Part shown: positions 1 to 53,965 of the stretch, one piece after another
Position numbering within the stretch: position 1 is the first letter of the stretch
How the letters are laid out: every line of letters begins with the position of its first letter
DNA from: Aurantimonas coralicida
GTDB taxonomy: Bacteria > Pseudomonadota > Alphaproteobacteria > Rhizobiales > Rhizobiaceae
DNA length: 53,965 nucleotides
Assembly: GCA_011050685.1 (NCBI GenBank)
Contig: DRFF01000167.1
Location: 1-53,965, forward strand
Reading direction: 5' to 3'
The notes under the pieces: generated by a model
What the model was told of the DNA's origin: nothing
Databases searched by the model: none
What the model saw: only the letters and a program-made list of their open reading frames with translations
Made by a program: the position numbers and the translations under genes

Positions 1-183
1 CTCGGTGCTCCGCCTCCGCCACAGCCTACGGTCGACGAACCGGAAGTCTCGAAGCCGCCCGACATTCGCCCACCTTGCCCCTGCTGCGGTGGACGTATGA
101 CCATTGTCGGGATCTTCCTGCGCTGGCGACAGCCCCGAGGACCGCCATCTCGCCCATCACCGAACCGGGAGCCTTCGCCATGA
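1..183 (+). pseudogene. IS91-family transposase, C-terminal end (cut by window edge)
   Basis: Frame 1 is open from the window start to a TGA at 181-183. It encodes about 60 residues: a Pro-rich linker, then CPCCGGRM and a basic tail (FLRWRQPRGPP). The CPCCGGRM ribbon followed by a basic Pro-rich tail is characteristic of the extreme C-terminus of IS91-type rolling-circle (HUH, Y2) transposases. The catalytic part would lie to the left, outside the window, so I cannot tell whether the gene is intact. It marks the left border of the accessory genes that follow. Typed as pseudogene only because it is partial here. Confidence 0.7.
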
Positions 184-569
184 TCAGACATGGCACTGTA
201 CGATCAGCCGCCCGAGACGGCGCGTTTCAGGCCACAGGCATCCGCGTGCCGACCGCCGGTGTCGGCTTCCAAAGCGCGACCATCGTGCGCTCGCCAGCTT
301 TCCCACCACCCGCGTCACGTCGACAACGCAGGCGCCGCAGCACGAAATCAATGTCGATCGGTCCCGGCCGTACCTTGTCCCGGCACAGCCGTCAGCCGAA
401 AACCCCATAACTCAATGACCGACATCCCGCGGGTTCGTTCTTCGGCGACTTTCGTACGCCTCGCGGCGCCCGAAACCCTTCAAGTTTGCAGACCGACTGC
501 TTTAGGGAAGAACCCTTCGATAGTAGCCGTTCATCAGCGCCGCGCCAGCACGGTGCCAGGCACCGGTCG
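184..569. other. Intergenic, probable IS91 terminal region
   Basis: 386 bases without a convincing gene. The frames that stay open have no family resemblance and no good ribosome binding site. The stretch lies between the IS91 transposase stop and the convergent stop of the AddA-like gene, so it probably holds the terminal sequence of the IS91-type element. I could not define that end. Confidence 0.5.
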
Positions 570-3500
570 TCAGGCCGCGATCGGCTTCGGCGTAGGTGTA
601 ACCGCGACCACCCTGCCGCTCGTCATCAGCACGATCAGGCCCAGCTCCGCGCCCGTCATGTCGAGATAGGCTCGGACCTGCATCCGGTAGTGTTCCACCG
701 TCTGCTGATCCGAGGCGACGTCGCTCTTCCAGTCGACGATCACCGCGGGGCGTCCATCGGCCCCGGCCGTCAGCGCGTCGGCGATGCCGGCGGTCGCGAC
801 CAGCCCGGCGTCCTCCTCCCGAACGGCGTAGACCGGGAACTCGGCGAGCAGCGCCGGACGCAGCTCGGCGACCTGCGGAAGCGCCAGTGTCCGCACGACG
901 CAGTCCGCCAGCTCCTGCGGCGACAGCCCGTCGGCCGGATCTTCGACCGGGACCTTGCCGAGCGAGCGGATGAGATGGCCGGCGCGCTCCGCCAACCCTG
1001 CAAGCGCGTCGCCGGTCTCTCCGGTCAGCACCTCCTCCATCAGCTTGTGCAGGACGAGCCCGCGGTCGCGGCCGCCTTGGACCGGCGCCGCCTCGGGTCC
1101 GGTCGGTAGGCCCTCCTCGGACCCGGCCCAGACGGCGGCCTGCTCCTCGAGCAGCACCGGCCCAGCAGCACTCTCATCGCGGCTCGGGGCAAGCCAGACG
1201 AGGCTCGTCCGGCGGCCGATGATACCCGCGGCCTCCTCGGCGTATACCTCGCGCGTCTGCCCGTTGGCGGTGGCGGTTGGCAGCCCGATCGGATCGAGCG
1301 GCAGCTCCGATGGGTCGAACGCGGGCAGCTCGGTCAGCATCAGGTCGACCAGCCCGATCCAGGCCCCCTTGTGCGGCGTCACGTCGAGCCGAGGCAGGAT
1401 CAGAAGCTCGCGGGCGCGCGTCGCCGCCACATACCAGAGTCGTACGCGCTCGCGCTCGAGTTCGGCGACCTCGGCGTCGCGCGCCTCGTCGTAGCCGGTC
1501 GGCGCGACGCCGAGGACCGGGCAGTAGAAGGTATCGGTCTCCCGGTCGACGATCGCGCTGTCGGCGGCCATCACCCCGGTCATCGTGTTGACCGGGATGA
1601 TGGCCGGCCACTCGAGACCCTTGGCCGCGTGCATGGTGAAGAGCGCGACCGCCTCCTCCTGGGCGTCGGGCCGGCCCTCGACCGCCCGCGCCTCGTCTTC
1701 CCATGCGGCCGTCATCGCCTCGGAGAAGGCGCGCAGGCCGCGGACCGCGTAGCCCACCGCGAGGCTGAGGTAAAGGTCGACGTTGGCGAGCGCCCGCTCG
1801 GCCTGCCGGCGATGGCGGTCGAGCAGGATTGGCCTGACACGCATCACATCCACCGCCTGGGAGAGCAGGTCGTGGGGCGTCGTCGAGTTCACGCGCCGCT
1901 GGAGCGACTGCAGACGCCCGATAACGTTGCGCGCCAGCGGATGGCCGATCGCATCCAGGTCGACACCGAGGTCGAGGCGCGGGATCCGGTCGGCCTCGTC
2001 ATCAGAGCGGGGGAGCGACCAGACGATGTCGAGCAGTTCCTCCTCGGTCAGGCCGACCAGCGGGCCGCGCAGCAGCGCGCCGAAGGCGAGCGTGTCGCGG
2101 CGGTCGGCAAGCAAGCGGGTCAGAGCGATCAGGTCCTGTACCTCCTGGCGGCGGAACAGCCCCTTGCCGGCCTGGGTCGCGACCGGAACGCCGCGACGCT
2201 CGAGCGCCTCCTCGTACCGCCACAGTTCGGTGCCGGTGGGCGCGAGGAGGGCGATGTCGCCAGGCTGGCACGGACGCGTCATCCCCACCCCGCGGTCAAT
2301 AACCTGGTGGCTGCCGATAAGCCGGGCGCACAGCTCCGCCACCGCGTCCGCCTCGGCATCGCGCTGCCGCTCGACCTTGGCGTTGCCGTCCTCGTCCGCC
2401 GCCGCGACGTCGAGCGCGGCGACGCAGACGCCGCCGGCCGGATCGCCGTGGAAGGGATCGAGCCCGGTGAAGCCTGGCTGACCGTCGGCCGACAGGATCG
2501 CCTCGAAGCGCTCGTTGACGAAGGTAAGGATCGAGCCGCACGAGCGGAAGTTGGTCGAGATCGAGACGAGGCCGTCGGTGTCCTGCGCCGAAAAGGCGGT
2601 CCGCGCCTGGACGTAGGCGCCGACGTCGGCGCCGCGGAAGCGGTAGATTGCCTGCTTGGGATCACCCACCAGGAAAAGGGCGCCGGCCCGGATGCGGAAA
2701 GTGGTCCAGTCGCCCCCGCCTTCACCTGGATCGCCACACAGGCGCCAGAAGATCTCGGACTGGAGCGGGTCGGTGTCCTGGAACTCGTCGACCAGCACGC
2801 GCTGGTAGCGCCGCCCCAGGGCCTGACGGACATCTTCGTGGTCGCGTAGCATGTCGCGGGCCGCATGGATGAGGTCGTCGAAGTCGAGCTGCGCGCTCGC
2901 GCGCTTGTAGTCGCGGAAGCGATCCATGATAGGGCGGGCCTCCGCCATCAGGGCCGCCAGGGCGTGACCCGCGGCGGACTGGAGCAACGCGTTCCAGACG
3001 TTGCGACAGGCCTCGTAGAGATCCTTCGCCGTGTCGTTGAGCTGGTCGCCGTCCGTCTTCGAGAGACCGGCCGCCTTGGCGGCGGTGCCCCACTTGCCCT
3101 TCTTCGCGTAGGCCGAGAACGCACCCGCCTTGGTGCAGATGCCGGGATGCGGGCGCGAGGTCAGCAGCGCCACCAACCCGGCGGGCGTCGCCGCAACGCC
3201 AGCCGACGGGAGGGCGGCAGCCATCGCGGTCAGGCACTGCGCGATCTCCACCGTCTCGGGCTCGGTGGCCCCCGCGCCCGCGATGAACGACGAGAGGTCC
3301 CCGACCGCCTGGCAGAACGCCTGGAGCGCGGCCGGCAACGGTGTCACCGCCGGCGCCACCAGCGTCCGGCCACGGCGCAGGCTCCCCGCGATCCTGTGCA
3401 TCAGCTGGACCGTCTCGCCATCCTCGCGCAGCACCATCTCGGCGAGGACGCCGCCCTGCCCCGCCGACAGGCGCTCGCGCAGGAAGGCATCAACGATCTC

Positions 3501-3962
3501 GAGGAAGGCGAGATCGGCCTGGGCACCGTCCATCACCGTGGCACCCGGGTCGATGTCGGCCTCGACCGGATAGGGCTTGATCAGCCGCTGGCAGAATCCG
3601 TGGATCGTTGAGCACGTAATCTCGTCGATCGCAGCGCTGGCGGCCGCCAGGTTGGCGCGCTGCTCCTCCGAGAGCCCGTCCGGCAGGCCGACGCGAAGCT
3701 CCGGCGCGACATGGTCTGCGGCAAGGTCCTCGACGAACTGGCGCACCCGCGACAGCAGCTCGCTCGCCGCGAGCTCAGTGAAGGTCACCGCCGCGATGGC
3801 ACGCGGAGCGACGCCCTGCGCGAGCATGACGGCGACGCGGCCGGCCATGACCGCGGTCTTGCCCGAGCCGGCGCCGGCCTCGACCAGGATCGAGCGGTCA
3901 TGCCCGCTGATCGCGTCGCGACGCGCGGCGTCGTCCTTGAGAATCCTGACGGTGGTCATCAT
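570..3962 (-). CDS. AddA/UvrD-like helicase-nuclease
   Basis: 1130-aa superfamily 1A DNA helicase with a C-terminal nuclease domain, organised like AddA of the AddAB recombination nuclease. Walker A AGAGSGKT is at residues 29-36, then TIHGFCQRL, Walker B LVDEFQDT near 390, the motif III-like stretch VGDPKQAIYRFRGAD, the Q/NFRS-type motif STNFRS, motif V TMHAAKGLEW and motif VI LWYVAATRAREL. The nuclease motif VIVDWKSD is near residue 1075, with QVRAYL downstream, as in RecB-type PD-(D/E)XK domains. It should translocate on and degrade DNA ends together with the upstream AddB-like partner. Its ATG overlaps that partner's stop (ATGA), so the two are translationally coupled. It is the last gene of the operon that begins with the ubiquitin-like protein. 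Its length is close to ordinary AddA, so housekeeping AddA is possible, but the operon context argues for an accessory paralogue. Confidence 0.9.
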   Translation of the reverse strand: MMTTVRILKDDAARRDAISGHDRSILVEAGAGSGKTAVMAGRVAVMLAQGVAPRAIAAVTFTELAASELLSRVRQFVEDLAADHVAPELRVGLPDGLSEEQRANLAAASAAIDEITCSTIHGFCQRLIKPYPVEADIDPGATVMDGAQADLAFLEIVDAFLRERLSAGQGGVLAEMVLREDGETVQLMHRIAGSLRRGRTLVAPAVTPLPAALQAFCQAVGDLSSFIAGAGATEPETVEIAQCLTAMAAALPSAGVAATPAGLVALLTSRPHPGICTKAGAFSAYAKKGKWGTAAKAAGLSKTDGDQLNDTAKDLYEACRNVWNALLQSAAGHALAALMAEARPIMDRFRDYKRASAQLDFDDLIHAARDMLRDHEDVRQALGRRYQRVLVDEFQDTDPLQSEIFWRLCGDPGEGGGDWTTFRIRAGALFLVGDPKQAIYRFRGADVGAYVQARTAFSAQDTDGLVSISTNFRSCGSILTFVNERFEAILSADGQPGFTGLDPFHGDPAGGVCVAALDVAAADEDGNAKVERQRDAEADAVAELCARLIGSHQVIDRGVGMTRPCQPGDIALLAPTGTELWRYEEALERRGVPVATQAGKGLFRRQEVQDLIALTRLLADRRDTLAFGALLRGPLVGLTEEELLDIVWSLPRSDDEADRIPRLDLGVDLDAIGHPLARNVIGRLQSLQRRVNSTTPHDLLSQAVDVMRVRPILLDRHRRQAERALANVDLYLSLAVGYAVRGLRAFSEAMTAAWEDEARAVEGRPDAQEEAVALFTMHAAKGLEWPAIIPVNTMTGVMAADSAIVDRETDTFYCPVLGVAPTGYDEARDAEVAELERERVRLWYVAATRARELLILPRLDVTPHKGAWIGLVDLMLTELPAFDPSELPLDPIGLPTATANGQTREVYAEEAAGIIGRRTSLVWLAPSRDESAAGPVLLEEQAAVWAGSEEGLPTGPEAAPVQGGRDRGLVLHKLMEEVLTGETGDALAGLAERAGHLIRSLGKVPVEDPADGLSPQELADCVVRTLALPQVAELRPALLAEFPVYAVREEDAGLVATAGIADALTAGADGRPAVIVDWKSDVASDQQTVEHYRMQVRAYLDMTGAELGLIVLMTSGRVVAVTPTPKPIAA

Positions 3963-6607
3963 TCGGCCTCCCAGACCAGGGTGGCATCGCCCATCCGCTC
4001 GGCGGCGGCGGGCTTCTTTCGCTTGCAGTAGGTCGCGCCGGCGTTGGCAGGCAGGGCGAAGGCGAGGTCGTCATAGCCCCCGCCGGTGTCTGGCCCGGGC
4101 AGCGCCGCGCCGCCGGCGAGCGAGGTCCGCGCGGAACGCAGGTAGCCGGTCACCTCGGTCAGCGCGCCGCCAGGATCGTCGAGCTGCAGATCCAATGGCT
4201 CGCGCGGATACAGCAGCGAGGCGCTAATCTCCACGTCCTCGCCGAGGAGCTGCCGGACCGCGAAGGCGTAAAGGCAACGCTGCAGCTCCCGACCGCCGTC
4301 GAGGCGGATCGCGCCCCTCGGCGCCTTACCGGTCTTGTAGTCGCGCACCAGCGCGCGCTGGCCGTCGGCGGCGACGTCGAGCCGGTCGATGTAGCCCGCG
4401 ATGCAAAAGCCCGTGTCGGGGATCGTCACCGGCACCGACGCGTCCCAGGGGAGCGCGGCATCCGACTTGGGCTCGTAGCCGCCGAAGGGCACCTCACCGT
4501 AGGACACGGTGCCCGGAACGTGGGTGTCGTATTCCAGCGCGCGGGCCGAGAGAGCACGCGCCTCGCTAAGCGTGCGGCCCCAGATGACGTCGGGCGGGAC
4601 CGGTCGGCCGGCCTCCCACTCCGCCGCGACCGCAGCGGACGCGTCGGCCACGGCGGCCTCGATCGCGGCGGTGTCGGCCTGCACCAGACCGCCCGACGCC
4701 TCCAGCAGGCGCAGCGCACGGTCGAGGACCATGTGGACGAGGTCGCCGGTCTGAAGCGGATCGAGGACGAGCGGCTCGGCGCTGGACTGCGGCGCCTTCC
4801 AACCGAACGCGTAGCGCCAGACGAAGCCGAGCGGGTTGCGGAGCAGGGCCTTGAGCGAGCTCGCGGACTGAGTCCGCTCGAGGATCGCGCTGATGAGCGG
4901 ATGGTCGGTGCGGACCATGCCATCGTGCGGCGTGACCTCCTCCAGCCGCCAGTCGCGCCAGCAGGCCTTGGCACCCGCCGCCTGGAGCTCGGCGTCGAAT
5001 TCCTGCGGCCGGGCCATGAGGCGGTCGGTCTCGCTGAACGCATGCCCGGGGACCGCGTTGCGGCGAAGATAGGCCTCGTCGCCGTGGTCGGCGAGCAGCG
5101 GGCTTCGGCCGAGCAGGCGGCCGTCCCTGTCGCGCCGGGCGCGCGACAGGACGACCTCGCCCGAGGTGGTCGCCAGGATCGTCCTGAAGTCGCGGCGGTC
5201 GGCCAAGGTGACGGACAGCGGATCAAGCTCGGCGGTGGGAATGACGTGATCCGGGATCAGGCGGTCCTCGGAGATGCCGCGCGGCCAACGCGACGAGTTC
5301 AGGCCGAGGAGGCGAACGTGGAGGCGCGGCGAAGCCGCCAGAGCGCTGGCGGGCATCCAGGCAACGGAGACGCAGGCATCGAGACCATCGTCCTGCTTCA
5401 GCGATCCGAGCGTCACGTCGATCGACGCGGCCGGTCCGGCGAGTAGCGCCTTGCGCCAGATCGTCAGCGCGCGACCCTTCAGGAAGGCCTCGCCGACCGC
5501 GGGGGCGGCGTCCGACCCCTGCGCCAGGATGGAGACCGCGTCGCGCAGAGCGGGCGTGTGGTCGAGACCGTCCGGCCAGTCCCCGGGCGTCAGGCGAGCG
5601 AAAAGGCGGTTCCATGCCCCGGACGTCGAGAGCGGAGCGTTGCTCGGGAGCACGCGCAGCCAGCCGTCGGGCAGCGACGAGAGCGGCGCCGAGTCTTGGC
5701 ACAGCGCCGCGAGGCGGCGCAGGCGCGTCTGAGTGATCCCGCGCACGACGATGTCGGCGAGCGCCGCGGCCGCCTGCCCGTTTCGCGTCGTCACGGTGTG
5801 GACGCCGTGCACGAAGTGGAGATCGATGTTGGCGTCGGCGCGCAGTGCCAGGAAGTGGTCGTCGTAGTCGGCGGGAGACGCCGTCGCAATGGCGATGTCG
5901 GACGCATCGACGCCGGACGCCAGCAGCGACCGCGCCCAGCGCATCGCCTCGATGGCCTCGTGATAGGAGGTCGCAGCGCTGACGGCGGGCACCACCGGAT
6001 CCTCGGCGGGCGCGCTGGCGACAATCACGGCCGCGTCAAGCCAGTCGGGCACCAAGCGCGGACCGGCGGTCCAGGTCACCGGGATGTGCTGGGCGAGCAG
6101 GCCAACAAGCGGGCGCCAGCACGGGGAGATCTCGGTCAGCCCGTCGAACTCGACCGCACCGATCACCGCCGGCGCATGCGCGATCCGGGCCGTGGCCGCC
6201 GCGACGATGTCGACGGGGCGCATCATCCCCTCGGGAAGCTCCGCAAGAACCGCCGCCTCGAGGCGCGCGATGGCGTCGAGCCGCGGATGGTCCAAAGCGC
6301 GGGCGGCGAGATCGATGCCGGCACGCCAGGCCTTGTGCAGCGTGTCGCCAGCCGCACCGACCATGCCGGGTAGCCCCTTAATGCTCTCCAGCTCGCCCAT
6401 CGGCGTCACCGGCAGGACCGCCTGGATCGCCTCCCGCAGGCTCTCGTCGTCGATCGGTCGAGCGAAGCCCCCAGCCAGGCGGGCCGCTGCCTGCTCGAAG
6501 GACATGATCTGGACGCCGTGGCGACTGTCGCGCGCCGCACAGAAGCGGGCCTCGCGCATGGCGAGCCGGCCATGAACGACAAGAGTGTATCGACTCGCAT
6601 TGACCAT
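3959..6607 (-). CDS. AddB-like PD-(D/E)XK nuclease
   Basis: About 882 aa. The start is set at the ATG at 6607, preceded by a GAGAGG ribosome binding site; the open frame continues 52 codons further upstream but that part does not look coding. A C-terminal RecB-type nuclease domain is clear: a GYIDRLDV strand, then VRDYKTGK near residue 756 and a following RELQRCLYAFAV helix. The N-terminal two thirds resembles the helicase-like scaffold of AddB proteins, but I see no Walker A P-loop. The four-cysteine Fe-S cluster of classical AddB is also not evident, since only isolated Cys occur near the C-terminus. It presumably forms a heterodimer with the AddA-like protein. It lies 64 bp downstream of the DUF6527 gene, with no terminator in between. 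Confidence 0.85.
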   Translation of the reverse strand: MVNASRYTLVVHGRLAMREARFCAARDSRHGVQIMSFEQAAARLAGGFARPIDDESLREAIQAVLPVTPMGELESIKGLPGMVGAAGDTLHKAWRAGIDLAARALDHPRLDAIARLEAAVLAELPEGMMRPVDIVAAATARIAHAPAVIGAVEFDGLTEISPCWRPLVGLLAQHIPVTWTAGPRLVPDWLDAAVIVASAPAEDPVVPAVSAATSYHEAIEAMRWARSLLASGVDASDIAIATASPADYDDHFLALRADANIDLHFVHGVHTVTTRNGQAAAALADIVVRGITQTRLRRLAALCQDSAPLSSLPDGWLRVLPSNAPLSTSGAWNRLFARLTPGDWPDGLDHTPALRDAVSILAQGSDAAPAVGEAFLKGRALTIWRKALLAGPAASIDVTLGSLKQDDGLDACVSVAWMPASALAASPRLHVRLLGLNSSRWPRGISEDRLIPDHVIPTAELDPLSVTLADRRDFRTILATTSGEVVLSRARRDRDGRLLGRSPLLADHGDEAYLRRNAVPGHAFSETDRLMARPQEFDAELQAAGAKACWRDWRLEEVTPHDGMVRTDHPLISAILERTQSASSLKALLRNPLGFVWRYAFGWKAPQSSAEPLVLDPLQTGDLVHMVLDRALRLLEASGGLVQADTAAIEAAVADASAAVAAEWEAGRPVPPDVIWGRTLSEARALSARALEYDTHVPGTVSYGEVPFGGYEPKSDAALPWDASVPVTIPDTGFCIAGYIDRLDVAADGQRALVRDYKTGKAPRGAIRLDGGRELQRCLYAFAVRQLLGEDVEISASLLYPREPLDLQLDDPGGALTEVTGYLRSARTSLAGGAALPGPDTGGGYDDLAFALPANAGATYCKRKKPAAAERMGDATLVWEAE

Positions 6608-6671
6608 CTTGGGCCTCTCGGTTTTCACGCGCCGCTTGAAATCGTTCGAAATAGGCGGCGCGTCTTGCTCT

Positions 6672-7073
6672 TTATCCGGTGAGGCTGTTCCACAGTTGCT
6701 TGATCCAGTCGATGAAGGCCTTGCCTCGCGTGGGCTTTGGCCCGCGCTTAAGGAGGCGATCATAATCCCGGCCCGCCTCGATCTGCCTTTGGGTCATCTT
6801 GCCGGCCCACTGTATGCGACCCCGCTTGATTATGTAGTGGGAACCGCAGGGAAAATCATGATTGCCAATCGACGGCCAGATTGATGGCTCGTCGTTCTCC
6901 ATAATCAGTTCGTATTCTGTTGCAACAAGCGGGGTCGTCACCTCCTCGCCGCATCCGCAGGCACAATTGTGGAGCGCGACCTGGCATTCGTGCGAGACAT
7001 ACAGAATCCCGTCCTCGAGTTGCTCGGGAATTTCTTTCAAGAAGACTGGGCGGAGGCGGGCGATGCGAGCCAT
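6672..7073 (-). CDS. DUF6527 family protein of ubiquitin-like operon
   Basis: 133 aa. The sequence matches DUF6527 as I know it: GILYVSHECQVALHNCACGC near the N-terminus, then WPSIGNHDFPCGSHYIIKRG. Cys30, His35, Cys37, Cys39, Cys41, Cys76 and His79 could bind one or two metal ions, probably zinc. This family is found with bacterial multiubiquitin proteins and ThiF/E1 enzymes; its role in conjugation or deconjugation is not something I can read from the sequence. The start codon overlaps the stop of the E1-like gene by one base (TAATG), so the two are coupled. The C-terminus is basic and may contact nucleic acid or partner proteins. Confidence 0.85.
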   Translation of the reverse strand: MARIARLRPVFLKEIPEQLEDGILYVSHECQVALHNCACGCGEEVTTPLVATEYELIMENDEPSIWPSIGNHDFPCGSHYIIKRGRIQWAGKMTQRQIEAGRDYDRLLKRGPKPTRGKAFIDWIKQLWNSLTG

Positions 7074-8260
7074 TACATCTTCCGATTCGTAATCATGTTG
7101 CCCTCAATCATATACGTCGAGTTCCTCTCGTTTCGCTCGTCGCGATAGAAGCCTGACCAACGCTTCCATCGCGCGATCGCCATGATGGCGTTCAGGGAAT
7201 TGAGCTCTGCGATCTGGATCTCTGTCGCGTAGACATTGTCCTCCTTGTCGTCGTCCCCGAACGAAAGGTAGTTCGCGACCTCCTCCCACTGCGTCCCCGG
7301 CGCGATAAAGGTCGCACGAGCACATCCGTCGAGCGTGTCATCCTCCAGTCCGAGTCCGATGCCCGTGTCGATGAACGGGACGCCTAGGCGGTGCAGGCCC
7401 TCGGCGATCGCCCGTCGCGACGAGCCCTTGTCGACGCACACGAAGACGAAATCGTAATCTGTGAACTGATCGATGTTCTCGGTGTTCACCCTGACCGGAT
7501 ACGACTTCACACCCTTGTGCATGCGTCGATACAGCTCGCCATAATAATCCACCTTGCGCGGAAAATCCTTAGCGAGCGCCAGATCCGGCGGACCCGGCGA
7601 GCGGAAAAGATTGTGGTTCAGCAGTTGGTCGTCGTCGAACAGGTTGATCTCGGCCATGCGAGTTTTGGCGACGAGATCGAGCAGATATGCGCCGGTGCCA
7701 CCGAGGCCGATGATGGCGATGCGTCCCTTCAGCTTGCGATTGGCCGCGACGATGCCGTAGCGGGCTGACGCCGAGTCAGGGATCGCGAAGGGGCTGTCGT
7801 CGTCGACGCTCTCCACCTTGGCGCCCGTGCGGGCATTGGCGGTCTTGTCGTGCGACCGCGCGGCCCCGCCGAGGTGAGACTCGTAGGTGACCACCTTGTC
7901 GTAGATGTTGGCATACTTGCCGGCGCCCTCCGGCTTCGACGAGAAATAATGCCCGACCTTGATGTCCATGCCGACGGTCGCCGGTTGGCTGTTGTTGATG
8001 ATGTTAGTCATCGGCGTGCCGTCGCGGTGGCACGGGATCTCGCCGGTGAAATACATGGTGTGGTCGGCCTGCGGGGTGGACGTCAGGCCGCCAGGACCGA
8101 GCGAAAGCGCGCAGACGAGCGTGCCGCGGTCGAGCGACTTGTCACTCTTCACGTAAGGTACGCTGTGGACGAGGAGGATGAGCTCGCGGATCTCGAGCTC
8201 AAACCCCTCGTCCTGCAGCCGCTTCAGGTTCGGATCACGACTTATCAGATCGGCGGACAT
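7073..8260 (-). CDS. ThiF/E1-like adenylyltransferase of bacterial ubiquitin-like operon
   Basis: 395 aa from the ATG at 8260, which has a GGGATGG ribosome binding site; a longer reading from 8320 would overlap the upstream gene more deeply. The C-terminal half is a ThiF/E1 Rossmann domain: IAIIGLGGTGAY at residues 181-192 binds ATP, then NLFDDD near 207-211 and the NHNLFR segment (215-220) expected of E1 enzymes. FVCVDKG follows. It should adenylate the C-terminus of the ubiquitin-like protein encoded upstream. The N-terminal ~175 residues match the domain usually fused to these enzymes (DUF6791-like); it contains GEIPCHRDG with Cys77. No separate E2-like gene is present in the operon, so this domain or a free cysteine may carry the transfer step (inference). 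Cys50, Cys77 and the Cys in LDGCARAT are candidates. Confidence 0.87.
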   Translation of the reverse strand: MSADLISRDPNLKRLQDEGFELEIRELILLVHSVPYVKSDKSLDRGTLVCALSLGPGGLTSTPQADHTMYFTGEIPCHRDGTPMTNIINNSQPATVGMDIKVGHYFSSKPEGAGKYANIYDKVVTYESHLGGAARSHDKTANARTGAKVESVDDDSPFAIPDSASARYGIVAANRKLKGRIAIIGLGGTGAYLLDLVAKTRMAEINLFDDDQLLNHNLFRSPGPPDLALAKDFPRKVDYYGELYRRMHKGVKSYPVRVNTENIDQFTDYDFVFVCVDKGSSRRAIAEGLHRLGVPFIDTGIGLGLEDDTLDGCARATFIAPGTQWEEVANYLSFGDDDKEDNVYATEIQIAELNSLNAIMAIARWKRWSGFYRDERNERNSTYMIEGNMITNRKM

Positions 8261-8894
8261 TGAAGACCATCCCGTTCTTGACTGCGATCTTCTCACCCTC
8301 AACGAGGTCGCCTTCGGCATCGTGGACGCCCTTCAAGTAGGTGATGGTATACTTGAAGTTCTCGAAGTCAGCGTCGGGGTAGGCGATCGACGCGATCTCC
8401 CGATACGTATGCTTCCTCCTCGGCACGGTCCGCGTGCGGCCATTGACCTTGATGGCAACGGTCTTCGCTTCGCGGCTGCGAATGCGCTCGACGCCGTTGT
8501 CGCTGAGCGTCACCTCGCCGTCCCAGGGGATCACCGTGTCACCGGCGCTATCGAGTATCAGCTCGAGGTCACCATCGATGTTGGCGTAGCGGTGGATGTC
8601 AGCTGCTGAGACGGTCGGCGCGCCCCACTCCCAGCCCCGCTCGTTGACGGTGAAGGTGTATATCCGGTCGCCACGTGACGAGAGGAAAACGGCTTCCGCG
8701 CCGTTCTCTAAGGTGACCTCGTCCTCAAGACCGATCGAGCGGCCGGTGCCGTCGGCAATCTGGATGAGGACGAAGTCGCTTGCCGGCATCAGCCCCGCGA
8801 CCTCGCGGACCTGGCTGCCTTCGACTACCCCGTCGTCCGACCCGTAGGCGGTACCATCGACGGTGAACTTAAACTTCCTGTGCCCGTGGGCCAT
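8235..8894 (-). CDS. Multiubiquitin-type protein with three beta-grasp domains
   Basis: 219 aa, built as three successive ubiquitin-like beta-grasp units at about residues 6-71, 77-137 and 145-213. Each opens with a strand such as RKFKFTVDG, IYTFTVNER or VAIKVNGRT, and units 1 and 3 close with an acidic loop and a hydrophobic strand. Acidic loops (NIDGDLELILD and YPDADFENF) could bind divalent cations, as reported for three-domain bacterial ubiquitin-like proteins. The chain ends FNVRRSDKS rather than in Gly-Gly, the kind of C-terminus seen in this multiubiquitin family. It is the first gene of the five-gene operon, with an AGGAG ribosome binding site before ATG 8894, and it overlaps the E1-like gene by 26 bp. 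Confidence 0.87.
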   Translation of the reverse strand: MAHGHRKFKFTVDGTAYGSDDGVVEGSQVREVAGLMPASDFVLIQIADGTGRSIGLEDEVTLENGAEAVFLSSRGDRIYTFTVNERGWEWGAPTVSAADIHRYANIDGDLELILDSAGDTVIPWDGEVTLSDNGVERIRSREAKTVAIKVNGRTRTVPRRKHTYREIASIAYPDADFENFKYTITYLKGVHDAEGDLVEGEKIAVKNGMVFNVRRSDKS

Positions 8895-8956
8895 GATATC
8901 GCTCCTGTTGCGTAGACTCTTGATCCCGCGTCTGTGGTGGACTAGGATTATGAATG

Positions 8957-9018
8957 AGTCCCGATGTGGACAAGTCTACACTTGGACTATAACGAAATTC
9001 AAGTCCAATATTAGACTT
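8957..9018. promoter_or_regulatory. Paired palindromic operator between ubiquitin-like operon and toxin-antitoxin pair
   Basis: Within the 140-bp divergent intergenic region, 8972-8988 reads AAGTCTACACTTGGACT and 9001-9018 reads AAGTCCAATATTAGACTT. Both follow the palindrome AGTCYA-N-TRGACT; the second is symmetric except for one base pair. Their centres lie about 29.5 bp apart, close to three helical turns. A further overlapping half-site pair GTCC-N6-GGAC sits at 8958-8971. The second palindrome ends just before the antitoxin ribosome binding site, so binding would block the antitoxin promoter. Binding by the Xre-type antitoxin is inferred. Confidence 0.6.
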
Positions 9019-9034
9019 TATGGGAGAATTATGC

Positions 9035-9424
9035 GTGGCTAACATCGAACCCATCGTCCGGACGGGCGCAGGGCGACTCCCGATTCCAGCGGTCATGGAG
9101 GCTTTCCAAGGACTTGCGGAATTATGGCATCTGTCCACCGAGGACCAATTGCTGCTGCTCGGGTCGCCCGGCCGATCAACATTTTTCAAATGGAAGAAGG
9201 AGGGGGGAGCGATACCAAGGGATACCGTCGAGCGCGTCTCGCACCTCCTAGCCATCCACAAGGCGCTCGAGATCCTGCTGCCAGACGCCGGAGCCGCAGA
9301 CGGCTGGGTCCGCCGCCCGAACGACTATTTCAGCAGCCAGAGCGCACTCGACGTGATGCGCGGCGGCCAGATGATGGATATCTTCCGAGTGCGACAGTAT
9401 GTGGATGCCCAGCGTGGTGGCTGA
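9035..9424 (+). CDS. Xre/MbcA/ParS-family antitoxin
   Basis: 129 aa from GTG 9035, chosen because GGGAGA lies 8-9 bases upstream; the in-frame ATG at 9020 has no ribosome binding site and falls next to the operator. The protein has an N-terminal helix-turn-helix-like segment (ELWHLSTEDQLLLLG with a TFFKWKK recognition helix) and a C-terminal region like the MbcA/ParS/Xre toxin-binding domain, ending with WVRRPNDYFSSQSALDVMRGG. This is the usual antitoxin partner of RES toxins: it neutralises the toxin and autoregulates the operon. The toxin gene starts inside its last codons. The tandem palindromes upstream are the likely operator. Confidence 0.85.
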   Translation: MANIEPIVRTGAGRLPIPAVMEAFQGLAELWHLSTEDQLLLLGSPGRSTFFKWKKEGGAIPRDTVERVSHLLAIHKALEILLPDAGAADGWVRRPNDYFSSQSALDVMRGGQMMDIFRVRQYVDAQRGG

Positions 9425-10121
9425 TTATTCCGCAGAGGACATCAATCAGCTGTTCTTCACGCTCATTCCCTCGCGCTTTCCGACCATCGACGTGTTTGCG
9501 CGCATCGCCAACAACCGCAGTCCTGAGCTAGCCGAGATAGAGTCTCTTACGAACCCGCGGCTGCGCGAGCGCGACCGGCTGATGCAAGGCGCCCAGGTCG
9601 TCGACGGCAACGGCCCGCTCCTGCAGAACTGGAACCATGCTCCTTTCGCCTATCAAAATCCGGAAGGTACCCGCTTCTTCGACGCAGATCGGCCCGCGCT
9701 CGAGCTTGCCGGTGATATGCAGACGGCGCTCGCGATCTCGATCAGGAAGCGCGAGACGTTCCTCGGCAGGACAGCTGAGGCACCAATGGGTTTGGAGATG
9801 CGGGAGCTATCTCGGAGGGTGAAGGGCCGGTTCGCAAATGGGCTGGACTGGGATACTGACCTTGATCTCGCCGAACGTCGCCGCCGCGGCCGGGAGATCG
9901 CCGAAGCCGGATACGATGGGCTGCTATTCAGGCCGGCGGAAAGGCCGTCCGGAATGTGCGTGAGCGTCCTGACGGGCAGAGTTCTCGAAAGGGCGGTGCA
10001 ACGGGACCATTTCAAATTCGTATGGGACGGGAGCCGGGTCAGCGTCGTCTACTCATTTGGATCGGGCGCCGAATACCGCTCAGAAGATCTGCGGGGGATC
10101 ACCCAAATACTGGCCGCTTAA
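9399..10121 (+). CDS. RES-domain NAD+ phosphorylase toxin
   Basis: Up to 240 aa. The RES fold signature is visible: an early Arg in VFARIANNR, a central Glu in AISIRKRETFLGRT (GLEMRELS follows), and a late Ser in SGMCVSVLTG, the three residues that give the family its name. RES toxins such as MbcT are known to degrade NAD+ and arrest growth. The reading frame overlaps the antitoxin stop by 26 bp; ATG 9399, ATG 9405 and GTG 9414 are all possible starts, and all imply translational coupling. The pair sits head to head with the ubiquitin-like operon and may act as an addiction module or an abortive-infection effector for that locus. Confidence 0.87.
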   Translation: MWMPSVVADYSAEDINQLFFTLIPSRFPTIDVFARIANNRSPELAEIESLTNPRLRERDRLMQGAQVVDGNGPLLQNWNHAPFAYQNPEGTRFFDADRPALELAGDMQTALAISIRKRETFLGRTAEAPMGLEMRELSRRVKGRFANGLDWDTDLDLAERRRRGREIAEAGYDGLLFRPAERPSGMCVSVLTGRVLERAVQRDHFKFVWDGSRVSVVYSFGSGAEYRSEDLRGITQILAA

Positions 10122-10533
10122 TCTGCTATGCTAGGATCATTGCCGCAGCTTGCGTTGCGCTAAGTCATCCGCCAAGCGTTCAGTGCCAAGCCGAAAAGGA
10201 GTCCGCTTTCGGATGCAGGCGTGTCTGGCTCAACCGACGGATGGGCGCTGAGCTGACATAGCGCCGTCGATATCGCACCGCCTCGGCGACACGCTGAACG
10301 GTGCTGCGGAAGCCGGAGGATCGCAACGCCGCATTAACCATCTGCCTTGAAACCCCTCCGGCGCAGCTGGGATCCGGACGTTCCCCGGCCTAGGTTAAGG
10401 CGTGCGGGACTATTCCCGCTTCACCGGTCGGGTGTTCGAATTGGTGGCCATGCCCTTCACAAAAAAGGGCGGCCGCCGACGGAGTTGGAGCTCCGAGGAC
10501 GGCCTGACCATCAACTCTGTAGTGGAGAGTCGA
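10122..10533. other. Gene-free spacer
   Basis: About 410 bases with no credible gene and no RNA I recognise. The only structure I noted is an imperfect stem near 10469-10500 (GCCG-CGGAG pairing with CTCCG-CGGC) shortly upstream of the next gene. Frames open across it lack ribosome binding sites. Confidence 0.45.
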
Positions 10534-10929
10534 ATGGCTACGGCCTTTTACGACGCGCCGACGCGCGCGAACAATACCCCCCAACCGATTTCGGCGGCGG
10601 CTTTTCGGCCCCATATCGTGGATTCGGCCAGCCGCGGTGATGCACCGCCGCCCCCTGGTACCGCCAGCGTGCACCCGGTCTCCATTCGGCCGCCCCTTTT
10701 CCCGTATGTGGATGACGCCGTGACCGTGGGCGAGTTGGCGGTGGCCGCCACGACGATCCTCGCCGCCGTGCCGATGGCGGGCGACGAGATATCGCTCGAC
10801 GAGGCGGCTCGCCTCGTGGCGTCCGATGCTCCGGTGATTTCCGCGATCAAATTTCTCACGGAACGCGGTGCGCTGACCGGCGACTGGTCCCGGCCCTTCA
10901 CTCGCGACCTGAGCTTTCGCCGGACCTGA
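10534..10929 (+). CDS. Hypothetical protein (131 aa)
   Basis: Start chosen at ATG 10534, preceded by GTGGAGAG; the frame is open further upstream. I do not recognise the family. The N-terminal half is Pro/Ala-rich and probably disordered. Residues ~60-115 (VTVGELAVAATTILAAVPMA, then ISLDEAARLVASDAPVISAI) are helical and could form a small helix-turn-helix-like or interaction domain. It stands alone upstream of the three-gene operon with the FtsH-like protease; the 160-bp gap could hold a separate promoter. Confidence 0.5.
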   Translation: MATAFYDAPTRANNTPQPISAAAFRPHIVDSASRGDAPPPPGTASVHPVSIRPPLFPYVDDAVTVGELAVAATTILAAVPMAGDEISLDEAARLVASDAPVISAIKFLTERGALTGDWSRPFTRDLSFRRT

Positions 10930-11090
10930 CAGGACCATCCCGGAACGGCGCCTCTTGTCCCAACGCCGGTCGCTCGAACGCGGGTGACCGGTCGGGCGTC
11001 TCTTCGGGAGTTCTGTCTCGCCTTCGTTTCCCCGTCTCGGCTCTCGTCGATGCAGGCGCCGCGCGTAGCGCGAGTCCAAGGAGATCCCGC

Positions 11091-12011
11091 ATGTCTTCCA
11101 GAATTTCCGATCCACACGAATGTTCGTCCGAGCGAGGGGATGGCGACGATCAGCTCGCAGCCTCGCTTGCGGCCCTGGCGGGCTCCGTCGTCCGCGACGC
11201 GGCCACCACCGCGCGCCTCGATGACCCGGTCCTCGGGGCTTTTTCCGCAGTCGCCGGTCTGTCGCATTCACTCGTCGTCCGCCACGGCACCGCGGCCGCG
11301 ACCGCGCTTGCGCGCATTCTGGCGGCTTCCGGGGTCTTTCAGGTCCTGGCCGAAGAAACGATCCCGCTGACGGCGACCGCCGCGGCGCTGATGGAAACCA
11401 ATGCCGGGGCCCGCCTGCGGGCGGTCGACGTGCCCCATGACCAGCGTGTCACGGGCTCTTATCGCGTCGATGCCGTCGTTATCGACGAGCAGAGCCATCA
11501 CGCCTGGCTCGTCGAGGTGCGCCGCCAGGCCGGCTCCACGACAAAGCGCGCCCGGCAGCGCCTCGAGCACGCGCGGCTGTCGGCGGTCGGTCATCTGCGG
11601 CCTCACCGTGTCGCCGAATGCAGCACGATCGTGATCGATCTGCACGGCGCCGAGGAGGGTGAAGGCGTCGTCCCGCGGCATAAGCTGGACGCGTTTTTCG
11701 GCGTGCCGGTACAGCGTCACCTCGATGCCTTCGACAGCACATACAAGGATGAGGCGCAGACCGCGCTCCTGGCGCGACTCACGGATCTTGCCGCCATCAT
11801 GCTTCCGGCGCAGGAGCCGACCCCGGCGGATGCACCCTTGCCCGACGACGGCGCGATCAATGGGGAGCAGCCGGACAATGCTTCTCCCTCCCAGCCTGGG
11901 GGACCCCCGCCACGTCGACGCCCACTGAGTCCGGCGGAAGCCCTGTCGGCCCGTCGGGGTCTTGCCGGTATCGCATCGCCGGGCGCCGCACGAGTTGGGA
12001 GGGCGGGCTGA
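11091..12011 (+). CDS. Unknown protein with possible degenerate PD-(D/E)XK fold
   Basis: 306 aa; not a family I can name. The N-terminal 100 residues are Ala-rich helices. The core YRVDAVVID (Asp127) followed 15 residues later by AWLVEVRRQ (Glu142, Arg144) resembles the D...ExK arrangement of restriction-endonuclease-like folds, with Arg in place of Lys. A strand VAECSTIVIDLHG follows. The C-terminal 70 residues are Pro-rich and disordered. It is the first gene of a tightly packed operon (its stop overlaps the next ATG by one base) whose third gene is an AAA+ protease. It might be a substrate-recognition or nuclease-like subunit; this is inference from the motif and the context. Confidence 0.6.
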   Translation: MSSRISDPHECSSERGDGDDQLAASLAALAGSVVRDAATTARLDDPVLGAFSAVAGLSHSLVVRHGTAAATALARILAASGVFQVLAEETIPLTATAAALMETNAGARLRAVDVPHDQRVTGSYRVDAVVIDEQSHHAWLVEVRRQAGSTTKRARQRLEHARLSAVGHLRPHRVAECSTIVIDLHGAEEGEGVVPRHKLDAFFGVPVQRHLDAFDSTYKDEAQTALLARLTDLAAIMLPAQEPTPADAPLPDDGAINGEQPDNASPSQPGGPPPRRRPLSPAEALSARRGLAGIASPGAARVGRAG

Positions 12012-12646
12012 TGAGGCCGACCAAAACGCCTTCCGATGACCACCTGGCTCCAGGGCAGTCGACCATTCCCGGTCAGATCTCGCACAAGTCGCCGACCGTC
12101 CTCCCAGTGCCCGCTTGGCTGATCGTGGGCGCGGCGATCCGCGCCACCTGCAGGGACAGCCATGCTGATACGGGAGGTCCGGGGGATCATGCCGGTATCC
12201 TGGCTGCTCTCGACCGCCTCGCTGATGAAGGTCATCCCGCTGCTCGACTGGTGGCAGCCTGGATCGGCCGGCGAGGCGTCGGTGTCGCAGGTTCGGCGGC
12301 AACCGATCCGGCGGTGCCGTCGCGCGTCGCAGCAGAGAGTTCTTCCAAGGGACGGGCCGACGATATGCGCTCCGTGCCGACGCGAGATGACGGACCGCTA
12401 CCGGCCGTCGATCGATCTCCGGTGGAAGGCGATGGCATACGCGGCTGCCTTGTTACGGAATTCGCCATGACGCCGGCTCGCGCAATCGAGGCAATGGGGG
12501 CTGATCCTCTTCCCGAAGGCACCCCGAGGTCGCGTGTCCCGCATTTGCGTGAACCCATGTCGGACATGGCATTCGGGAAACCAGTCGATCCGGCGCGGGG
12601 CGAATCGTCTCCCGACCGTCGCATGGACAAGGAGGACGGGCGATGA
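12011..12646 (+). CDS. Hypothetical protein between nuclease-like and AAA+ protease genes
   Basis: 211 aa, unrecognised. Residues ~25-90 (LPVPAWLIVGAAIRATCRDS, then HAGILAALDRLADEGHPAAR) form the only ordered-looking segment; the rest is rich in Pro, Asp, Arg and Ser and looks disordered. The start overlaps the previous stop (TGATG) and its stop overlaps the start of the AAA+ gene (ATGA), so the three are one translational unit. It could be an adaptor, but nothing in the sequence proves it. Confidence 0.55.
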   Translation: MRPTKTPSDDHLAPGQSTIPGQISHKSPTVLPVPAWLIVGAAIRATCRDSHADTGGPGDHAGILAALDRLADEGHPAARLVAAWIGRRGVGVAGSAATDPAVPSRVAAESSSKGRADDMRSVPTRDDGPLPAVDRSPVEGDGIRGCLVTEFAMTPARAIEAMGADPLPEGTPRSRVPHLREPMSDMAFGKPVDPARGESSPDRRMDKEDGR

Positions 12647-14727
12647 TCCAGCGCCTCAGCAAATCGAAGACCTCCGAGCCACTGCCTGACGATCTCGACA
12701 TGGAGCTCGAAGAAATGGCGACGCTACTGCTCGGCGACACGCCGGAGACAGGCGCGCGTCCCGACGACCCTCCGGCGGTTTCCACGCCGCAATCGGCAAC
12801 CGGCGGCCGCGGTCGTCCGGTTGTGGCGGCCCAGAGGGCTCTCGCAGGCCTGTCGCCGAGCAGCGATGCGCTGGCAGCCCGTCTGGTGCGGCCGCTGTGG
12901 GGGCTGCGCGAGAAGGTCTCGGATGGCGGGCATCTGCTGATCGTCCTGCGCACCCGCTCGGTCGACTGGAACGCGGCGGCCGAAGCCGCTGCGAAAGCGC
13001 TTCTTTATGCGGCGGCGATCTTGAGGGAGGTACACTTCAGGATAACCAGCGAGTCCATCGATCCTGGCGCACGCAGAAAGACGGGCTTCGAATCGATCGC
13101 TGAGGCTCTACAGGCGGATCACCTCATTGTCGCGGTGCCGGTGGGTGGCGATCTGCCAGCGCCGGCGGGCTCGCTGCTCGATCTTGAGATCGATCTGACC
13201 GCGCCACTGACGACGGCCGAGATCGCCCGGACGATCCGGCGGACACTGCGCACCAGCTCCGTCCAGCGGCCCGCGCCGTCCGGATGCCCATGCCCGCCCC
13301 CGGAGGTCGACTTGTCGGCCCTCAACCCGCTCGAGATCGATGTGGTGATCAGAAAGGCCGCCACGCCGGCGGCGGCATTCACGGCGCTGGAAAAGATCGC
13401 CGCGCTTCGCGGTGATGCAGCCGGTGCCACCCGGCCACCGCCGAGCCTCGAGGACCTTCAGGGCTACGGCGATGCCAAAGACTGGGGTCTTGCTCTGGCG
13501 CGCGATCTGGGGGCCTATCGCGCGGGATCACTCGCCTGGGCGGATGTCGACGCCGGCGCCTTGCTCGTGGGGCCGCCTGGCACCGGCAAGACGCTCTTCG
13601 CCAGCGCGCTGGCGAAGAGCGCCGGGGTAACATTCTTTCCGACGTCCTATGCGCAATGGCAGGCCAGCAAGGATGGCCACTTGGGGAGCGTGGTCCAGGC
13701 AATCCGGAAGGTTTTTTCCGAAGCCAACGCCGCGGCGCCCGCCCTGATCTTCATCGACGAACTCGATACGCTGCCGGCGCGCGGCGGCGGCGAGCGTCAT
13801 GCCGATTGGTGGGCGGCGATCACCACCTGTCTCCTGGAGTGCATGGACGGCACTAGCCGCCGCGAGGGCGTCGTAGTGATCGCCGCGTGCAACCACGATC
13901 GCAACCTCGATCCTGCGATTGTTCGATCTGGTCGGCTCGACCGTCGATTCTGGATCGGGCTTCCCGACGAAAAGCAGCTCGCCGCAATCCTTGCTCATCA
14001 CCTGCCGGGGATTGATGCCGCGGCGATCGAGCCGGTGGCCGTGTCGCTGGCCGGCTTCACCTCGGGGGCCGACGCGGCGCGGATAGCCCGTGACGCCCGC
14101 CGCCTCGCGCGGCAGGCAGGCCGCGCGGTCATCAGCGATGATCTTTTTGCCGTTGCACTGCCCCCGGATGATCGGCCCCCGGAGATCCAGCGTCGGATCG
14201 CGGTGCATGAGGCGGGACATGCCATGATGCAGATGCTGCGGGGGCGGATCCCCCGCTCGGTGTCGATTATCGGAATCGGCACTTTGGGTGGCGCGACAAT
14301 TACCGATGGGGTGCTGGAGGAATCCCGGGCCGTCGATCTCGATGCGCGGATCGCCGTGCTCCTGGGTGGCCGGGCCGCCGAGGAGATCATCCTCGGCAGC
14401 GTCTCGGGCGGAGCGCTATCCGATCTGGCCGAAGCATCGCGGCTTGCCGATCAGATGGCGGGGCGCCTTGGCCTCGGCGACCATCTTTCGGTAGGGGGCG
14501 ATCCGGCCGGTGATCCAGTCGATCGAGCGGGCATCGAGGGCCGGCTACGCCGGATCTACGCCGCCGTTCTGCTTCGCATGGTCGAGCGAAAGGCCGAGAT
14601 AGTTGATCTTGCCGATCTGCTTCTCGACAAGCGTGTCCTGGGACGGCAAACCCTGACGGAATTTGCCCGGGAGCGCGGCCTGATCCAGGAGGATACTCCG
14701 GGGACTCCAGGACGAATGTCAGGGTAA
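12643..14727 (+). CDS. Soluble FtsH-like AAA+ ATPase with M41 metalloprotease domain
   Basis: 694 aa. The AAA+ module has Walker A GPPGTGKT at ~310-317, Walker B LIFIDELD at ~368-375, a sensor stretch VVVIAACNHDRNLDPAIVRS and RLDRRFWIG for the Arg finger region. It is followed by a peptidase M41 domain with the zinc motif HEAGH at ~522-526 and the downstream SGGALSDLAEASRLAD segment containing the third ligand Asp (~591). FtsH is normally anchored by N-terminal membrane helices; this protein instead has a ~280-residue soluble N-terminal region. It should be an ATP-driven protease of the cytosol. Coupling with two unknown genes upstream suggests dedicated substrates or adaptors. Confidence 0.87.
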   Translation: MIQRLSKSKTSEPLPDDLDMELEEMATLLLGDTPETGARPDDPPAVSTPQSATGGRGRPVVAAQRALAGLSPSSDALAARLVRPLWGLREKVSDGGHLLIVLRTRSVDWNAAAEAAAKALLYAAAILREVHFRITSESIDPGARRKTGFESIAEALQADHLIVAVPVGGDLPAPAGSLLDLEIDLTAPLTTAEIARTIRRTLRTSSVQRPAPSGCPCPPPEVDLSALNPLEIDVVIRKAATPAAAFTALEKIAALRGDAAGATRPPPSLEDLQGYGDAKDWGLALARDLGAYRAGSLAWADVDAGALLVGPPGTGKTLFASALAKSAGVTFFPTSYAQWQASKDGHLGSVVQAIRKVFSEANAAAPALIFIDELDTLPARGGGERHADWWAAITTCLLECMDGTSRREGVVVIAACNHDRNLDPAIVRSGRLDRRFWIGLPDEKQLAAILAHHLPGIDAAAIEPVAVSLAGFTSGADAARIARDARRLARQAGRAVISDDLFAVALPPDDRPPEIQRRIAVHEAGHAMMQMLRGRIPRSVSIIGIGTLGGATITDGVLEESRAVDLDARIAVLLGGRAAEEIILGSVSGGALSDLAEASRLADQMAGRLGLGDHLSVGGDPAGDPVDRAGIEGRLRRIYAAVLLRMVERKAEIVDLADLLLDKRVLGRQTLTEFARERGLIQEDTPGTPGRMSG

Positions 14728-14872
14728 TGGCCGGTAGTTTGGTTGCTCCCGGCCTGGCCCCTGGCCACATTGGAAAAGCGGGGGGACGTCTTGCTTCGGC
14801 GTGGGCCTATCCGGTGCCGGAGAGGACTGGGATCTCGAAACGGCGCCGCCTGTGCTGCGGCAACGCTCCGAT

Positions 14873-14905
14873 CCTCATCCTCACCATCCTGGGTGAGGAT
14901 CGAGG
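14873..14905. repeat. Inverted repeat between AAA+ protease and exonuclease genes
   Basis: CCTCATCCTCACC (14873-14885) pairs with GGTGAGGATCGAGG (14892-14905) apart from one bulged base, giving a 13-bp stem with a six-base loop. No T-run follows, so it is not a typical Rho-independent terminator. It may attenuate read-through into the exonuclease gene or serve as a protein site. Confidence 0.4.
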
Positions 14906-15019
14906 AAGGGGCAGCCCCATTCTCGAACAGGCCATACCTTCGCCGGACCGAGTTAAAGCCGATCTGGAAGCACGGCTCCAAGGAAGCACTGGCAGCGCCA
15001 AGCTGATAATCAGAAAAAG

Positions 15020-16066
15020 ATGATGTCTAAGGTGAATTGGATGACCAAGGCCGCCGCCCCTGCTCAAACAGATTTGTTCGGCACGAGCTATGAACCGACT
15101 CCGTCCAGCAGGCGACCAGTCGACTCCACCACGAGGCCGTCGGCGGCTACGTCCCACACGTCGGGCCCGGTGTGGCCGGACGACGCGACGATGCTCCGCC
15201 ATCTCGAAGACAGTGGAAACTATCGGGTGCTTCGGCGCCTGGTTCCGCGGCCGGTCGTCGGACGCGACAAGCTCGTGACCATCGCTCGCGCAAAAGATCA
15301 GAAACTCGGCCTCATCGTCGATGCGGAGACGACTGGCCTCGATCACCGCGCCGACGAGATCATCGAACTCGGCATGGTGCTGTTCAGCTATGACGACGAC
15401 GGGATTGGCGAAGTGATCGATGTCTTCTCGGCGCTGCGCGAACCTGTGCAACCGATCTCCCCGGAAATTACCCGAATTACAGGCATCACCGCCGAGATGG
15501 TCCTCGGCCAGTCGATCGACCCGGATGCCGTCGCCCGTTTTATCCAACCGGCCGACTGCGTGATCGCCCACAATGCCAAATTCGACAGGCCCTTCTGCGA
15601 GCGCTTGGCCCCCCGTTTCGATGCAAAGCCCTGGGGCTGTTCGGTCGCCGAGGTTAACTGGGCCGACCTCGGCTTCGAGGGATGGAAGCTCACATATCTC
15701 GTCGGGCAGTGCGGCCTTTTCCACAACGGCCATCGTGCAATCGATGATTGCCATGCGCTCCTCGAAGTCCTCGCCTACGAAGCCCAACCCGGCGAGGACG
15801 CGTTCAGGGCGCTGATCGCGTCGATGAAACAGCGGCGCTGCCGGGTGTGGGCGCACAACAGCCCGTTCGAGACCAAAAACATCCTGAAAGCGCGCGGCTA
15901 TCGGTGGAGTGACGGGTCCGACGGCCGCCTGAAGAGCTGGTGGATCGAGGTCGACGAGGACGCCTTTGAGGAGGAATGTCGCTTCTTGCGAGAAGAGATA
16001 TATAGCAGCGAAACGACCATGCATTTCGAATGGCTCACCGCGATCGAGCGCTATCGGTCGATTTGA
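15020..16066 (+). CDS. DnaQ-like 3'-5' exonuclease (DEDDh)
   Basis: Up to 348 aa. The exonuclease core shows motif Exo I LIVDAETTGL, Exo II VIAHNAKFDRPF and Exo III HRAIDDCHAL, the DEDDh pattern of DNA polymerase III epsilon-type proofreading nucleases. It has an unrelated ~95-residue N-terminal region and a C-terminal ~90-residue extension (CRVWAHNSPFETKNILKARG). Near the N-terminus AQTDLFG matches the QxxLF sliding-clamp-binding motif. ATG 15020 has a weak ribosome site; ATG 15041, eight bases after AGGTG, is at least as likely, and retains only part of the region before the motif. It probably acts on DNA at clamp-loaded sites, as a stand-alone accessory nuclease. Confidence 0.85.
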   Translation: MMSKVNWMTKAAAPAQTDLFGTSYEPTPSSRRPVDSTTRPSAATSHTSGPVWPDDATMLRHLEDSGNYRVLRRLVPRPVVGRDKLVTIARAKDQKLGLIVDAETTGLDHRADEIIELGMVLFSYDDDGIGEVIDVFSALREPVQPISPEITRITGITAEMVLGQSIDPDAVARFIQPADCVIAHNAKFDRPFCERLAPRFDAKPWGCSVAEVNWADLGFEGWKLTYLVGQCGLFHNGHRAIDDCHALLEVLAYEAQPGEDAFRALIASMKQRRCRVWAHNSPFETKNILKARGYRWSDGSDGRLKSWWIEVDEDAFEEECRFLREEIYSSETTMHFEWLTAIERYRSI

Positions 16067-16317
16067 CGCATAGCGGCCGCGGGCAGCCCCCGACACTCGC
16101 GATCTCATGATCCAGCGAAAGCTTCACGATCCGTTGCCGTTCGAGTCACAGAAGTTCGACCCTTACGAGACCTATGCGCGAGAGCGAGATTTTCGAAGGC
16201 GCGGAGACTTTCTGCCAATTTTTGCCGACAGTTAAGCCTTCGGCTGCCAATTGCCTTTGATTTGCCTACCCGAATGTTGGGATCGGTTGGTTCGGGGCAG
16301 AATCCGCCCCTGTTCAT

Positions 16318-16571
16318 GAAGTCGAAACCGGCCAGCGTCTTGATAGTCGCCAGGCGGCCCATCCTGAGCGCTGTCTTGATGCGGCTGTTCTCACGAAGGG
16401 TCCGCTCTTCGGCGAGAAGAATATCGGTTGCCTCGAGGGCCGTGCTCTCTTTTTTTCCAGCCGACGCACGAGATGGTGGAGCGCCTCCAGCACCCGGCGG
16501 ATCTTCAGGCCGACGAGGTCGTGGCGAATGCGGTCGATCGTTGATGGCGCCTGGTCGAGCGAAGGGGCCAT
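16318..16571 (-). pseudogene. istB: IS21-family istB remnant, frameshifted
   Basis: Reading leftwards from ATG 16571 (MAPSLDQAPSTIDRIRHD) the sequence resembles the start of an IS21 helper ATPase. It continues through ALHHLVRRLE and, after a frameshift in the T-run near 16450-16456, LRENSRIKTALRMGR and TIKTLAGFDF, which is typical of IstB. The similarity ends abruptly at 16318, before the Walker A region, so only about 85 N-terminal codons remain. The IS3-family element begins 80 bp to the right. Typical debris of an old insertion sequence. Confidence 0.75.
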
Positions 16572-16650
16572 GCTCGACCTGCCTGCGCCAGCGCCTGGGC
16601 GACCGAGTCGTAGAAGGCGAGCGAACGCTGCGCGACGAGATCGCCGGCAC

Positions 16651-16675
16651 TGGTCCGCCCCCAATGAAGTGGTCC
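16651..16675 (+). repeat. Left terminal inverted repeat of IS3-family element
   Basis: Starts TGGTCCGCCCCC and pairs with 22484-22507 with a few mismatches; the target duplication GCAC lies immediately to the left. Confidence 0.8.
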
Positions 16676-16714
16676 TCCCTTAGGTATGGTTTTGAACCAT
16701 TGGAGGACGAGAGA

Positions 16715-16993
16715 ATGCCGCAGAAGAAGCACAAGCCGGAAGAGATTGTCGCGAAGCTCCGTCTGGTCGACGTCCTGGTTTCGCAAGGCCGATCGGTCGC
16801 CGAGGCCGTCCGCGCGATTGGCGTGACACAGTTCACATATTATCGCTGGCGCAAGGAGTTCGGCGGCCTGAAGGGCAACCAGGTGAAGCGCCTGAAGGAT
16901 CTGGAGAAGGAGAACGAGCGGCTTCGAAAGGCCGTCTCCGATCTCACCCTGGAGAAATTGATCCTTCGCGAGGCTGCCTCGGGAAACTTCTAA
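16715..16993 (+). CDS. IS3-family transposase OrfA
   Basis: 92 aa, preceded by GGAGG. It contains a helix-turn-helix (VSQGRSVAEAVRAIGVTQFT, then YYRWRKEFGGLK) and a leucine-zipper-like coiled coil (RLKDLEKENERLRKAV), the usual OrfA layout for binding the terminal repeats and dimerising. The C-terminus LILREAASGNF ends at a TAA that is bypassed by a -1 frameshift to make the OrfAB transposase. Confidence 0.92.
   Translation: MPQKKHKPEEIVAKLRLVDVLVSQGRSVAEAVRAIGVTQFTYYRWRKEFGGLKGNQVKRLKDLEKENERLRKAVSDLTLEKLILREAASGNF
16981..16987 (+). other. Slippery heptamer GGGAAAC for -1 frameshift
   Basis: At the end of orfA the frame-0 codons are tcg-gga-aac, so the heptamer fits the X-XXY-YYZ slippery pattern. 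After a -1 shift, reading continues as KLLSPARRRRCIEHV into orfB. The orfA stop follows four bases later. Confidence 0.7.
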
Positions 16994-17043
16994 GCCCCGC
17001 CCGCCGCCGGCGCTGCATCGAGCACGTCAGGGCGACGTTCACG

Positions 17044-17882
17044 GTGTCCGAACGCTTCGCCTGCCGTGTCCTTGGCCAGCATCGCTCGACGCAGCGCAAG
17101 ACGCCGACCGGCCGAGCCGATGAAGCGGCACTGACCGCCGATATCATCGCGCTCGCCACCCAATACGGCCGCTATGGCTATCGCCGGATCACGGCGCTGC
17201 TGCGGGAGGCCGGATGGAGGGTGAACGTCAAGCGTGTCGAACGCATCTGGCGACGGGAGGGGCTGAAAGTGCCGCAAAAGCAGCCGAAGAAGGGGCGGCT
17301 CTGGCTGAACGACGGATCCTGCGTCCGTCTGCAGCCTGAGTATCGCGACCATGTCTGGTCGTACGACTTTGTCGAAAGCCGAACCCATGATGGACGGAAA
17401 TTCCGCATGCTGAACATCATCGACGAGTTTACCCGGGAAAGCCTGGCGATCCGGATCGACCGCAAGCTGAACTCGACCAGCGTCATCGACGCCTTGACCG
17501 ACCTGTTCATCCTGCGCGGCGTGCCCGCCCATATACGTTCAGACAACGGGCCGGAATTTATCGCCAGGGCGGTGCGGGAATGGATCGTCGCTGTCGGCGC
17601 AAAGACCGCGTTCATCGAGCCCGGCAGCCCGTGGGAGAACGGCTACTGCGAGAGCTTCAACGCCCGACTCCGGGACGAACTCCTGAACGGCGAAATTTTC
17701 TACTCGCTGGCCGAGGCCAAGGTCGTGATCGAAAGCTGGCGCCGCCATTACAACACAGCACGCCCGCACTCATCCCTGGGCTACCGCCCGCCGGCACCGC
17801 AGGTCGTGCAATGGCCGGCTTCGCGCCATCCGGCCCGGCTTCACCGGCCACGCCAGCATTGGCGCCAAGGCCCACTATGCAT
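17044..17882 (+). pseudogene. IS3-family transposase OrfB, frameshifted and split
   Basis: DDE integrase-type transposase: an HTH_21-like start (YGRYGYRRITALLREAGW), then first Asp in HVWSYDFVESRT, second Asp in HIRSDNGPEFIA and Glu in NGYCESFNARLRDELLNG. In nature the chain is read from orfA by a -1 shift, so the listed start is only a convenient in-frame GTG. After QVVQWPA near 17817 a missing base throws it into a wrong frame; the expected tail FAPSGPASPATPALAPRPTM is readable in another frame. At 17882 the IS110 element interrupts it, and the last codons (His-His-stop) resume at 22466-22473. Confidence 0.85.
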
Positions 17883-18140
17883 CTGTGGACGCCCCTCGAA
17901 GCGCAAGCGGTATTTTCAGTCAAGTATCGGCGTGGTGTCGGATGCTGCCATCTGTCCGGCTTCTAATGCAGCGATGGGGCTGCGAGCCTGTATGGGAGTT
18001 CGCGGACCGGATCCAAATCACTAAGGCGCGCTCTAGGCGCTGTGCATAGCACTGGTTTTCCGACCCCGTCTCGCCGACTGTTGCGCCATACTCTCCTTCG
18101 CCCGACTACGCTTCCGACAGCCTCTCGATCGCAGACAGCT

Positions 18141-18993
18141 TTATGTCGCTGCGACCGAAGCTCGGTAAACTTCTTCTTTCGTTAGCATTGCCCAAACAAT
18201 CCGCGCCATTTTGTTGGCGAGCGCGACGATCACCAGCATTCGGGGCTTTCGCGACATCATCCGCTCGAGCCATGAACCCTTGGCCGCGCCTCGCCTGACA
18301 GCCTGGCGCACGACGGCGCTGCTGCCTATGATCAAAAGCCGCCGGATCGTGCGTTCGCCCATCTTCGAGATGGCCCCGAGTTTTTGCTTGCCGCCGGTCG
18401 ATTTCTGCAACGGCGTCAGCCCGAGCCAGGCGGCGAAGTCTCGGCCCTTGCGGAACGTCTCGATCGGCGGTGCCAGCGCGGCTATAGCCGTGGCGGTGAT
18501 CGGGCCAACGCCCGGAATCGTCATCAGCCGCCGAGCGACCTCGTCCTCGCGCGAGCGGCGGGCGATCTCCACATCGAGAACGGCAATCTGCCGCTCGAGC
18601 ACCGTCAAGCCATCAACCAGTACCTTCAATACCGCCCGGGCGCTCTCCGGTAGCGGCGACGAAGGATCGTCGATCCAGCCGATCAAGGTCTTCATGTGCG
18701 CGGTCCCGGTCGGCGCAATCATCCCGTATTCCGTAAGATGACCGCGAAGAGCATTGATGATCTGTGTGCGCTGCTGCACCAAAAGATCACGTCCGCGGAA
18801 TAATACCGCGCCAGCCTGTTGTTCCTCGCTCTTCACGGCAACAAAACGCATGCTTGGCCTCTGTGCTGCTTCGCAGATTGCCTCCGCATCGGCGGCGTCG
18901 TTTTTGTGCCGCTTCACGAAAGGCTTCACGTAGGCAGGCGGAATAAGCCGGACCTCATGACCGAGGTTGGTCAATTCGCGCGCCCAGTAATGC
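18141..18993 (-). pseudogene. IS110-family transposase, C-terminal part (split by IS66)
   Basis: Carries HYWARELTNLGHEVRLI, the DEDD-type acidic motif HKNDAADAEAI, and the C-terminal helix-hairpin-helix stretch MTIPGVGPITATAIAAL followed by FAAWLGLTPLQKSTGGKQKL, both diagnostic of IS110 transposases. It stops at 18141 (TAA). The first ~57 codons are on the other side of IS66 at 22214-22391; excising IS66 and one copy of the 8-bp duplication would restore CGGAHYWAREL in frame. So the gene was intact until IS66 inserted. Confidence 0.9.
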
Positions 18994-19090
18994 GTATCCC
19001 TCCGGCAGGAACCGCCTTGCGTAGATGAGGCAAGATCGCTGTTTTGCGGCGTGGTGTGGCAACCACGGTGCAAACAGCGAGGATAACCAC

Positions 19091-19507
19091 GTGGCCTTCC
19101 AACAAATCGATATAGCTCGGGATCGAGGGCGACGCCGGCCTTGGCCGACTTCATTCAAGGAACAGGTGGTTCTGGAAACACTGGTGCCGGGCGCCAGCGT
19201 CAGCGCGATCGCCCGTCAGCACGACATCGATACGTCCCTGATTTACCGATGGCGGCGTCAATGTCGCGTTGAGAAGGTCGATGACGTTGGCGGCGGACGG
19301 TTCCTCCCCGTCGCCATTTCCGACCAGGTGCCCGGAACACGTGGGAAGACCGAGGTCGCCACCCGGACAGCGGGACGATCGAAGCCTCGGCGAGCAGCCT
19401 CGCGGATCGAAATCGAACTCGCCGGTGGCCGCACGATCCGCGTTGACGCAGGTATCGATGCTGAAGCGCTCGCCCGCATTCTCGATGTTGTGGATCGTCG
19501 CGGATGA
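19091..19507 (+). CDS. tnpA: IS66 TnpA
   Basis: 138 aa from GTG 19091 (GAGGA eight bases upstream); the frame is open to 19025. It contains a helix-turn-helix of the transposase_8 type: TSFKEQVVLETLVPGASVSA then IARQHDIDTSLIYRWRR. The C-terminal half has the IEIELAGGRTIRVDAGID segment usual in IS66 TnpA. It is a DNA-binding accessory protein of the IS66 system. The stop overlaps the tnpB start (ATGA). Confidence 0.85.
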   Translation: MAFQQIDIARDRGRRRPWPTSFKEQVVLETLVPGASVSAIARQHDIDTSLIYRWRRQCRVEKVDDVGGGRFLPVAISDQVPGTRGKTEVATRTAGRSKPRRAASRIEIELAGGRTIRVDAGIDAEALARILDVVDRRG

Positions 19508-19851
19508 TCCCGGTTCCGAGCGGCGTTCGGGTTTGGCTGGCGACTGGCCATACCGACATGCGCAAAGGATTCCCGGGCTTGAGTTTATTGGTCCAGGAGA
19601 CACTGAAGCGTAATCCGAACAGCGGTCACATTTTTTGCTTTCGGGGCCGTCGTGGCGATCTGATCAAGGTGATTTGGCACGACGGCCAGGGCGCCTGCCT
19701 GTTCACGAAGAAGCTGGAACGCGGCCGGTTTTTATGGCCGTCGCCGGCGGATGGCGCGGTGACGATCACAACTGCGCAGATGGGTTATCTGCTCGAAGGG
19801 ATCGACTGGAGAAATCCCCAGAGAACCTGGCGACCGAGCGCGGTCGGATAG
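19504..19851 (+). CDS. tnpB: IS66 TnpB
   Basis: 115 aa, the normal size of IS66 Orf2 (not the RNA-guided TnpB). The diagnostic stretches VWLATGHTDMRKGFPGLSLL, GHIFCFRGRRGDLIKVIWHD and ARLFWPSP-like GRFLWPSPADG are present. Its function in transposition is not known in detail, but it is required together with TnpA and TnpC. It is coupled to tnpA by a 4-bp overlap. Confidence 0.93.
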   Translation: MIPVPSGVRVWLATGHTDMRKGFPGLSLLVQETLKRNPNSGHIFCFRGRRGDLIKVIWHDGQGACLFTKKLERGRFLWPSPADGAVTITTAQMGYLLEGIDWRNPQRTWRPSAVG

Positions 19852-19922
19852 CACAAAAGCCTTGCGTTGCAGGCAGTCTATGGCAGAATCAGTTTTGTCA
19901 CGAACTGCTTCGGGCTTCAGGC

Positions 19923-21572
19923 ATGACCGCCGCGTCAGACGACATTGCCGCCTTGAAGAGCGCCCTCGCGACGGCCGAACGGCGCGCCAATCTGGCCGAG
20001 CGCGACCGGGACGAAGCCGTGGCGCACGCAGCCCGGGTTAAAGCGAAAGTCTCAGGCGCTGAAGCCCTGATCGCGCATCTGACGCTGCAGATCGAGAAGC
20101 TGCGGCGCGAGCTTTACGGGACGCGATCGGAGCGCAAGGCCCGCCTTCTCGATCAACTCGAGATGCAGTTGGAAGACGCGCAAGCCGCCGCGAGCGAGGA
20201 CGAGCTTGCAGCGGAAGAAGCGGCGGCCAAGACAACGACGATTCGGCCGTTCATTCGCAAACGCCCCTCGAAGAAGCCTTTCCCCGAACACCTGCCGCGC
20301 GAGCGCGTCGTCATCCCCGCGCCAACCTCGTGCCCGTGTTGCGGTTCGGGTCGCCTGTCAAAGCTGGGTGAGGACGTCACCGAGACGCTGGAGGTAATCC
20401 CGCGGCAATGGAAGGTCATTCAGACGGTCCGGGAGAAGTTCACCTGCCGCGAATGCGAGAGGATCACGCAGCCCCCGGCACCGTTCCACCCGACGCCGCG
20501 CGGCTTCCTCGGGCCGAACCTTCTGGCGATGATCCTGTTCGAGAAGTTCGGCCAGCATCAGCCGCTGAACCGCCAGTCGGAGCGCTACGCCCGCGAGGGC
20601 ATCGATCTCAGCCTGTCGACACTGGCCGATCAGGTCGGTGCCTGCGCCCATGCCCTGCGTCCGCTTCACGGCCTCATCGAGGCTCACGTCTTGGCCGCCG
20701 AGCGGCTGCACGGCGACGACACCACCGTGCCGATCCTGGCAAAGGGCAAGACGGTGACGGGACGGGCCTGGGTCTATGTCCGGGACGATCGGCCCTTCGG
20801 TGGCCAGGCACCACCGGCGGCGCTGTTCCATGCCTCCCGCGATCGATCGGCCGAGCATCCCGAGCGCCATCTGACGGACTATACCGGCATTCTTCAGGCC
20901 GATGCGTATGCGGGCTATGGCCGCCTTTACGACGTCGACCGAAGTCCCGGCCCGGTGACGGAAGCGCTCTGTTGGGCTCATTCGAGACGGAAGTTCTTCG
21001 AGCTCGCCGACATCGCCAAAAGCGCCCGACGGGGAAAGAACGCGGTGCCGATCTCGCCGCTGGCGCTGGAGGCGGTCAAGCGCATCGACGCGCTATTCGA
21101 TATCGAGCGGGAGGTAAACGGCCGCTCGCCCGGCGAAAGGCTCGCGACCCGGCGCGAAAGGAGCTTGCCGCTTCTGGCCGATCTGGAAGACTGGATACGG
21201 ATCGAGCGGGCGCGTCTGTCTCGCCATGCGCCTGTCGCCAAAGCCATGGACTACATGCTGAAGCGCTGGGACAGCTTCGCCCGGTTCACGACCGACGGCC
21301 GGATTTGCCTCACGAACAACGCCGCCGAACGCGCAATCCGCGGTCTTGCCCTCGGGCGCCGCTCATGGCTCTTTGCCGGTTCGGATCGTGGCGCGGATCG
21401 GACCGCCTTCATGCTGACGCTCATCGCGACGGCCAAGCTCAACGATATCGACCCGCAGGCCTGGCTCGCCGATGTCCTCGCCCGCATCGCCGACATGCCG
21501 CAAACTCACCTCGGCGAATTGCTGCCATGGAACTGGAAGGCAGCGGACGAGCCGCTGGCACTGGCATCATGA
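19923..21572 (+). CDS. tnpC: IS66 TnpC transposase
   Basis: 549 aa from ATG 19923. Domains: an N-terminal coiled coil (LKSALATAERRANLAERDRD) and leucine-rich helix, a zinc-finger SCPCCGSGRLSKLGEDVTE with a second CREC pair, then the DDE domain. HGDDTTVPILAKGK carries the first Asp, LQADAYAGYGRL the second, CWAHSRRKFFEL follows, and TNNAAERAIRGLALGRRSWL carries the Glu and the C-terminal signature. It looks full length and intact. Its stop overlaps the passenger gene. Confidence 0.94.
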   Translation: MTAASDDIAALKSALATAERRANLAERDRDEAVAHAARVKAKVSGAEALIAHLTLQIEKLRRELYGTRSERKARLLDQLEMQLEDAQAAASEDELAAEEAAAKTTTIRPFIRKRPSKKPFPEHLPRERVVIPAPTSCPCCGSGRLSKLGEDVTETLEVIPRQWKVIQTVREKFTCRECERITQPPAPFHPTPRGFLGPNLLAMILFEKFGQHQPLNRQSERYAREGIDLSLSTLADQVGACAHALRPLHGLIEAHVLAAERLHGDDTTVPILAKGKTVTGRAWVYVRDDRPFGGQAPPAALFHASRDRSAEHPERHLTDYTGILQADAYAGYGRLYDVDRSPGPVTEALCWAHSRRKFFELADIAKSARRGKNAVPISPLALEAVKRIDALFDIEREVNGRSPGERLATRRERSLPLLADLEDWIRIERARLSRHAPVAKAMDYMLKRWDSFARFTTDGRICLTNNAAERAIRGLALGRRSWLFAGSDRGADRTAFMLTLIATAKLNDIDPQAWLADVLARIADMPQTHLGELLPWNWKAADEPLALAS

Positions 21573-22186
21573 GTGATGGTGACCGCATCGCCCGCCTGAA
21601 GATCGAACTCGACGACTGGGATCCGGCCATCTGGCGACGTGTCGAGGTTCCGCTGACTATGACGCTCAAAGGCCTCCACGACGTCGTCCAGGCGGTCATG
21701 CCCTTCCAGGATTATCACCTGTTCGAGTTCCGGGCCGACGACAAGCGCTACGCGATCCCCGATCCCGAATGGGACTCCTTCGGCGATAAGACCTGGTCGG
21801 CCAAGACAACCAGGCTCGCCGCCCTCATCGACCGGGGCGTGAGCGAACTCGCCTACACCTACGACTTCGGCGACGACTGGCGGCACACGATCACTGTCGA
21901 GCAGATCGGCGAAGCCGACCCCGCCACCGAATACCCGCGCTTCGTCGAGGGCGAGCGTCGTGCACCGCCCGAGGATGTCGGCGGCCTTCCGGGCTTCGAG
22001 CTCTTCCTCGACACGATCGCCGACCCGGATCACGAAGAACACGACGATCTGATGCGATGGTCGGGCGGTTCGTTCGATCCCGAAACCCTCGACGCTGACG
22101 CCGTTCAAAAACGTGTCGCCAAACTCGCCCGCCGACGAACCATCGGCAAAGCCGCCTTCGCAAAGAGCCGAAACCGGATCAACTGA
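21569..22186 (+). CDS. pRiA4b ORF-3-like passenger protein of IS66
   Basis: 205 aa with the family hallmarks: IELDDWDPAIWRRVEVP, LHDVVQAVMPFQDYHLFEF, YTYDFGDDWRHTITVE and GGLPGFELFLD. The start overlaps the tnpC stop (ATGA) and the gene lies inside the right terminal repeat, so it is part of the IS. The family is common in alphaproteobacterial plasmids and IS66 variants, and its role is unknown. It is not needed by most IS66 elements, so it may be cargo. Confidence 0.88.
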   Translation: MSDGDRIARLKIELDDWDPAIWRRVEVPLTMTLKGLHDVVQAVMPFQDYHLFEFRADDKRYAIPDPEWDSFGDKTWSAKTTRLAALIDRGVSELAYTYDFGDDWRHTITVEQIGEADPATEYPRFVEGERRAPPEDVGGLPGFELFLDTIADPDHEEHDDLMRWSGGSFDPETLDADAVQKRVAKLARRRTIGKAAFAKSRNRIN

Positions 22187-22213
22187 CCCTCGCGGCTCTC
22201 GCCGGATGCTTAC

Positions 22214-22391
22214 AGTAATGCGCACCGCCACACGCCTCCATTGCCACCAGGCATGGGGACAACGCGGCGAAAAACCTGATCAGCTTCGCACGCGCAATCT
22301 TTTTGCGAAACACAACGTTCCCGGCCGTGTCGGCGCCGTGCGCCTGGAAAACCCTTTTGGCAATATCCAGCCCGATCGTGCTAACTTCCAT
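22214..22391 (-). pseudogene. IS110-family transposase, N-terminal part (split by IS66)
   Basis: Begins at ATG 22391 behind GGGAGG and reads MEVSTIGLDIAKRVFQAHGA and ends MEACGGAHY at the IS66 junction. The first Asp of the DEDD catalytic set is in IGLDIAK and the Glu in AMEAC. The rest of the protein is at 18141-18993. Confidence 0.9.
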
Positions 22392-22483
22392 GACGGACGC
22401 CTCCCTGTTTGAGATCTTCAACGACCTCACTCTGGCACATCGATGCCGTCGGGGGCGTCCACCCCATCACTAAGATTTGCCCC

Positions 22484-22507
22484 GGACCACTCGGTGGGGG
22501 CCGACCA
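22484..22507 (-). repeat. Right terminal inverted repeat of IS3-family element
   Basis: GGACCACTCGGTGGGGGC then CGACCA, complementary to 16651-16675 with a few mismatches; it is followed directly by the duplicated GCAC. The reconstructed orfB stop (TAA 22471-22473) lies 10 bp before it. Confidence 0.8.
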
Positions 22508-22733
22508 GCACGACGAATGACAATATCCTCGGCGGGCTTTGCACCTGATCAGTTAGCGGAACCCACCCGGCTTCGATGCCGGATCGTCAGAAGCTTCTAC
22601 CCCCTCTTGATACAATACCGCGACTGGATAAAGACCACGAAGCCCCGGACGATCCCGCACGCGCCTATCTTCGCTGCCTTCATTTCCTCGTTCGACGCAT
22701 CGCGAGATGCTCCACGCGATTCGAAATCATCTC
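22508..22733. other. Spacer right of the nested insertion sequences
   Basis: No gene recognised. Joining 22512 to 16650 (removing the IS3 element) leaves a minus-strand frame open across the junction (EDIVIRRAGDLVAQRSLAFY), so the element may have landed in a short coding remnant that I cannot identify. Confidence 0.4.
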
Positions 22734-24077
22734 TTAATTTCCGAAACGCTCGGTGTGTTCAATGCCCAAGTTGGGCGGTCGCTCGGAAAGTGCATAGTCC
22801 CGAAGCGCGCTGGGAATACATCCGAACATCTGGCGCAAAGGTTCTCGCTGCTCGCTGCACCGGGGATCATCTTCGATCAGAGATCGCAGTCCCCAGTACG
22901 CGCACACACCCGCAATCGTTGTTTTTTCAGGGAGACTGCTATTCCGGTTGTAAGCAGACACGGCTCGCGCCGCTTGCGTAAACGACCTCCAAATTGCGAG
23001 AGATGGAAACAGCTCCAGAACGTCGATCTCGTATCGAAGTGCTATCTCCACAACGAGGAGAAGTAAAGAATAGGATTTACCATATTCGTCAAGTGGAAAT
23101 ATAGTTTCAGCGTAATCGTCAAGAATTTCGGTGCGTCGCGCCGGCTCCTCGACAATTTTGTTTACAGCACTTCTCGGATTGCGAATCGAGTTAACGATAC
23201 TGTTAGGATCAACACCTTTGGTTTTCAGAACACTCGCATCGCTGCAAATTTCGAGATGCCCCGCATGCACCGTTCGAGATACCTCGCGAATCTCCGCCAG
23301 CGCGAATAAAATCGCTAGCTCCTTTTGGATCGTTGCGTTGGGCTCATTGACGAGGACATCCAGGGATCCGCCTGATTCCTGAATACGTTCAAGCGTGTTG
23401 TTGAATTGGTGGCGGCTCCGTTTTACGGGAATTGCCAAGTTTGCCGTCGAGGTGAAGAGACTTGACAAATATTTCCTGCCTCGACCCGCCCAGCGGCGGA
23501 TCTGTTCGCTGGCACGCTGTTGCCTATCGAACTCATCGCCCCCCACCTCATTGAGATTGAGCGCTTTATGCACGAACGGAGAAATTGCCATTCGGACGGC
23601 CGGCCCCGCCTCTTTCGGGCCAACTTCGAAAACCCTGACGAAGGTATCGATCGTCGTCGCCAGCTGAGCCTCGAAGGCTTTCCCCGCGCGTTCCTCAATG
23701 GATCCCTCGACCTTCGGCCGGTTAGACGGCACCGGATCGAGGTCCACTCCCACTGAAACCTGAATCAGGCTAGCTCGATAGCGCCCGTCGCAGATCTGCT
23801 TTTCTCGGTTGACGGCCCTCCCAGACGTCTTGGTGTGGCCGACGGCTAACAACCCCCTTTCGACCGAATCCGAACCGAACTCGATGATGATGTCGTCGAT
23901 TGCCGATTCCGTCCAACAAGCACAAACCTCCATCAAGTCCGCGCGAAAGACCCTGTGGATCTCTTCACGGACTCGTTGCAGGTCGGGGGCAAAATCGTCC
24001 GCGGCTGTCGTGACGCAAAAATAGAGCGAGCGACCGTAAGGAAGCGGCAGATTAACGGTATTACCAGGCGCGGGCAT
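22734..24077 (-). CDS. Unknown 447-aa protein of TraK/ParA-like operon
   Basis: I do not recognise this family. The ATG directly follows the stop of the 85-90-aa gene upstream (TGA then ATG), so it is the last gene of a four-gene operon. It is mixed alpha/beta at the start (NLPLPYGRSLYFCVTTAADD) and largely helical afterwards, with charged central helices and no clear transmembrane segment, P-loop or zinc motif. Base composition is less GC-rich than the flanking chromosome, in line with acquired DNA. Possible roles (conjugation accessory, defence effector) cannot be separated from sequence alone. Confidence 0.6.
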   Translation of the reverse strand: MPAPGNTVNLPLPYGRSLYFCVTTAADDFAPDLQRVREEIHRVFRADLMEVCACWTESAIDDIIIEFGSDSVERGLLAVGHTKTSGRAVNREKQICDGRYRASLIQVSVGVDLDPVPSNRPKVEGSIEERAGKAFEAQLATTIDTFVRVFEVGPKEAGPAVRMAISPFVHKALNLNEVGGDEFDRQQRASEQIRRWAGRGRKYLSSLFTSTANLAIPVKRSRHQFNNTLERIQESGGSLDVLVNEPNATIQKELAILFALAEIREVSRTVHAGHLEICSDASVLKTKGVDPNSIVNSIRNPRSAVNKIVEEPARRTEILDDYAETIFPLDEYGKSYSLLLLVVEIALRYEIDVLELFPSLAIWRSFTQAARAVSAYNRNSSLPEKTTIAGVCAYWGLRSLIEDDPRCSEQREPLRQMFGCIPSALRDYALSERPPNLGIEHTERFGN

Positions 24078-24335
24078 TCACCACCTCTGACTGTCAATCC
24101 AATCAGCTACTGCTGCAAGGATCGGATGCTGAGCTTTCCATTGATCAACAGCTCTCCGTGCTACGACATCGTCCCGTGCGGCGATCCAGTCGAACATTTC
24201 TTTCTTCGTAAGAGGCCCGGGAGACTCTTGAAAACAGCTAATAATCTGATTCGGTCCTTGTGCCACCGCAAACCGTGCCCGCAACTTGTTTCTGCGGGCA
24301 CGGATGGCCACGATTCGAGGATCAGGCGGCCGCAT
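24078..24335 (-). CDS. Small hypothetical protein
   Basis: 85 aa from ATG 24335 (90 aa if the ATG at 24350 is used). Basic N-terminus (MRPPDPRIVAIRARRNKLRA), then a helical region with LTKKEMFDWIAARDDVVARR and a WIDSQRW tail. Not recognised. It overlaps the ParA-like gene end by 14-29 bp and abuts the next gene, so it is translationally coupled on both sides and probably part of the same complex. Confidence 0.55.
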   Translation of the reverse strand: MRPPDPRIVAIRARRNKLRARFAVAQGPNQIISCFQESPGPLTKKEMFDWIAARDDVVARRAVDQWKAQHPILAAVADWIDSQRW

Positions 24336-25146
24336 CTTTGCTCGGATCAAAGGGCAATCGATCGAATTCCCGGCGGATATGATCCTGCCAGATCACCAAT
24401 TCGGAATGGACGCCGCGCGCAAGTGCCCGTGGAAGTCCTGCGGCCCCGAGGATTTGGTGAGCCTCGGAGGTCGGCATTGACGCCAGATGATATGGGCTAA
24501 GTCCCGTCGCCTCAGCAGCCGCAAGTGCCCGCGGCAGGAGCCGCGGGTGGCGAATGGACGTGCGTCCTTTCGTCACCGATGTGAGATGCTGCGCTGTTTT
24601 GCCAGGCAGGTGTCGCAAGCTCCCGCCGTCTTCCGCGTGCACCGGAATGATCAGTGCATCCGGCAATGCCACGCTGACGCGCTCGATAGTTCGCGATGCG
24701 AGTACAATTGCATCGCTTTCGCTTGTATATGGCACGAAGACCGCAATACGGTACCCCGAGTCACGCGCCGCGCCCCCGAAGTCCATCATTAACAAAGCTT
24801 CAATAAATCTCGCGTCGACACTCCCTGCAACATCAATGGCGATATTTTCCGCCGTCTTGTCGAGGATGTTATCGAGTAACGGTGCTAGTACCGCTTGATC
24901 TGCAAGATCGTCGTGTCGTACTGCCTCATGATCCGGAAGCCGGACCGTCTCGACGTTGCGTCCGAACCAGCGCTTCAAACGAGGCTGGTCGTCGACTTCG
25001 AAGATAGGAAAAGGCGGCACCGATTCGAAAAGATAAGCCACGAACGCTCCGAGAGTCGCAGATTTCCGAACGCCGCCTTTCTCGCTGATGAAGATGAAAA
25101 TCCAAGACCGGATCGTCATCGTTACGAGTTCCAAACTCATGCTCAC
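24322..25146 (-). CDS. ParA/MinD-type P-loop ATPase, TraL-like
   Basis: 274 aa from GTG 25146 (ATG 25140 is an alternative). The N-terminal FISEKGGVRKSATLGAFVA fits the deviant Walker A consensus KGGxxK[S/T] of ParA/MinD/TraL ATPases, with Arg where Gly is usual in KGGVGKS. FEVDDQPRLKRWFG may correspond to switch I and NIAIDVAGSVDARFIEALL to Walker B. TraL-type ATPases are encoded next to TraK in mobilisation regions, and the gene just upstream looks TraK-like, so a role in conjugative transfer or element partition is likely. It overlaps the upstream gene by 4 bp (GTGA). Confidence 0.65.
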   Translation of the reverse strand: MSMSLELVTMTIRSWIFIFISEKGGVRKSATLGAFVAYLFESVPPFPIFEVDDQPRLKRWFGRNVETVRLPDHEAVRHDDLADQAVLAPLLDNILDKTAENIAIDVAGSVDARFIEALLMMDFGGAARDSGYRIAVFVPYTSESDAIVLASRTIERVSVALPDALIIPVHAEDGGSLRHLPGKTAQHLTSVTKGRTSIRHPRLLPRALAAAEATGLSPYHLASMPTSEAHQILGAAGLPRALARGVHSELVIWQDHIRREFDRLPFDPSKDAAA

Positions 25147-25619
25147 TCCACCTCGCTGTTAGTGATGTGTCGCAGACGGCGCATGCGATCCGCGACCGAA
25201 TGGGAGCAAACACGGGTCTCCGAACGCGATTGGTCATTTAAGTCTCGATTGCAGTCCACAACGTGAGCTTTTCCGCCGAAATGCCCAAGGGAACAGGGGT
25301 CACGCGCTACCGTTGCCGCGACTCCTCCGTCAACGTGATCGACTGCAGTGAGTAATTGCGTTCGCGGCAGTCTGCGCATCATTCCGCGCAATGTAGCCGG
25401 CGAGATGGAGGGTCTTTCGTCCTTCAGAAGGCCGTTCGACATCACTTCAGCGATCCGATGCCAGCTTTCGCCCTCGGCGCGAGCTTCGGCAACTAGTGGA
25501 GCAACTCGCTCCATGATTCGGCTAAGTTTCCGGGGACCAAGCGGACCTACCGCTGCGGTTTCAACAGCGGCAATAATGCGAAGCCGGAGCGATGTCGTCT
25601 CGAAACTGGCCATTCCCAC
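25143..25619 (-). CDS. TraK-like small DNA-binding protein
   Basis: 158 aa. The N-terminal half is helical: LSRIMERVAPLVAEARAEGE then SWHRIAEVMSNGLL, with SPATLRGMMRRLPR as a possible recognition helix. This matches small TraK-like oriT-binding proteins in general form, and the ParA/TraL-like neighbour supports that. The C-terminal ~60 residues contain several His and Cys and look disordered. First gene of the minus-strand operon that runs to 22734. Family assignment is tentative. Confidence 0.5.
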   Translation of the reverse strand: MGMASFETTSLRLRIIAAVETAAVGPLGPRKLSRIMERVAPLVAEARAEGESWHRIAEVMSNGLLKDERPSISPATLRGMMRRLPRTQLLTAVDHVDGGVAATVARDPCSLGHFGGKAHVVDCNRDLNDQSRSETRVCSHSVADRMRRLRHITNSEVE

Positions 25620-25703
25620 GCGGTAAATGGCTGGGGCGCTACCATCGGTTATTTAAGTCGAACTTGCTCTTCGCCGCGGTCATAGTGACCAAGCTCGAGT
25701 TAA

Positions 25704-25925
25704 ATGACCAATGCGTCGCGCGTCACGCGGCATGAACACCGCATGACGAAATCAAAGCCCAAGAGCGTGCCTTTGACGACCGCATCGAGTCAAAGCCTAA
25801 GCTCGCCCTCGCAGGAGGAATTTCGCCTTTTGACTCTGGAATGGTTGAACTTTGTTGCAAGTTGCAGACAGAACGAGGAGCCTGCTCCCCCTAGGCCCCC
25901 GGCATGTACCGAAGCGAGGAACTGA
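25704..25925 (+). CDS. Small hypothetical protein coupled to recombinase
   Basis: 73 aa from ATG 25704, or 60 aa from ATG 25743; neither has a strong ribosome binding site. It is Ser/Pro-rich with one likely helix (EEFRLLTLEWLNFVASCRQN). Its TGA overlaps the recombinase ATG (TGATG), which suggests it is translated and controls recombinase synthesis. Unrecognised. Confidence 0.5.
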   Translation: MTNASRVTRHEHRMTKSKPKSVPLTTASSQSLSSPSQEEFRLLTLEWLNFVASCRQNEEPAPPRPPACTEARN

Positions 25926-27592
25926 TGCACACCGTCGGTTACGTCCGAGTCTCAACCAAGCGACAAGCAAATGAAGGCGTTAGCCTGGATGTACAACGGG
26001 ACCGGATCGAAGCCTTTGCCTTGGAGAACGGCTGGATACTTTCTGAGGTTTACATCGACCGCGGCGCTTCCGCACGAGACGATAGCCGGCCAGAGTTCCA
26101 GCGGATGCTGCTCGATGCAATGGCCAAGCCCGCAGCGTTCTCGGGCATCATTGTGTATGATCGTTCTCGCTTTTACCGCAACGCCGCGAAAGCGGAATTG
26201 ACGATCCGCGAGCTTCGCCGAAACGGCATCGAAATCTTCTCGGTTACCCAGCCCAATGGCAACGACGAGGCGGGCGACATGGTCCGCCAACTGATCGCCG
26301 TTGTCGACGAACACAGCAGCCGCGAAACGGCAAAGCGTGTCAGGGGAACAATGATCCATAATGCCAAGCTGGGCTTCTGGAATGGGGCCGCTCCGCCATA
26401 CGGTTACAAGACTGAGATCGCTGATCGTCGGGGTAAGAAGGATAAGAAGAGACTGGCGGTCGACGAGATTGAAGCGCCGGTAGTTGAACTGATTTTCCGT
26501 TTGGCGGAGGAGGGCGACCAGCGGTCGGGGCCAATGGGCGTGAAATCGATCGCCGAATATCTGAATACTCGAGGCTATCGCACACGGCGAGGCAATTTGT
26601 GGCATGTCGGACCGCTTCACGGACTCCTGACGAACACGGTCTATCAGGGAGAATACACCTACAACGCGGTCGACTCGAATACCCGCATCAAACGCCCCAA
26701 AGAGGATCACATAGTCGTCGCCTGTCCTGCGATCATCGCTCCACGGCGCTTCGCAGCGGTTCAGGCATCCCTGCGCAGTCGCAATCCCAAACTTTCGGCG
26801 CCTCGCGTTGTCACTGGGCCCATTCTCCTAACTGGACTTCTCCAATGCGCAAAGTGCGGGGGAGCGATGACGATGCGGACTGGAAAATCTGGTCGTTACA
26901 CATACTACGCCTGTGCCAGCCGCCAGGCCCGTGGGACCGCCGCTTGCGAAGGATGCTCCCATCCGATGCGCCATGTCGATGAAGCCGTCACCGAGGCGCT
27001 GGTCTCGGAAGCGCTGACGCCAACGCGGCTCGACGGAATCCTGCGACGCATTGAATCGGATCGCAGGGCCGACCGCAAGAATTCCGCCGAACTGTTGCGC
27101 ATGCAAGCAGAGCTTGCAAATGCGCGGCAACGGATCAACCGACTGATGACGATGGTCGAGCAGGGCTTGGTCGAAGCGTCAGATCCTGAACTCGGAGTGA
27201 AGCTCACGGCGGCACAGAAAGACCGTGACATTGCCGCTGCCGGAATTGAGCGTGTCCGGCGCCTGATCGGACCCGAACTTGAGTTGGAGCCCGAACGGAT
27301 CGTGGCATTCTCGAACTATATGAAAGACCGAGTTCGCAACGGCGATATCCCCTTTCGGAAGGCGTATATTCGATCGATTATCGACCACATCGTCATCGGC
27401 GACACGCAGGCGACGCTATCCGGCAGACGGGATGGGCTTCGAGCGCTCGTCGCTACTCACAATGGAGGTGGACAGGCAGTGCCCACTGGTATTCAGGAAT
27501 GGTGCACCCGACTGGATTCGAACTGTGGGGAGGTGGAACAAACCGGACAGACGAGAAATCTGAAAAACGACCTGCAAAGCCTTGTGGCATAG
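25925..27592 (+). CDS. Large serine recombinase
   Basis: 555 aa from ATG 25925 (GCGAGGAAC ribosome site). The resolvase domain shows VGYVRVSTKRQANEGVSLD with the catalytic Ser, IVYDRSRFYRN and REIFSVTQ-like segments. The recombinase domain (AKLGFWNGAAPPYGYKTE), a zinc ribbon (LLQCAKCGGAMTMRTG and later Cys) and a coiled coil (LRMQAELANARQRINRLM) follow. This is the large serine integrase layout. The last ~30 codons are read from a tRNA-Arg remnant (EWCTRLDSN) and then from the neighbouring phage-derived element, so the gene's 3' end is the attachment site itself. It is the only integrase-like enzyme near the element at 27519-33955. Confidence 0.9.
   Translation: MHTVGYVRVSTKRQANEGVSLDVQRDRIEAFALENGWILSEVYIDRGASARDDSRPEFQRMLLDAMAKPAAFSGIIVYDRSRFYRNAAKAELTIRELRRNGIEIFSVTQPNGNDEAGDMVRQLIAVVDEHSSRETAKRVRGTMIHNAKLGFWNGAAPPYGYKTEIADRRGKKDKKRLAVDEIEAPVVELIFRLAEEGDQRSGPMGVKSIAEYLNTRGYRTRRGNLWHVGPLHGLLTNTVYQGEYTYNAVDSNTRIKRPKEDHIVVACPAIIAPRRFAAVQASLRSRNPKLSAPRVVTGPILLTGLLQCAKCGGAMTMRTGKSGRYTYYACASRQARGTAACEGCSHPMRHVDEAVTEALVSEALTPTRLDGILRRIESDRRADRKNSAELLRMQAELANARQRINRLMTMVEQGLVEASDPELGVKLTAAQKDRDIAAAGIERVRRLIGPELELEPERIVAFSNYMKDRVRNGDIPFRKAYIRSIIDHIVIGDTQATLSGRRDGLRALVATHNGGGQAVPTGIQEWCTRLDSNCGEVEQTGQTRNLKNDLQSLVA
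27500..27523 (-). other. Left attachment junction: 3' end of tRNA-Arg(CCG) remnant
   Basis: Complement reads GTTCGAATCCAGTCGGGTGC-ACCA, i.e. T loop, 3' half of the T stem, acceptor strand and CCA of a tRNA on the minus strand. The T-stem partner is missing here and is found at 33951-33985. The shared core CGAAC is at 27519-27523. Confidence 0.75.
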
Positions 27593-27760
27593 GATGTTGA
27601 GGCACGCGGAACCGGAAGGCGAACTTCGGACGGAAATGTCGTATTTGGGAGCGATCGGCGCGACTTTCCGGACAAAACCACGACATAAAATGAGCATTTC
27701 CGGGGGACGCCGTCCGACTTTGCGCGAGCGGACTGTGACCGGGCGTCACTGTTTGTCAGA

Positions 27761-27846
27761 GTTGGTCACTGTTGAGAAAACCTATTGCCGACAATGGTTT
27801 GCCAGCGCGGCGGCCCATCCCGGTCACCGTTCCAACAGTGACCAAC
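27761..27846. repeat. 14-bp perfect inverted repeat GTTGGTCACTGTTG
   Basis: Arms at 27761-27774 and 27833-27846, exact complements separated by 58 bp. Related GTGACC/GGTCAC words occur at 27735 and 27821. Such spaced arms suit a recombinase arm site, a replication origin or a repressor operator. Confidence 0.6.
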
Positions 27847-28214
27847 CCTGACGCGGGGCAGCCCGTGAGGCCTCAATGGTGCCGACCACCGCGTTCCGCG
27901 TTCCCCAGGTCGAACTCGGATGCATCTTCCGAGTTACGGCCGATGTGTCCGAGTTAAAAAACGCCCTTTAAAACAATAGCTTGGGAGGATCATAATCGCG
28001 ACGGGAAAGCGGGGAAGTCGGACGTCAAGGACGAAGTGGCCCCTCCGTTCATGTTCAAGTCGCCCATGTTGAACGCCTCGTTCAAGTTCGCCCGCTGCGT
28101 TCGAGTTCGGAAAAGCCCAATGATATCCGGTGACTAGAGCCACCAAGTAGAAGTCTCGTGGCATCTCGATGGTGAACGTGGGGCAGCCCAGCGCCAAATC
28201 ACCCGGATGTGGGG

Positions 28215-28350
28215 AGGTTTACCCCTCCAACGGGCCAAATGGTAAACGAGGTTTACGCTGAAAGCGAGCAATTTACACTCGGAAAAAGTGTTTAAAAACA
28301 GAGGGTTATGAAGCGTTCATTCGACACCGGAGACCCCGGCAGGGGTAAAC
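28215..28350. promoter_or_regulatory. Cluster of GTTTAC/GTAAAC motifs
   Basis: GAGGTTTACCCC near 28215-28225, the palindrome GTAAAC-GAG-GTTTAC at 28242-28256 and GGGGTAAAC at 28342-28350. Four copies of one hexamer in both orientations within 140 bp suggests a binding array for the ParB-like or Mu-type DNA-binding protein encoded nearby, or for a host factor. Confidence 0.5.
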
Positions 28351-28387
28351 ACGGCTGGGAGGGCTTCCCACTTCTAAAAGCCTAATG

Positions 28388-28402
28388 GGGATGCGTCATC
28401 CC
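28388..28402. repeat. Palindrome GGGATG-CGT-CATCCC
   Basis: Perfect 6-bp arms around CGT. Single copies of CATCCC/TTCCCAC occur on either side (28365-28430). Likely operator or part of the control region; no T-run, so not a terminator. Confidence 0.4.
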
Positions 28403-28519
28403 GGTTTTCAGAAGACATCCCACTTGCTGAAAGATCATATATTTCAATGACTTTGCCGTGACGCCCCGCACCATTTAGGAAGATCATCAAGCGGGGCGAG
28501 CCGAATAAGGACATCAATC

Positions 28520-29302
28520 CTATCCGATCCTCCACCCCTTGCGTTTGGCGTATTGCCGCATGGCCGACGCGTTGAGGTCCAAGGCGCGCTCGCGTTCGTC
28601 AGGGGTAAGGCTGGCGAGGAGCGCCGCGCACTGGCGAACCCGCTTTTCCGCCCGCCTCCGCGCCGGAATTTCCGCCTCCAGATGATGGCGCAGGCTGTCA
28701 AGGAACAGGTCGTGCCGAATGTTGAGCCGGTCCCGTTCACGAGGGATCAGCCCGGATATGCCGAAATTGTCCCGTTGAAGAAGCCAGTGGTAGATTGAGG
28801 TCCGCGACGGAACGCCGGTGCGCTCGGAAGCGGCCTCGGCAAAGCCCAACAGATCGTCCGACGCGCGGCCGTCCAGCAGGCGTTCGCGCAATTCGTTGAC
28901 GGCTCGGCTGCGGGTGCGGAAGCCGCTGGCGATGAGCGCGTCGATCTCGGCCAACAAGGCCGCCCGGCCCTCGGTCGCCAGCCGTTTGCGAAGTTCCAGG
29001 CGGTCGAGGATCGGTCGCCAGCGTTCGTGCTCGCGATGGGCGTCACGATAGACCTCGTCGGCCTTCAACGCCTTGCGCCGCTCCTCCTCGCGATCCATCG
29101 CGGCGGCAATGGCTTCGGGCGGGATGACAGAGATATGGAACTCACGACCGCCGCCTGTTCCTTTCCGATCTCGGACGGATTCCCCGTCCGCCCAGCCGTG
29201 GCTTTCCGCGTATTTGTTTATGCCTCGCTTGGACTTAGGAAGTCCGTGGAAGTGCGTGGCCGCGATCTCCGCTGCTGTCATCCATTCCTTCGGCATGGTC
29301 AT
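28520..29302 (-). CDS. Mu-type (MuA N-terminal-like) DNA-binding protein
   Basis: 260 aa from ATG 29302, which overlaps the ParB-like stop (ATGA). The N-terminus EWMTAAEIAATHFHGLPKSK followed by RGINKYAESHGW is the Mu-type winged helix domain found at the N-terminus of Mu transposase and Mu repressor. A second helix-turn-helix-like stretch is DDLLGFAEAASERTGVPSRT. The DDE catalytic domain of MuA is absent and the protein is far too short to be an active transposase. It probably binds the element's own DNA as a repressor or origin-binding factor. Confidence 0.72.
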   Translation of the reverse strand: MTMPKEWMTAAEIAATHFHGLPKSKRGINKYAESHGWADGESVRDRKGTGGGREFHISVIPPEAIAAAMDREEERRKALKADEVYRDAHREHERWRPILDRLELRKRLATEGRAALLAEIDALIASGFRTRSRAVNELRERLLDGRASDDLLGFAEAASERTGVPSRTSIYHWLLQRDNFGISGLIPRERDRLNIRHDLFLDSLRHHLEAEIPARRRAEKRVRQCAALLASLTPDERERALDLNASAMRQYAKRKGWRIG

Positions 29303-30153
29303 TTGATCCACCCCTTGCGCTCGGCGAAATCGCGGACGCGATCCTCCAGACCATCGAGGATGCCGTCCAGTTCGTCTTCCGGCATCTCCTGCATCGTGCG
29401 ACGGTATCGCTCGCGTCGTCGCTCCTCGGGCGTCGGTCCGGGCTTCTCGTGAATTTTGGCGCTGGCGTCCGCGACGGATGTGGCAGCCGGGGGCTTCGCG
29501 AGGAGCCAATCGATCACGAGGCTCTGCATCTGCGGAACCATATGGGAGAGCTCGAAAAGCTCGCTCTGTTTGTCCGCAAGATTGGTGCCGCGAAGGCGGA
29601 TGCGGGATTTTGCCGACAGGCCATTCCAGGTCGCTACCAGCCGGTTTACCTGACGCCCTTGCAAGCCAACTTGCCGAGCCACTGTTTTGGAGAAGGAGAA
29701 TTGGGGCATGGAAGCCCCAAACTCAGCGTCGTGTCGCGTCTTCGGTCCTCGTTTGCTGGCCTTTGGGTACAATTGATCATGCGCGTCTTTGGCTGCGGCA
29801 AGGTGTGCACACCGATCCAACGCCGTGATGTCTCGGCGCATGAGGTTTTCCATCGCCTCATGGATGGCCATCGAGGCCTTCTCGTTCGCGTCATCGAGGT
29901 GCACGATCCGCGCCGGGATATCCGCCCATCCGGCGAGTTTCGCGGCCTCCAAGCGATGGAACCCTGCAATAAGCCGATACCCATCCCCTTGCGCGGCGAT
30001 CTCGATGGGCTGCTTCAAGCCCATGTCCGGTAGGGTCGCGGCGATCGCCGCGGCCCATTCCGGTTGGAATTCGGCCTGCCGCTCGCCCACGGTGATCTTG
30101 TCGATCGGCACGGAGACGAACCTAGACGCTGGCGGCTGTCGAGGTTTCTTCAT
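29299..30153 (-). CDS. ParB-like nuclease/partition-domain protein
   Basis: 284 aa. The ParB/Srx N-terminal domain is clear: SVPIDKITVGERQAEF, LKQPIEIAAQGDGYRLIAGF then HRLEAAKLAGW, and EKASMAIHEAMENLMRRDIT. The usual ParB GERRxRA box is GFHRLEAAK here. A helix-turn-helix region follows (FSFSKTVARQVGLQGRQVNR). The last ~30 residues (EDELDGILDGLEDRVRDFAE RKGWIK) resemble the C-terminus of the next gene. It overlaps both neighbours by ATGA. No ParA partner is present, so a regulatory or replication role in the element is more likely than classical partition. Confidence 0.82.
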   Translation of the reverse strand: MKKPRQPPASRFVSVPIDKITVGERQAEFQPEWAAAIAATLPDMGLKQPIEIAAQGDGYRLIAGFHRLEAAKLAGWADIPARIVHLDDANEKASMAIHEAMENLMRRDITALDRCAHLAAAKDAHDQLYPKASKRGPKTRHDAEFGASMPQFSFSKTVARQVGLQGRQVNRLVATWNGLSAKSRIRLRGTNLADKQSELFELSHMVPQMQSLVIDWLLAKPPAATSVADASAKIHEKPGPTPEERRRERYRRTMQEMPEDELDGILDGLEDRVRDFAERKGWIK

Positions 30154-30392
30154 GCTTCGCCTCCGGCTTTATCCGATGCGAGGTCGGCCTCTTGAGCTTC
30201 GATCCATTCCACTCGTAGGCAGGTCGAGACGATCGTGAAATCTTTCACCAGATCATCGAAAAGGATCGAAACGCCTTCGCCTTCCGGCAGGTGGTCGCCG
30301 TCGATGGACGCGGTGAGCATGGTGCCTACGGCATTCAATTTCGCGATGATCTCGTCGAGACGGTTGTGAAGCTGGAAATTTGCCTGGGTCAT
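30150..30392 (-). CDS. Small hypothetical protein of the element
   Basis: 80 aa, acidic, with a helical start (QLHNRLDEIIAKLNAVGTML) and VSILFDDLVKDFTIVSTCLR. Not recognised. It is the first gene after the structured leader RNA and is coupled to the ParB-like gene by a 4-bp overlap. Confidence 0.6.
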   Translation of the reverse strand: MTQANFQLHNRLDEIIAKLNAVGTMLTASIDGDHLPEGEGVSILFDDLVKDFTIVSTCLRVEWIEAQEADLASDKAGGEA

Positions 30393-30451
30393 TGCGGTTT
30401 CCTACGGTTCTTTTGAAGGAACACAGCCGCGCGCACCACGCGCGAAGCCGG

Positions 30452-30551
30452 GAGTTCAAAACTGCCGTAGGACAGCGCCAAGGCCTTTAGGCACCCGCAG
30501 CAAGCTGCGATCGGGTGTTACCCCCGCCCTGGACATACGCCTTGGCCTCCC
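30452..30551 (-). ncRNA. Structured leader RNA, C4/CI-type antisense RNA candidate
   Basis: On the minus strand an outer GGGAG...CTCCC pairing encloses GCCAAGGC/GCCTTGGC (30539-30546 with 30477-30484), which encloses CACCCG-AT-CGCAGC / GCTGCG-GGTG with a two-base loop (30492-30517). A compact nested fold between a terminator and the operon start, next to a short basic reading frame, is the layout of the P4 CI / P1 C4 immunity RNAs. The assignment is by architecture only. Confidence 0.5.
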
Positions 30552-30586
30552 GGCCGCATTTTCGCGACCGCCCGGAAACCGGACAC

Positions 30587-30630
30587 AAAAAAGCGCCGTT
30601 GGATCGTCTTTGGACGATCGCGGCGGCGCT
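30587..30630 (-). terminator. Rho-independent terminator upstream of the ParB-like operon
   Basis: Minus-strand hairpin: AGCGCCG(CC)GCGATCGTC, loop CAAA, GACGATCCAACGGCGCT, followed by TTTTTT (A-run 30587-30592 on the plus strand). It would stop leftward transcription before the structured RNA and the operon, as expected for immunity by premature termination. Confidence 0.8.
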
Positions 30631-30635
30631 ACCGC

Positions 30636-30953
30636 CTACGGATGGGTTTTGAAGCCCGTCGAAAATGTAGGCGTTCGCCGCGTTAGAAGCAAGAGAGGGA
30701 AGCGAGCCCGGCGCAAGGCATGCGGCAACACAACCTTGCGCCGGAATCTCCCGGTTCGTTCGCGTGACAGCTTGGCTCTATCTCGCGGCGCCCGGGCCAA
30801 TGCCGGGGGTGCAGTCCGGCAAACTGGAGCCGACGCGGGTTGCGGGGGGGCGTAAATCCCGCGCCGGGCCATCCGATATGGCGCGTGGCTCATGTGTCGC
30901 ACGCCCCTGTTCGGCAGGAGGATCGAACACCCTCGGGAGCATCGCGAGACCAT
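30636..30953 (-). CDS. Small basic reading frame, possibly Icd/Ash-like
   Basis: 105 aa (85 aa from ATG 30893, MSHAPYRMARRGIYAPPQ). Strongly basic and Pro-rich; ends RTPTFSTGFKTHP directly before the terminator. Short basic frames of this sort, annotated as cell-division inhibitor Icd-like or Ash-like, precede the immunity RNA in P1/P4-type elements. Codon bias is poor, so it may also be a non-translated leader. Low confidence. Confidence 0.35.
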   Translation of the reverse strand: MVSRCSRGCSILLPNRGVRHMSHAPYRMARRGIYAPPQPASAPVCRTAPPALARAPRDRAKLSRERTGRFRRKVVLPHALRRARFPLLLLTRRTPTFSTGFKTHP

Positions 30954-31326
30954 GCGGAATGCAGGTCGTGTTTCGGGACTTCACCGCTTTATCCATTTTG
31001 CGTGCTCGCTGATCGCGGCCGATTGCGGAGCGGCCGCCATGTCATGGCGAAGCGTCTCTCTCCGGCAATTCCCGATTGGTCGATTTGATCGGCCCCCCCT
31101 GCATTCTGCCCCCTGCATTCTGCACGGTTTTCACCTGCGAAATGCAGGGTTTACTCCCCGCTACGGGTGGGAAAACGTCGATGCCAGCGAATACCTAGGT
31201 CCAGCATCCAAGCTAACGCTGGTCTAACGGGGGCAGGACGCGGGATAGCGTTCGAAACGTCCACTCATCCGCGAAATAGGCAAACGGCTCGCCACGAGCC
31301 CCTATGAGCAAAGCGAGAACGAACGA
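30954..31326. promoter_or_regulatory. Divergent control region upstream of capsid gene, with tandem repeats
   Basis: No gene. It contains two head-to-tail copies of CCCCCTGCATTCTG (31095-31108, 31109-31122) and an inverted partial copy GAAATGCAGGG (31139-31149). They lie about 200 bp before the capsid start. Such repeats suit an activator site, for example for the Mor-like protein at 33281-33868. No clear -35/-10 pair could be assigned. Confidence 0.5.
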
Positions 31327-32265
31327 ATGCTGTCTCCCAAACAAGCCCGCGTGATCGATCCGGTTCTCACCCAGGTCGCCCAGGGCTATCGCAACATGAC
31401 CCATGTCGGGCCGGTGCTCTTTCCGACCGTCGAGGTCGAAGCGCGCGGCGGCCAGGTGCTCGAATTCGGCAAGGAAGCGTTCCGGACCATGAACGCCCGT
31501 CGTGCGCCGGGTTCGGACACCAAGACGGTGTCCTTCGGCTATGTCGGCAAGCCCTTCCAACTCGTGCAGGACGCCTTGAATTCGCCCGTCCCGCGCGAAC
31601 TGATGGAGGACGCGTCAAACGTGCCCGGCGTCGACCTCGGCACGCGGGCGACGAATGCGGTCATGAACATCCTGACCCTCAATCTGGAGGTCGAACAGGC
31701 CGAACTCGCGACGAACCCGGCGAGTTACGACGTCAACCACAAGATGGCCGTGGCGGGCACCGACCAATGGTCCGACCCGGCCAGCGATCCCATGCAGCAA
31801 ATCGACGACGGCAAGGACGCGGTGCGGGCGACGGCCGGCGTCGAGCCGAACCGGATGGTCATTTCCAAACCGACCTTCAACGCCTTGAAGCGGCATCCGA
31901 AGATCATCGAGCGGTTCAAGTACACCACGGCCGACAGCATCACGGTCAAGATGCTCGCCAACATCTTCGAGCTGGACACGCTCGCGGTCGGCATGGCGTC
32001 CGTGCTGCAAAGCGCCGACGACAACGCGCCGTTCGTGGACGTTTGGGGCAATGAGGCGGTGCTTGCCTACGTCCCCGACAATCCGGCCGGCCGCGAAGAG
32101 CCGTCCTATGGCTACACCTACACGCTGAAAGGCCATCCGTTCGTGGAGACGGCGGACTGGGACAACAACCGCAAATCATGGGTCTACGGCGTGACCTATG
32201 AGCGCGCCCCGGTCACCACCGGCATCCTGTCCGGCTTCCTCTTCCAGAACGTCGTCGCGCAGTAG
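31327..32265 (+). CDS. Phage major capsid protein
   Basis: 312 aa. The sequence fits a HK97-fold-type major capsid protein as found in Mu-like and related prophages: an N-terminal HVGPVLFPTVEVEARGGQVL, KTVSFGYVGKPFQL, a central MVISKPTFNALKRHPKIIER and the C-terminal GYTYTLKGHPFVETADWDNN. GAGAACGAACGA precedes the ATG without a strong ribosome site. It is followed after 10 bp by the protease-like gene. It would form shells if assembled, but no portal or terminase accompanies it. Confidence 0.82.
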   Translation: MLSPKQARVIDPVLTQVAQGYRNMTHVGPVLFPTVEVEARGGQVLEFGKEAFRTMNARRAPGSDTKTVSFGYVGKPFQLVQDALNSPVPRELMEDASNVPGVDLGTRATNAVMNILTLNLEVEQAELATNPASYDVNHKMAVAGTDQWSDPASDPMQQIDDGKDAVRATAGVEPNRMVISKPTFNALKRHPKIIERFKYTTADSITVKMLANIFELDTLAVGMASVLQSADDNAPFVDVWGNEAVLAYVPDNPAGREEPSYGYTYTLKGHPFVETADWDNNRKSWVYGVTYERAPVTTGILSGFLFQNVVAQ

Positions 32266-32275
32266 GAGGCCGGTC

Positions 32276-33241
32276 ATGGGCTTGTTCAAGAACCGGGCCG
32301 GCCGCAAGGCCGGCGACGTTCATTCCTTCGCGGACGAGGCCGGCGATCCGAAAGCGGATGCCGGCCGCCGCTTTGGTCCGATCGAGGTGTTTCGCGTCGG
32401 CAAATGGACGCCGATGAACGGCAAAGAGGTCGCTTTCAGCGAAGACGACTTGCGGCAGATCGCCGAGAGCTACGATCCGAAACTTGCACCGGCACCCGTC
32501 GTCATCGGGCATCCGCAATCCGACGCGCCGGCCTATGCATGGGTAGACAGCCTTCAGTTTCAGGGCGGCAAGTTGACCGCCATGCTGAAGGACGCGGCCG
32601 GCGAATTCGTGGATTGGGTGAAAGCCGGCCGATACCGCAAGGTCTCGATATCGCTGTTCACCAAGGACGCCCCGGCGAACCCGGTGGAGGGAGCCTTGTA
32701 TCTGCGGCATGTCGGTTTCCTCGGCGGTGCGGCCCCGGCCGTCTCCGGCTTGAAGCCGGTCGAATTTTCCTGCGGGGCTCCGGGCGACGACGGCGCTTTG
32801 GAATTCGCGTTCAACCAGGTCGAAGCCGATCGCACCGCGATCCGCCGCGAACGCGACGAAATGCGGCTTGAGAAGCTTCTCACGGCCGGTCACGTGCTCC
32901 CCGTCTTCAAGGATGAAATTCTTGCGTTCGTCGGCGGCATGGAAGACGACGCGACCTTCAGCTTTTCGGACGGGACCGAAAAGCCCGCACGCGACTGGTT
33001 TTTCAGCTATCTCGAGCGCCAGCCCCTCGCCGTCCATTACGGCCGGTTCGACATGGGCGAAGATCCGTTCAAGGCATCTCGCGAGGCGAAGGCCGATCGG
33101 CGGAATGTCCCGGAAGGCTACGCGGTCGATCCCGATGGCCTCGCCGCGATGGAGGAGATCGATCAACTTGCAAAGCGGGAGGGTATCAACTTCTCGGAAG
33201 CGGCCCAGCGGTACGGCAAGGGGCAACGACACACAGACTAG
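32276..33241 (+). CDS. Mu gpI-like phage protease/scaffold protein
   Basis: 321 aa from ATG 32276, preceded by GTAGGAGG. The N-terminal ~170 residues look like the Mu I/phage prohead protease family: RFGPIEVFRVGKWTPMNGKE, LAPAPVVIGHPQSDAPAYAW, KAGRYRKVSISLFTKDAPAN and LYLRHVGFLGGAAPAVSGL. His in VIGHP and Ser in VSISLF are candidate catalytic residues. The C-terminal half is charged and helical, as in scaffolding domains. In Mu this gene precedes the capsid gene; here the order is reversed. Confidence 0.78.
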   Translation: MGLFKNRAGRKAGDVHSFADEAGDPKADAGRRFGPIEVFRVGKWTPMNGKEVAFSEDDLRQIAESYDPKLAPAPVVIGHPQSDAPAYAWVDSLQFQGGKLTAMLKDAAGEFVDWVKAGRYRKVSISLFTKDAPANPVEGALYLRHVGFLGGAAPAVSGLKPVEFSCGAPGDDGALEFAFNQVEADRTAIRRERDEMRLEKLLTAGHVLPVFKDEILAFVGGMEDDATFSFSDGTEKPARDWFFSYLERQPLAVHYGRFDMGEDPFKASREAKADRRNVPEGYAVDPDGLAAMEEIDQLAKREGINFSEAAQRYGKGQRHTD

Positions 33242-33280
33242 GCGGCCTCCATCTCACATTACGAGGAAACGACCAGGCAC

Positions 33281-33868
33281 ATGACGAACCCGGATCAGGC
33301 AAGCGCAGGGCAGCGCGATCAATCGCGTGAACTCACCATTCCCAAGGTCATCATCGACGAGGACACGGCCACCCCATCAATGGCCGACATTATCGGTGTG
33401 ATCGGGGAAGACGGGGCGCAACTGCTATGCGATCGGCTGGGCGGGCTCTGCCTGGATGTCGGCCCGCCGAACCAGCGCTTTATCGATGTCCTTGGCCTTG
33501 AGAAGGCTGTGGAACTGCGCAAGCACATGGGCACCGGCCGGTTTTTCGTGCCGCGCACGCTGATCAGCAGAGAGGCGCGTCACAAGGCGATCGTCCAGGC
33601 ACGACGGGATGGGGCTCGGGTCCATGACATCGCGATTGCGTTCGGGCTTGGGGAGCGTCAGGTCTACGAGGTTCTGGCGAAACATCGCCAACGCCGGCCA
33701 AAATTGTCGGAAACGGAATTGAAGCCCGCAATCCTGCGGCTTGCCGACGAAGGGACCGGCGTTCCACAGATCGCATTCGATGTAGGGACAAACCAGCAAA
33801 CCGTCCTGCGCATCTTGCGAGATCGGCCGGTTTCGGGCCATACTCGGCGGATAGGCAAGCAATCCTAG
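33281..33868 (+). CDS. Mor-like transcription activator with second helix-turn-helix
   Basis: 195 aa; TACGAGGAA lies ahead of the ATG. Residues ~34-85 (ADIIGVIGEDGAQLLCDRLG then GLCLDVGP) resemble the dimerisation part of Mu Mor/C activators. HDIAIAFGLGERQVYEVLAK forms the DNA-binding helix-turn-helix. A further helix-turn-helix (VPQIAFDVGTNQQTVLRILR) is fused at the C-terminus. Mor activates middle or late genes in Mu, so this protein may turn on the capsid operon through the repeats at 31095-31149. Confidence 0.68.
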   Translation: MTNPDQASAGQRDQSRELTIPKVIIDEDTATPSMADIIGVIGEDGAQLLCDRLGGLCLDVGPPNQRFIDVLGLEKAVELRKHMGTGRFFVPRTLISREARHKAIVQARRDGARVHDIAIAFGLGERQVYEVLAKHRQRRPKLSETELKPAILRLADEGTGVPQIAFDVGTNQQTVLRILRDRPVSGHTRRIGKQS

Positions 33869-33950
33869 CGATTTCGCCTCATTTGCCTTATTTCAAAAAA
33901 TCCGTCCGGTTTCTGTTGCCGATCTGTCCGAAGTTTCGCGCCGCGCCACA

Positions 33951-33985
33951 CGAACCAGTGGCCTTCGCCTTCGGAGGGCAGCGCT
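33951..33985 (-). other. Right attachment junction: anticodon/T-arm part of tRNA-Arg(CCG) remnant
   Basis: The complement reads AGCGCTGCCCTCCGAAGGC then GAAGGCCACTGGTTCG. The anticodon loop CTCCGAA gives anticodon CCG (Arg), and ACTGG is the 5' half of a T stem whose partner CCAGT is at 27511-27515 (as complement). The 3' anticodon stem is mutated and the D arm is lost, so it is not a functional tRNA. Confidence 0.72.
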
Positions 33986-34105
33986 CGCAAAGCGCGACAG
34001 CGGATCGCGGGATGGACGCCGCGCAGTGAGTCAAACCTCCGCAGACTAGACCGCAGACTAATTCGAAGCGCTAGTCTGCGGCATCTGTCCAAGTCCTTGA
34101 AAAAA

Positions 34106-34182
34106 TGGTGCGCCCGAAAGGATTCGAACCTCTGACCCCCAGATTCGTAGTCTGGTGCTCTATCCAGCTGAGCTACGGGCGC
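34106..34182 (-). tRNA. tRNA-Arg(ACG)
   Basis: Complete cloverleaf on the minus strand: acceptor GCGCCCG pairs with CGGGCGC, D arm GCTCAGCTGGATAGAGC, anticodon arm CCAGA-CTACGAA-TCTGG with anticodon ACG, T arm TTCGAATCC, and encoded CCA. It is the first clearly chromosomal feature to the right of the phage-derived element. Confidence 0.95.
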
Positions 34183-34296
34183 ACTGACGAGCAGGCCCTG
34201 ACGAGGCTGCTGCGTTCGTGAGGGCTAGGTAGCCGCTCGGGTCTTGGAATGCAAGCCGGCATCGGCCGCAAATTTTCAGCTGGAAGGTCACCTGTC

Positions 34297-35865
34297 TCAG
34301 GTGATCGGGACGGTGGCGGCCGCCGCGCCAAGCGACGAACGCGACGGCAGCCGGATTTCGAAGCGGGCTCCCGGCGTCGTGCCGTCGGCGAGAGTGATGC
34401 GGCCACCATGCGCCTCGACGATCTCCGCCGCGATGGCGAGCCCGAGGCCGGTCCCGCCGGAACGCACCGACCCGGTGAACGCCTTGAACAGGTTTTCGCG
34501 GGCCCGCTCGGGCAGTCCGGGTCCCGTATCCTCCACGACGACCAGGGTCTCGCCATCGCCCTCTTGTCGCGCCGCGATGGTGATCCGCCGCACGACCGAG
34601 GGCTGGTCCGTCTCATTGCCCTCCAGCGCTTGAAGAGCGTTGCGGCAAAGATTGACCAGAACCCGGTGGAATTGATCCGGATCCACCTCCACTTCGAGCC
34701 CCTCGCCGACCGCGTTGACGCAGCCGATCCCGGACTCGGGCGACACCGCAACCATCTCGAAGACGTCGGTGACCAGCTGCTTCAGCCGCACTTTTCGTTT
34801 CACCGGCGCGTTTTCAACCGCCCGTCCGTAGGCCAGCACCGACTGGGTATAGTTCAAGGCCCGGTCGAGGCTGCGCAGCAACATTGGCGCGACCCGCTGG
34901 ACACGCGGATCGTTGAGCGTCGCCAGGCGGTCGGAGATCATCTGCGCCGAAGCCAGGATGTTGCGCAGATCGTGGTTGATCTTGGACACGGCGAGGCCGA
35001 GATCCGCCAGATGGCGCTGTTCGCGCAGCGTGTCGGCAAGCCGGGCCTGCATGGCGGCCAGTTCCGCTTCGGCGACGCCGATCTCGTCGTCGCGGTTGGT
35101 CGGTTGGATGATGCGGGAGGGGTCCGCCGGCTTCTCGCCGAACCGGATCATCGAGCGGGTCATCGCCTGGATAGGCCGGATGAGATAGGCGCTGATCGAC
35201 CCGTAGACCAGGAGGGCGGCGAATGAGGCGATCGCCAGCGACAAAAGCAGGATATTGCGCGAATAGATCAGCATGTCGCGGCGCAGCGGGTATTCCGACA
35301 TCACCACCTCGCCGACCAGCGAACCGTCGCCGACAGCACCGAACACCCGCATGGTCCGATTGTTGCCGGACAGAAGCGTGTTAAACGCGCCAGTCACCAT
35401 CCGGAACGGGTTCTGATTGCTTAGATCGATCTGCAGATCGACAACTGCGAGCGTCTCGTCACGAGCGAGCAATCGCGAAACGTCGCCCTCGACGATCGCG
35501 ACGAGCTTGGCATCGAGAGCCTTGAGCAAGCTCGCCTCCTGGGCGGGGCCGAGTACCACGTCGCCCTGCGGATTGTTCTGGCTCGAGGCGAGGCCCGCGA
35601 CCGCCGCGGTCTCGATCTTTGCCGACAGCCAGTCCTCGCGAAAATTGGCGATCGAGGGAACGAAGATCAGCACTTCGGCGAGCATCACCGCCAGCATGGT
35701 GACGAGCAGAAGCCGCGTTGAAATACGCCGCCTGACGAGCGGCACGCGCGCGACATCCTTCGATCGGCGATCGGCAGGTCGCTTCGTGTCCTTCGGCAAT
35801 GCGACGCTCGTCCCTTCGGTTGCGGCTTTGAGGCCTTGGGATTCGACCGGCTCGACGCTGTCCAT
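34297..35865 (-). CDS. Membrane sensor histidine kinase
   Basis: 522 aa. One transmembrane helix near residues 50-70 (LLLVTMLAVMLAEVLIFVPS), a periplasmic domain of ~150 residues, a second helix (NILLLSLAIASFAALLVYGS) then a HAMP-like linker (LIRPIQAMTRSMIRFGE). The phosphoacceptor is in AVSKINHDLRNILASAQ (His ~297). ATPase boxes: N box HRVLVNLCRNALQALEG, G1 VVEDTGPGLPERA, G2 SGGTGLGLAIAAEIV. No response regulator gene lies nearby, so the partner is elsewhere. The gene is 8 bp downstream-facing from the MerA-like gene and likely co-transcribed with it. Confidence 0.92.
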   Translation of the reverse strand: MDSVEPVESQGLKAATEGTSVALPKDTKRPADRRSKDVARVPLVRRRISTRLLLVTMLAVMLAEVLIFVPSIANFREDWLSAKIETAAVAGLASSQNNPQGDVVLGPAQEASLLKALDAKLVAIVEGDVSRLLARDETLAVVDLQIDLSNQNPFRMVTGAFNTLLSGNNRTMRVFGAVGDGSLVGEVVMSEYPLRRDMLIYSRNILLLSLAIASFAALLVYGSISAYLIRPIQAMTRSMIRFGEKPADPSRIIQPTNRDDEIGVAEAELAAMQARLADTLREQRHLADLGLAVSKINHDLRNILASAQMISDRLATLNDPRVQRVAPMLLRSLDRALNYTQSVLAYGRAVENAPVKRKVRLKQLVTDVFEMVAVSPESGIGCVNAVGEGLEVEVDPDQFHRVLVNLCRNALQALEGNETDQPSVVRRITIAARQEGDGETLVVVEDTGPGLPERARENLFKAFTGSVRSGGTGLGLAIAAEIVEAHGGRITLADGTTPGARFEIRLPSRSSLGAAAATVPIT

Positions 35866-35873
35866 GCGCCCAG

Positions 35874-37301
35874 TCAGCCGAACCGGCTCAAAAAGCCGAT
35901 AGCACGGCGCACCAGCGGACGCCGCGTATAGGGATGATAGTAGGAGGTAGCCGCCCGTTTGCCAATTTCGGAGAAGGTCGGATAGGGCGAGATAAAATCG
36001 CGCAGATCGGAAATCTCCAGGCCCCTGCCGATCGCCAGCGAAAACAGATTGGTGAGTTCGCCCGCCTCGGCGCCGACGACGCCGGCTCCAAGCAGCCGTC
36101 CGCCGCGGCCGGCCACGAGCTTGACCAGCCCCTGAGTACGCCGTTCGGTCTGGGCGCGATCGTTTTCCTCGAAGGGCCAGCGCAGCACATCCACAGTGAG
36201 CCCGCGCGCCGTGGCTTGCGCCTCGGTCAGGCCGACCTGGCCGAGTTCCGGATCGGTGAAGGTCACATGCGGGAGCTTGTCGTGGTCGGCCTTGATGGGC
36301 AGGCGAAACAGGATCGCCCGGATAACGAGCCCGGCGTGATAGTTGGCGACATGGGTGAATTGCGGACCACCGGCGATGTCGCCGACGGCATAGACCCGCC
36401 GGTTCGAACTGCGCAGATCGGCGCCGACCTTGATGCCGCGACGATCGTAGTCGATGCCCGCCGCGTCGAGACCAAGACCCTCGACATTCACCGCTCGGCC
36501 GACCGCGACCAAAAGATGACTCCCCGCGATCGTCGCTTTCTCGCCGTTCTTACGCTCGACGGCCAGCCGCACCGCGCCTCCGCCTCCGTCGACACCGACC
36601 ACCTTGGTGTGTTCCTCGACGACGACGCCTTCCGCGCGGACGCGGCGAAGGACGACGGCCGCAAGTTCCGGATCGTCGTTTCCAAGCGCCGTCTCGCCTT
36701 CCACCACGGTGACCTTGGCGCCGAGCCGGCGATGGGCCTGCGCCATTTCCATGCCGATCGGGCCGCCCCCGATCACCAGGAGATGGTCCGGCCGCTCGGT
36801 GAGGGAGAAAATCGTCTCGTTGGTGAGATGCGGCGTCTCGGCCAACCCGTCGATGGGCGGAACCAGCGGCGCGGAGCCGGCGGCGACGACGAATCGCCGG
36901 GCGCGAATCAGCTGTCCGCCGGCATTGACGGTGTTCGGATCGATGAATTGCGCGTCGGCCTTGATCACCCGGACGCCGAGACCCTCGAAACGCTCGACCG
37001 AATCATTGGGTGCGATCGCCCCGATCACTCCGTCGACATGCGCCTTGACGGCGGCAAAATCGACCGTCGGCTCGCCGGCCGATACGCCGAACAGCGGCGC
37101 AGCGCGGATCGCGGCGGCGTGCTTGCCGGCGGCGAGCAGCGCCTTTGAGGGGACACAGCCGTAGTTGAGACAATCACCGCCCATCAGGCCGCGCTCGACG
37201 AGGACGACCGGCACGCCGAAGGCGGCGGCGGCCGCGGCCGTGGTCAGGCCGCCCGACCCGCCTCCGATGACGCAGATGTCGGGTGTCAGGATCTCGGCCA
37301 T
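35874..37301 (-). CDS. MerA-like FAD-dependent disulfide oxidoreductase
   Basis: 475 aa from ATG 37301 behind GGAGG. FAD site ICVIGGGSGGLTTAAAAAAF, redox-active disulfide GGDCLNYGCVPSK, NAD(P) site LLVIGGGPIGMEMAQAHRRL and the second FAD segment RVYAVGDIAGG are all present. In dihydrolipoyl dehydrogenase the C-terminal motif is HAHPTxSE; here it is SPYPTFSE, with Tyr replacing the catalytic His as in mercuric-reductase-like proteins. It is therefore unlikely to be the L-protein of the adjacent glycine cleavage cluster. It overlaps its ribosome site with the TVP38 stop (37303), so these two are one operon; a pairing seen in several bacteria, role probably in metal or redox stress. Confidence 0.88.
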   Translation of the reverse strand: MAEILTPDICVIGGGSGGLTTAAAAAAFGVPVVLVERGLMGGDCLNYGCVPSKALLAAGKHAAAIRAAPLFGVSAGEPTVDFAAVKAHVDGVIGAIAPNDSVERFEGLGVRVIKADAQFIDPNTVNAGGQLIRARRFVVAAGSAPLVPPIDGLAETPHLTNETIFSLTERPDHLLVIGGGPIGMEMAQAHRRLGAKVTVVEGETALGNDDPELAAVVLRRVRAEGVVVEEHTKVVGVDGGGGAVRLAVERKNGEKATIAGSHLLVAVGRAVNVEGLGLDAAGIDYDRRGIKVGADLRSSNRRVYAVGDIAGGPQFTHVANYHAGLVIRAILFRLPIKADHDKLPHVTFTDPELGQVGLTEAQATARGLTVDVLRWPFEENDRAQTERRTQGLVKLVAGRGGRLLGAGVVGAEAGELTNLFSLAIGRGLEISDLRDFISPYPTFSEIGKRAATSYYHPYTRRPLVRRAIGFLSRFG

Positions 37302-37302
37302 C

Positions 37303-38070
37303 TCAGCCTCCGCGGGGCTTCGCTTCGGCGGCGGTCGGGCGCCGACCACGAAAATAGGTCTTCTTCAGCACGAGACCGAGGATCGCGAAGGCGGCGAGCC
37401 CGAGCAAGGCGATGGTCATCTCCGTCGTCAAGAGATCGGCGAGCTCGATATCCCCCTCGCCGACATTGACGAGCGCCTGATTGATGCCGCTGCCGAGGAA
37501 GGCATAGACCATCGAGCCTGGAATGATGCCGATCAACGTCGCCATGACATAGGTTCTGAGCGGGACGTCGAAGAAGGCCGGCGCCACGTTGACAGCGACG
37601 AAGGGCATGACCGGCGTCAGCCGCAGGACGAGGAGATAGGCGAAGGCGTCGTCGCGAAAACCGTCGGCGAAGCGCGCGATGGCACCACCGGCGCGCTTGC
37701 GCAGTATATCCCCGAAGGCGTAACGCGCGGCCACGAAGATGACCGTCGCGCCGATCGTGGCGCCGATAATCGTGAGAATTCCGCCGAGAAACCACCCGAA
37801 CAGGAAGCCGCTGGCGACGGTGAAGATCGCCGCCGCGGGAAAGGCGAAAGCAACAAGAACGGCATAGCCGACTACATATCCGAGCGAGGCGACGGCCGTA
37901 TTTTCCGAAACGAAGCGGCCAAGCAGGTCACGGCTGGCGAGGAAGGACTCGAGCGACAGGTAGCCGTGCAGACCGAGGCTATAGGCAAGCAGCAGTCCGG
38001 CCGCGATGATCGCGAGAGGAAGGTAGCGCTTGAGTGTGGAGGTCCAACCTGCGCCGCCGTCCGTTTCCAT
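37303..38070 (-). CDS. TVP38/TMEM64 (DedA-like) membrane protein
   Basis: 255 aa from ATG 38070 (GAGGAGA ahead). About six hydrophobic segments, including YLPLAIIAAGLLLAYSLGL and GYVVGYAVLVAFAFPAAAIF. The SNARE-associated/DedA core FLFGWFLGGILTIIGATIGA, FLLVLRLTPVMPFVAVNVAP and GIIPGSMVYAFLGSG is clear. The family moves lipids or ions across the inner membrane. First gene of the operon with the MerA-like flavoprotein and the histidine kinase. Confidence 0.9.
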   Translation of the reverse strand: METDGGAGWTSTLKRYLPLAIIAAGLLLAYSLGLHGYLSLESFLASRDLLGRFVSENTAVASLGYVVGYAVLVAFAFPAAAIFTVASGFLFGWFLGGILTIIGATIGATVIFVAARYAFGDILRKRAGGAIARFADGFRDDAFAYLLVLRLTPVMPFVAVNVAPAFFDVPLRTYVMATLIGIIPGSMVYAFLGSGINQALVNVGEGDIELADLLTTEMTIALLGLAAFAILGLVLKKTYFRGRRPTAAEAKPRGG

Positions 38071-38440
38071 TCCGTCTCCTCTTTCGCGGCCGTCTGCCGA
38101 ACCCATACGATAGACCCTTCGCCGACACCGATTTGCGCGCGACGTCATGTACTTTGGCCCCCACATTGCGCGTCACAGCCCATTGGGAAAGAAAAAAGAC
38201 GCGATCACGCGGCATCTCACGCCGTGTTGAAGACCGATAATGCCAGCGATACTCCCATCCGGCCCGGTTCACACGCGATGAATCGCCCTCGCCCGCCTCG
38301 CATCGACGGCGCCCGACAAGGTGCGGTGGCACGAAGCATTTTCGGTTGGGCGGACCCGCCAAGAGGCCAGGAAACGGGTAGCGAAGCGGCGTCGATCCTG
38401 GCTATAGTGGCATCGGATTCCAGGGCTGGAGGCTAGGCGT
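38071..38440. other. Divergent intergenic region upstream of gcvT
   Basis: 370 bases separating the minus-strand TVP38 operon from gcvT; it must hold both promoters. I searched for the tandem glycine riboswitch often found before gcvT and see no matching conserved stems. A GGAGG ribosome site at 38428-38432 serves the TTG start of gcvT. Confidence 0.6.
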
Positions 38441-39580
38441 TTGAGTAAAACAGCAGAGTTGTTGAAGACGCCGCTGTTCGACCTCCACATGTCGCTCGGC
38501 GCACGGATGGTGCCGTTCGCGGGCTACGACATGCCGGTGCAATATCCGGCCGGCGTCATGAAGGAGCACCTGCATACGCGCGCCGCCGCCGGGCTGTTCG
38601 ACGTTTCCCACATGGGGCAGGTGACGGTCAGGCCGCGGTCGGGCGATATGCGCGATGCCGCGCTGGCACTCGAAACGCTGGTACCGGTGGACATCGCCGG
38701 CCTGAAGGAAGGGCGGCAGCGCTATGCGCTGTTCACCAACCCGGCCGGCGGCATTCTCGACGACCTGATGGTTGCCCATCGCGGCGACCATTTGTTCCTG
38801 GTCGTCAACGGGGCCTGCAAGGCCGAGGACATCGCCCATCTCAGCGCCGCCCTGTCGGGCCGCTGCGAGATCACGCCGCTAACCGATCGCGCCCTTATCG
38901 CGCTGCAAGGGCCGAAGGCCGAAGCCGCGTTGAGCACGTTGTCCGGCGATGTCACCGCAATGCGCTTCATGGACGTCAGGTCTGTTCAGCTCTGCGGTGC
39001 GCAATGCATCGTCTCGCGTTCCGGCTACACCGGTGAGGACGGCTTCGAAATCTCCATCCCGGCGGAGAAGGCCGAGGCGGTCGCGACCGCGCTGCTCGCC
39101 CATGAGGCGGTGGAGCCGATCGGCCTCGGCGCCCGCGATTCCCTGCGGCTCGAGGCCGGCCTCTGCCTCTATGGCAACGATATCGACACGACCACGACGC
39201 CGGTGGAAGCCGCGCTCCAATGGGCGATCCAGAAGACGCGTCGCACCGGCGGCGAGCGGGCCGGAGGCTTTCCGGGCGCGGCAACAATCCTGGCGGAGTT
39301 GGCCGAGGGCACCTCGCGTCGCCGCGTCGGTCTGCGCCCCGAGACGCGAACCCCGGTTCGTGGCGGCGCGGCGCTGTTTGCCGACGAACAGGCCGCCTCG
39401 CCCATCGGCGCCGTGACCTCCGGTGGTTTCGGTCCCAGCGTGGATGGCCCCGTTGCCATGGGTTATGTCCCCTCCAAACTGGCAACGGTCGGCACCCGGC
39501 TCTTCGCCGACGTGCGAGGCAAGCGCATTCCCGTCATCGTCACGCCGCTTCCGTTCGTCGCCGCCAACTTCAAACGTTAA
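38441..39580 (+). CDS. gcvT: Glycine cleavage system T protein (aminomethyltransferase)
   Basis: 379 aa, TTG start at 38441 behind GGCTGGAGG. Shows [72 protein letters not shown] and the C-terminal [19 protein letters not shown], all characteristic. It transfers the methylene group from the aminomethyl-lipoyl H protein to tetrahydrofolate and releases ammonia. First gene of gcvTHP; 11 bp before gcvH. Confidence 0.96.
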
Positions 39581-39591
39581 AGGACAGCCGA

Positions 39592-39954
39592 ATGCTCAAA
39601 TTCACCGAAGACCATGAGTGGCTGCGGCTCGATGGCGATATCGCCACGGTCGGGATCACCACCCACGCCTCGATCCAGCTCGGCGACCTCGTCTTCGTCG
39701 AATTGCCGGATGTCGGCGCGAGCTTTGCCAAGGGCGACGACGTCGCCGTGGTGGAATCGGTCAAGGCCGCGTCGGAAATCTATGCTCCGCTCGACGGCGA
39801 GATCACCGCGGTGAACCCGGCGATCGCCGACGATCCGTCTGTCGTCAACAACGACCCGATGGATGCCGGCTGGTTCTTCAAGATGAAGCTCAAGGATGCA
39901 TCGGCGGCCGATGCTCTGATGGATGAGGACGCCTACAAGGCGTTGGTCGGATAA
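39592..39954 (+). CDS. gcvH: Glycine cleavage system H protein
   Basis: 120 aa. The lipoylation loop [17 protein letters not shown] carries the lipoyl lysine; [20 protein letters not shown] precedes it and [15 protein letters not shown] follows. It shuttles the aminomethyl group between the P and T proteins. Located between gcvT and gcvP with 10-11 bp spacings. Confidence 0.97.
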
Positions 39955-39964
39955 GGCGTCACGC

Positions 39965-42817
39965 ATGAGCTTCGACTTCACCGACTACGAGCCCTACGAT
40001 TTCGCCAACCGGCGACATATCGGCCCCTCCCCGACCGAGATGGAGGCGATGCTGGCGCTGCTCGGCGCCGACAGCCTCGATGCGTTCATCGACGCGACGG
40101 TCCCCGCCGCGATCCGGCAGAAAAAGCCACTCGAATGGGGGCCGGCGATGACGGAGCGCCAGGCGCTGGACGCGCTGCGCGAGACCGCCAATCGCAATCA
40201 GAACCTCGTCTCTTTGCTAGGCCAAGGTTATTACGGGACCATCACGCCGCCGGTCATCCAGCGCAACATCCTGGAAAATCCCGCCTGGTACACGGCCTAC
40301 ACGCCCTATCAGCCGGAGATCAGCCAGGGCCGGCTGGAAGCGCTGCTGAACTTCCAGACGATGGTCTCGGACCTCACCGGCCTCGATGTCGCCAATGCCT
40401 CACTGCTCGACGAGGCGACCGCGGCGGCCGAAGCGATGGCGATGGCGCAACGGCTGTCGAAGTCGAAACGCACCGTTTTCTTCGTCGACGAGAACTGCCA
40501 CGCCCAGACGATCGCTGTGATCCGCACCCGCGCCGAGCCACTCGGCTGGCAGGTCGAAACCGGCGATCCTTTCCAGGATCTGAAGCCGGATGCGGTGTTC
40601 GGCGCAATCTTCCAGTATCCCGGCACCTACGGCCATGTGCGCGACTTCACCGAGGTGATCGCGGCGCTGCATGGCGAAAACGCCATCGCTGTGATGGCCG
40701 CCGATCCGTTGTCGTTGGCGCTCTTGAAGACGCCCGGCGAGATGAACGCCGACATCGCCGTCGGCTCGACCCAGCGCTTCGGCGTGCCGATGGGCTATGG
40801 CGGCCCGCACGCCGCCTATATGGCGGTGAAGGACGCGCACAAGCGCTCAATGCCCGGCCGGCTCGTCGGCGTGTCGGTGGATACACGCGGCAACCGCGCC
40901 TACCGTCTGGCACTACAGACCCGTGAGCAGCACATTCGCCGCGAAAAGGCGACGTCGAACATCTGTACCGCGCAGGTGCTGCTCGCCGTGATGGCGGCGA
41001 TGTACGCGGTGTTCCACGGGCCGGAAGGCCTCAAGGCCATCGCCCAGCGGGTTCACCAGCGCGCCGTGTTGCTGGCCAAGGGGCTGGAAAAGATCGGCTA
41101 CACGGTCGAGCCGGAGGCGTTCTTCGACACCATGACGGTCGAGGTCGGTCGTCTGCAGGGCGCGATCCTGAAATCGGCGCTCGCCGAGGGCGTCAATCTG
41201 CGCAAGGTCGGCACCGACCGGATCGGCATCAGCATCGACGAGCGGACGCGCCCGACCGTGATCGAAGCCGTCTGGCGGGCCTTCGGCGGGGAATTCACGG
41301 TCGACGATTTCGACCGCGATAACCGGCTGCCGGAACCACTGCGGCGCAAGACCGATTACCTCACCCATCCGGTCTTCCACATGAACCGCGCCGAAAGCGA
41401 GATGACCCGTTACATCCGCCGGCTGTCGGATCGGGATTTGGCCCTCGACCGTTCGATGATCCCGCTCGGCTCCTGCACCATGAAGCTGAACGCCACGGCC
41501 GAGATGCTGCCGATCACCTGGCCTGAATATGCCGAACTGCATCCCTTCGTGCCGCAGGATCAGGCGCTCGGCTACAAGGCATTGATCGAGGATCTGTCCG
41601 ACAAGCTGTGCCAGATCACCGGTTACGACGCCGTTTCGATGCAGCCGAACTCCGGCGCGCAGGGCGAATATGCGGGTCTCCTCACCATCCGCGCTTACCA
41701 TCATACCAATGGCGATGATCACCGCGATATCTGCCTGATCCCGACCTCGGCGCACGGCACCAATCCGGCTTCGGCGCAGATGGCGGGAATGAAGGTGGTG
41801 GTGGTGAGGTCGGACGAGAACGGCGACATCGATGTCGACGACTTCCGCGCCAAGGCCGAGATGCACAGCGACAATCTCGCCGCCTGCATGATCACTTATC
41901 CCTCGACGCACGGCGTCTTCGAGGAGAGCGTCGCCGAACTCTGCGCCATCGTCCACGAGCATGGCGGCCAGGTCTATCTCGACGGCGCCAACATGAACGC
42001 CCTCGTCGGCTTGGCACGGCCGGGCGACTTCGGCGCCGATGTGAGCCATCTGAACCTCCACAAAACCTTCTGCATCCCCCATGGCGGCGGCGGCCCGGGC
42101 ATGGGGCCGATCGGCGTGAAGGCGCATCTCACGCCGTATCTGCCGGGCCATCCAACAACCGGTGGAAGCGAGGGGCCGGTCTCCGCCGCGCCGTTCGGCT
42201 CGCCCTCGATCCTGCCGATCTCCTGGAGCTACTGCCTGATGATGGGCGGCGCGGGCCTCACCCAGGCGACCAAGGTTGCGATCCTCAGCGCCAACTACAT
42301 CGCCAAGCGGCTCGAGGACGCCTATCCGGTGCTCTACAAGGCCAAGAATGGCCGGGTGGCGCATGAATGCATCGTCGACACCCGCATCCTGCAGGAAACG
42401 GCAGGCGTCAGCGTCGACGATGTGGCCAAGCGGCTGATCGACTGCGGCTTCCACGCCCCGACCATGAGCTGGCCGGTGGCCGGAACCTTGATGATCGAGC
42501 CGACGGAATCGGAGACCAAGGCCGAGCTCGACCGCTTCTGCGACGCCATGCTGGCGATCCGCGAAGAGGCCCGCGACATCGAGGAAGGCCGCATCGACCC
42601 GCAGAACAATCCGCTGAAGAACGCGCCGCACACGGTCGAAGATCTCGTCGGCGAATGGGACCGGCCGTATACGCGGGAACAGGCGTGTTATCCGCCGGGG
42701 GCGTTCCGGGTCGACAAATACTGGGCGCCGGTCAACCGCGTCGACAATGTCTATGGCGATCGCCACCTCGTTTGTTCCTGCCCGCCCGTCGAGGATTACC
42801 TGGAAGCCGCCGAGTAG
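39965..42817 (+). CDS. gcvP: Glycine dehydrogenase (decarboxylating), P protein
   Basis: 950 aa, the fused P1/P2 form. N-terminal half: [38 protein letters not shown] and [21 protein letters not shown]-terminal half: [31 protein letters not shown] and the PLP site [20 protein letters not shown] with its Schiff-base lysine. It decarboxylates glycine with PLP. L protein is not encoded here. A GC-rich hairpin after the stop separates it from the convergent GntR gene. Confidence 0.97.
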
Positions 42818-42836
42818 CCGGCTGCCGTCACCGTTG

Positions 42837-42864
42837 CGCGCCCGCTTCAATTGCGGCGGGCGCG
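42837..42864. terminator. GC-rich hairpin between convergent gcvP and gntR
   Basis: CGCGCCCGC (42837-42845) pairs with GCGGGCGCG (42856-42864) around a ten-base loop. It lacks a clear T-run on either strand; position between two convergent stops supports a terminating role. Confidence 0.55.
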
Positions 42865-42868
42865 CCGT

Positions 42869-43588
42869 TCAGACGACATCCTTGACCCGGTCCCAAGTGT
42901 TCATCAGATGCTTGGCGAGGACGTCGCCGAGGCGCGCGCCATCCCGAACACGGAGCGCCTCGGCCATCTCCTCGTGCTCGGCCACGGCGTTCGCCCAAGC
43001 CTCGGGTCCCTGATTGCCGAGGAAGCGGATGCGCTTCAGTCGCGCCTGGATGTTTGCCTGCACATCGATCAGCATGTTGTTGCGCGACAGCCGCGCGATC
43101 CGCGCGTGTATCTCCTGATTGGCCTTGTAATAGGGTAGTCGATCCCGCGCCGCGTAATACCCCATCATCTCATCATGGATGGCGAGAAGCTCGGCGATCT
43201 CGTTGTCGCTGGCGCGCTGACACGCCAGCCGGCCGGCAAGCTTTTCCAGTTCCGCCAGAACTTCCAGCATCGAGAACACGTCCTCGGGGGTCAGCCGCCG
43301 CACGATGCTGCCCCGCGCCGGCCGAATGTCGATCAGACCTTCGCCGGCGAGCGTGCGGAGCGCTTCACGGAGCGGCGTCCGCGAAACCCCGAGCGCTTCG
43401 ACCAGCCCGGCCTCGTTGATCCGGGCGCCCGGTTTCAGATGCCCTTCAATGATGAGGTCCCGGATTCGGCCCGCGACCTGCTCGTGCAGCGTCTGCCTCT
43501 GGATCACGGGCGCGTCCGGATAGGCGATATCGTCTTCGACCGGCAATTCAGTCACGGCGGGCTCCAGCAAGAGGCAACGCGCCTTCAT
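42869..43588 (-). CDS. GntR-family (FCD) transcriptional regulator of sugar-acid cluster
   Basis: 239 aa from ATG 43588; GTG 43555 with GGAG six bases upstream is a good alternative (228 aa). Winged helix: VAGRIRDLIIEGHLKPGARI, NEAGLVEALGVSRTPLREAL and LIDIRPARGSIVRRL. The FCD ligand domain follows, with the metal-site-like LLAIHDEMM, NQEIHARIARLSRNN and NAVAEHEEMAEAL. Divergent from pdxA2-like gene; the palindrome at 43621-43645 is its probable operator. It likely represses the tetronate/TRAP genes until the substrate binds. Confidence 0.9.
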   Translation of the reverse strand: MKARCLLLEPAVTELPVEDDIAYPDAPVIQRQTLHEQVAGRIRDLIIEGHLKPGARINEAGLVEALGVSRTPLREALRTLAGEGLIDIRPARGSIVRRLTPEDVFSMLEVLAELEKLAGRLACQRASDNEIAELLAIHDEMMGYYAARDRLPYYKANQEIHARIARLSRNNMLIDVQANIQARLKRIRFLGNQGPEAWANAVAEHEEMAEALRVRDGARLGDVLAKHLMNTWDRVKDVV

Positions 43589-43620
43589 AGCAAAAAAACC
43601 GCTTGCGCACGTCAAAAGAA

Positions 43621-43645
43621 ATATCGTATGCAAAATGCAATATCC
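43621..43645. promoter_or_regulatory. Probable GntR operator
   Basis: ATATCGTATGCAAAATGCAA followed by TATCC includes the inverted repeat TGCA-AAA-TGCA with AT-rich flanks, 20 bases before the pdxA2-like start and 33 bases from the gntR start. Form and place fit an FCD-type GntR site. Confidence 0.5.
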
Positions 43646-43664
43646 AGAACCGGCGGGAGGCCGA

Positions 43665-44744
43665 ATGCGGAACGATCTGGTGATCGCCTTTGCGATCGGA
43701 GACCCCGCGGGCATCAGCCCGGAACTGGCTGCCCGGCTGCTCGCCGACGACATCGCTTCCCCGGCGGTCATGCTGGTCATCGGCGATCGCCGCGTTCTGG
43801 ACATGGGAGCGGAACACGCCGACGTTGCCATCGATCTGCCGACCGTTTCGCTTGATGCGTTGGGTCCACGGCGGCCCGAGCACTCATGTTTCGTCGATCT
43901 TGGCAACTGCGATGCCACCACCATCGAACTCGGCACCGCCAGCGCTGATGGCGGTCGCTCAGCGCTGGCCAATTTCCGCTGTGCCCTGCTGGCGGCCAAT
44001 GGCGGCCATGCCGACGCAGTGTTCTTCACACCGTTCAACAAGCACGCCATGCGGCAGGCCGACTCCGACTATGTCGACGAGATCGGCTTCGTGAACCGCA
44101 CCATTCACGCGACGCGCAACGGTAGCGAGTTCAACGTTCTCGATGAAGTCTGGAACGCCCGCTGCACCTCGCATATCCCGCTATCCGAGGTTGCCGGCGC
44201 GCTCAGCGAAGAGCGCGTCTTCGAGAGCCTGCGCCTGACCGTCGAGACCATGCAGGGGGCGGGATTCGCGCGACCACGGATCGGCGTCGCGGCGCTCAAT
44301 CCCCATGCCGGCGACGGCGGCAATTTCGGCATCGAGGACGACGCGATCATCCTGCCGGCCGTCGAGCGGGCTCTGTCCCACCAGATGGCCGTGACGGGAC
44401 CAATCCCCTCCGACACCGTCTTCGTGCGGGCCCTGAAGGGCGAGTTCGACGCGGTGCTGACGATGTATCACGACCAGGGGCAGATCGCGATGAAGCTCAT
44501 CGGCTTCGATCGCGGTGTCACGCTGATCGCCGGCTACCCCTTCCCGATCGTCACGCCGGCCCATGGGACCGCCTACGACATCGCCGGCCAGGGCATCGCC
44601 AATGCCGGCGCCGGCCGAAAAGCCATCGAACTCGGGTTGATGCTCGCGGCCCGCAAGAAGGAGGCGGACGGGAATACACCGCCTCCGGACCAGAGCTTGG
44701 CCACGCTTTTTCGCCAAGGCCTCGAATCCTCGGCCGCCGCCTGA
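43665..44744 (+). CDS. pdxA2: PdxA2-like 4-phosphoerythronate/threonate-phosphate dehydrogenase
   Basis: 359 aa from ATG 43665 (GGGAGG site); ATG 43635 has none. PdxA family hallmarks: AIGDPAGISPELAARLL, ADAVFFTPFNKHAM, LNPHAGDGGNFGIEDD and MYHDQGQIAMKLIGFDRGVT with FPIVTPAHGTAYDIAGQG, containing the metal-binding His and Asp residues. The cluster context (TRAP transporter, DUF1537 kinase, OtnC-type aldolase) points to the PdxA2 branch, which oxidises a 4-phosphotetronate, and not to pyridoxal phosphate synthesis. Confidence 0.85.
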   Translation: MRNDLVIAFAIGDPAGISPELAARLLADDIASPAVMLVIGDRRVLDMGAEHADVAIDLPTVSLDALGPRRPEHSCFVDLGNCDATTIELGTASADGGRSALANFRCALLAANGGHADAVFFTPFNKHAMRQADSDYVDEIGFVNRTIHATRNGSEFNVLDEVWNARCTSHIPLSEVAGALSEERVFESLRLTVETMQGAGFARPRIGVAALNPHAGDGGNFGIEDDAIILPAVERALSHQMAVTGPIPSDTVFVRALKGEFDAVLTMYHDQGQIAMKLIGFDRGVTLIAGYPFPIVTPAHGTAYDIAGQGIANAGAGRKAIELGLMLAARKKEADGNTPPPDQSLATLFRQGLESSAAA

Positions 44745-44844
44745 CCCGAACGGCCCAAATTCACGCAAAAGAACGGCCGGAAAAGGCCGCGCCCCAGACG
44801 ACCAGACCAACAACAGATTTTTCAACGCAGATGGGAGGAAAGAT

Positions 44845-45831
44845 ATGATGCACACAACTTTGAAGGCGCTTCTCGCGGGCGCAGTCCTTTTGACCGGCGG
44901 TGCCGCCGCCAAGGCCCAGGAAGAGATCATTTTCGGCATCAGCGCTGCGAACGGCTCGCTGCAGGAGCGGACCGCCAGCGAATTCGCCAAGCGCGCCAAC
45001 GAAAAGCTCGGCGACAAGGCCGTGGTCAAGGTGTTCGACTCCTCGCAGCTCGGCAAGGACAAGGACATGCTGCAGAAGATCAAGCTCGGCACCATGCACT
45101 TGACGCTGCCGTCCTCGACGATGCCGGAGATCGCGCCGGAATACGCGCTCTTCGACCTGCCCTTCATGGTCAAGGATCGCGACCACCTGGCGCGTATCGA
45201 CGAGACCCTGTTCAAGGACGTCCTGGTGCCGGCCGCCGAGGCACAAGGCTATCGCCCGCTGGCGATCTGGGAAAACGGCTTCCGCCAGATCACCAACAAC
45301 GAGCGACCGATCAACACGCCGGCCGATCTGGAAGGATTGAAGATCCGCACGCCGAACTCGTCCTGGCGGGTGGCGATGTTCCAGGCCTATGGCGCAAACC
45401 CGACGCCGATGTCGTTCTCCGAAGTCTTCGTCGCGCTGCAGACCGGCGTCATCGACGGTCAGGAGAACCCGCTGACCAACATCGCCGCGGGCAAGCTCGA
45501 CGAGGTGCAGAAATATCTGTCGATGTCCGGGCACGTCTATTCGCCGGCCTACCCGACGGTCGGCATCGCAACGTTCGAAAAGCTCGATCCTGAAGTCCAG
45601 ACGGTGCTCGCCGAGACCGCCAAGGAGGTCGCGACCTGGGCGCGTGAACAGGGCGCCAGCGCCGACGGCGAACTTCTCCAGAAGCTGAAGGACGGCGGCA
45701 TGGAGGTCAACGAGGCCGACCGTCAGGCCTTCGTCGACGCCTCCAAGCCGCTCTATGAGAAGTTCGCCTCAGAGGTCGAAGGCGGCCAGGAGATGATCGA
45801 CAAGGCGCAGTCGCTCACCGACGGCTCCTAG
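44845..45831 (+). CDS. dctP: TRAP transporter substrate-binding protein (DctP family)
   Basis: 328 aa with a signal peptide (LKALLAGAVLLTGGAAAKAQ, cut after AKA). The binding domain shows FGISAANGSLQERTASEFAK, MLQKIKLGTMHLTLPSSTMP, the conserved LAIWENGFRQITNNERPI and LKIRTPNSSWRVAMFQAYGA, whose Arg pairs with the substrate carboxylate, and EVFVALQTGVIDGQENPLTN. It delivers a sugar acid to the DctQM permease. A hairpin terminator after it probably lets dctP be expressed above dctQM. Confidence 0.93.
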   Translation: MMHTTLKALLAGAVLLTGGAAAKAQEEIIFGISAANGSLQERTASEFAKRANEKLGDKAVVKVFDSSQLGKDKDMLQKIKLGTMHLTLPSSTMPEIAPEYALFDLPFMVKDRDHLARIDETLFKDVLVPAAEAQGYRPLAIWENGFRQITNNERPINTPADLEGLKIRTPNSSWRVAMFQAYGANPTPMSFSEVFVALQTGVIDGQENPLTNIAAGKLDEVQKYLSMSGHVYSPAYPTVGIATFEKLDPEVQTVLAETAKEVATWAREQGASADGELLQKLKDGGMEVNEADRQAFVDASKPLYEKFASEVEGGQEMIDKAQSLTDGS

Positions 45832-45845
45832 GACCGTCACACAAT

Positions 45846-45876
45846 ACGGGGGCCGGCGAAGTCGGCCCCCGTTTTT
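45846..45876 (+). terminator. Rho-independent terminator/attenuator after dctP
   Basis: ACGGGGGCCG (45846-45855), loop GCGAAGT, CGGCCCCCGT (45863-45872), then TTTTT. It lies between dctP and dctQ and would lower expression of the downstream membrane genes. Confidence 0.88.
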
Positions 45877-45918
45877 CGCTCGTCAACCGTCTCACATGCC
45901 TTTCTTGGAAAACCGCCC

Positions 45919-46476
45919 ATGTCCCGGCTCGCCCGCTGGCTCGACATCGCCCTTCAAGCCGTGACGCTGTTCCTGCTCATCGTCCTCACTGGGGTCGTTC
46001 TTTTGGGCGTGACGTTTCGCTATTCCGGTAATTCGCTGATCTGGTACGACGAGATCGCCTCGGTGCTGCTCGCCTGGATCACCTTTTCCGGGGCGGCGCT
46101 GGCGACGATGCGGAACGCGCATCTGGGCTTCAGCGGGCTCTTGTTCGCGCTGCCGCGGCCAAGCCGCACGGTTCTGTTCGTCGTCGTCGAACTGATCTTC
46201 CTGGTCGTCTTCGCGGTGATCGGCTGGGCCGGTTGGGCGATTCTCGACATCTTCGGCAATGAAACGCTGATCTCCGTCCGGTTCGTTCCCCGCAGTTTCG
46301 TGCAGAGCATCCTGCCGATCAGCGCCGGGCTGATCATCCTGGCGCGCCTTCTCACCCTCCCCGAACGTTATCGGGACGTCGAGGAGGGCCTCGATCCGGA
46401 GCAGCGCGAGATCGAGACCGAGATCGCCCGCGCCGAAACCGAACTCAACGCCATGCGCGCCGGAGAGCCAAAATGA
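45919..46476 (+). CDS. dctQ: TRAP transporter small permease (DctQ)
   Basis: 185 aa with four hydrophobic segments, beginning LQAVTLFLLIVLTGVVLLGV. The typical WYDEIASVLLAWITFSGAAL and FGNETLISVRFVPRSFVQSI stretches are present. It forms the permease with DctM. The stop overlaps dctM (ATGA). Confidence 0.9.
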   Translation: MSRLARWLDIALQAVTLFLLIVLTGVVLLGVTFRYSGNSLIWYDEIASVLLAWITFSGAALATMRNAHLGFSGLLFALPRPSRTVLFVVVELIFLVVFAVIGWAGWAILDIFGNETLISVRFVPRSFVQSILPISAGLIILARLLTLPERYRDVEEGLDPEQREIETEIARAETELNAMRAGEPK

Positions 46477-47756
46477 CCGAGGCGCTCATCCTCCTGTTGA
46501 TGTTCGTGCTGATCGCCATCGGCTTGCCGATCGCTGTCGCGATCCTCGCCAGCGCCCTGGTCGGCGTATTCATGCTGAACGGCTATCTCGGCTTTCTCAA
46601 CGCGGCGTTGTCGATCTTCGACGGTGCCACCAGCTTCCCGCTGATTGCCATTCCACTGTTCATCCTGGCCGGCGCGCTGATGAACACCGGCGGCATCTCG
46701 CAGCGACTGATCACCTTCGTCTCGGCCCTGATCGGCTTCCTGCGTGGTGGCCTGGCGATGGTGAATGTGGGCGTCTCGCTGTTCTTCGCCGAAATTTCCG
46801 GCTCGGCCGTCGCCGACGTCGCGGCGATCGGCTCGGTGTTGATCCCGGCGATGAAGAAAAAGGGCTATTCGCCCCGCTTCGCCGCCGCCATCACCTCGTC
46901 CTCCGCCTCGCTGGCTATCATTATCCCGCCGTCGATTCCGATGATCCTCTACGGCGCGCTGTCGGACACCTCGATCGTGCGGCTGTTCGTTGCCGGTATC
47001 GTGCCGGGACTGCTTGGCGGCTTTTCGATGATGGCGCTCTGCTATTATTTCGCCGTTCGCTACGACCTGCCGCGCGAGGAGGCGTTCAGCCTCTGCCGCC
47101 TCTGGCGCGCGACCAAGGACGCCGGCTGGGCCCTGATCCTCCCCGTGATCATCCTCGGCGGCATTTTTGGCGGCTTCGTCACCGCCACCGAAGGCGCGGG
47201 CCTTGCCGTCGTCGCCGCGCTGCTGATCGGTGGTTTCATCTATCGCGAGATCAATCTGCGCAAACTCTATCTTTCGCTGGTCGACGGGGTGATCCAGACC
47301 GCCGTGGTGATGCTGCTGGTCGCGACCTCGGCCGTGCTCGGCCTCTATCTGACCGAGACCGAGATGCCGCAGCGCCTCGCCGCCAGCATCACCACCCTGA
47401 CCACCGACAAGTTCCTGGTCCTGATGATCATCAACGTCTTCCTGCTGTTCGTCGGCATGGTCCTGCACGGTGCCGCCGCGATCATCCTGACCGTGCCGAT
47501 CTTCATGCCGCTGGTCCACGAAATCGGCATCGACCCGATACAGTTCGGCATCCTGCTGACGCTGAATATCGCGCTCGGCCAGCAAACCCCGCCGGTTGCC
47601 AGCGTGCTGGTCACGGCCTGCTCGATCGCCCGCACCGACATCTGGAAGACGACCAAGACGAACCTGCCGTTCATCGGCGTTCTGGTCCTGATCCTGATCC
47701 TCGTCACCTATGTGCCGGCGGTCTCGCTGTCGCTGGTCGACGTCTTCTACGAGTAA
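46473..47756 (+). CDS. dctM: TRAP transporter large permease (DctM)
   Basis: 427 aa, about a dozen membrane segments. Family signatures: PLIAIPLFILAGALMNTGGI, GSAVADVAAIGSVLIPAMKK with SSASLAIIIPPSIPMILYGA, VTATEGAGLAVVAALLIGG and the C-terminal TLNIALGQQTPPVASVL. It carries out sodium-driven uptake of the substrate captured by DctP. Confidence 0.95.
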   Translation: MTEALILLLMFVLIAIGLPIAVAILASALVGVFMLNGYLGFLNAALSIFDGATSFPLIAIPLFILAGALMNTGGISQRLITFVSALIGFLRGGLAMVNVGVSLFFAEISGSAVADVAAIGSVLIPAMKKKGYSPRFAAAITSSSASLAIIIPPSIPMILYGALSDTSIVRLFVAGIVPGLLGGFSMMALCYYFAVRYDLPREEAFSLCRLWRATKDAGWALILPVIILGGIFGGFVTATEGAGLAVVAALLIGGFIYREINLRKLYLSLVDGVIQTAVVMLLVATSAVLGLYLTETEMPQRLAASITTLTTDKFLVLMIINVFLLFVGMVLHGAAAIILTVPIFMPLVHEIGIDPIQFGILLTLNIALGQQTPPVASVLVTACSIARTDIWKTTKTNLPFIGVLVLILILVTYVPAVSLSLVDVFYE

Positions 47757-47906
47757 CGAATCCGTCGCCCGCCTTCATTAAGGGGTCGCTTCGATCCCTG
47801 GCGCCTCAACTTCCTTCATGGCAAGGCTTGGCACCTGCGGCAAAGACGCGGTACTTAGCCTTGCCGCGGTATACATTGCCGAGGCTGGCGACAGAGGAGA
47901 GGGACG
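47757..47906. other. Spacer between dctM and the kinase gene
   Basis: 150 bases, no gene; GGAGAGGG precedes the kinase start. A weak internal promoter is possible but not evident. Confidence 0.4.
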
Positions 47907-49172
47907 ATGCTGCTCGGCTGCATAGGGGATGACTTCACCGGCTCGTCCGACCTTGCCAACACCCTCGCCAAGGGCGGCATGCGGGTGACGCAGTTCTCCG
48001 GTGTGCCAAATGGCCCCGCCGAGCCCGACGTCGAGGCTGGTATCGTCGCCCTCAAGTCGCGGACGATTCCCCCGGCCGAGGCGGTGGCGCTGTCGCTTGC
48101 GGCGCTCGACTGGCTTGTCGACCAGGGCTGCCGGCAGTTCCTGTTCAAATACTGTTCGACTTTCGATTCGACCCCCGAGGGCAATATCGGGCCGGTGATC
48201 GATGCCCTGATGCAGCGCCTCGGGACGGACCGCACGATCGTCTGTCCAGCCTTCCCGGCGACAGGGCGCAGCATCTATCAAGGACACCTCTTCGTCGGCG
48301 ATCGGCTGCTCAGCGAGAGCGGCATGGAACACCATCCGCTGACACCGATGACGGATGCCGACCTTCGCCGCTGGCTGGCGCCGCAGACGAAACAGGGCGT
48401 CGGGCACGTCGCCGCGACAACGGTGTTTCGAGGTGGCCCGGCGATCCTAGAGGCGATGGCCGACGAGGTGGCCGCCGGCCGCCCCGTGGTGGTGGTCGAC
48501 GCGATCCGCGACGCCGATCTCCTGGCCATCGGAGCCGCCGCGAAGGACCTGCGGCTTTTGACCGGCGGCTCGGGCATTGCTCTCGGCCTTCCGGACAATT
48601 TCCGCGCCGAGGATCTGTTGGCGTCGGAGCCGTCCACATGGACCGGCTCCGACGGCCCAGCGGCGATCCTGTCCGGCTCATGCTCGACCATGACGCGGAC
48701 GCAGGTCGCGCGCTATGCCAAGACCTCCCCTGCCCTCGAAATCGTGCCGGACCGGGTGATGGCGGGCGAGCAGTCGCCGGACGGCGCGGTCAACTGGGCG
48801 CTCGAACAGACCGGAGGGGTTCCGCTCATCTACTCCTCGGCCGATCCGGGGGCGGTCAAGGCGGCGCAGCGGCATTTCGGCCGGGACGCGCTCGCCGCGC
48901 GCCTTGAAGAGTTCTTCGCCGAAACCGCCCGCCAATTATGCGCGGCCGGCGTCACGCGGTTGGTCGTGGCGGGGGGCGAGACGTCGGGCGCGGTGGTCGA
49001 GGGTCTCGGCCTCTCCGCCCTTGCCATCGGGCCTGAGATTGCGCCGGGCGTTCCGGCGGTGAAGGCGTCGGACCGACCGCTCTGGCTGACCCTGAAGTCG
49101 GGCAATTTCGGCGACGCGGATTTTTTCCAGACCGCGCTGGGTGTCTTGAAAGGCGAGCATCATGACGTCTGA
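47907..49172 (+). CDS. otnK: Four-carbon acid sugar kinase (DUF1537, OtnK/DtnK-like)
   Basis: 421 aa. N-terminal substrate domain begins LLGCIGDDFTGSSDLANTLA, with the GDDxTGxxD signature; FLFKYCSTFDSTPEGNIGPV follows. The C-terminal nucleotide domain has AAILSGSCSTMTRTQVARYA and TRLVVAGGETSGAVVEGLGL. The family phosphorylates 3-oxo-tetronate (OtnK) or threonate/erythronate (DtnK); with an isomerase, OtnC and a dehydrogenase downstream, the 3-oxo-tetronate role is favoured, while the PdxA2-like gene suggests the other. Overlaps the OtnC gene by 11 bp. Confidence 0.88.
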   Translation: MLLGCIGDDFTGSSDLANTLAKGGMRVTQFSGVPNGPAEPDVEAGIVALKSRTIPPAEAVALSLAALDWLVDQGCRQFLFKYCSTFDSTPEGNIGPVIDALMQRLGTDRTIVCPAFPATGRSIYQGHLFVGDRLLSESGMEHHPLTPMTDADLRRWLAPQTKQGVGHVAATTVFRGGPAILEAMADEVAAGRPVVVVDAIRDADLLAIGAAAKDLRLLTGGSGIALGLPDNFRAEDLLASEPSTWTGSDGPAAILSGSCSTMTRTQVARYAKTSPALEIVPDRVMAGEQSPDGAVNWALEQTGGVPLIYSSADPGAVKAAQRHFGRDALAARLEEFFAETARQLCAAGVTRLVVAGGETSGAVVEGLGLSALAIGPEIAPGVPAVKASDRPLWLTLKSGNFGDADFFQTALGVLKGEHHDV

Positions 49173-49809
49173 GGCACAGCTTCGCGAGACGGTCTGCGAA
49201 CTGGCGCGCTCGATCTACGACCGTGGCCTGACCCACGGCGCCTCGGGCAACATCTCGGTCCGGATGCCCGATGGCGGGCTGCTGGTCACGCCGACCGGCT
49301 CCTCCTTCGGCCGGCTCGATCCGGCCCGTCTCAGCCGCTTCGATGCGGCTGGGACGCTCGTCGAGGGCGACAAGCCAACCAAGGAAATGCCGCTGCACCG
49401 GGCGTTCTACGAAACCCGGTCCACCGCCGGCGCGGTGGTGCATCTCCATTCAACCCATTCGGTCGCCCTTTCGATGCTGCCGGACCTCGACCCGGACAAT
49501 ATGCTGCCGCCGCTCACCGCCTATTCGATCATGCGGCTCGGCAAGGTACAATTGCTGCCGTATTTTCTGCCCGGCGACGCCGCCACGGGCAACGCGATCC
49601 GCGGGCTCGCCGGGCGCCGCTCGGCGGTGATGCTGGCGAACCACGGTCCGGTCGTCGCCGGCAAGGATCTGGAAGCCGCCGTCTATGCCGTCGAGGAACT
49701 GGAAGAGACGGCGCGTCTCGCGCTTTTGACCCGCGGCTTGCAACCCCGCCTGCTGACACCTGAACAGATCGCCGGCGTCGTCACCGCCTTCGACGTGGAG
49801 TGGTCCTGA
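49162..49809 (+). CDS. otnC: 3-oxo-tetronate 4-phosphate decarboxylase (class II aldolase family)
   Basis: 215 aa. Class II aldolase/adducin motifs: THGASGNISVRMPDG, the zinc-binding AVVHLHSTHSVALS and a third His in VMLANHGPVVAGKDL, with the catalytic Glu in PTKEMPLHRAFYETR. In tetronate catabolism OtnC decarboxylates the phosphorylated 3-oxo acid to dihydroxyacetone phosphate. It lies between the kinase and the isomerase with overlaps on both sides. Confidence 0.88.
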   Translation: MTSEAQLRETVCELARSIYDRGLTHGASGNISVRMPDGGLLVTPTGSSFGRLDPARLSRFDAAGTLVEGDKPTKEMPLHRAFYETRSTAGAVVHLHSTHSVALSMLPDLDPDNMLPPLTAYSIMRLGKVQLLPYFLPGDAATGNAIRGLAGRRSAVMLANHGPVVAGKDLEAAVYAVEELEETARLALLTRGLQPRLLTPEQIAGVVTAFDVEWS

Positions 49810-50591
49810 TGATCCGCCTGTCCGCCAATCTCGGGTTCCTCTGGACCGAACTGTCGCTTCCCGAAGCGATCGTCCGCGCGAAGGCGACCGGCTTCGACGC
49901 CGTCGAATGTCATTGGCCCTATGACGAGGACGCGGCGGCCGTTTGGCGGGCGCTGGAGGAGACCGGCCTGACAATGCTCGGCCTCAACACCCGCAAGGGC
50001 GGCGCGACCGATTTCGGCCTTGCCGCGGTGCCCGGCCGGGAGACGGAAGCCCGGGCGGCTATCGACGAGGCCTTCGATTACGGCGCCAAGATCGGCGCCA
50101 GGGCCATCCATGTCATGGCCGGAAAAACCCAAGGGGTCGAAGGCGCGAGCGAAACGTTCGACAAGAACCTCGCCTATGCCTGCGACCGCGCCGCCAAACA
50201 CGACATGATGGTGCTCATCGAGCCGATCAACCACCGCGACGCGCCGGGCTATTTTCTCTTCCAGATCGAGCAGGCGGCGGCGATCGTCGCGCGTCTTCGC
50301 CGGCCCGAACTGAAGATCATGTTCGACTGTTACCATACCCAGATCATGCAGGGCGATCTGATCCGCCGCTTCGAGCGCCACCGGGCCCTGATCGGCCATG
50401 TGCAGATCGCCGCCGTGCCGTCCCGCGCCGAGCCAGACGAGGGCGAACTTGCCTATGAGCGGCTGCTACCGGCGATTGCGGCGCTCGGCTATGCGGGATT
50501 TTTCGGTGCCGAATACCGGCCGCGCGGCACGACCGACGACGGGATAGGCTGGATGACGTCGGTTCGCGCCGGCGGGTCTGGCGAGCGTTAG
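49809..50591 (+). CDS. otnI: 2-oxo-tetronate isomerase (hydroxypyruvate isomerase family)
   Basis: 260 aa from ATG 49809, which overlaps the OtnC stop (TGATG). TIM-barrel of the Hyi/OtnI type: SANLGFLWTELSLPEAIVRA, DMMVLIEPINHRDAPGYFL with the first catalytic Glu, KIMFDCYHTQIMQGDL and YAGFFGAEYRPRG with the second Glu. It would convert 2-oxo-tetronate to the 3-oxo form that the kinase accepts. Confidence 0.9.
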   Translation: MIRLSANLGFLWTELSLPEAIVRAKATGFDAVECHWPYDEDAAAVWRALEETGLTMLGLNTRKGGATDFGLAAVPGRETEARAAIDEAFDYGAKIGARAIHVMAGKTQGVEGASETFDKNLAYACDRAAKHDMMVLIEPINHRDAPGYFLFQIEQAAAIVARLRRPELKIMFDCYHTQIMQGDLIRRFERHRALIGHVQIAAVPSRAEPDEGELAYERLLPAIAALGYAGFFGAEYRPRGTTDDGIGWMTSVRAGGSGER

Positions 50592-50665
50592 GCGGCGGTC
50601 ACGAATTGCCGAAAGCGGAACCTGTTGTCCGCCGAGGCTCCTGAAACAGATGATGGGAGGGCGCT

Positions 50666-51568
50666 TTGGCGGCAATGAAGGTAGGTTTCATCGGCCTCGG
50701 CTCGATGGGCATGGGAGCGGCCCTGTCCGCCCTGCGGGCCGGCCTGACGGTCTACGGCGTCGATTTGTCCCCCGCCGCCTTAGAGCGGCTCGAGCAGGCG
50801 GGAGCCGCCGGCGTCGGCCAGGACGCCTCGGCCTTTGCCGGCGATCTCGATGCGGTCGTGCTTCTGGTGGTCAACGCCGCCCAATGCCGCGACGCGCTGT
50901 TCGGCGCGAACGGCATCGCGCCGCTGCTGAGGCACGGGACGCCGGTCGTGGTGTCTGCGACCATCTCCCCCGACGATGCCCGCCGCTTCGATGAGGATTT
51001 GCGCGCCGCCGGCCTGAAAATGCTGGACGCGCCGGTCTCGGGCGGAGCAGCGAAGGCCGAGACCGGCGAGATGACGGTCATGGCCGCCGGGCCGCAGGAC
51101 GTCTTCGATACGCTGGAGCCGCTGCTCGATGCGATCGCGGCCAAGGTCTACAATATCGGCGAGACGATCGGTCTCGGCGCGACGGTGAAGATCGTCCATC
51201 AACTTCTCGCCGGGGTCCATATCGCGGCCGGCGCCGAGGCGATGGCGCTTGCCTCCCGCGCCGGCATCCCGCTCGATCTGATGTACGACGTCGTCACCAA
51301 CGCGGCCGGCAATTCCTGGATGTTCGAGAACCGCATGAAGGGGGTGGTCGAAGGGGACTACACGCCGATGTCGGCGGTCGACATCTTCGTCAAGGACATG
51401 GGGCTGGTGACAGAGACCGGCCGGTCGCTCCAATTCCCGCTGCCGCTCGCCTCGACCGCCTACGCGATGTATCTCAATGCCAGCAATGCCGGCTATGGCA
51501 AGGAGGCCGACAGCGCCGTCATCAAGACTTTCGCCGGCATCGACCTGCCGAAGAAAAAAGGCGACTGA
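50666..51568 (+). CDS. ltnD: L-threonate dehydrogenase-like NAD(P)-dependent oxidoreductase
   Basis: 300 aa. TTG 50666 sits at a good distance from GGGAGG; the ATG at 50675 does not. 3-hydroxyisobutyrate dehydrogenase family: VGFIGLGSMGMGAALSALRA binds the cofactor, LDAPVSGGAAKAETGEMTVM is the substrate loop, and GATVKIVHQLLAGVHIAA carries the catalytic Lys. With OtnI, the kinase and OtnC it completes the LtnD-OtnI-OtnK-OtnC route from L-threonate to dihydroxyacetone phosphate. Confidence 0.87.
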   Translation: MAAMKVGFIGLGSMGMGAALSALRAGLTVYGVDLSPAALERLEQAGAAGVGQDASAFAGDLDAVVLLVVNAAQCRDALFGANGIAPLLRHGTPVVVSATISPDDARRFDEDLRAAGLKMLDAPVSGGAAKAETGEMTVMAAGPQDVFDTLEPLLDAIAAKVYNIGETIGLGATVKIVHQLLAGVHIAAGAEAMALASRAGIPLDLMYDVVTNAAGNSWMFENRMKGVVEGDYTPMSAVDIFVKDMGLVTETGRSLQFPLPLASTAYAMYLNASNAGYGKEADSAVIKTFAGIDLPKKKGD

Positions 51569-51592
51569 CGCCCGGCGGCGGCGCGGCCATCG

Positions 51593-51697
51593 TCAGTTGA
51601 TACATTGTTCGTTGGCCTTGTCGAACAAATGGATCGCCAGCGGCGAAACCGTCAGGCTGACGGGCGGGCCTGTCGACACCCGGTTTGGGCCGCGCCG
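51593..51697 (-). pseudogene. C-terminal remnant of ABC transporter ATP-binding protein
   Basis: About 35 codons ending VSLTVSPLAIHLFDKANEQC-IN-stop. This matches the extreme C-terminus (TOBE domain) of MalK/UgpC-type sugar ABC ATPases. The rest of the gene is missing; the frame loses similarity to the right. It hints at a sugar ABC operon deleted at this point. Confidence 0.6.
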
Positions 51698-51752
51698 GGC
51701 GTCCGGCCCAATAGCGGCCCCGCCATGCCGCCGGAACGGGCTCGGAGGTGCG

Positions 51753-52766
51753 CTACAGACCCTGGTAGACATCCCGGTGCCAGGAAAATCCGAGTGTCTC
51801 GACCATGTTCTTCAGCCGATTGCGACGATACCGCACGGACTCTTCCGACGTCGCGCGGTCGAATTCTTCGTCGGATGCGCAATCGAGGCCGGACTTCCGC
51901 AATGGCGCCAACGAAGGCGACGCCGCCTCGTCGTGGTTTCGTCCCCCATCCGGAAGGGTATCGACGATCATGTCGATGCCGTGTCGCGCCAGCGCGATCT
52001 GGGGGTGCTCGCCGCCCTTGCAGCCATGCTCCAGTATGGTCAGCGTCTCATCGAGTCTCGCGATCGCCACGGCATAGGATCCGACCGTGTCAGCGGAATG
52101 AAATCGATGCAGCAGCGGCAAATTCGTGCTGGCCTCGGCGGACTTGATCAGCGGCAGTGCGATCATGCTCAACAGCGGACTGAGATCGACAGCGTCGTCC
52201 TGACGATAACGATCAAGGATCGCATGCGGGCCATCGCCCGCCGCCGTGATGGTCATGGCCAGCGAGCGCCGCTGCGAGATCTGGCTTGAGATCGTCACCA
52301 GAAAACTGACCATGAAGGTCAGAAACATGAAACCGGACAGCGACGTGACGGTCGTAACAAGACGCCACGTATCGTTGCCCGGCTTGAAATCGCCAAGGCC
52401 CAGCGTCGAAACCGTATACCCCGCGAAGTAAAAGCGTTCGAGCGTCTCCGCGGCAATCTCTGACGTTGCGGTGACGACCGCCTCCGGCGAGGACATATAG
52501 ATCAGACTCCAGCCGATCCACAGCCCCGTCACGCTCACGACGGTGCGGGTGACCACGCAATAGGCCCCCAACAGATTCAGCTGGCTCCGATTGCCGGACC
52601 GCCGCACCCACCAGAGGACAACTCTGCTGACCAGATCTTCGACGGGGCGGGTGAGAATCCCCGCGCTGGCGCCGATCCGAAAGAACCCGCCAATGGCGTC
52701 TGTAGTGGTGATCACCACCAGCAGGCCACCAGCCAAAATGAGCAGGACAGTCATCGTTTCGTTCAT
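51753..52766 (-). CDS. Two-TM potassium channel-like membrane protein
   Basis: 337 aa from ATG 52766 (AAAGG ahead). Hydrophobic segments: VLLILAGGLLVVITTTDAIG, VVSVTGLWIGWSLIYM, then a pore helix FYFAGYTVSTLGLGDFKPGN and the final segment TSLSGFMFLTFMVSFLVTIS. The pore reads T-L-G-L-G-D where K+ channels have T-V-G-Y-G-D, so it has the ion-channel fold with an altered selectivity filter. The ~170-residue C-terminal cytoplasmic domain is helical, with no RCK/TrkA-N fold that I can see. Confidence 0.78.
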   Translation of the reverse strand: MNETMTVLLILAGGLLVVITTTDAIGGFFRIGASAGILTRPVEDLVSRVVLWWVRRSGNRSQLNLLGAYCVVTRTVVSVTGLWIGWSLIYMSSPEAVVTATSEIAAETLERFYFAGYTVSTLGLGDFKPGNDTWRLVTTVTSLSGFMFLTFMVSFLVTISSQISQRRSLAMTITAAGDGPHAILDRYRQDDAVDLSPLLSMIALPLIKSAEASTNLPLLHRFHSADTVGSYAVAIARLDETLTILEHGCKGGEHPQIALARHGIDMIVDTLPDGGRNHDEAASPSLAPLRKSGLDCASDEEFDRATSEESVRYRRNRLKNMVETLGFSWHRDVYQGL

Positions 52767-52942
52767 ATAACCTTTACCGGCACGAGCCACCTGATACCGC
52801 TTATGGCCTAACGGCGCATCGGTCGCGGATCGAGCCCATATTGGCCCCGGATGGCGCAGGGCAATGGTCGCGGGTCGTCTTCGCCCATTCCGTTATCTCG
52901 AGCGCTCCCGTATGGTCCGAACGACGCCCGAAAACCTCGTCG

Positions 52943-53632
52943 CTAGGACAGCGACAGGGCCGGTCTGTTCTTGGCGCGCCATGTCCGCAACGAGGCCGCC
53001 GTCTGCAAGGCCATCACGGAAAGCACGAGGATCGCGAATGGCCATTGCGCCCAATTGGGCTCGGGCGTCGGGCGATGGAAGTCCTGAAAATGGAGATAGA
53101 GAAAATATCCTGTGTGCGCGACCGAAAGCCACCACAGCACATAGGTACCCTGCTGGACAAACTTCCACACCGACCCTCCCAGCAGTCTCTGACTGGCATT
53201 ATTGGAGGTCACCGCAAGAATTGCAGCGTAGACCAGCGCGACAATGCCGATGATATTCGCTAGGCCGAAGCCATGTTGAAGCATCACGTAGCGCAGCAAT
53301 TGCGGATGGAACTCGTAGCCGATCAGCCGCATGAGATCGAGATTCACCCATCCGATCAGGATAAACACGGCATGGGCGAAAGCCAGAAGCACTCCGTAGA
53401 TGCCGAACTCACGCCGCCAGGGGATGGCCTTGCGAAATGGGGTCCATAGGCGGGACAGCGGGCCGATGGCCATCGACGAAGCGACCATCACCAGCGAGGT
53501 GTCAGCCAGCGCCCTGTTCCACTGATGCATCGGCGACCACTCCGGCCGGGACAACAAGAACAGCCAGGTCAGCAAGACCCCCACGACAAGCGTTCCACCG
53601 TGTCGCTTTTTCCAGTCCAACCCGAATTGCAT
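52943..53632 (-). CDS. Ferric reductase-like transmembrane protein
   Basis: 229 aa from ATG 53632; the GGAGG site is rather far upstream, so the start is uncertain. Six hydrophobic segments, e.g. GTLVVGVLLTWLFLLSRPEW and FGIYGVLLAFAHAVFILIGW. His residues in AFAHAVF, VMLQHGFGLAN and LSVAHTGYFLYLHF are placed like haem ligands of the ferric reductase/MsrQ cytochrome b family. No FAD/NAD domain is fused and no MsrP partner is adjacent. Confidence 0.75.
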   Translation of the reverse strand: MQFGLDWKKRHGGTLVVGVLLTWLFLLSRPEWSPMHQWNRALADTSLVMVASSMAIGPLSRLWTPFRKAIPWRREFGIYGVLLAFAHAVFILIGWVNLDLMRLIGYEFHPQLLRYVMLQHGFGLANIIGIVALVYAAILAVTSNNASQRLLGGSVWKFVQQGTYVLWWLSVAHTGYFLYLHFQDFHRPTPEPNWAQWPFAILVLSVMALQTAASLRTWRAKNRPALSLS

Positions 53633-53838
53633 CGTCAAACGTGCTCCTCCTCGATATCGCCGGAAGGCCACTTACGATCACCTCAGGTCGATATTGTGAC
53701 CTCGTTTGGCCCTGCCCGGCTGATTGAGGCTGGCGGCGGGGCGCACTTTTGCGGCATCGGTTTGGGCCGTTGCTTGTTTCAGCGGTGACCGGGGTGGCTT
53801 GGCGGGCAGTGCTTGGATGGAGCGTAGTTTTCAAACGC
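53633..53838. other. Spacer between membrane protein and rrn terminator
   Basis: About 200 bases; no gene. It lies between the ferric-reductase-like gene and the ribosomal RNA terminator. Confidence 0.4.
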
Positions 53839-53876
53839 AAAACGCCCCTCGGCTTTGTGGGCACGAGGGGCGTTTT
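53839..53876 (-). terminator. Rho-independent terminator downstream of 5S rRNA
   Basis: Perfect 13-bp arms AAAACGCCCCTCG (53839-53851) and CGAGGGGCGTTTT (53864-53876) with a 12-base loop; T-runs on both strands make it usable in either direction. It follows the 5S rRNA on the minus strand. Confidence 0.9.
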
Positions 53877-53923
53877 GGTGATGGGCTGGTTTTTTTGTGA
53901 AGATGGAGAAGCTTTGCGATTTG

Positions 53924-53965
53924 CAGACCTGGCGGCGACCGACTTTCCCGCGTCTTAAGACGAAG
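53924..53965 (-). rRNA. rrf: 5S rRNA, 3' end (cut by window edge)
   Basis: The complement of the last 40 bases reads CTTCGTCTTAAGACGCGGGA then AAGTCGGTCGCCGCCAGGTC, the 3' end of an alphaproteobacterial 5S rRNA. The gene and the rest of the rrn operon lie to the right. The usual GAGAGTAGGTCG is GAAAGTCGGTCG here. Confidence 0.85.

Follow-up and report, generated by a model that had tools for sequence, protein, structure and literature searches.

The steadier partner of the ubiquitin-like (Ubl) genes in the DNA analysed here is a divergently oriented Xre-RES gene pair, and not the AddBA helicase-nuclease cassette that follows them. We give an even chance to the reading that this pair is a toxin-antitoxin (TA)-type controller of various Ubl/E1 immune operons, perhaps acting as a co-effector as well, and that AddBA is an optional attachment.

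Gene content of the window

The window, that is, the whole stretch of DNA analysed, is one complete contig of 53,965 bp. Five co-directional open reading frames on its minus strand (Table 1) were called with a codon-usage gene caller written for this analysis, in agreement with the first-pass annotation. The junctions between them were likewise as described there (a 26 bp overlap, a 1 bp overlap, a 64 bp gap and a 4 bp overlap), and domain matches confirmed the identities of a Ubl-E1-DUF6527 trio and an AddBA pair. The array had been called 'fused in context', which holds for the adjacency of the trio and AddBA but not for the proteins, which are not fused. No convincing gene start was found in the terminal 569 bp of the window, past the AddA-like gene. 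The Xre-RES pair lies just outside the previously annotated interval (570-8894), where it was overlooked, and is divergent from the Ubl operon; xre overlaps the RES gene by 26 bp, and the gene caller places its start at 9035.

Table 1. Features of the Xre-RES, Ubl and AddBA region of the window
Feature	Position	Strand	Basis
AddA-like UvrD helicase with PD-(D/E)XK domain	3962-570	minus	UvrD E 6.3e-52, PDDEXK_1 E 2.9e-6
AddB-like PD-(D/E)XK nuclease, mobile AddBA cassette	6607-3959	minus	PDDEXK_1 E 3.1e-18
DUF6527 protein	7073-6672	minus	DUF6527 E 4.5e-22
E1-like enzyme	8260-7073	minus	DUF6791 E 9.4e-43, ThiF E 4.3e-12
Ubl, triple multi-ubiquitin-like protein	8894-8235	minus	three Multi_ubiq stretches, E 1.2e-32
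Shared intergenic region with facing promoters	8895..9034		promoters assigned by eye from alignment
Candidate operator array, AGTC-N8-GACT	8957..9017		sites at 8957 (1 mismatch), 8973 and 9002 (exact)
Xre/MbcA/ParS antitoxin	9020..9424 (start 9020 or 9035, uncertain)	plus	Xre_MbcA_ParS_C E 6.7e-10, Xre-like-HTH E 7.6e-8
RES toxin (NAD+-consuming family), 240 aa	9399..10121	plus	Pfam RES E 6.2e-11

The Ubl ends in FNVRRSDKS, without Gly-Gly, and its closest solved structure is 9cd2 (E 2.5e-25). The E1-like enzyme (DUF6791 and ThiF) has no conserved cysteine; its best match is Citrobacter BubCD, both by profile and by the fold of the predicted model. In DUF6527 the residues C37, C39, C41, C76 and H79 are invariant (CxCxC...CxxH). 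A known fold for this protein was set aside, as a good AlphaFold2 model (mean pLDDT 89.8) gave no fold match in the PDB at E <= 0.001, the best match having an E of 0.1. A search for E1 in the family of G273 (seven genomes) yielded one match.

The multi-Ubl (Multi_ubiq) and the BubCD-like E1 recall the Bub systems. However, Bub operons encode an E2 and a peptidase (PMC12687455), whereas the window operon has neither gene and continues after E1 with DUF6527 and AddBA. The controller here would also differ, as Xre-RES is not mentioned in the Bub literature consulted. The Ubl/E1 immune logic is shared with Bil (BilABCD), and two loci of the same RES clade, L262 and L299, face Bil-like operons; however, Pfam showed neither a BilB-type E2 (CEHH) nor a BilC-like JAB peptidase in the five proteins.

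The Xre-RES pair and the operons it faces

The pair resembles the Xre-RES (MbcA/ParS-type) TA systems in that an antitoxin gene encoding Xre_MbcA_ParS_C overlaps a RES toxin gene. Close relatives of the toxin in RefSeq carry the name 'RES family NAD+ phosphorylase', and a comparison of RES with PDB sequences gave no match. The pair differs from these Xre-RES TA systems by the divergent immune operon and by a pair of sites, 44-46 bp apart, conserved across the clade.

Fifteen RES loci were inspected: the top ten of 42 plasmid records, L068, and the loci of the window, G278, G621 and G840, these last four found by sampling 385 and 372 genomes. The remaining plasmid records (11 to 42), of at most 37.7% identity, lie outside this set. 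Xre-RES and an immune operon are back-to-back in all 15 of these loci, in which RES is at least 44% identical, and the facing operon contains E1 in 14 and a CBASS-like CD-NTase set in one. Some loci are redundant (G621 repeats L013 of R. etli, and L264/L265 and L266/L267 are near-copies); 11 of the 12 non-redundant loci have E1. The facing operons vary in type, Ubl-E1-DUF6527 being one; others are Ubl-E2-E1-phosphotransferase-DUF6527 (L263), Ubl-CEHH-JAB-E1 (L262 and L299), E1 or E1 with JAB (L264-L267) and a CBASS-like SMODS-SLATT-phospholipase operon (L260). Xre-RES is rare in the wider set of trios, being found with 3 of 14 in a Multi_ubiq sample and 0 of 16 in a further E1 sample, so that most Ubl-E1-DUF6527 trios do without it.

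CapW, CapH with CapP, and CapK with CapS are controllers which repress an adjacent immune operon and release it on DNA damage or infection. A feature of the CapW kind is also seen here, the RES pair recurrently adjoining the promoter of an immune operon (15/15 close RES loci). Across 11 aligned intergenic regions 26 columns are invariant, despite pairwise identities which fall to 52% for Xre and 39% for RES. The window, L012 and L013 supplied the pattern AGTC-N8-GACT, with which the remaining loci were then scanned; its sites are 44-46 bp apart in 13 of the 14 loci scanned. In L122 the second site, and in L299 the first, overlaps the called Xre start. Exact matches are absent from the rest of the window. 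Over whole loci, one-mismatch sites were no more numerous than chance would give, and the argument from the sites is therefore one of position and spacing only. A sigma-70 consensus scan reported no promoter in the shared intergenic region, including for the facing operon.

Repression through such sites has a precedent in P. putida, whose Xre-RES is reported to bind a palindromic repeat and so repress its own promoter (PMC12204516). The AGTC-N8-GACT sites may nevertheless serve Xre-RES autoregulation alone. Taken further, this would make the pair an addiction module only, stabilizing a plasmid-borne immune cassette with operators that matter solely for its own genes, a reading that we consider rather doubtful. 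It would suit the many RES loci found on conjugative plasmids (13 of the 42 plasmid records are conjugative), and Kopfmann et al. (2016; PMC4963859) propose the same for DUF955 pairs, of another TA family, beside multiubiquitin genes. However, the conserved sites extend across all of the DNA in which the facing operon's promoter must also lie, and each of the 15 inspected loci has Xre-RES back-to-back with an immune operon. The multiubiquitin-DUF955 pairs offer a likeness in that TA-like genes are reported beside PF14452 genes (70%) in that study; the toxin-like partner there is COG2856/DUF955, whereas in the window RES takes this place and the site array shared with the facing operon is conserved.

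Partners of the AddBA cassette

The window AddBA pair resembles AddAB/RecBCD in its UvrD helicase and PD-(D/E)XK domains, encoded by overlapping genes, but it lies beside defence systems and far below the AddA equivalog cut-offs, and is distinct from a second, housekeeping addAB pair on contig C83. Against TIGR02784 (cut-off 860.75) the C83 AddA scored 1311 bits and the window AddA 263 (271 as whole protein). That the window pair is the housekeeping one was set aside on these scores. AddB alignment found no relatives in viral contigs.

In the listed loci with a related AddB, AddA follows AddB in 94 of 96, and 87 have readable upstream DNA. A facing WYL regulator lies upstream of AddB in 53 of the 87 (44 with recognized BREX, Hma or type III R-M genes and nine without a recognized system), a Ubl operon in 13, Shango in four, CBASS in one and 'other' in 16, a class in which unlike systems land because the labels come from reference proteins of few loci. 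The scan of genome contigs kept the best 80 of 233 relatives, and close alphaproteobacterial kin dominate as a result. AddBA is a promiscuous mobile defence-island cassette, an optional add-on to its neighbours. The window AddB leader showed no match to WYL-type leaders; those of L042, L058, L059 and L077 do match them, and that of L079 does so most clearly. AddBA as a CBASS effector was set aside, L010 being a single locus.

The five-gene order is not confined to this genome: it was also found at L007, L042, L047, L049, L058, L059, L077, L084 and L087 and recurs in other rhizobia, with a transposase gene intervening at L174 and with a different AddBA (AddB 23% identical) at R. etli L013. The first-pass annotation had proposed that the nuclease is controlled by Ubl conjugation, with AddBA as its target or its agent, for instance upon infection; this now appears improbable. 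Neither finding that it named as refuting the proposal (an order unique to this genome, or this pair being the only addAB there and clustering with housekeeping addAB) was obtained. Regular co-occurrence with the trio, on the other hand, was not borne out, as AddBA is directly downstream in only 2 of 30 Ubl-E1-DUF6527 trios drawn by Ubl or E1, and within 10 kb in 4 of 30, a few of these contigs being short (L249 is a 4.9-kb contig, and L164, at 3.4 kb, could not be judged). Nor is a dedicated link supported: most AddBA loci adjoin systems without any Ubl, the same cassette lying beside BREX, Hma, type III R-M, Shango and CBASS genes, and its position relative to Ubl shifts among close relatives, where it may follow DUF6527 or RES, stand tail-to-tail with RES, or lie upstream. 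This partner diversity and the 2/30 trios lend little support to control of the nuclease by conjugation; the view that AddBA is dedicated to Ubl, whether as target or as effector, was set aside for this diversity and kept as a rival.

In favour of that model, the pairing is recurrent, independent and co-directional, and it spans two AddBA lineages and other E1 systems (L010 CBASS, L079, L106 and L112). Seven of the 12 non-redundant loci have AddBA or parts of it close to the Xre-RES-Ubl unit, and more may be missed since the flanks of L260 and L263-L267 extend only 5-6 kb. On an AddB tree the Ubl label requires eight changes; this tree was built with FastTree only, has flagged long branches (including L085, the row pairing with the window), carries hand-made labels for L112, L104 and L176, and includes the AddB of L124 and R. 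etli as additions while omitting L179 (broken AddBA). Where Ubl/E1 lies within 3 kb of AddBA (n = 14), it is upstream and co-directional in 13 and downstream and co-directional in one. Given this repeated pairing and co-directional placement, some advantage of Ubl-AddBA co-transcription is plausible, though the pairing is optional and non-exclusive. Independent systems might also be packed together on plasmids and islands with no functional coupling, every module being mobile and AddBA clearly swapping partners; the back-to-back placement of Xre-RES, the fixed site spacing and the single strand orientation of Ubl/E1 and AddBA (14/14 nearby cases) make such coincidence very unlikely.

A possible switch for Ubl immune operons

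In the reading that we favour, a single regulated promoter region would serve two divergent modules, to which the nuclease pair is attached as an option. Xre, or the Xre-RES complex, would bind the AGTC-N8-GACT array and repress the Ubl-E1-DUF6527 operon opposite as well as its own genes. Infection or stress would lower free Xre, turning on the Ubl/E1 pathway and freeing RES, predicted to consume NAD+, and immune conjugation would thereby be coupled to growth arrest. E1 would adenylate the Ubl C-terminus; with genes for an E2 and a peptidase missing and no cysteine conserved in E1, DUF6527 is a candidate for a transfer or processing step. AddBA, presumably acquired separately, may degrade broken phage DNA or back up the host AddAB. 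More tentatively, the RES-Xre clade may be a portable toxin-armed switch for Ubl-conjugation and CBASS operons, in which one Xre holds both promoters and its removal, by infection or by Ubl attachment to Xre or RES, turns on conjugation and frees an NAD+-destroying toxin, AddBA being an optional DNA-degrading arm.

No description of the Xre-RES/Ubl-operon arrangement was found in the open-licence literature, to which the search extended. AddBA, whose AddB matches no PADLOC model, is apparently an uncatalogued helicase-nuclease travelling with BREX, Hma, Shango, CBASS and Ubl systems. To our knowledge, the trigger of bacterial Ubl immune pathways is a largely open question. If the favoured reading is true, it would extend the published observation of multiubiquitin genes near TA-like loci, and several Ubl pathways at once would gain, in a compact, conserved TA-linked control element, a trigger open to direct testing and perhaps an effector too.

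The five-gene array and its pairing with AddBA

ORF/Pfam analysis and a gene caller located five minus-strand ORFs where the first-pass annotation had placed them and with the junctions it gave, encoding a triple multi-ubiquitin protein (Ubl), an E1 (DUF6791 + ThiF), DUF6527 and the AddB-like and AddA-like proteins (AddBA). A second addAB, the possibility of which had been raised, was present as a normal addAB on another contig of the genome (C83). The 569 bp between AddA and the contig end contained no convincing next gene. The array is real, and its interest lies elsewhere than in the proposed control of the nuclease by conjugation.

The suggested co-occurrence of AddBA with the Ubl-E1-DUF6527 trio stood as a repeated pairing and did not stand as a steady link. 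On an AddB tree (FastTree, 98 rows, 15 labelled Ubl; Shango in L104 and L176 and JAB/ThiF in L112 labelled by hand), the Ubl label needed eight changes, and branches with support of at least 95 force eight, against 14.2 on average with shuffled labels. The label is therefore clustered, yet its history includes several gains or losses. On this tree the partner of the window AddB is that of L085, a WYL-type locus on a long branch, and the R. phaseoli Ubl group is placed apart from them. Relative to the window, R. phaseoli AddB is 77% and E1 39.5% identical, while R. etli E1 is 66% and AddB 23% identical; judged by these sequences, the histories of E1 and AddB disagree.

Multi_ubiq was found in 12/385 class genomes and 15/398 phylum genomes, representing 26 different genomes, 14 of which carried the trio. 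AddBA was directly downstream of two of the 14 trios (window and L163) and within 10 kb of two more (L122 and L124). When E1 was searched for in 397 genomes of the order, 182 had a match, mostly a general ThiF protein, and in 19 the match reached E ≤1e-50; 16 of these 19 strong loci were newly sampled, and AddBA was absent from the stretches fetched for all 16. Pooled, AddBA was directly downstream of 2/30 trios and within 10 kb of 4/30. Where Ubl/E1 lay within 3 kb of AddBA (14 loci), it was upstream and co-directional in 13 and downstream and co-directional in one. The pairing is repeated but optional.

Partners and mobility of the AddBA cassette

The window AddB was matched by tblastn in 64 of 72,556 plasmid records. 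The best 80 of 233 genome relatives, 15 plasmid loci and the window were assembled into a set of 96 loci, in which AddA follows AddB in 94. Upstream DNA was too short in nine; among the 87 readable loci of this set, which includes the best 80 of 233 relatives, AddBA was faced by a divergent WYL-regulator gene in 53 and preceded by a co-directional Ubl/E1 operon in 13, Shango in four, CBASS in one and something else in 16. Behind the 53 WYL genes of the same set, comparison with reference proteins recognized Hma (26), BREX (13), type III restriction (5) or nothing (9). PADLOC models, applied to one or two representatives per set, supplied the system names and identified BrxA, BrxB, BrxC, PglX, HmaA, HmaB, HmaC, a type III enzyme, SngABC and, in L010, a CBASS cyclase, E1-E2 and JAB. 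Within 3 kb downstream of AddA, again in the set with the best 80 of 233 relatives, 21 loci have ZacABC-labelled genes and 26 have one large helicase.

The L079 AddB leader matches WYL-type leaders over ∼190 bp, although this AddB stands behind a Ubl operon; from the sequence, the cassette seems to have moved together with its own promoter. AddBA is a travelling cassette and an optional mobile arm. No window-type AddBA cassette was described, by title or abstract, among the matches listed in the open-licence literature.

AddBA or parts of it were near 7/12 non-redundant Xre-RES loci in the fetched flanks, in variable placement (see table). This nearness without constant order suggests that AddBA is a useful companion of the Xre-RES-Ubl unit and not a fixed part.

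Coordinates and arrangement of the loci
Locus	Coordinates	Feature	Operon facing Xre-RES	Place of AddBA
Window	9020/9035-10121 (+)	Xre-RES pair		After DUF6527
Window	8895-9034	Xre/Ubl intergenic		
Window	11091-14727 (+)	Three closely ordered ORFs past RES: 306, 211, 694 aa		
L012		Plasmid locus	Ubl-E1-DUF6527	Upstream; AddB a short ORF
L013		R. etli locus	Ubl-E1-DUF6527	After DUF6527
L261			Ubl-E1-DUF6527	Tail-to-tail with RES
L068				Tail-to-tail with RES
L262			Ubl-Metal_CEHH-JAB-E1	After RES, in RES direction
L122/L213				Beyond ZacABC genes
L263	336-4431	Bub-like operon with E2, E1, phosphotransferase-like protein	Ubl-E2-E1-phosphotransferase-DUF6527	
L264, L265			E1	
L266, L267			E1 + JAB	
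L260	1874-6753		SMODS CD-NTase, SLATT protein, Tle1-like phospholipase; no E1 operon	
L079	6044-9232	Bub-like operon with E2, E1, phosphotransferase-like protein		
L007	3020-6421	M78 (IrrE-like) peptidase, UvrD helicase and PD-(D/E)XK in one protein; also in relatives, just upstream of many multi-Ubl genes		
L010	5513-15152	Desulfosarcina plasmid: type II CBASS cyclase, E1-E2, JAB, then directly AddBA		At expected effector position

Steady neighbours and conjugation chemistry

E1 was followed by DUF6527 in 27/27 surveyed loci with a window-type E1 and in 16/16 of the further E1 sample. DUF6527 is not restricted to operons without E2, since the L263 operon contains E2 and has a DUF6527 gene as its last gene. 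In 3/14 trios and 5/16 further E1 loci, the gene ahead of Ubl encodes a UvrD helicase-nuclease that carries an M78 (IrrE-like) peptidase domain at its N terminus. DUF955 and M78 are one group. The accessible part of PMC4963859 links multiubiquitin genes with COG2856/DUF955 genes, with which an M78-domain protein upstream of Ubl fits. The M78-UvrD-PD-(D/E)XK protein is a second Ubl-tied helicase-nuclease, perhaps a steadier one than AddBA.

The best match of the window E1 was Citrobacter BubCD, both by profile and by model (pLDDT 85.9). Its adenylation residues are invariant, and no E1 cysteine reaches 90% conservation; most Ubl tails of the window type end in FNV-x-x-(S/T)-x-x-S or similar, without Gly-Gly. 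A departure from thioester chemistry has been reported for Bub pathways. C37, C39, C41, C76 and H79 are invariant in DUF6527, the model of which gave no fold match at E ≤0.001; our guess is that it completes a transfer or processing step.

Divergent Xre-RES pairs facing Ubl/E1 operons

In place of the M78-domain helicase-nuclease, a divergent Xre-RES pair neighbours the trio in the E1 clade of the window (window, L012, L013, L122 and L163) and in L068. Among plasmids, 42 records had a RES relative, and nine of the best 10 of 42 (at least 45.0% identity) face a ThiF/E1 operon. RES matches occurred in 37 genomes of a 385-genome sample and 70 of a 372-genome sample; RES was at least 45% identical in four, the window's own, G278, G621 and G840. 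In G840, examined after the pattern was known, Ubl-CEHH-JAB-E1 lies back-to-back with Xre-RES. With L068, the RES loci total 15 (12 non-redundant), with E1 in 14 (11 non-redundant); pairwise identity across the 12 is 39-94% for RES and 52-97% for Xre. As a weak control, class genomes with weaker RES matches (G072, G313 and G387) carry Multi_ubiq on other contigs or megabases away. Past the window RES gene, the first of three ORFs (306 aa) had no Pfam match; these ORFs are possibly another island module.

The candidate operator AGTC-N8-GACT, allowing one mismatch, occurs one to three times in each of 13 intergenics, a number equalled by base-shuffled intergenics in at most 3.1% of trials; over whole loci, one-mismatch sites were no more frequent than chance. 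Exact matches in the window, L012 and L013 were confined to the intergenic across the whole searched sequence. The spacing between two copies is 44-46 bp in 13/14 loci, the exception being L260, and 11 aligned intergenics share 26 invariant columns, including ACTTG, GTC and GACT. By eye, the site array contains a TTG-type box directed toward the Ubl/E1 operon, accompanied in most loci by a TATAGA-like box at a distance of ∼17 nt; a consensus scan of the shared intergenic returned no promoter in that direction. Lying within the array, such a putative promoter would be repressible. In P. putida Xre-RES, a palindromic repeat mediates repression of its own promoter, according to the accessible part of PMC12204516.

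Against the link of Xre-RES with these operons, the pair stands beside few trios: 3/14 in the Multi_ubiq sample and 0/16 in the stretches fetched for the further E1 sample. In the accessible part of PMC13373217, which counts 544 Bub operons, CapW or CapH+CapP accompanies 219 and CapK+CapS 59, and RES is not named; among the matches listed in the open-licence literature, none concerns, by title or abstract, the control of Ubl operons by RES-Xre. RES proteins are NAD+-acting ART domains, as stated in the accessible part of PMC9503650. From position and conserved DNA, Xre-RES is likely to be a controller, and may possibly be an effector, of the Ubl/E1 operons of the window and other loci.
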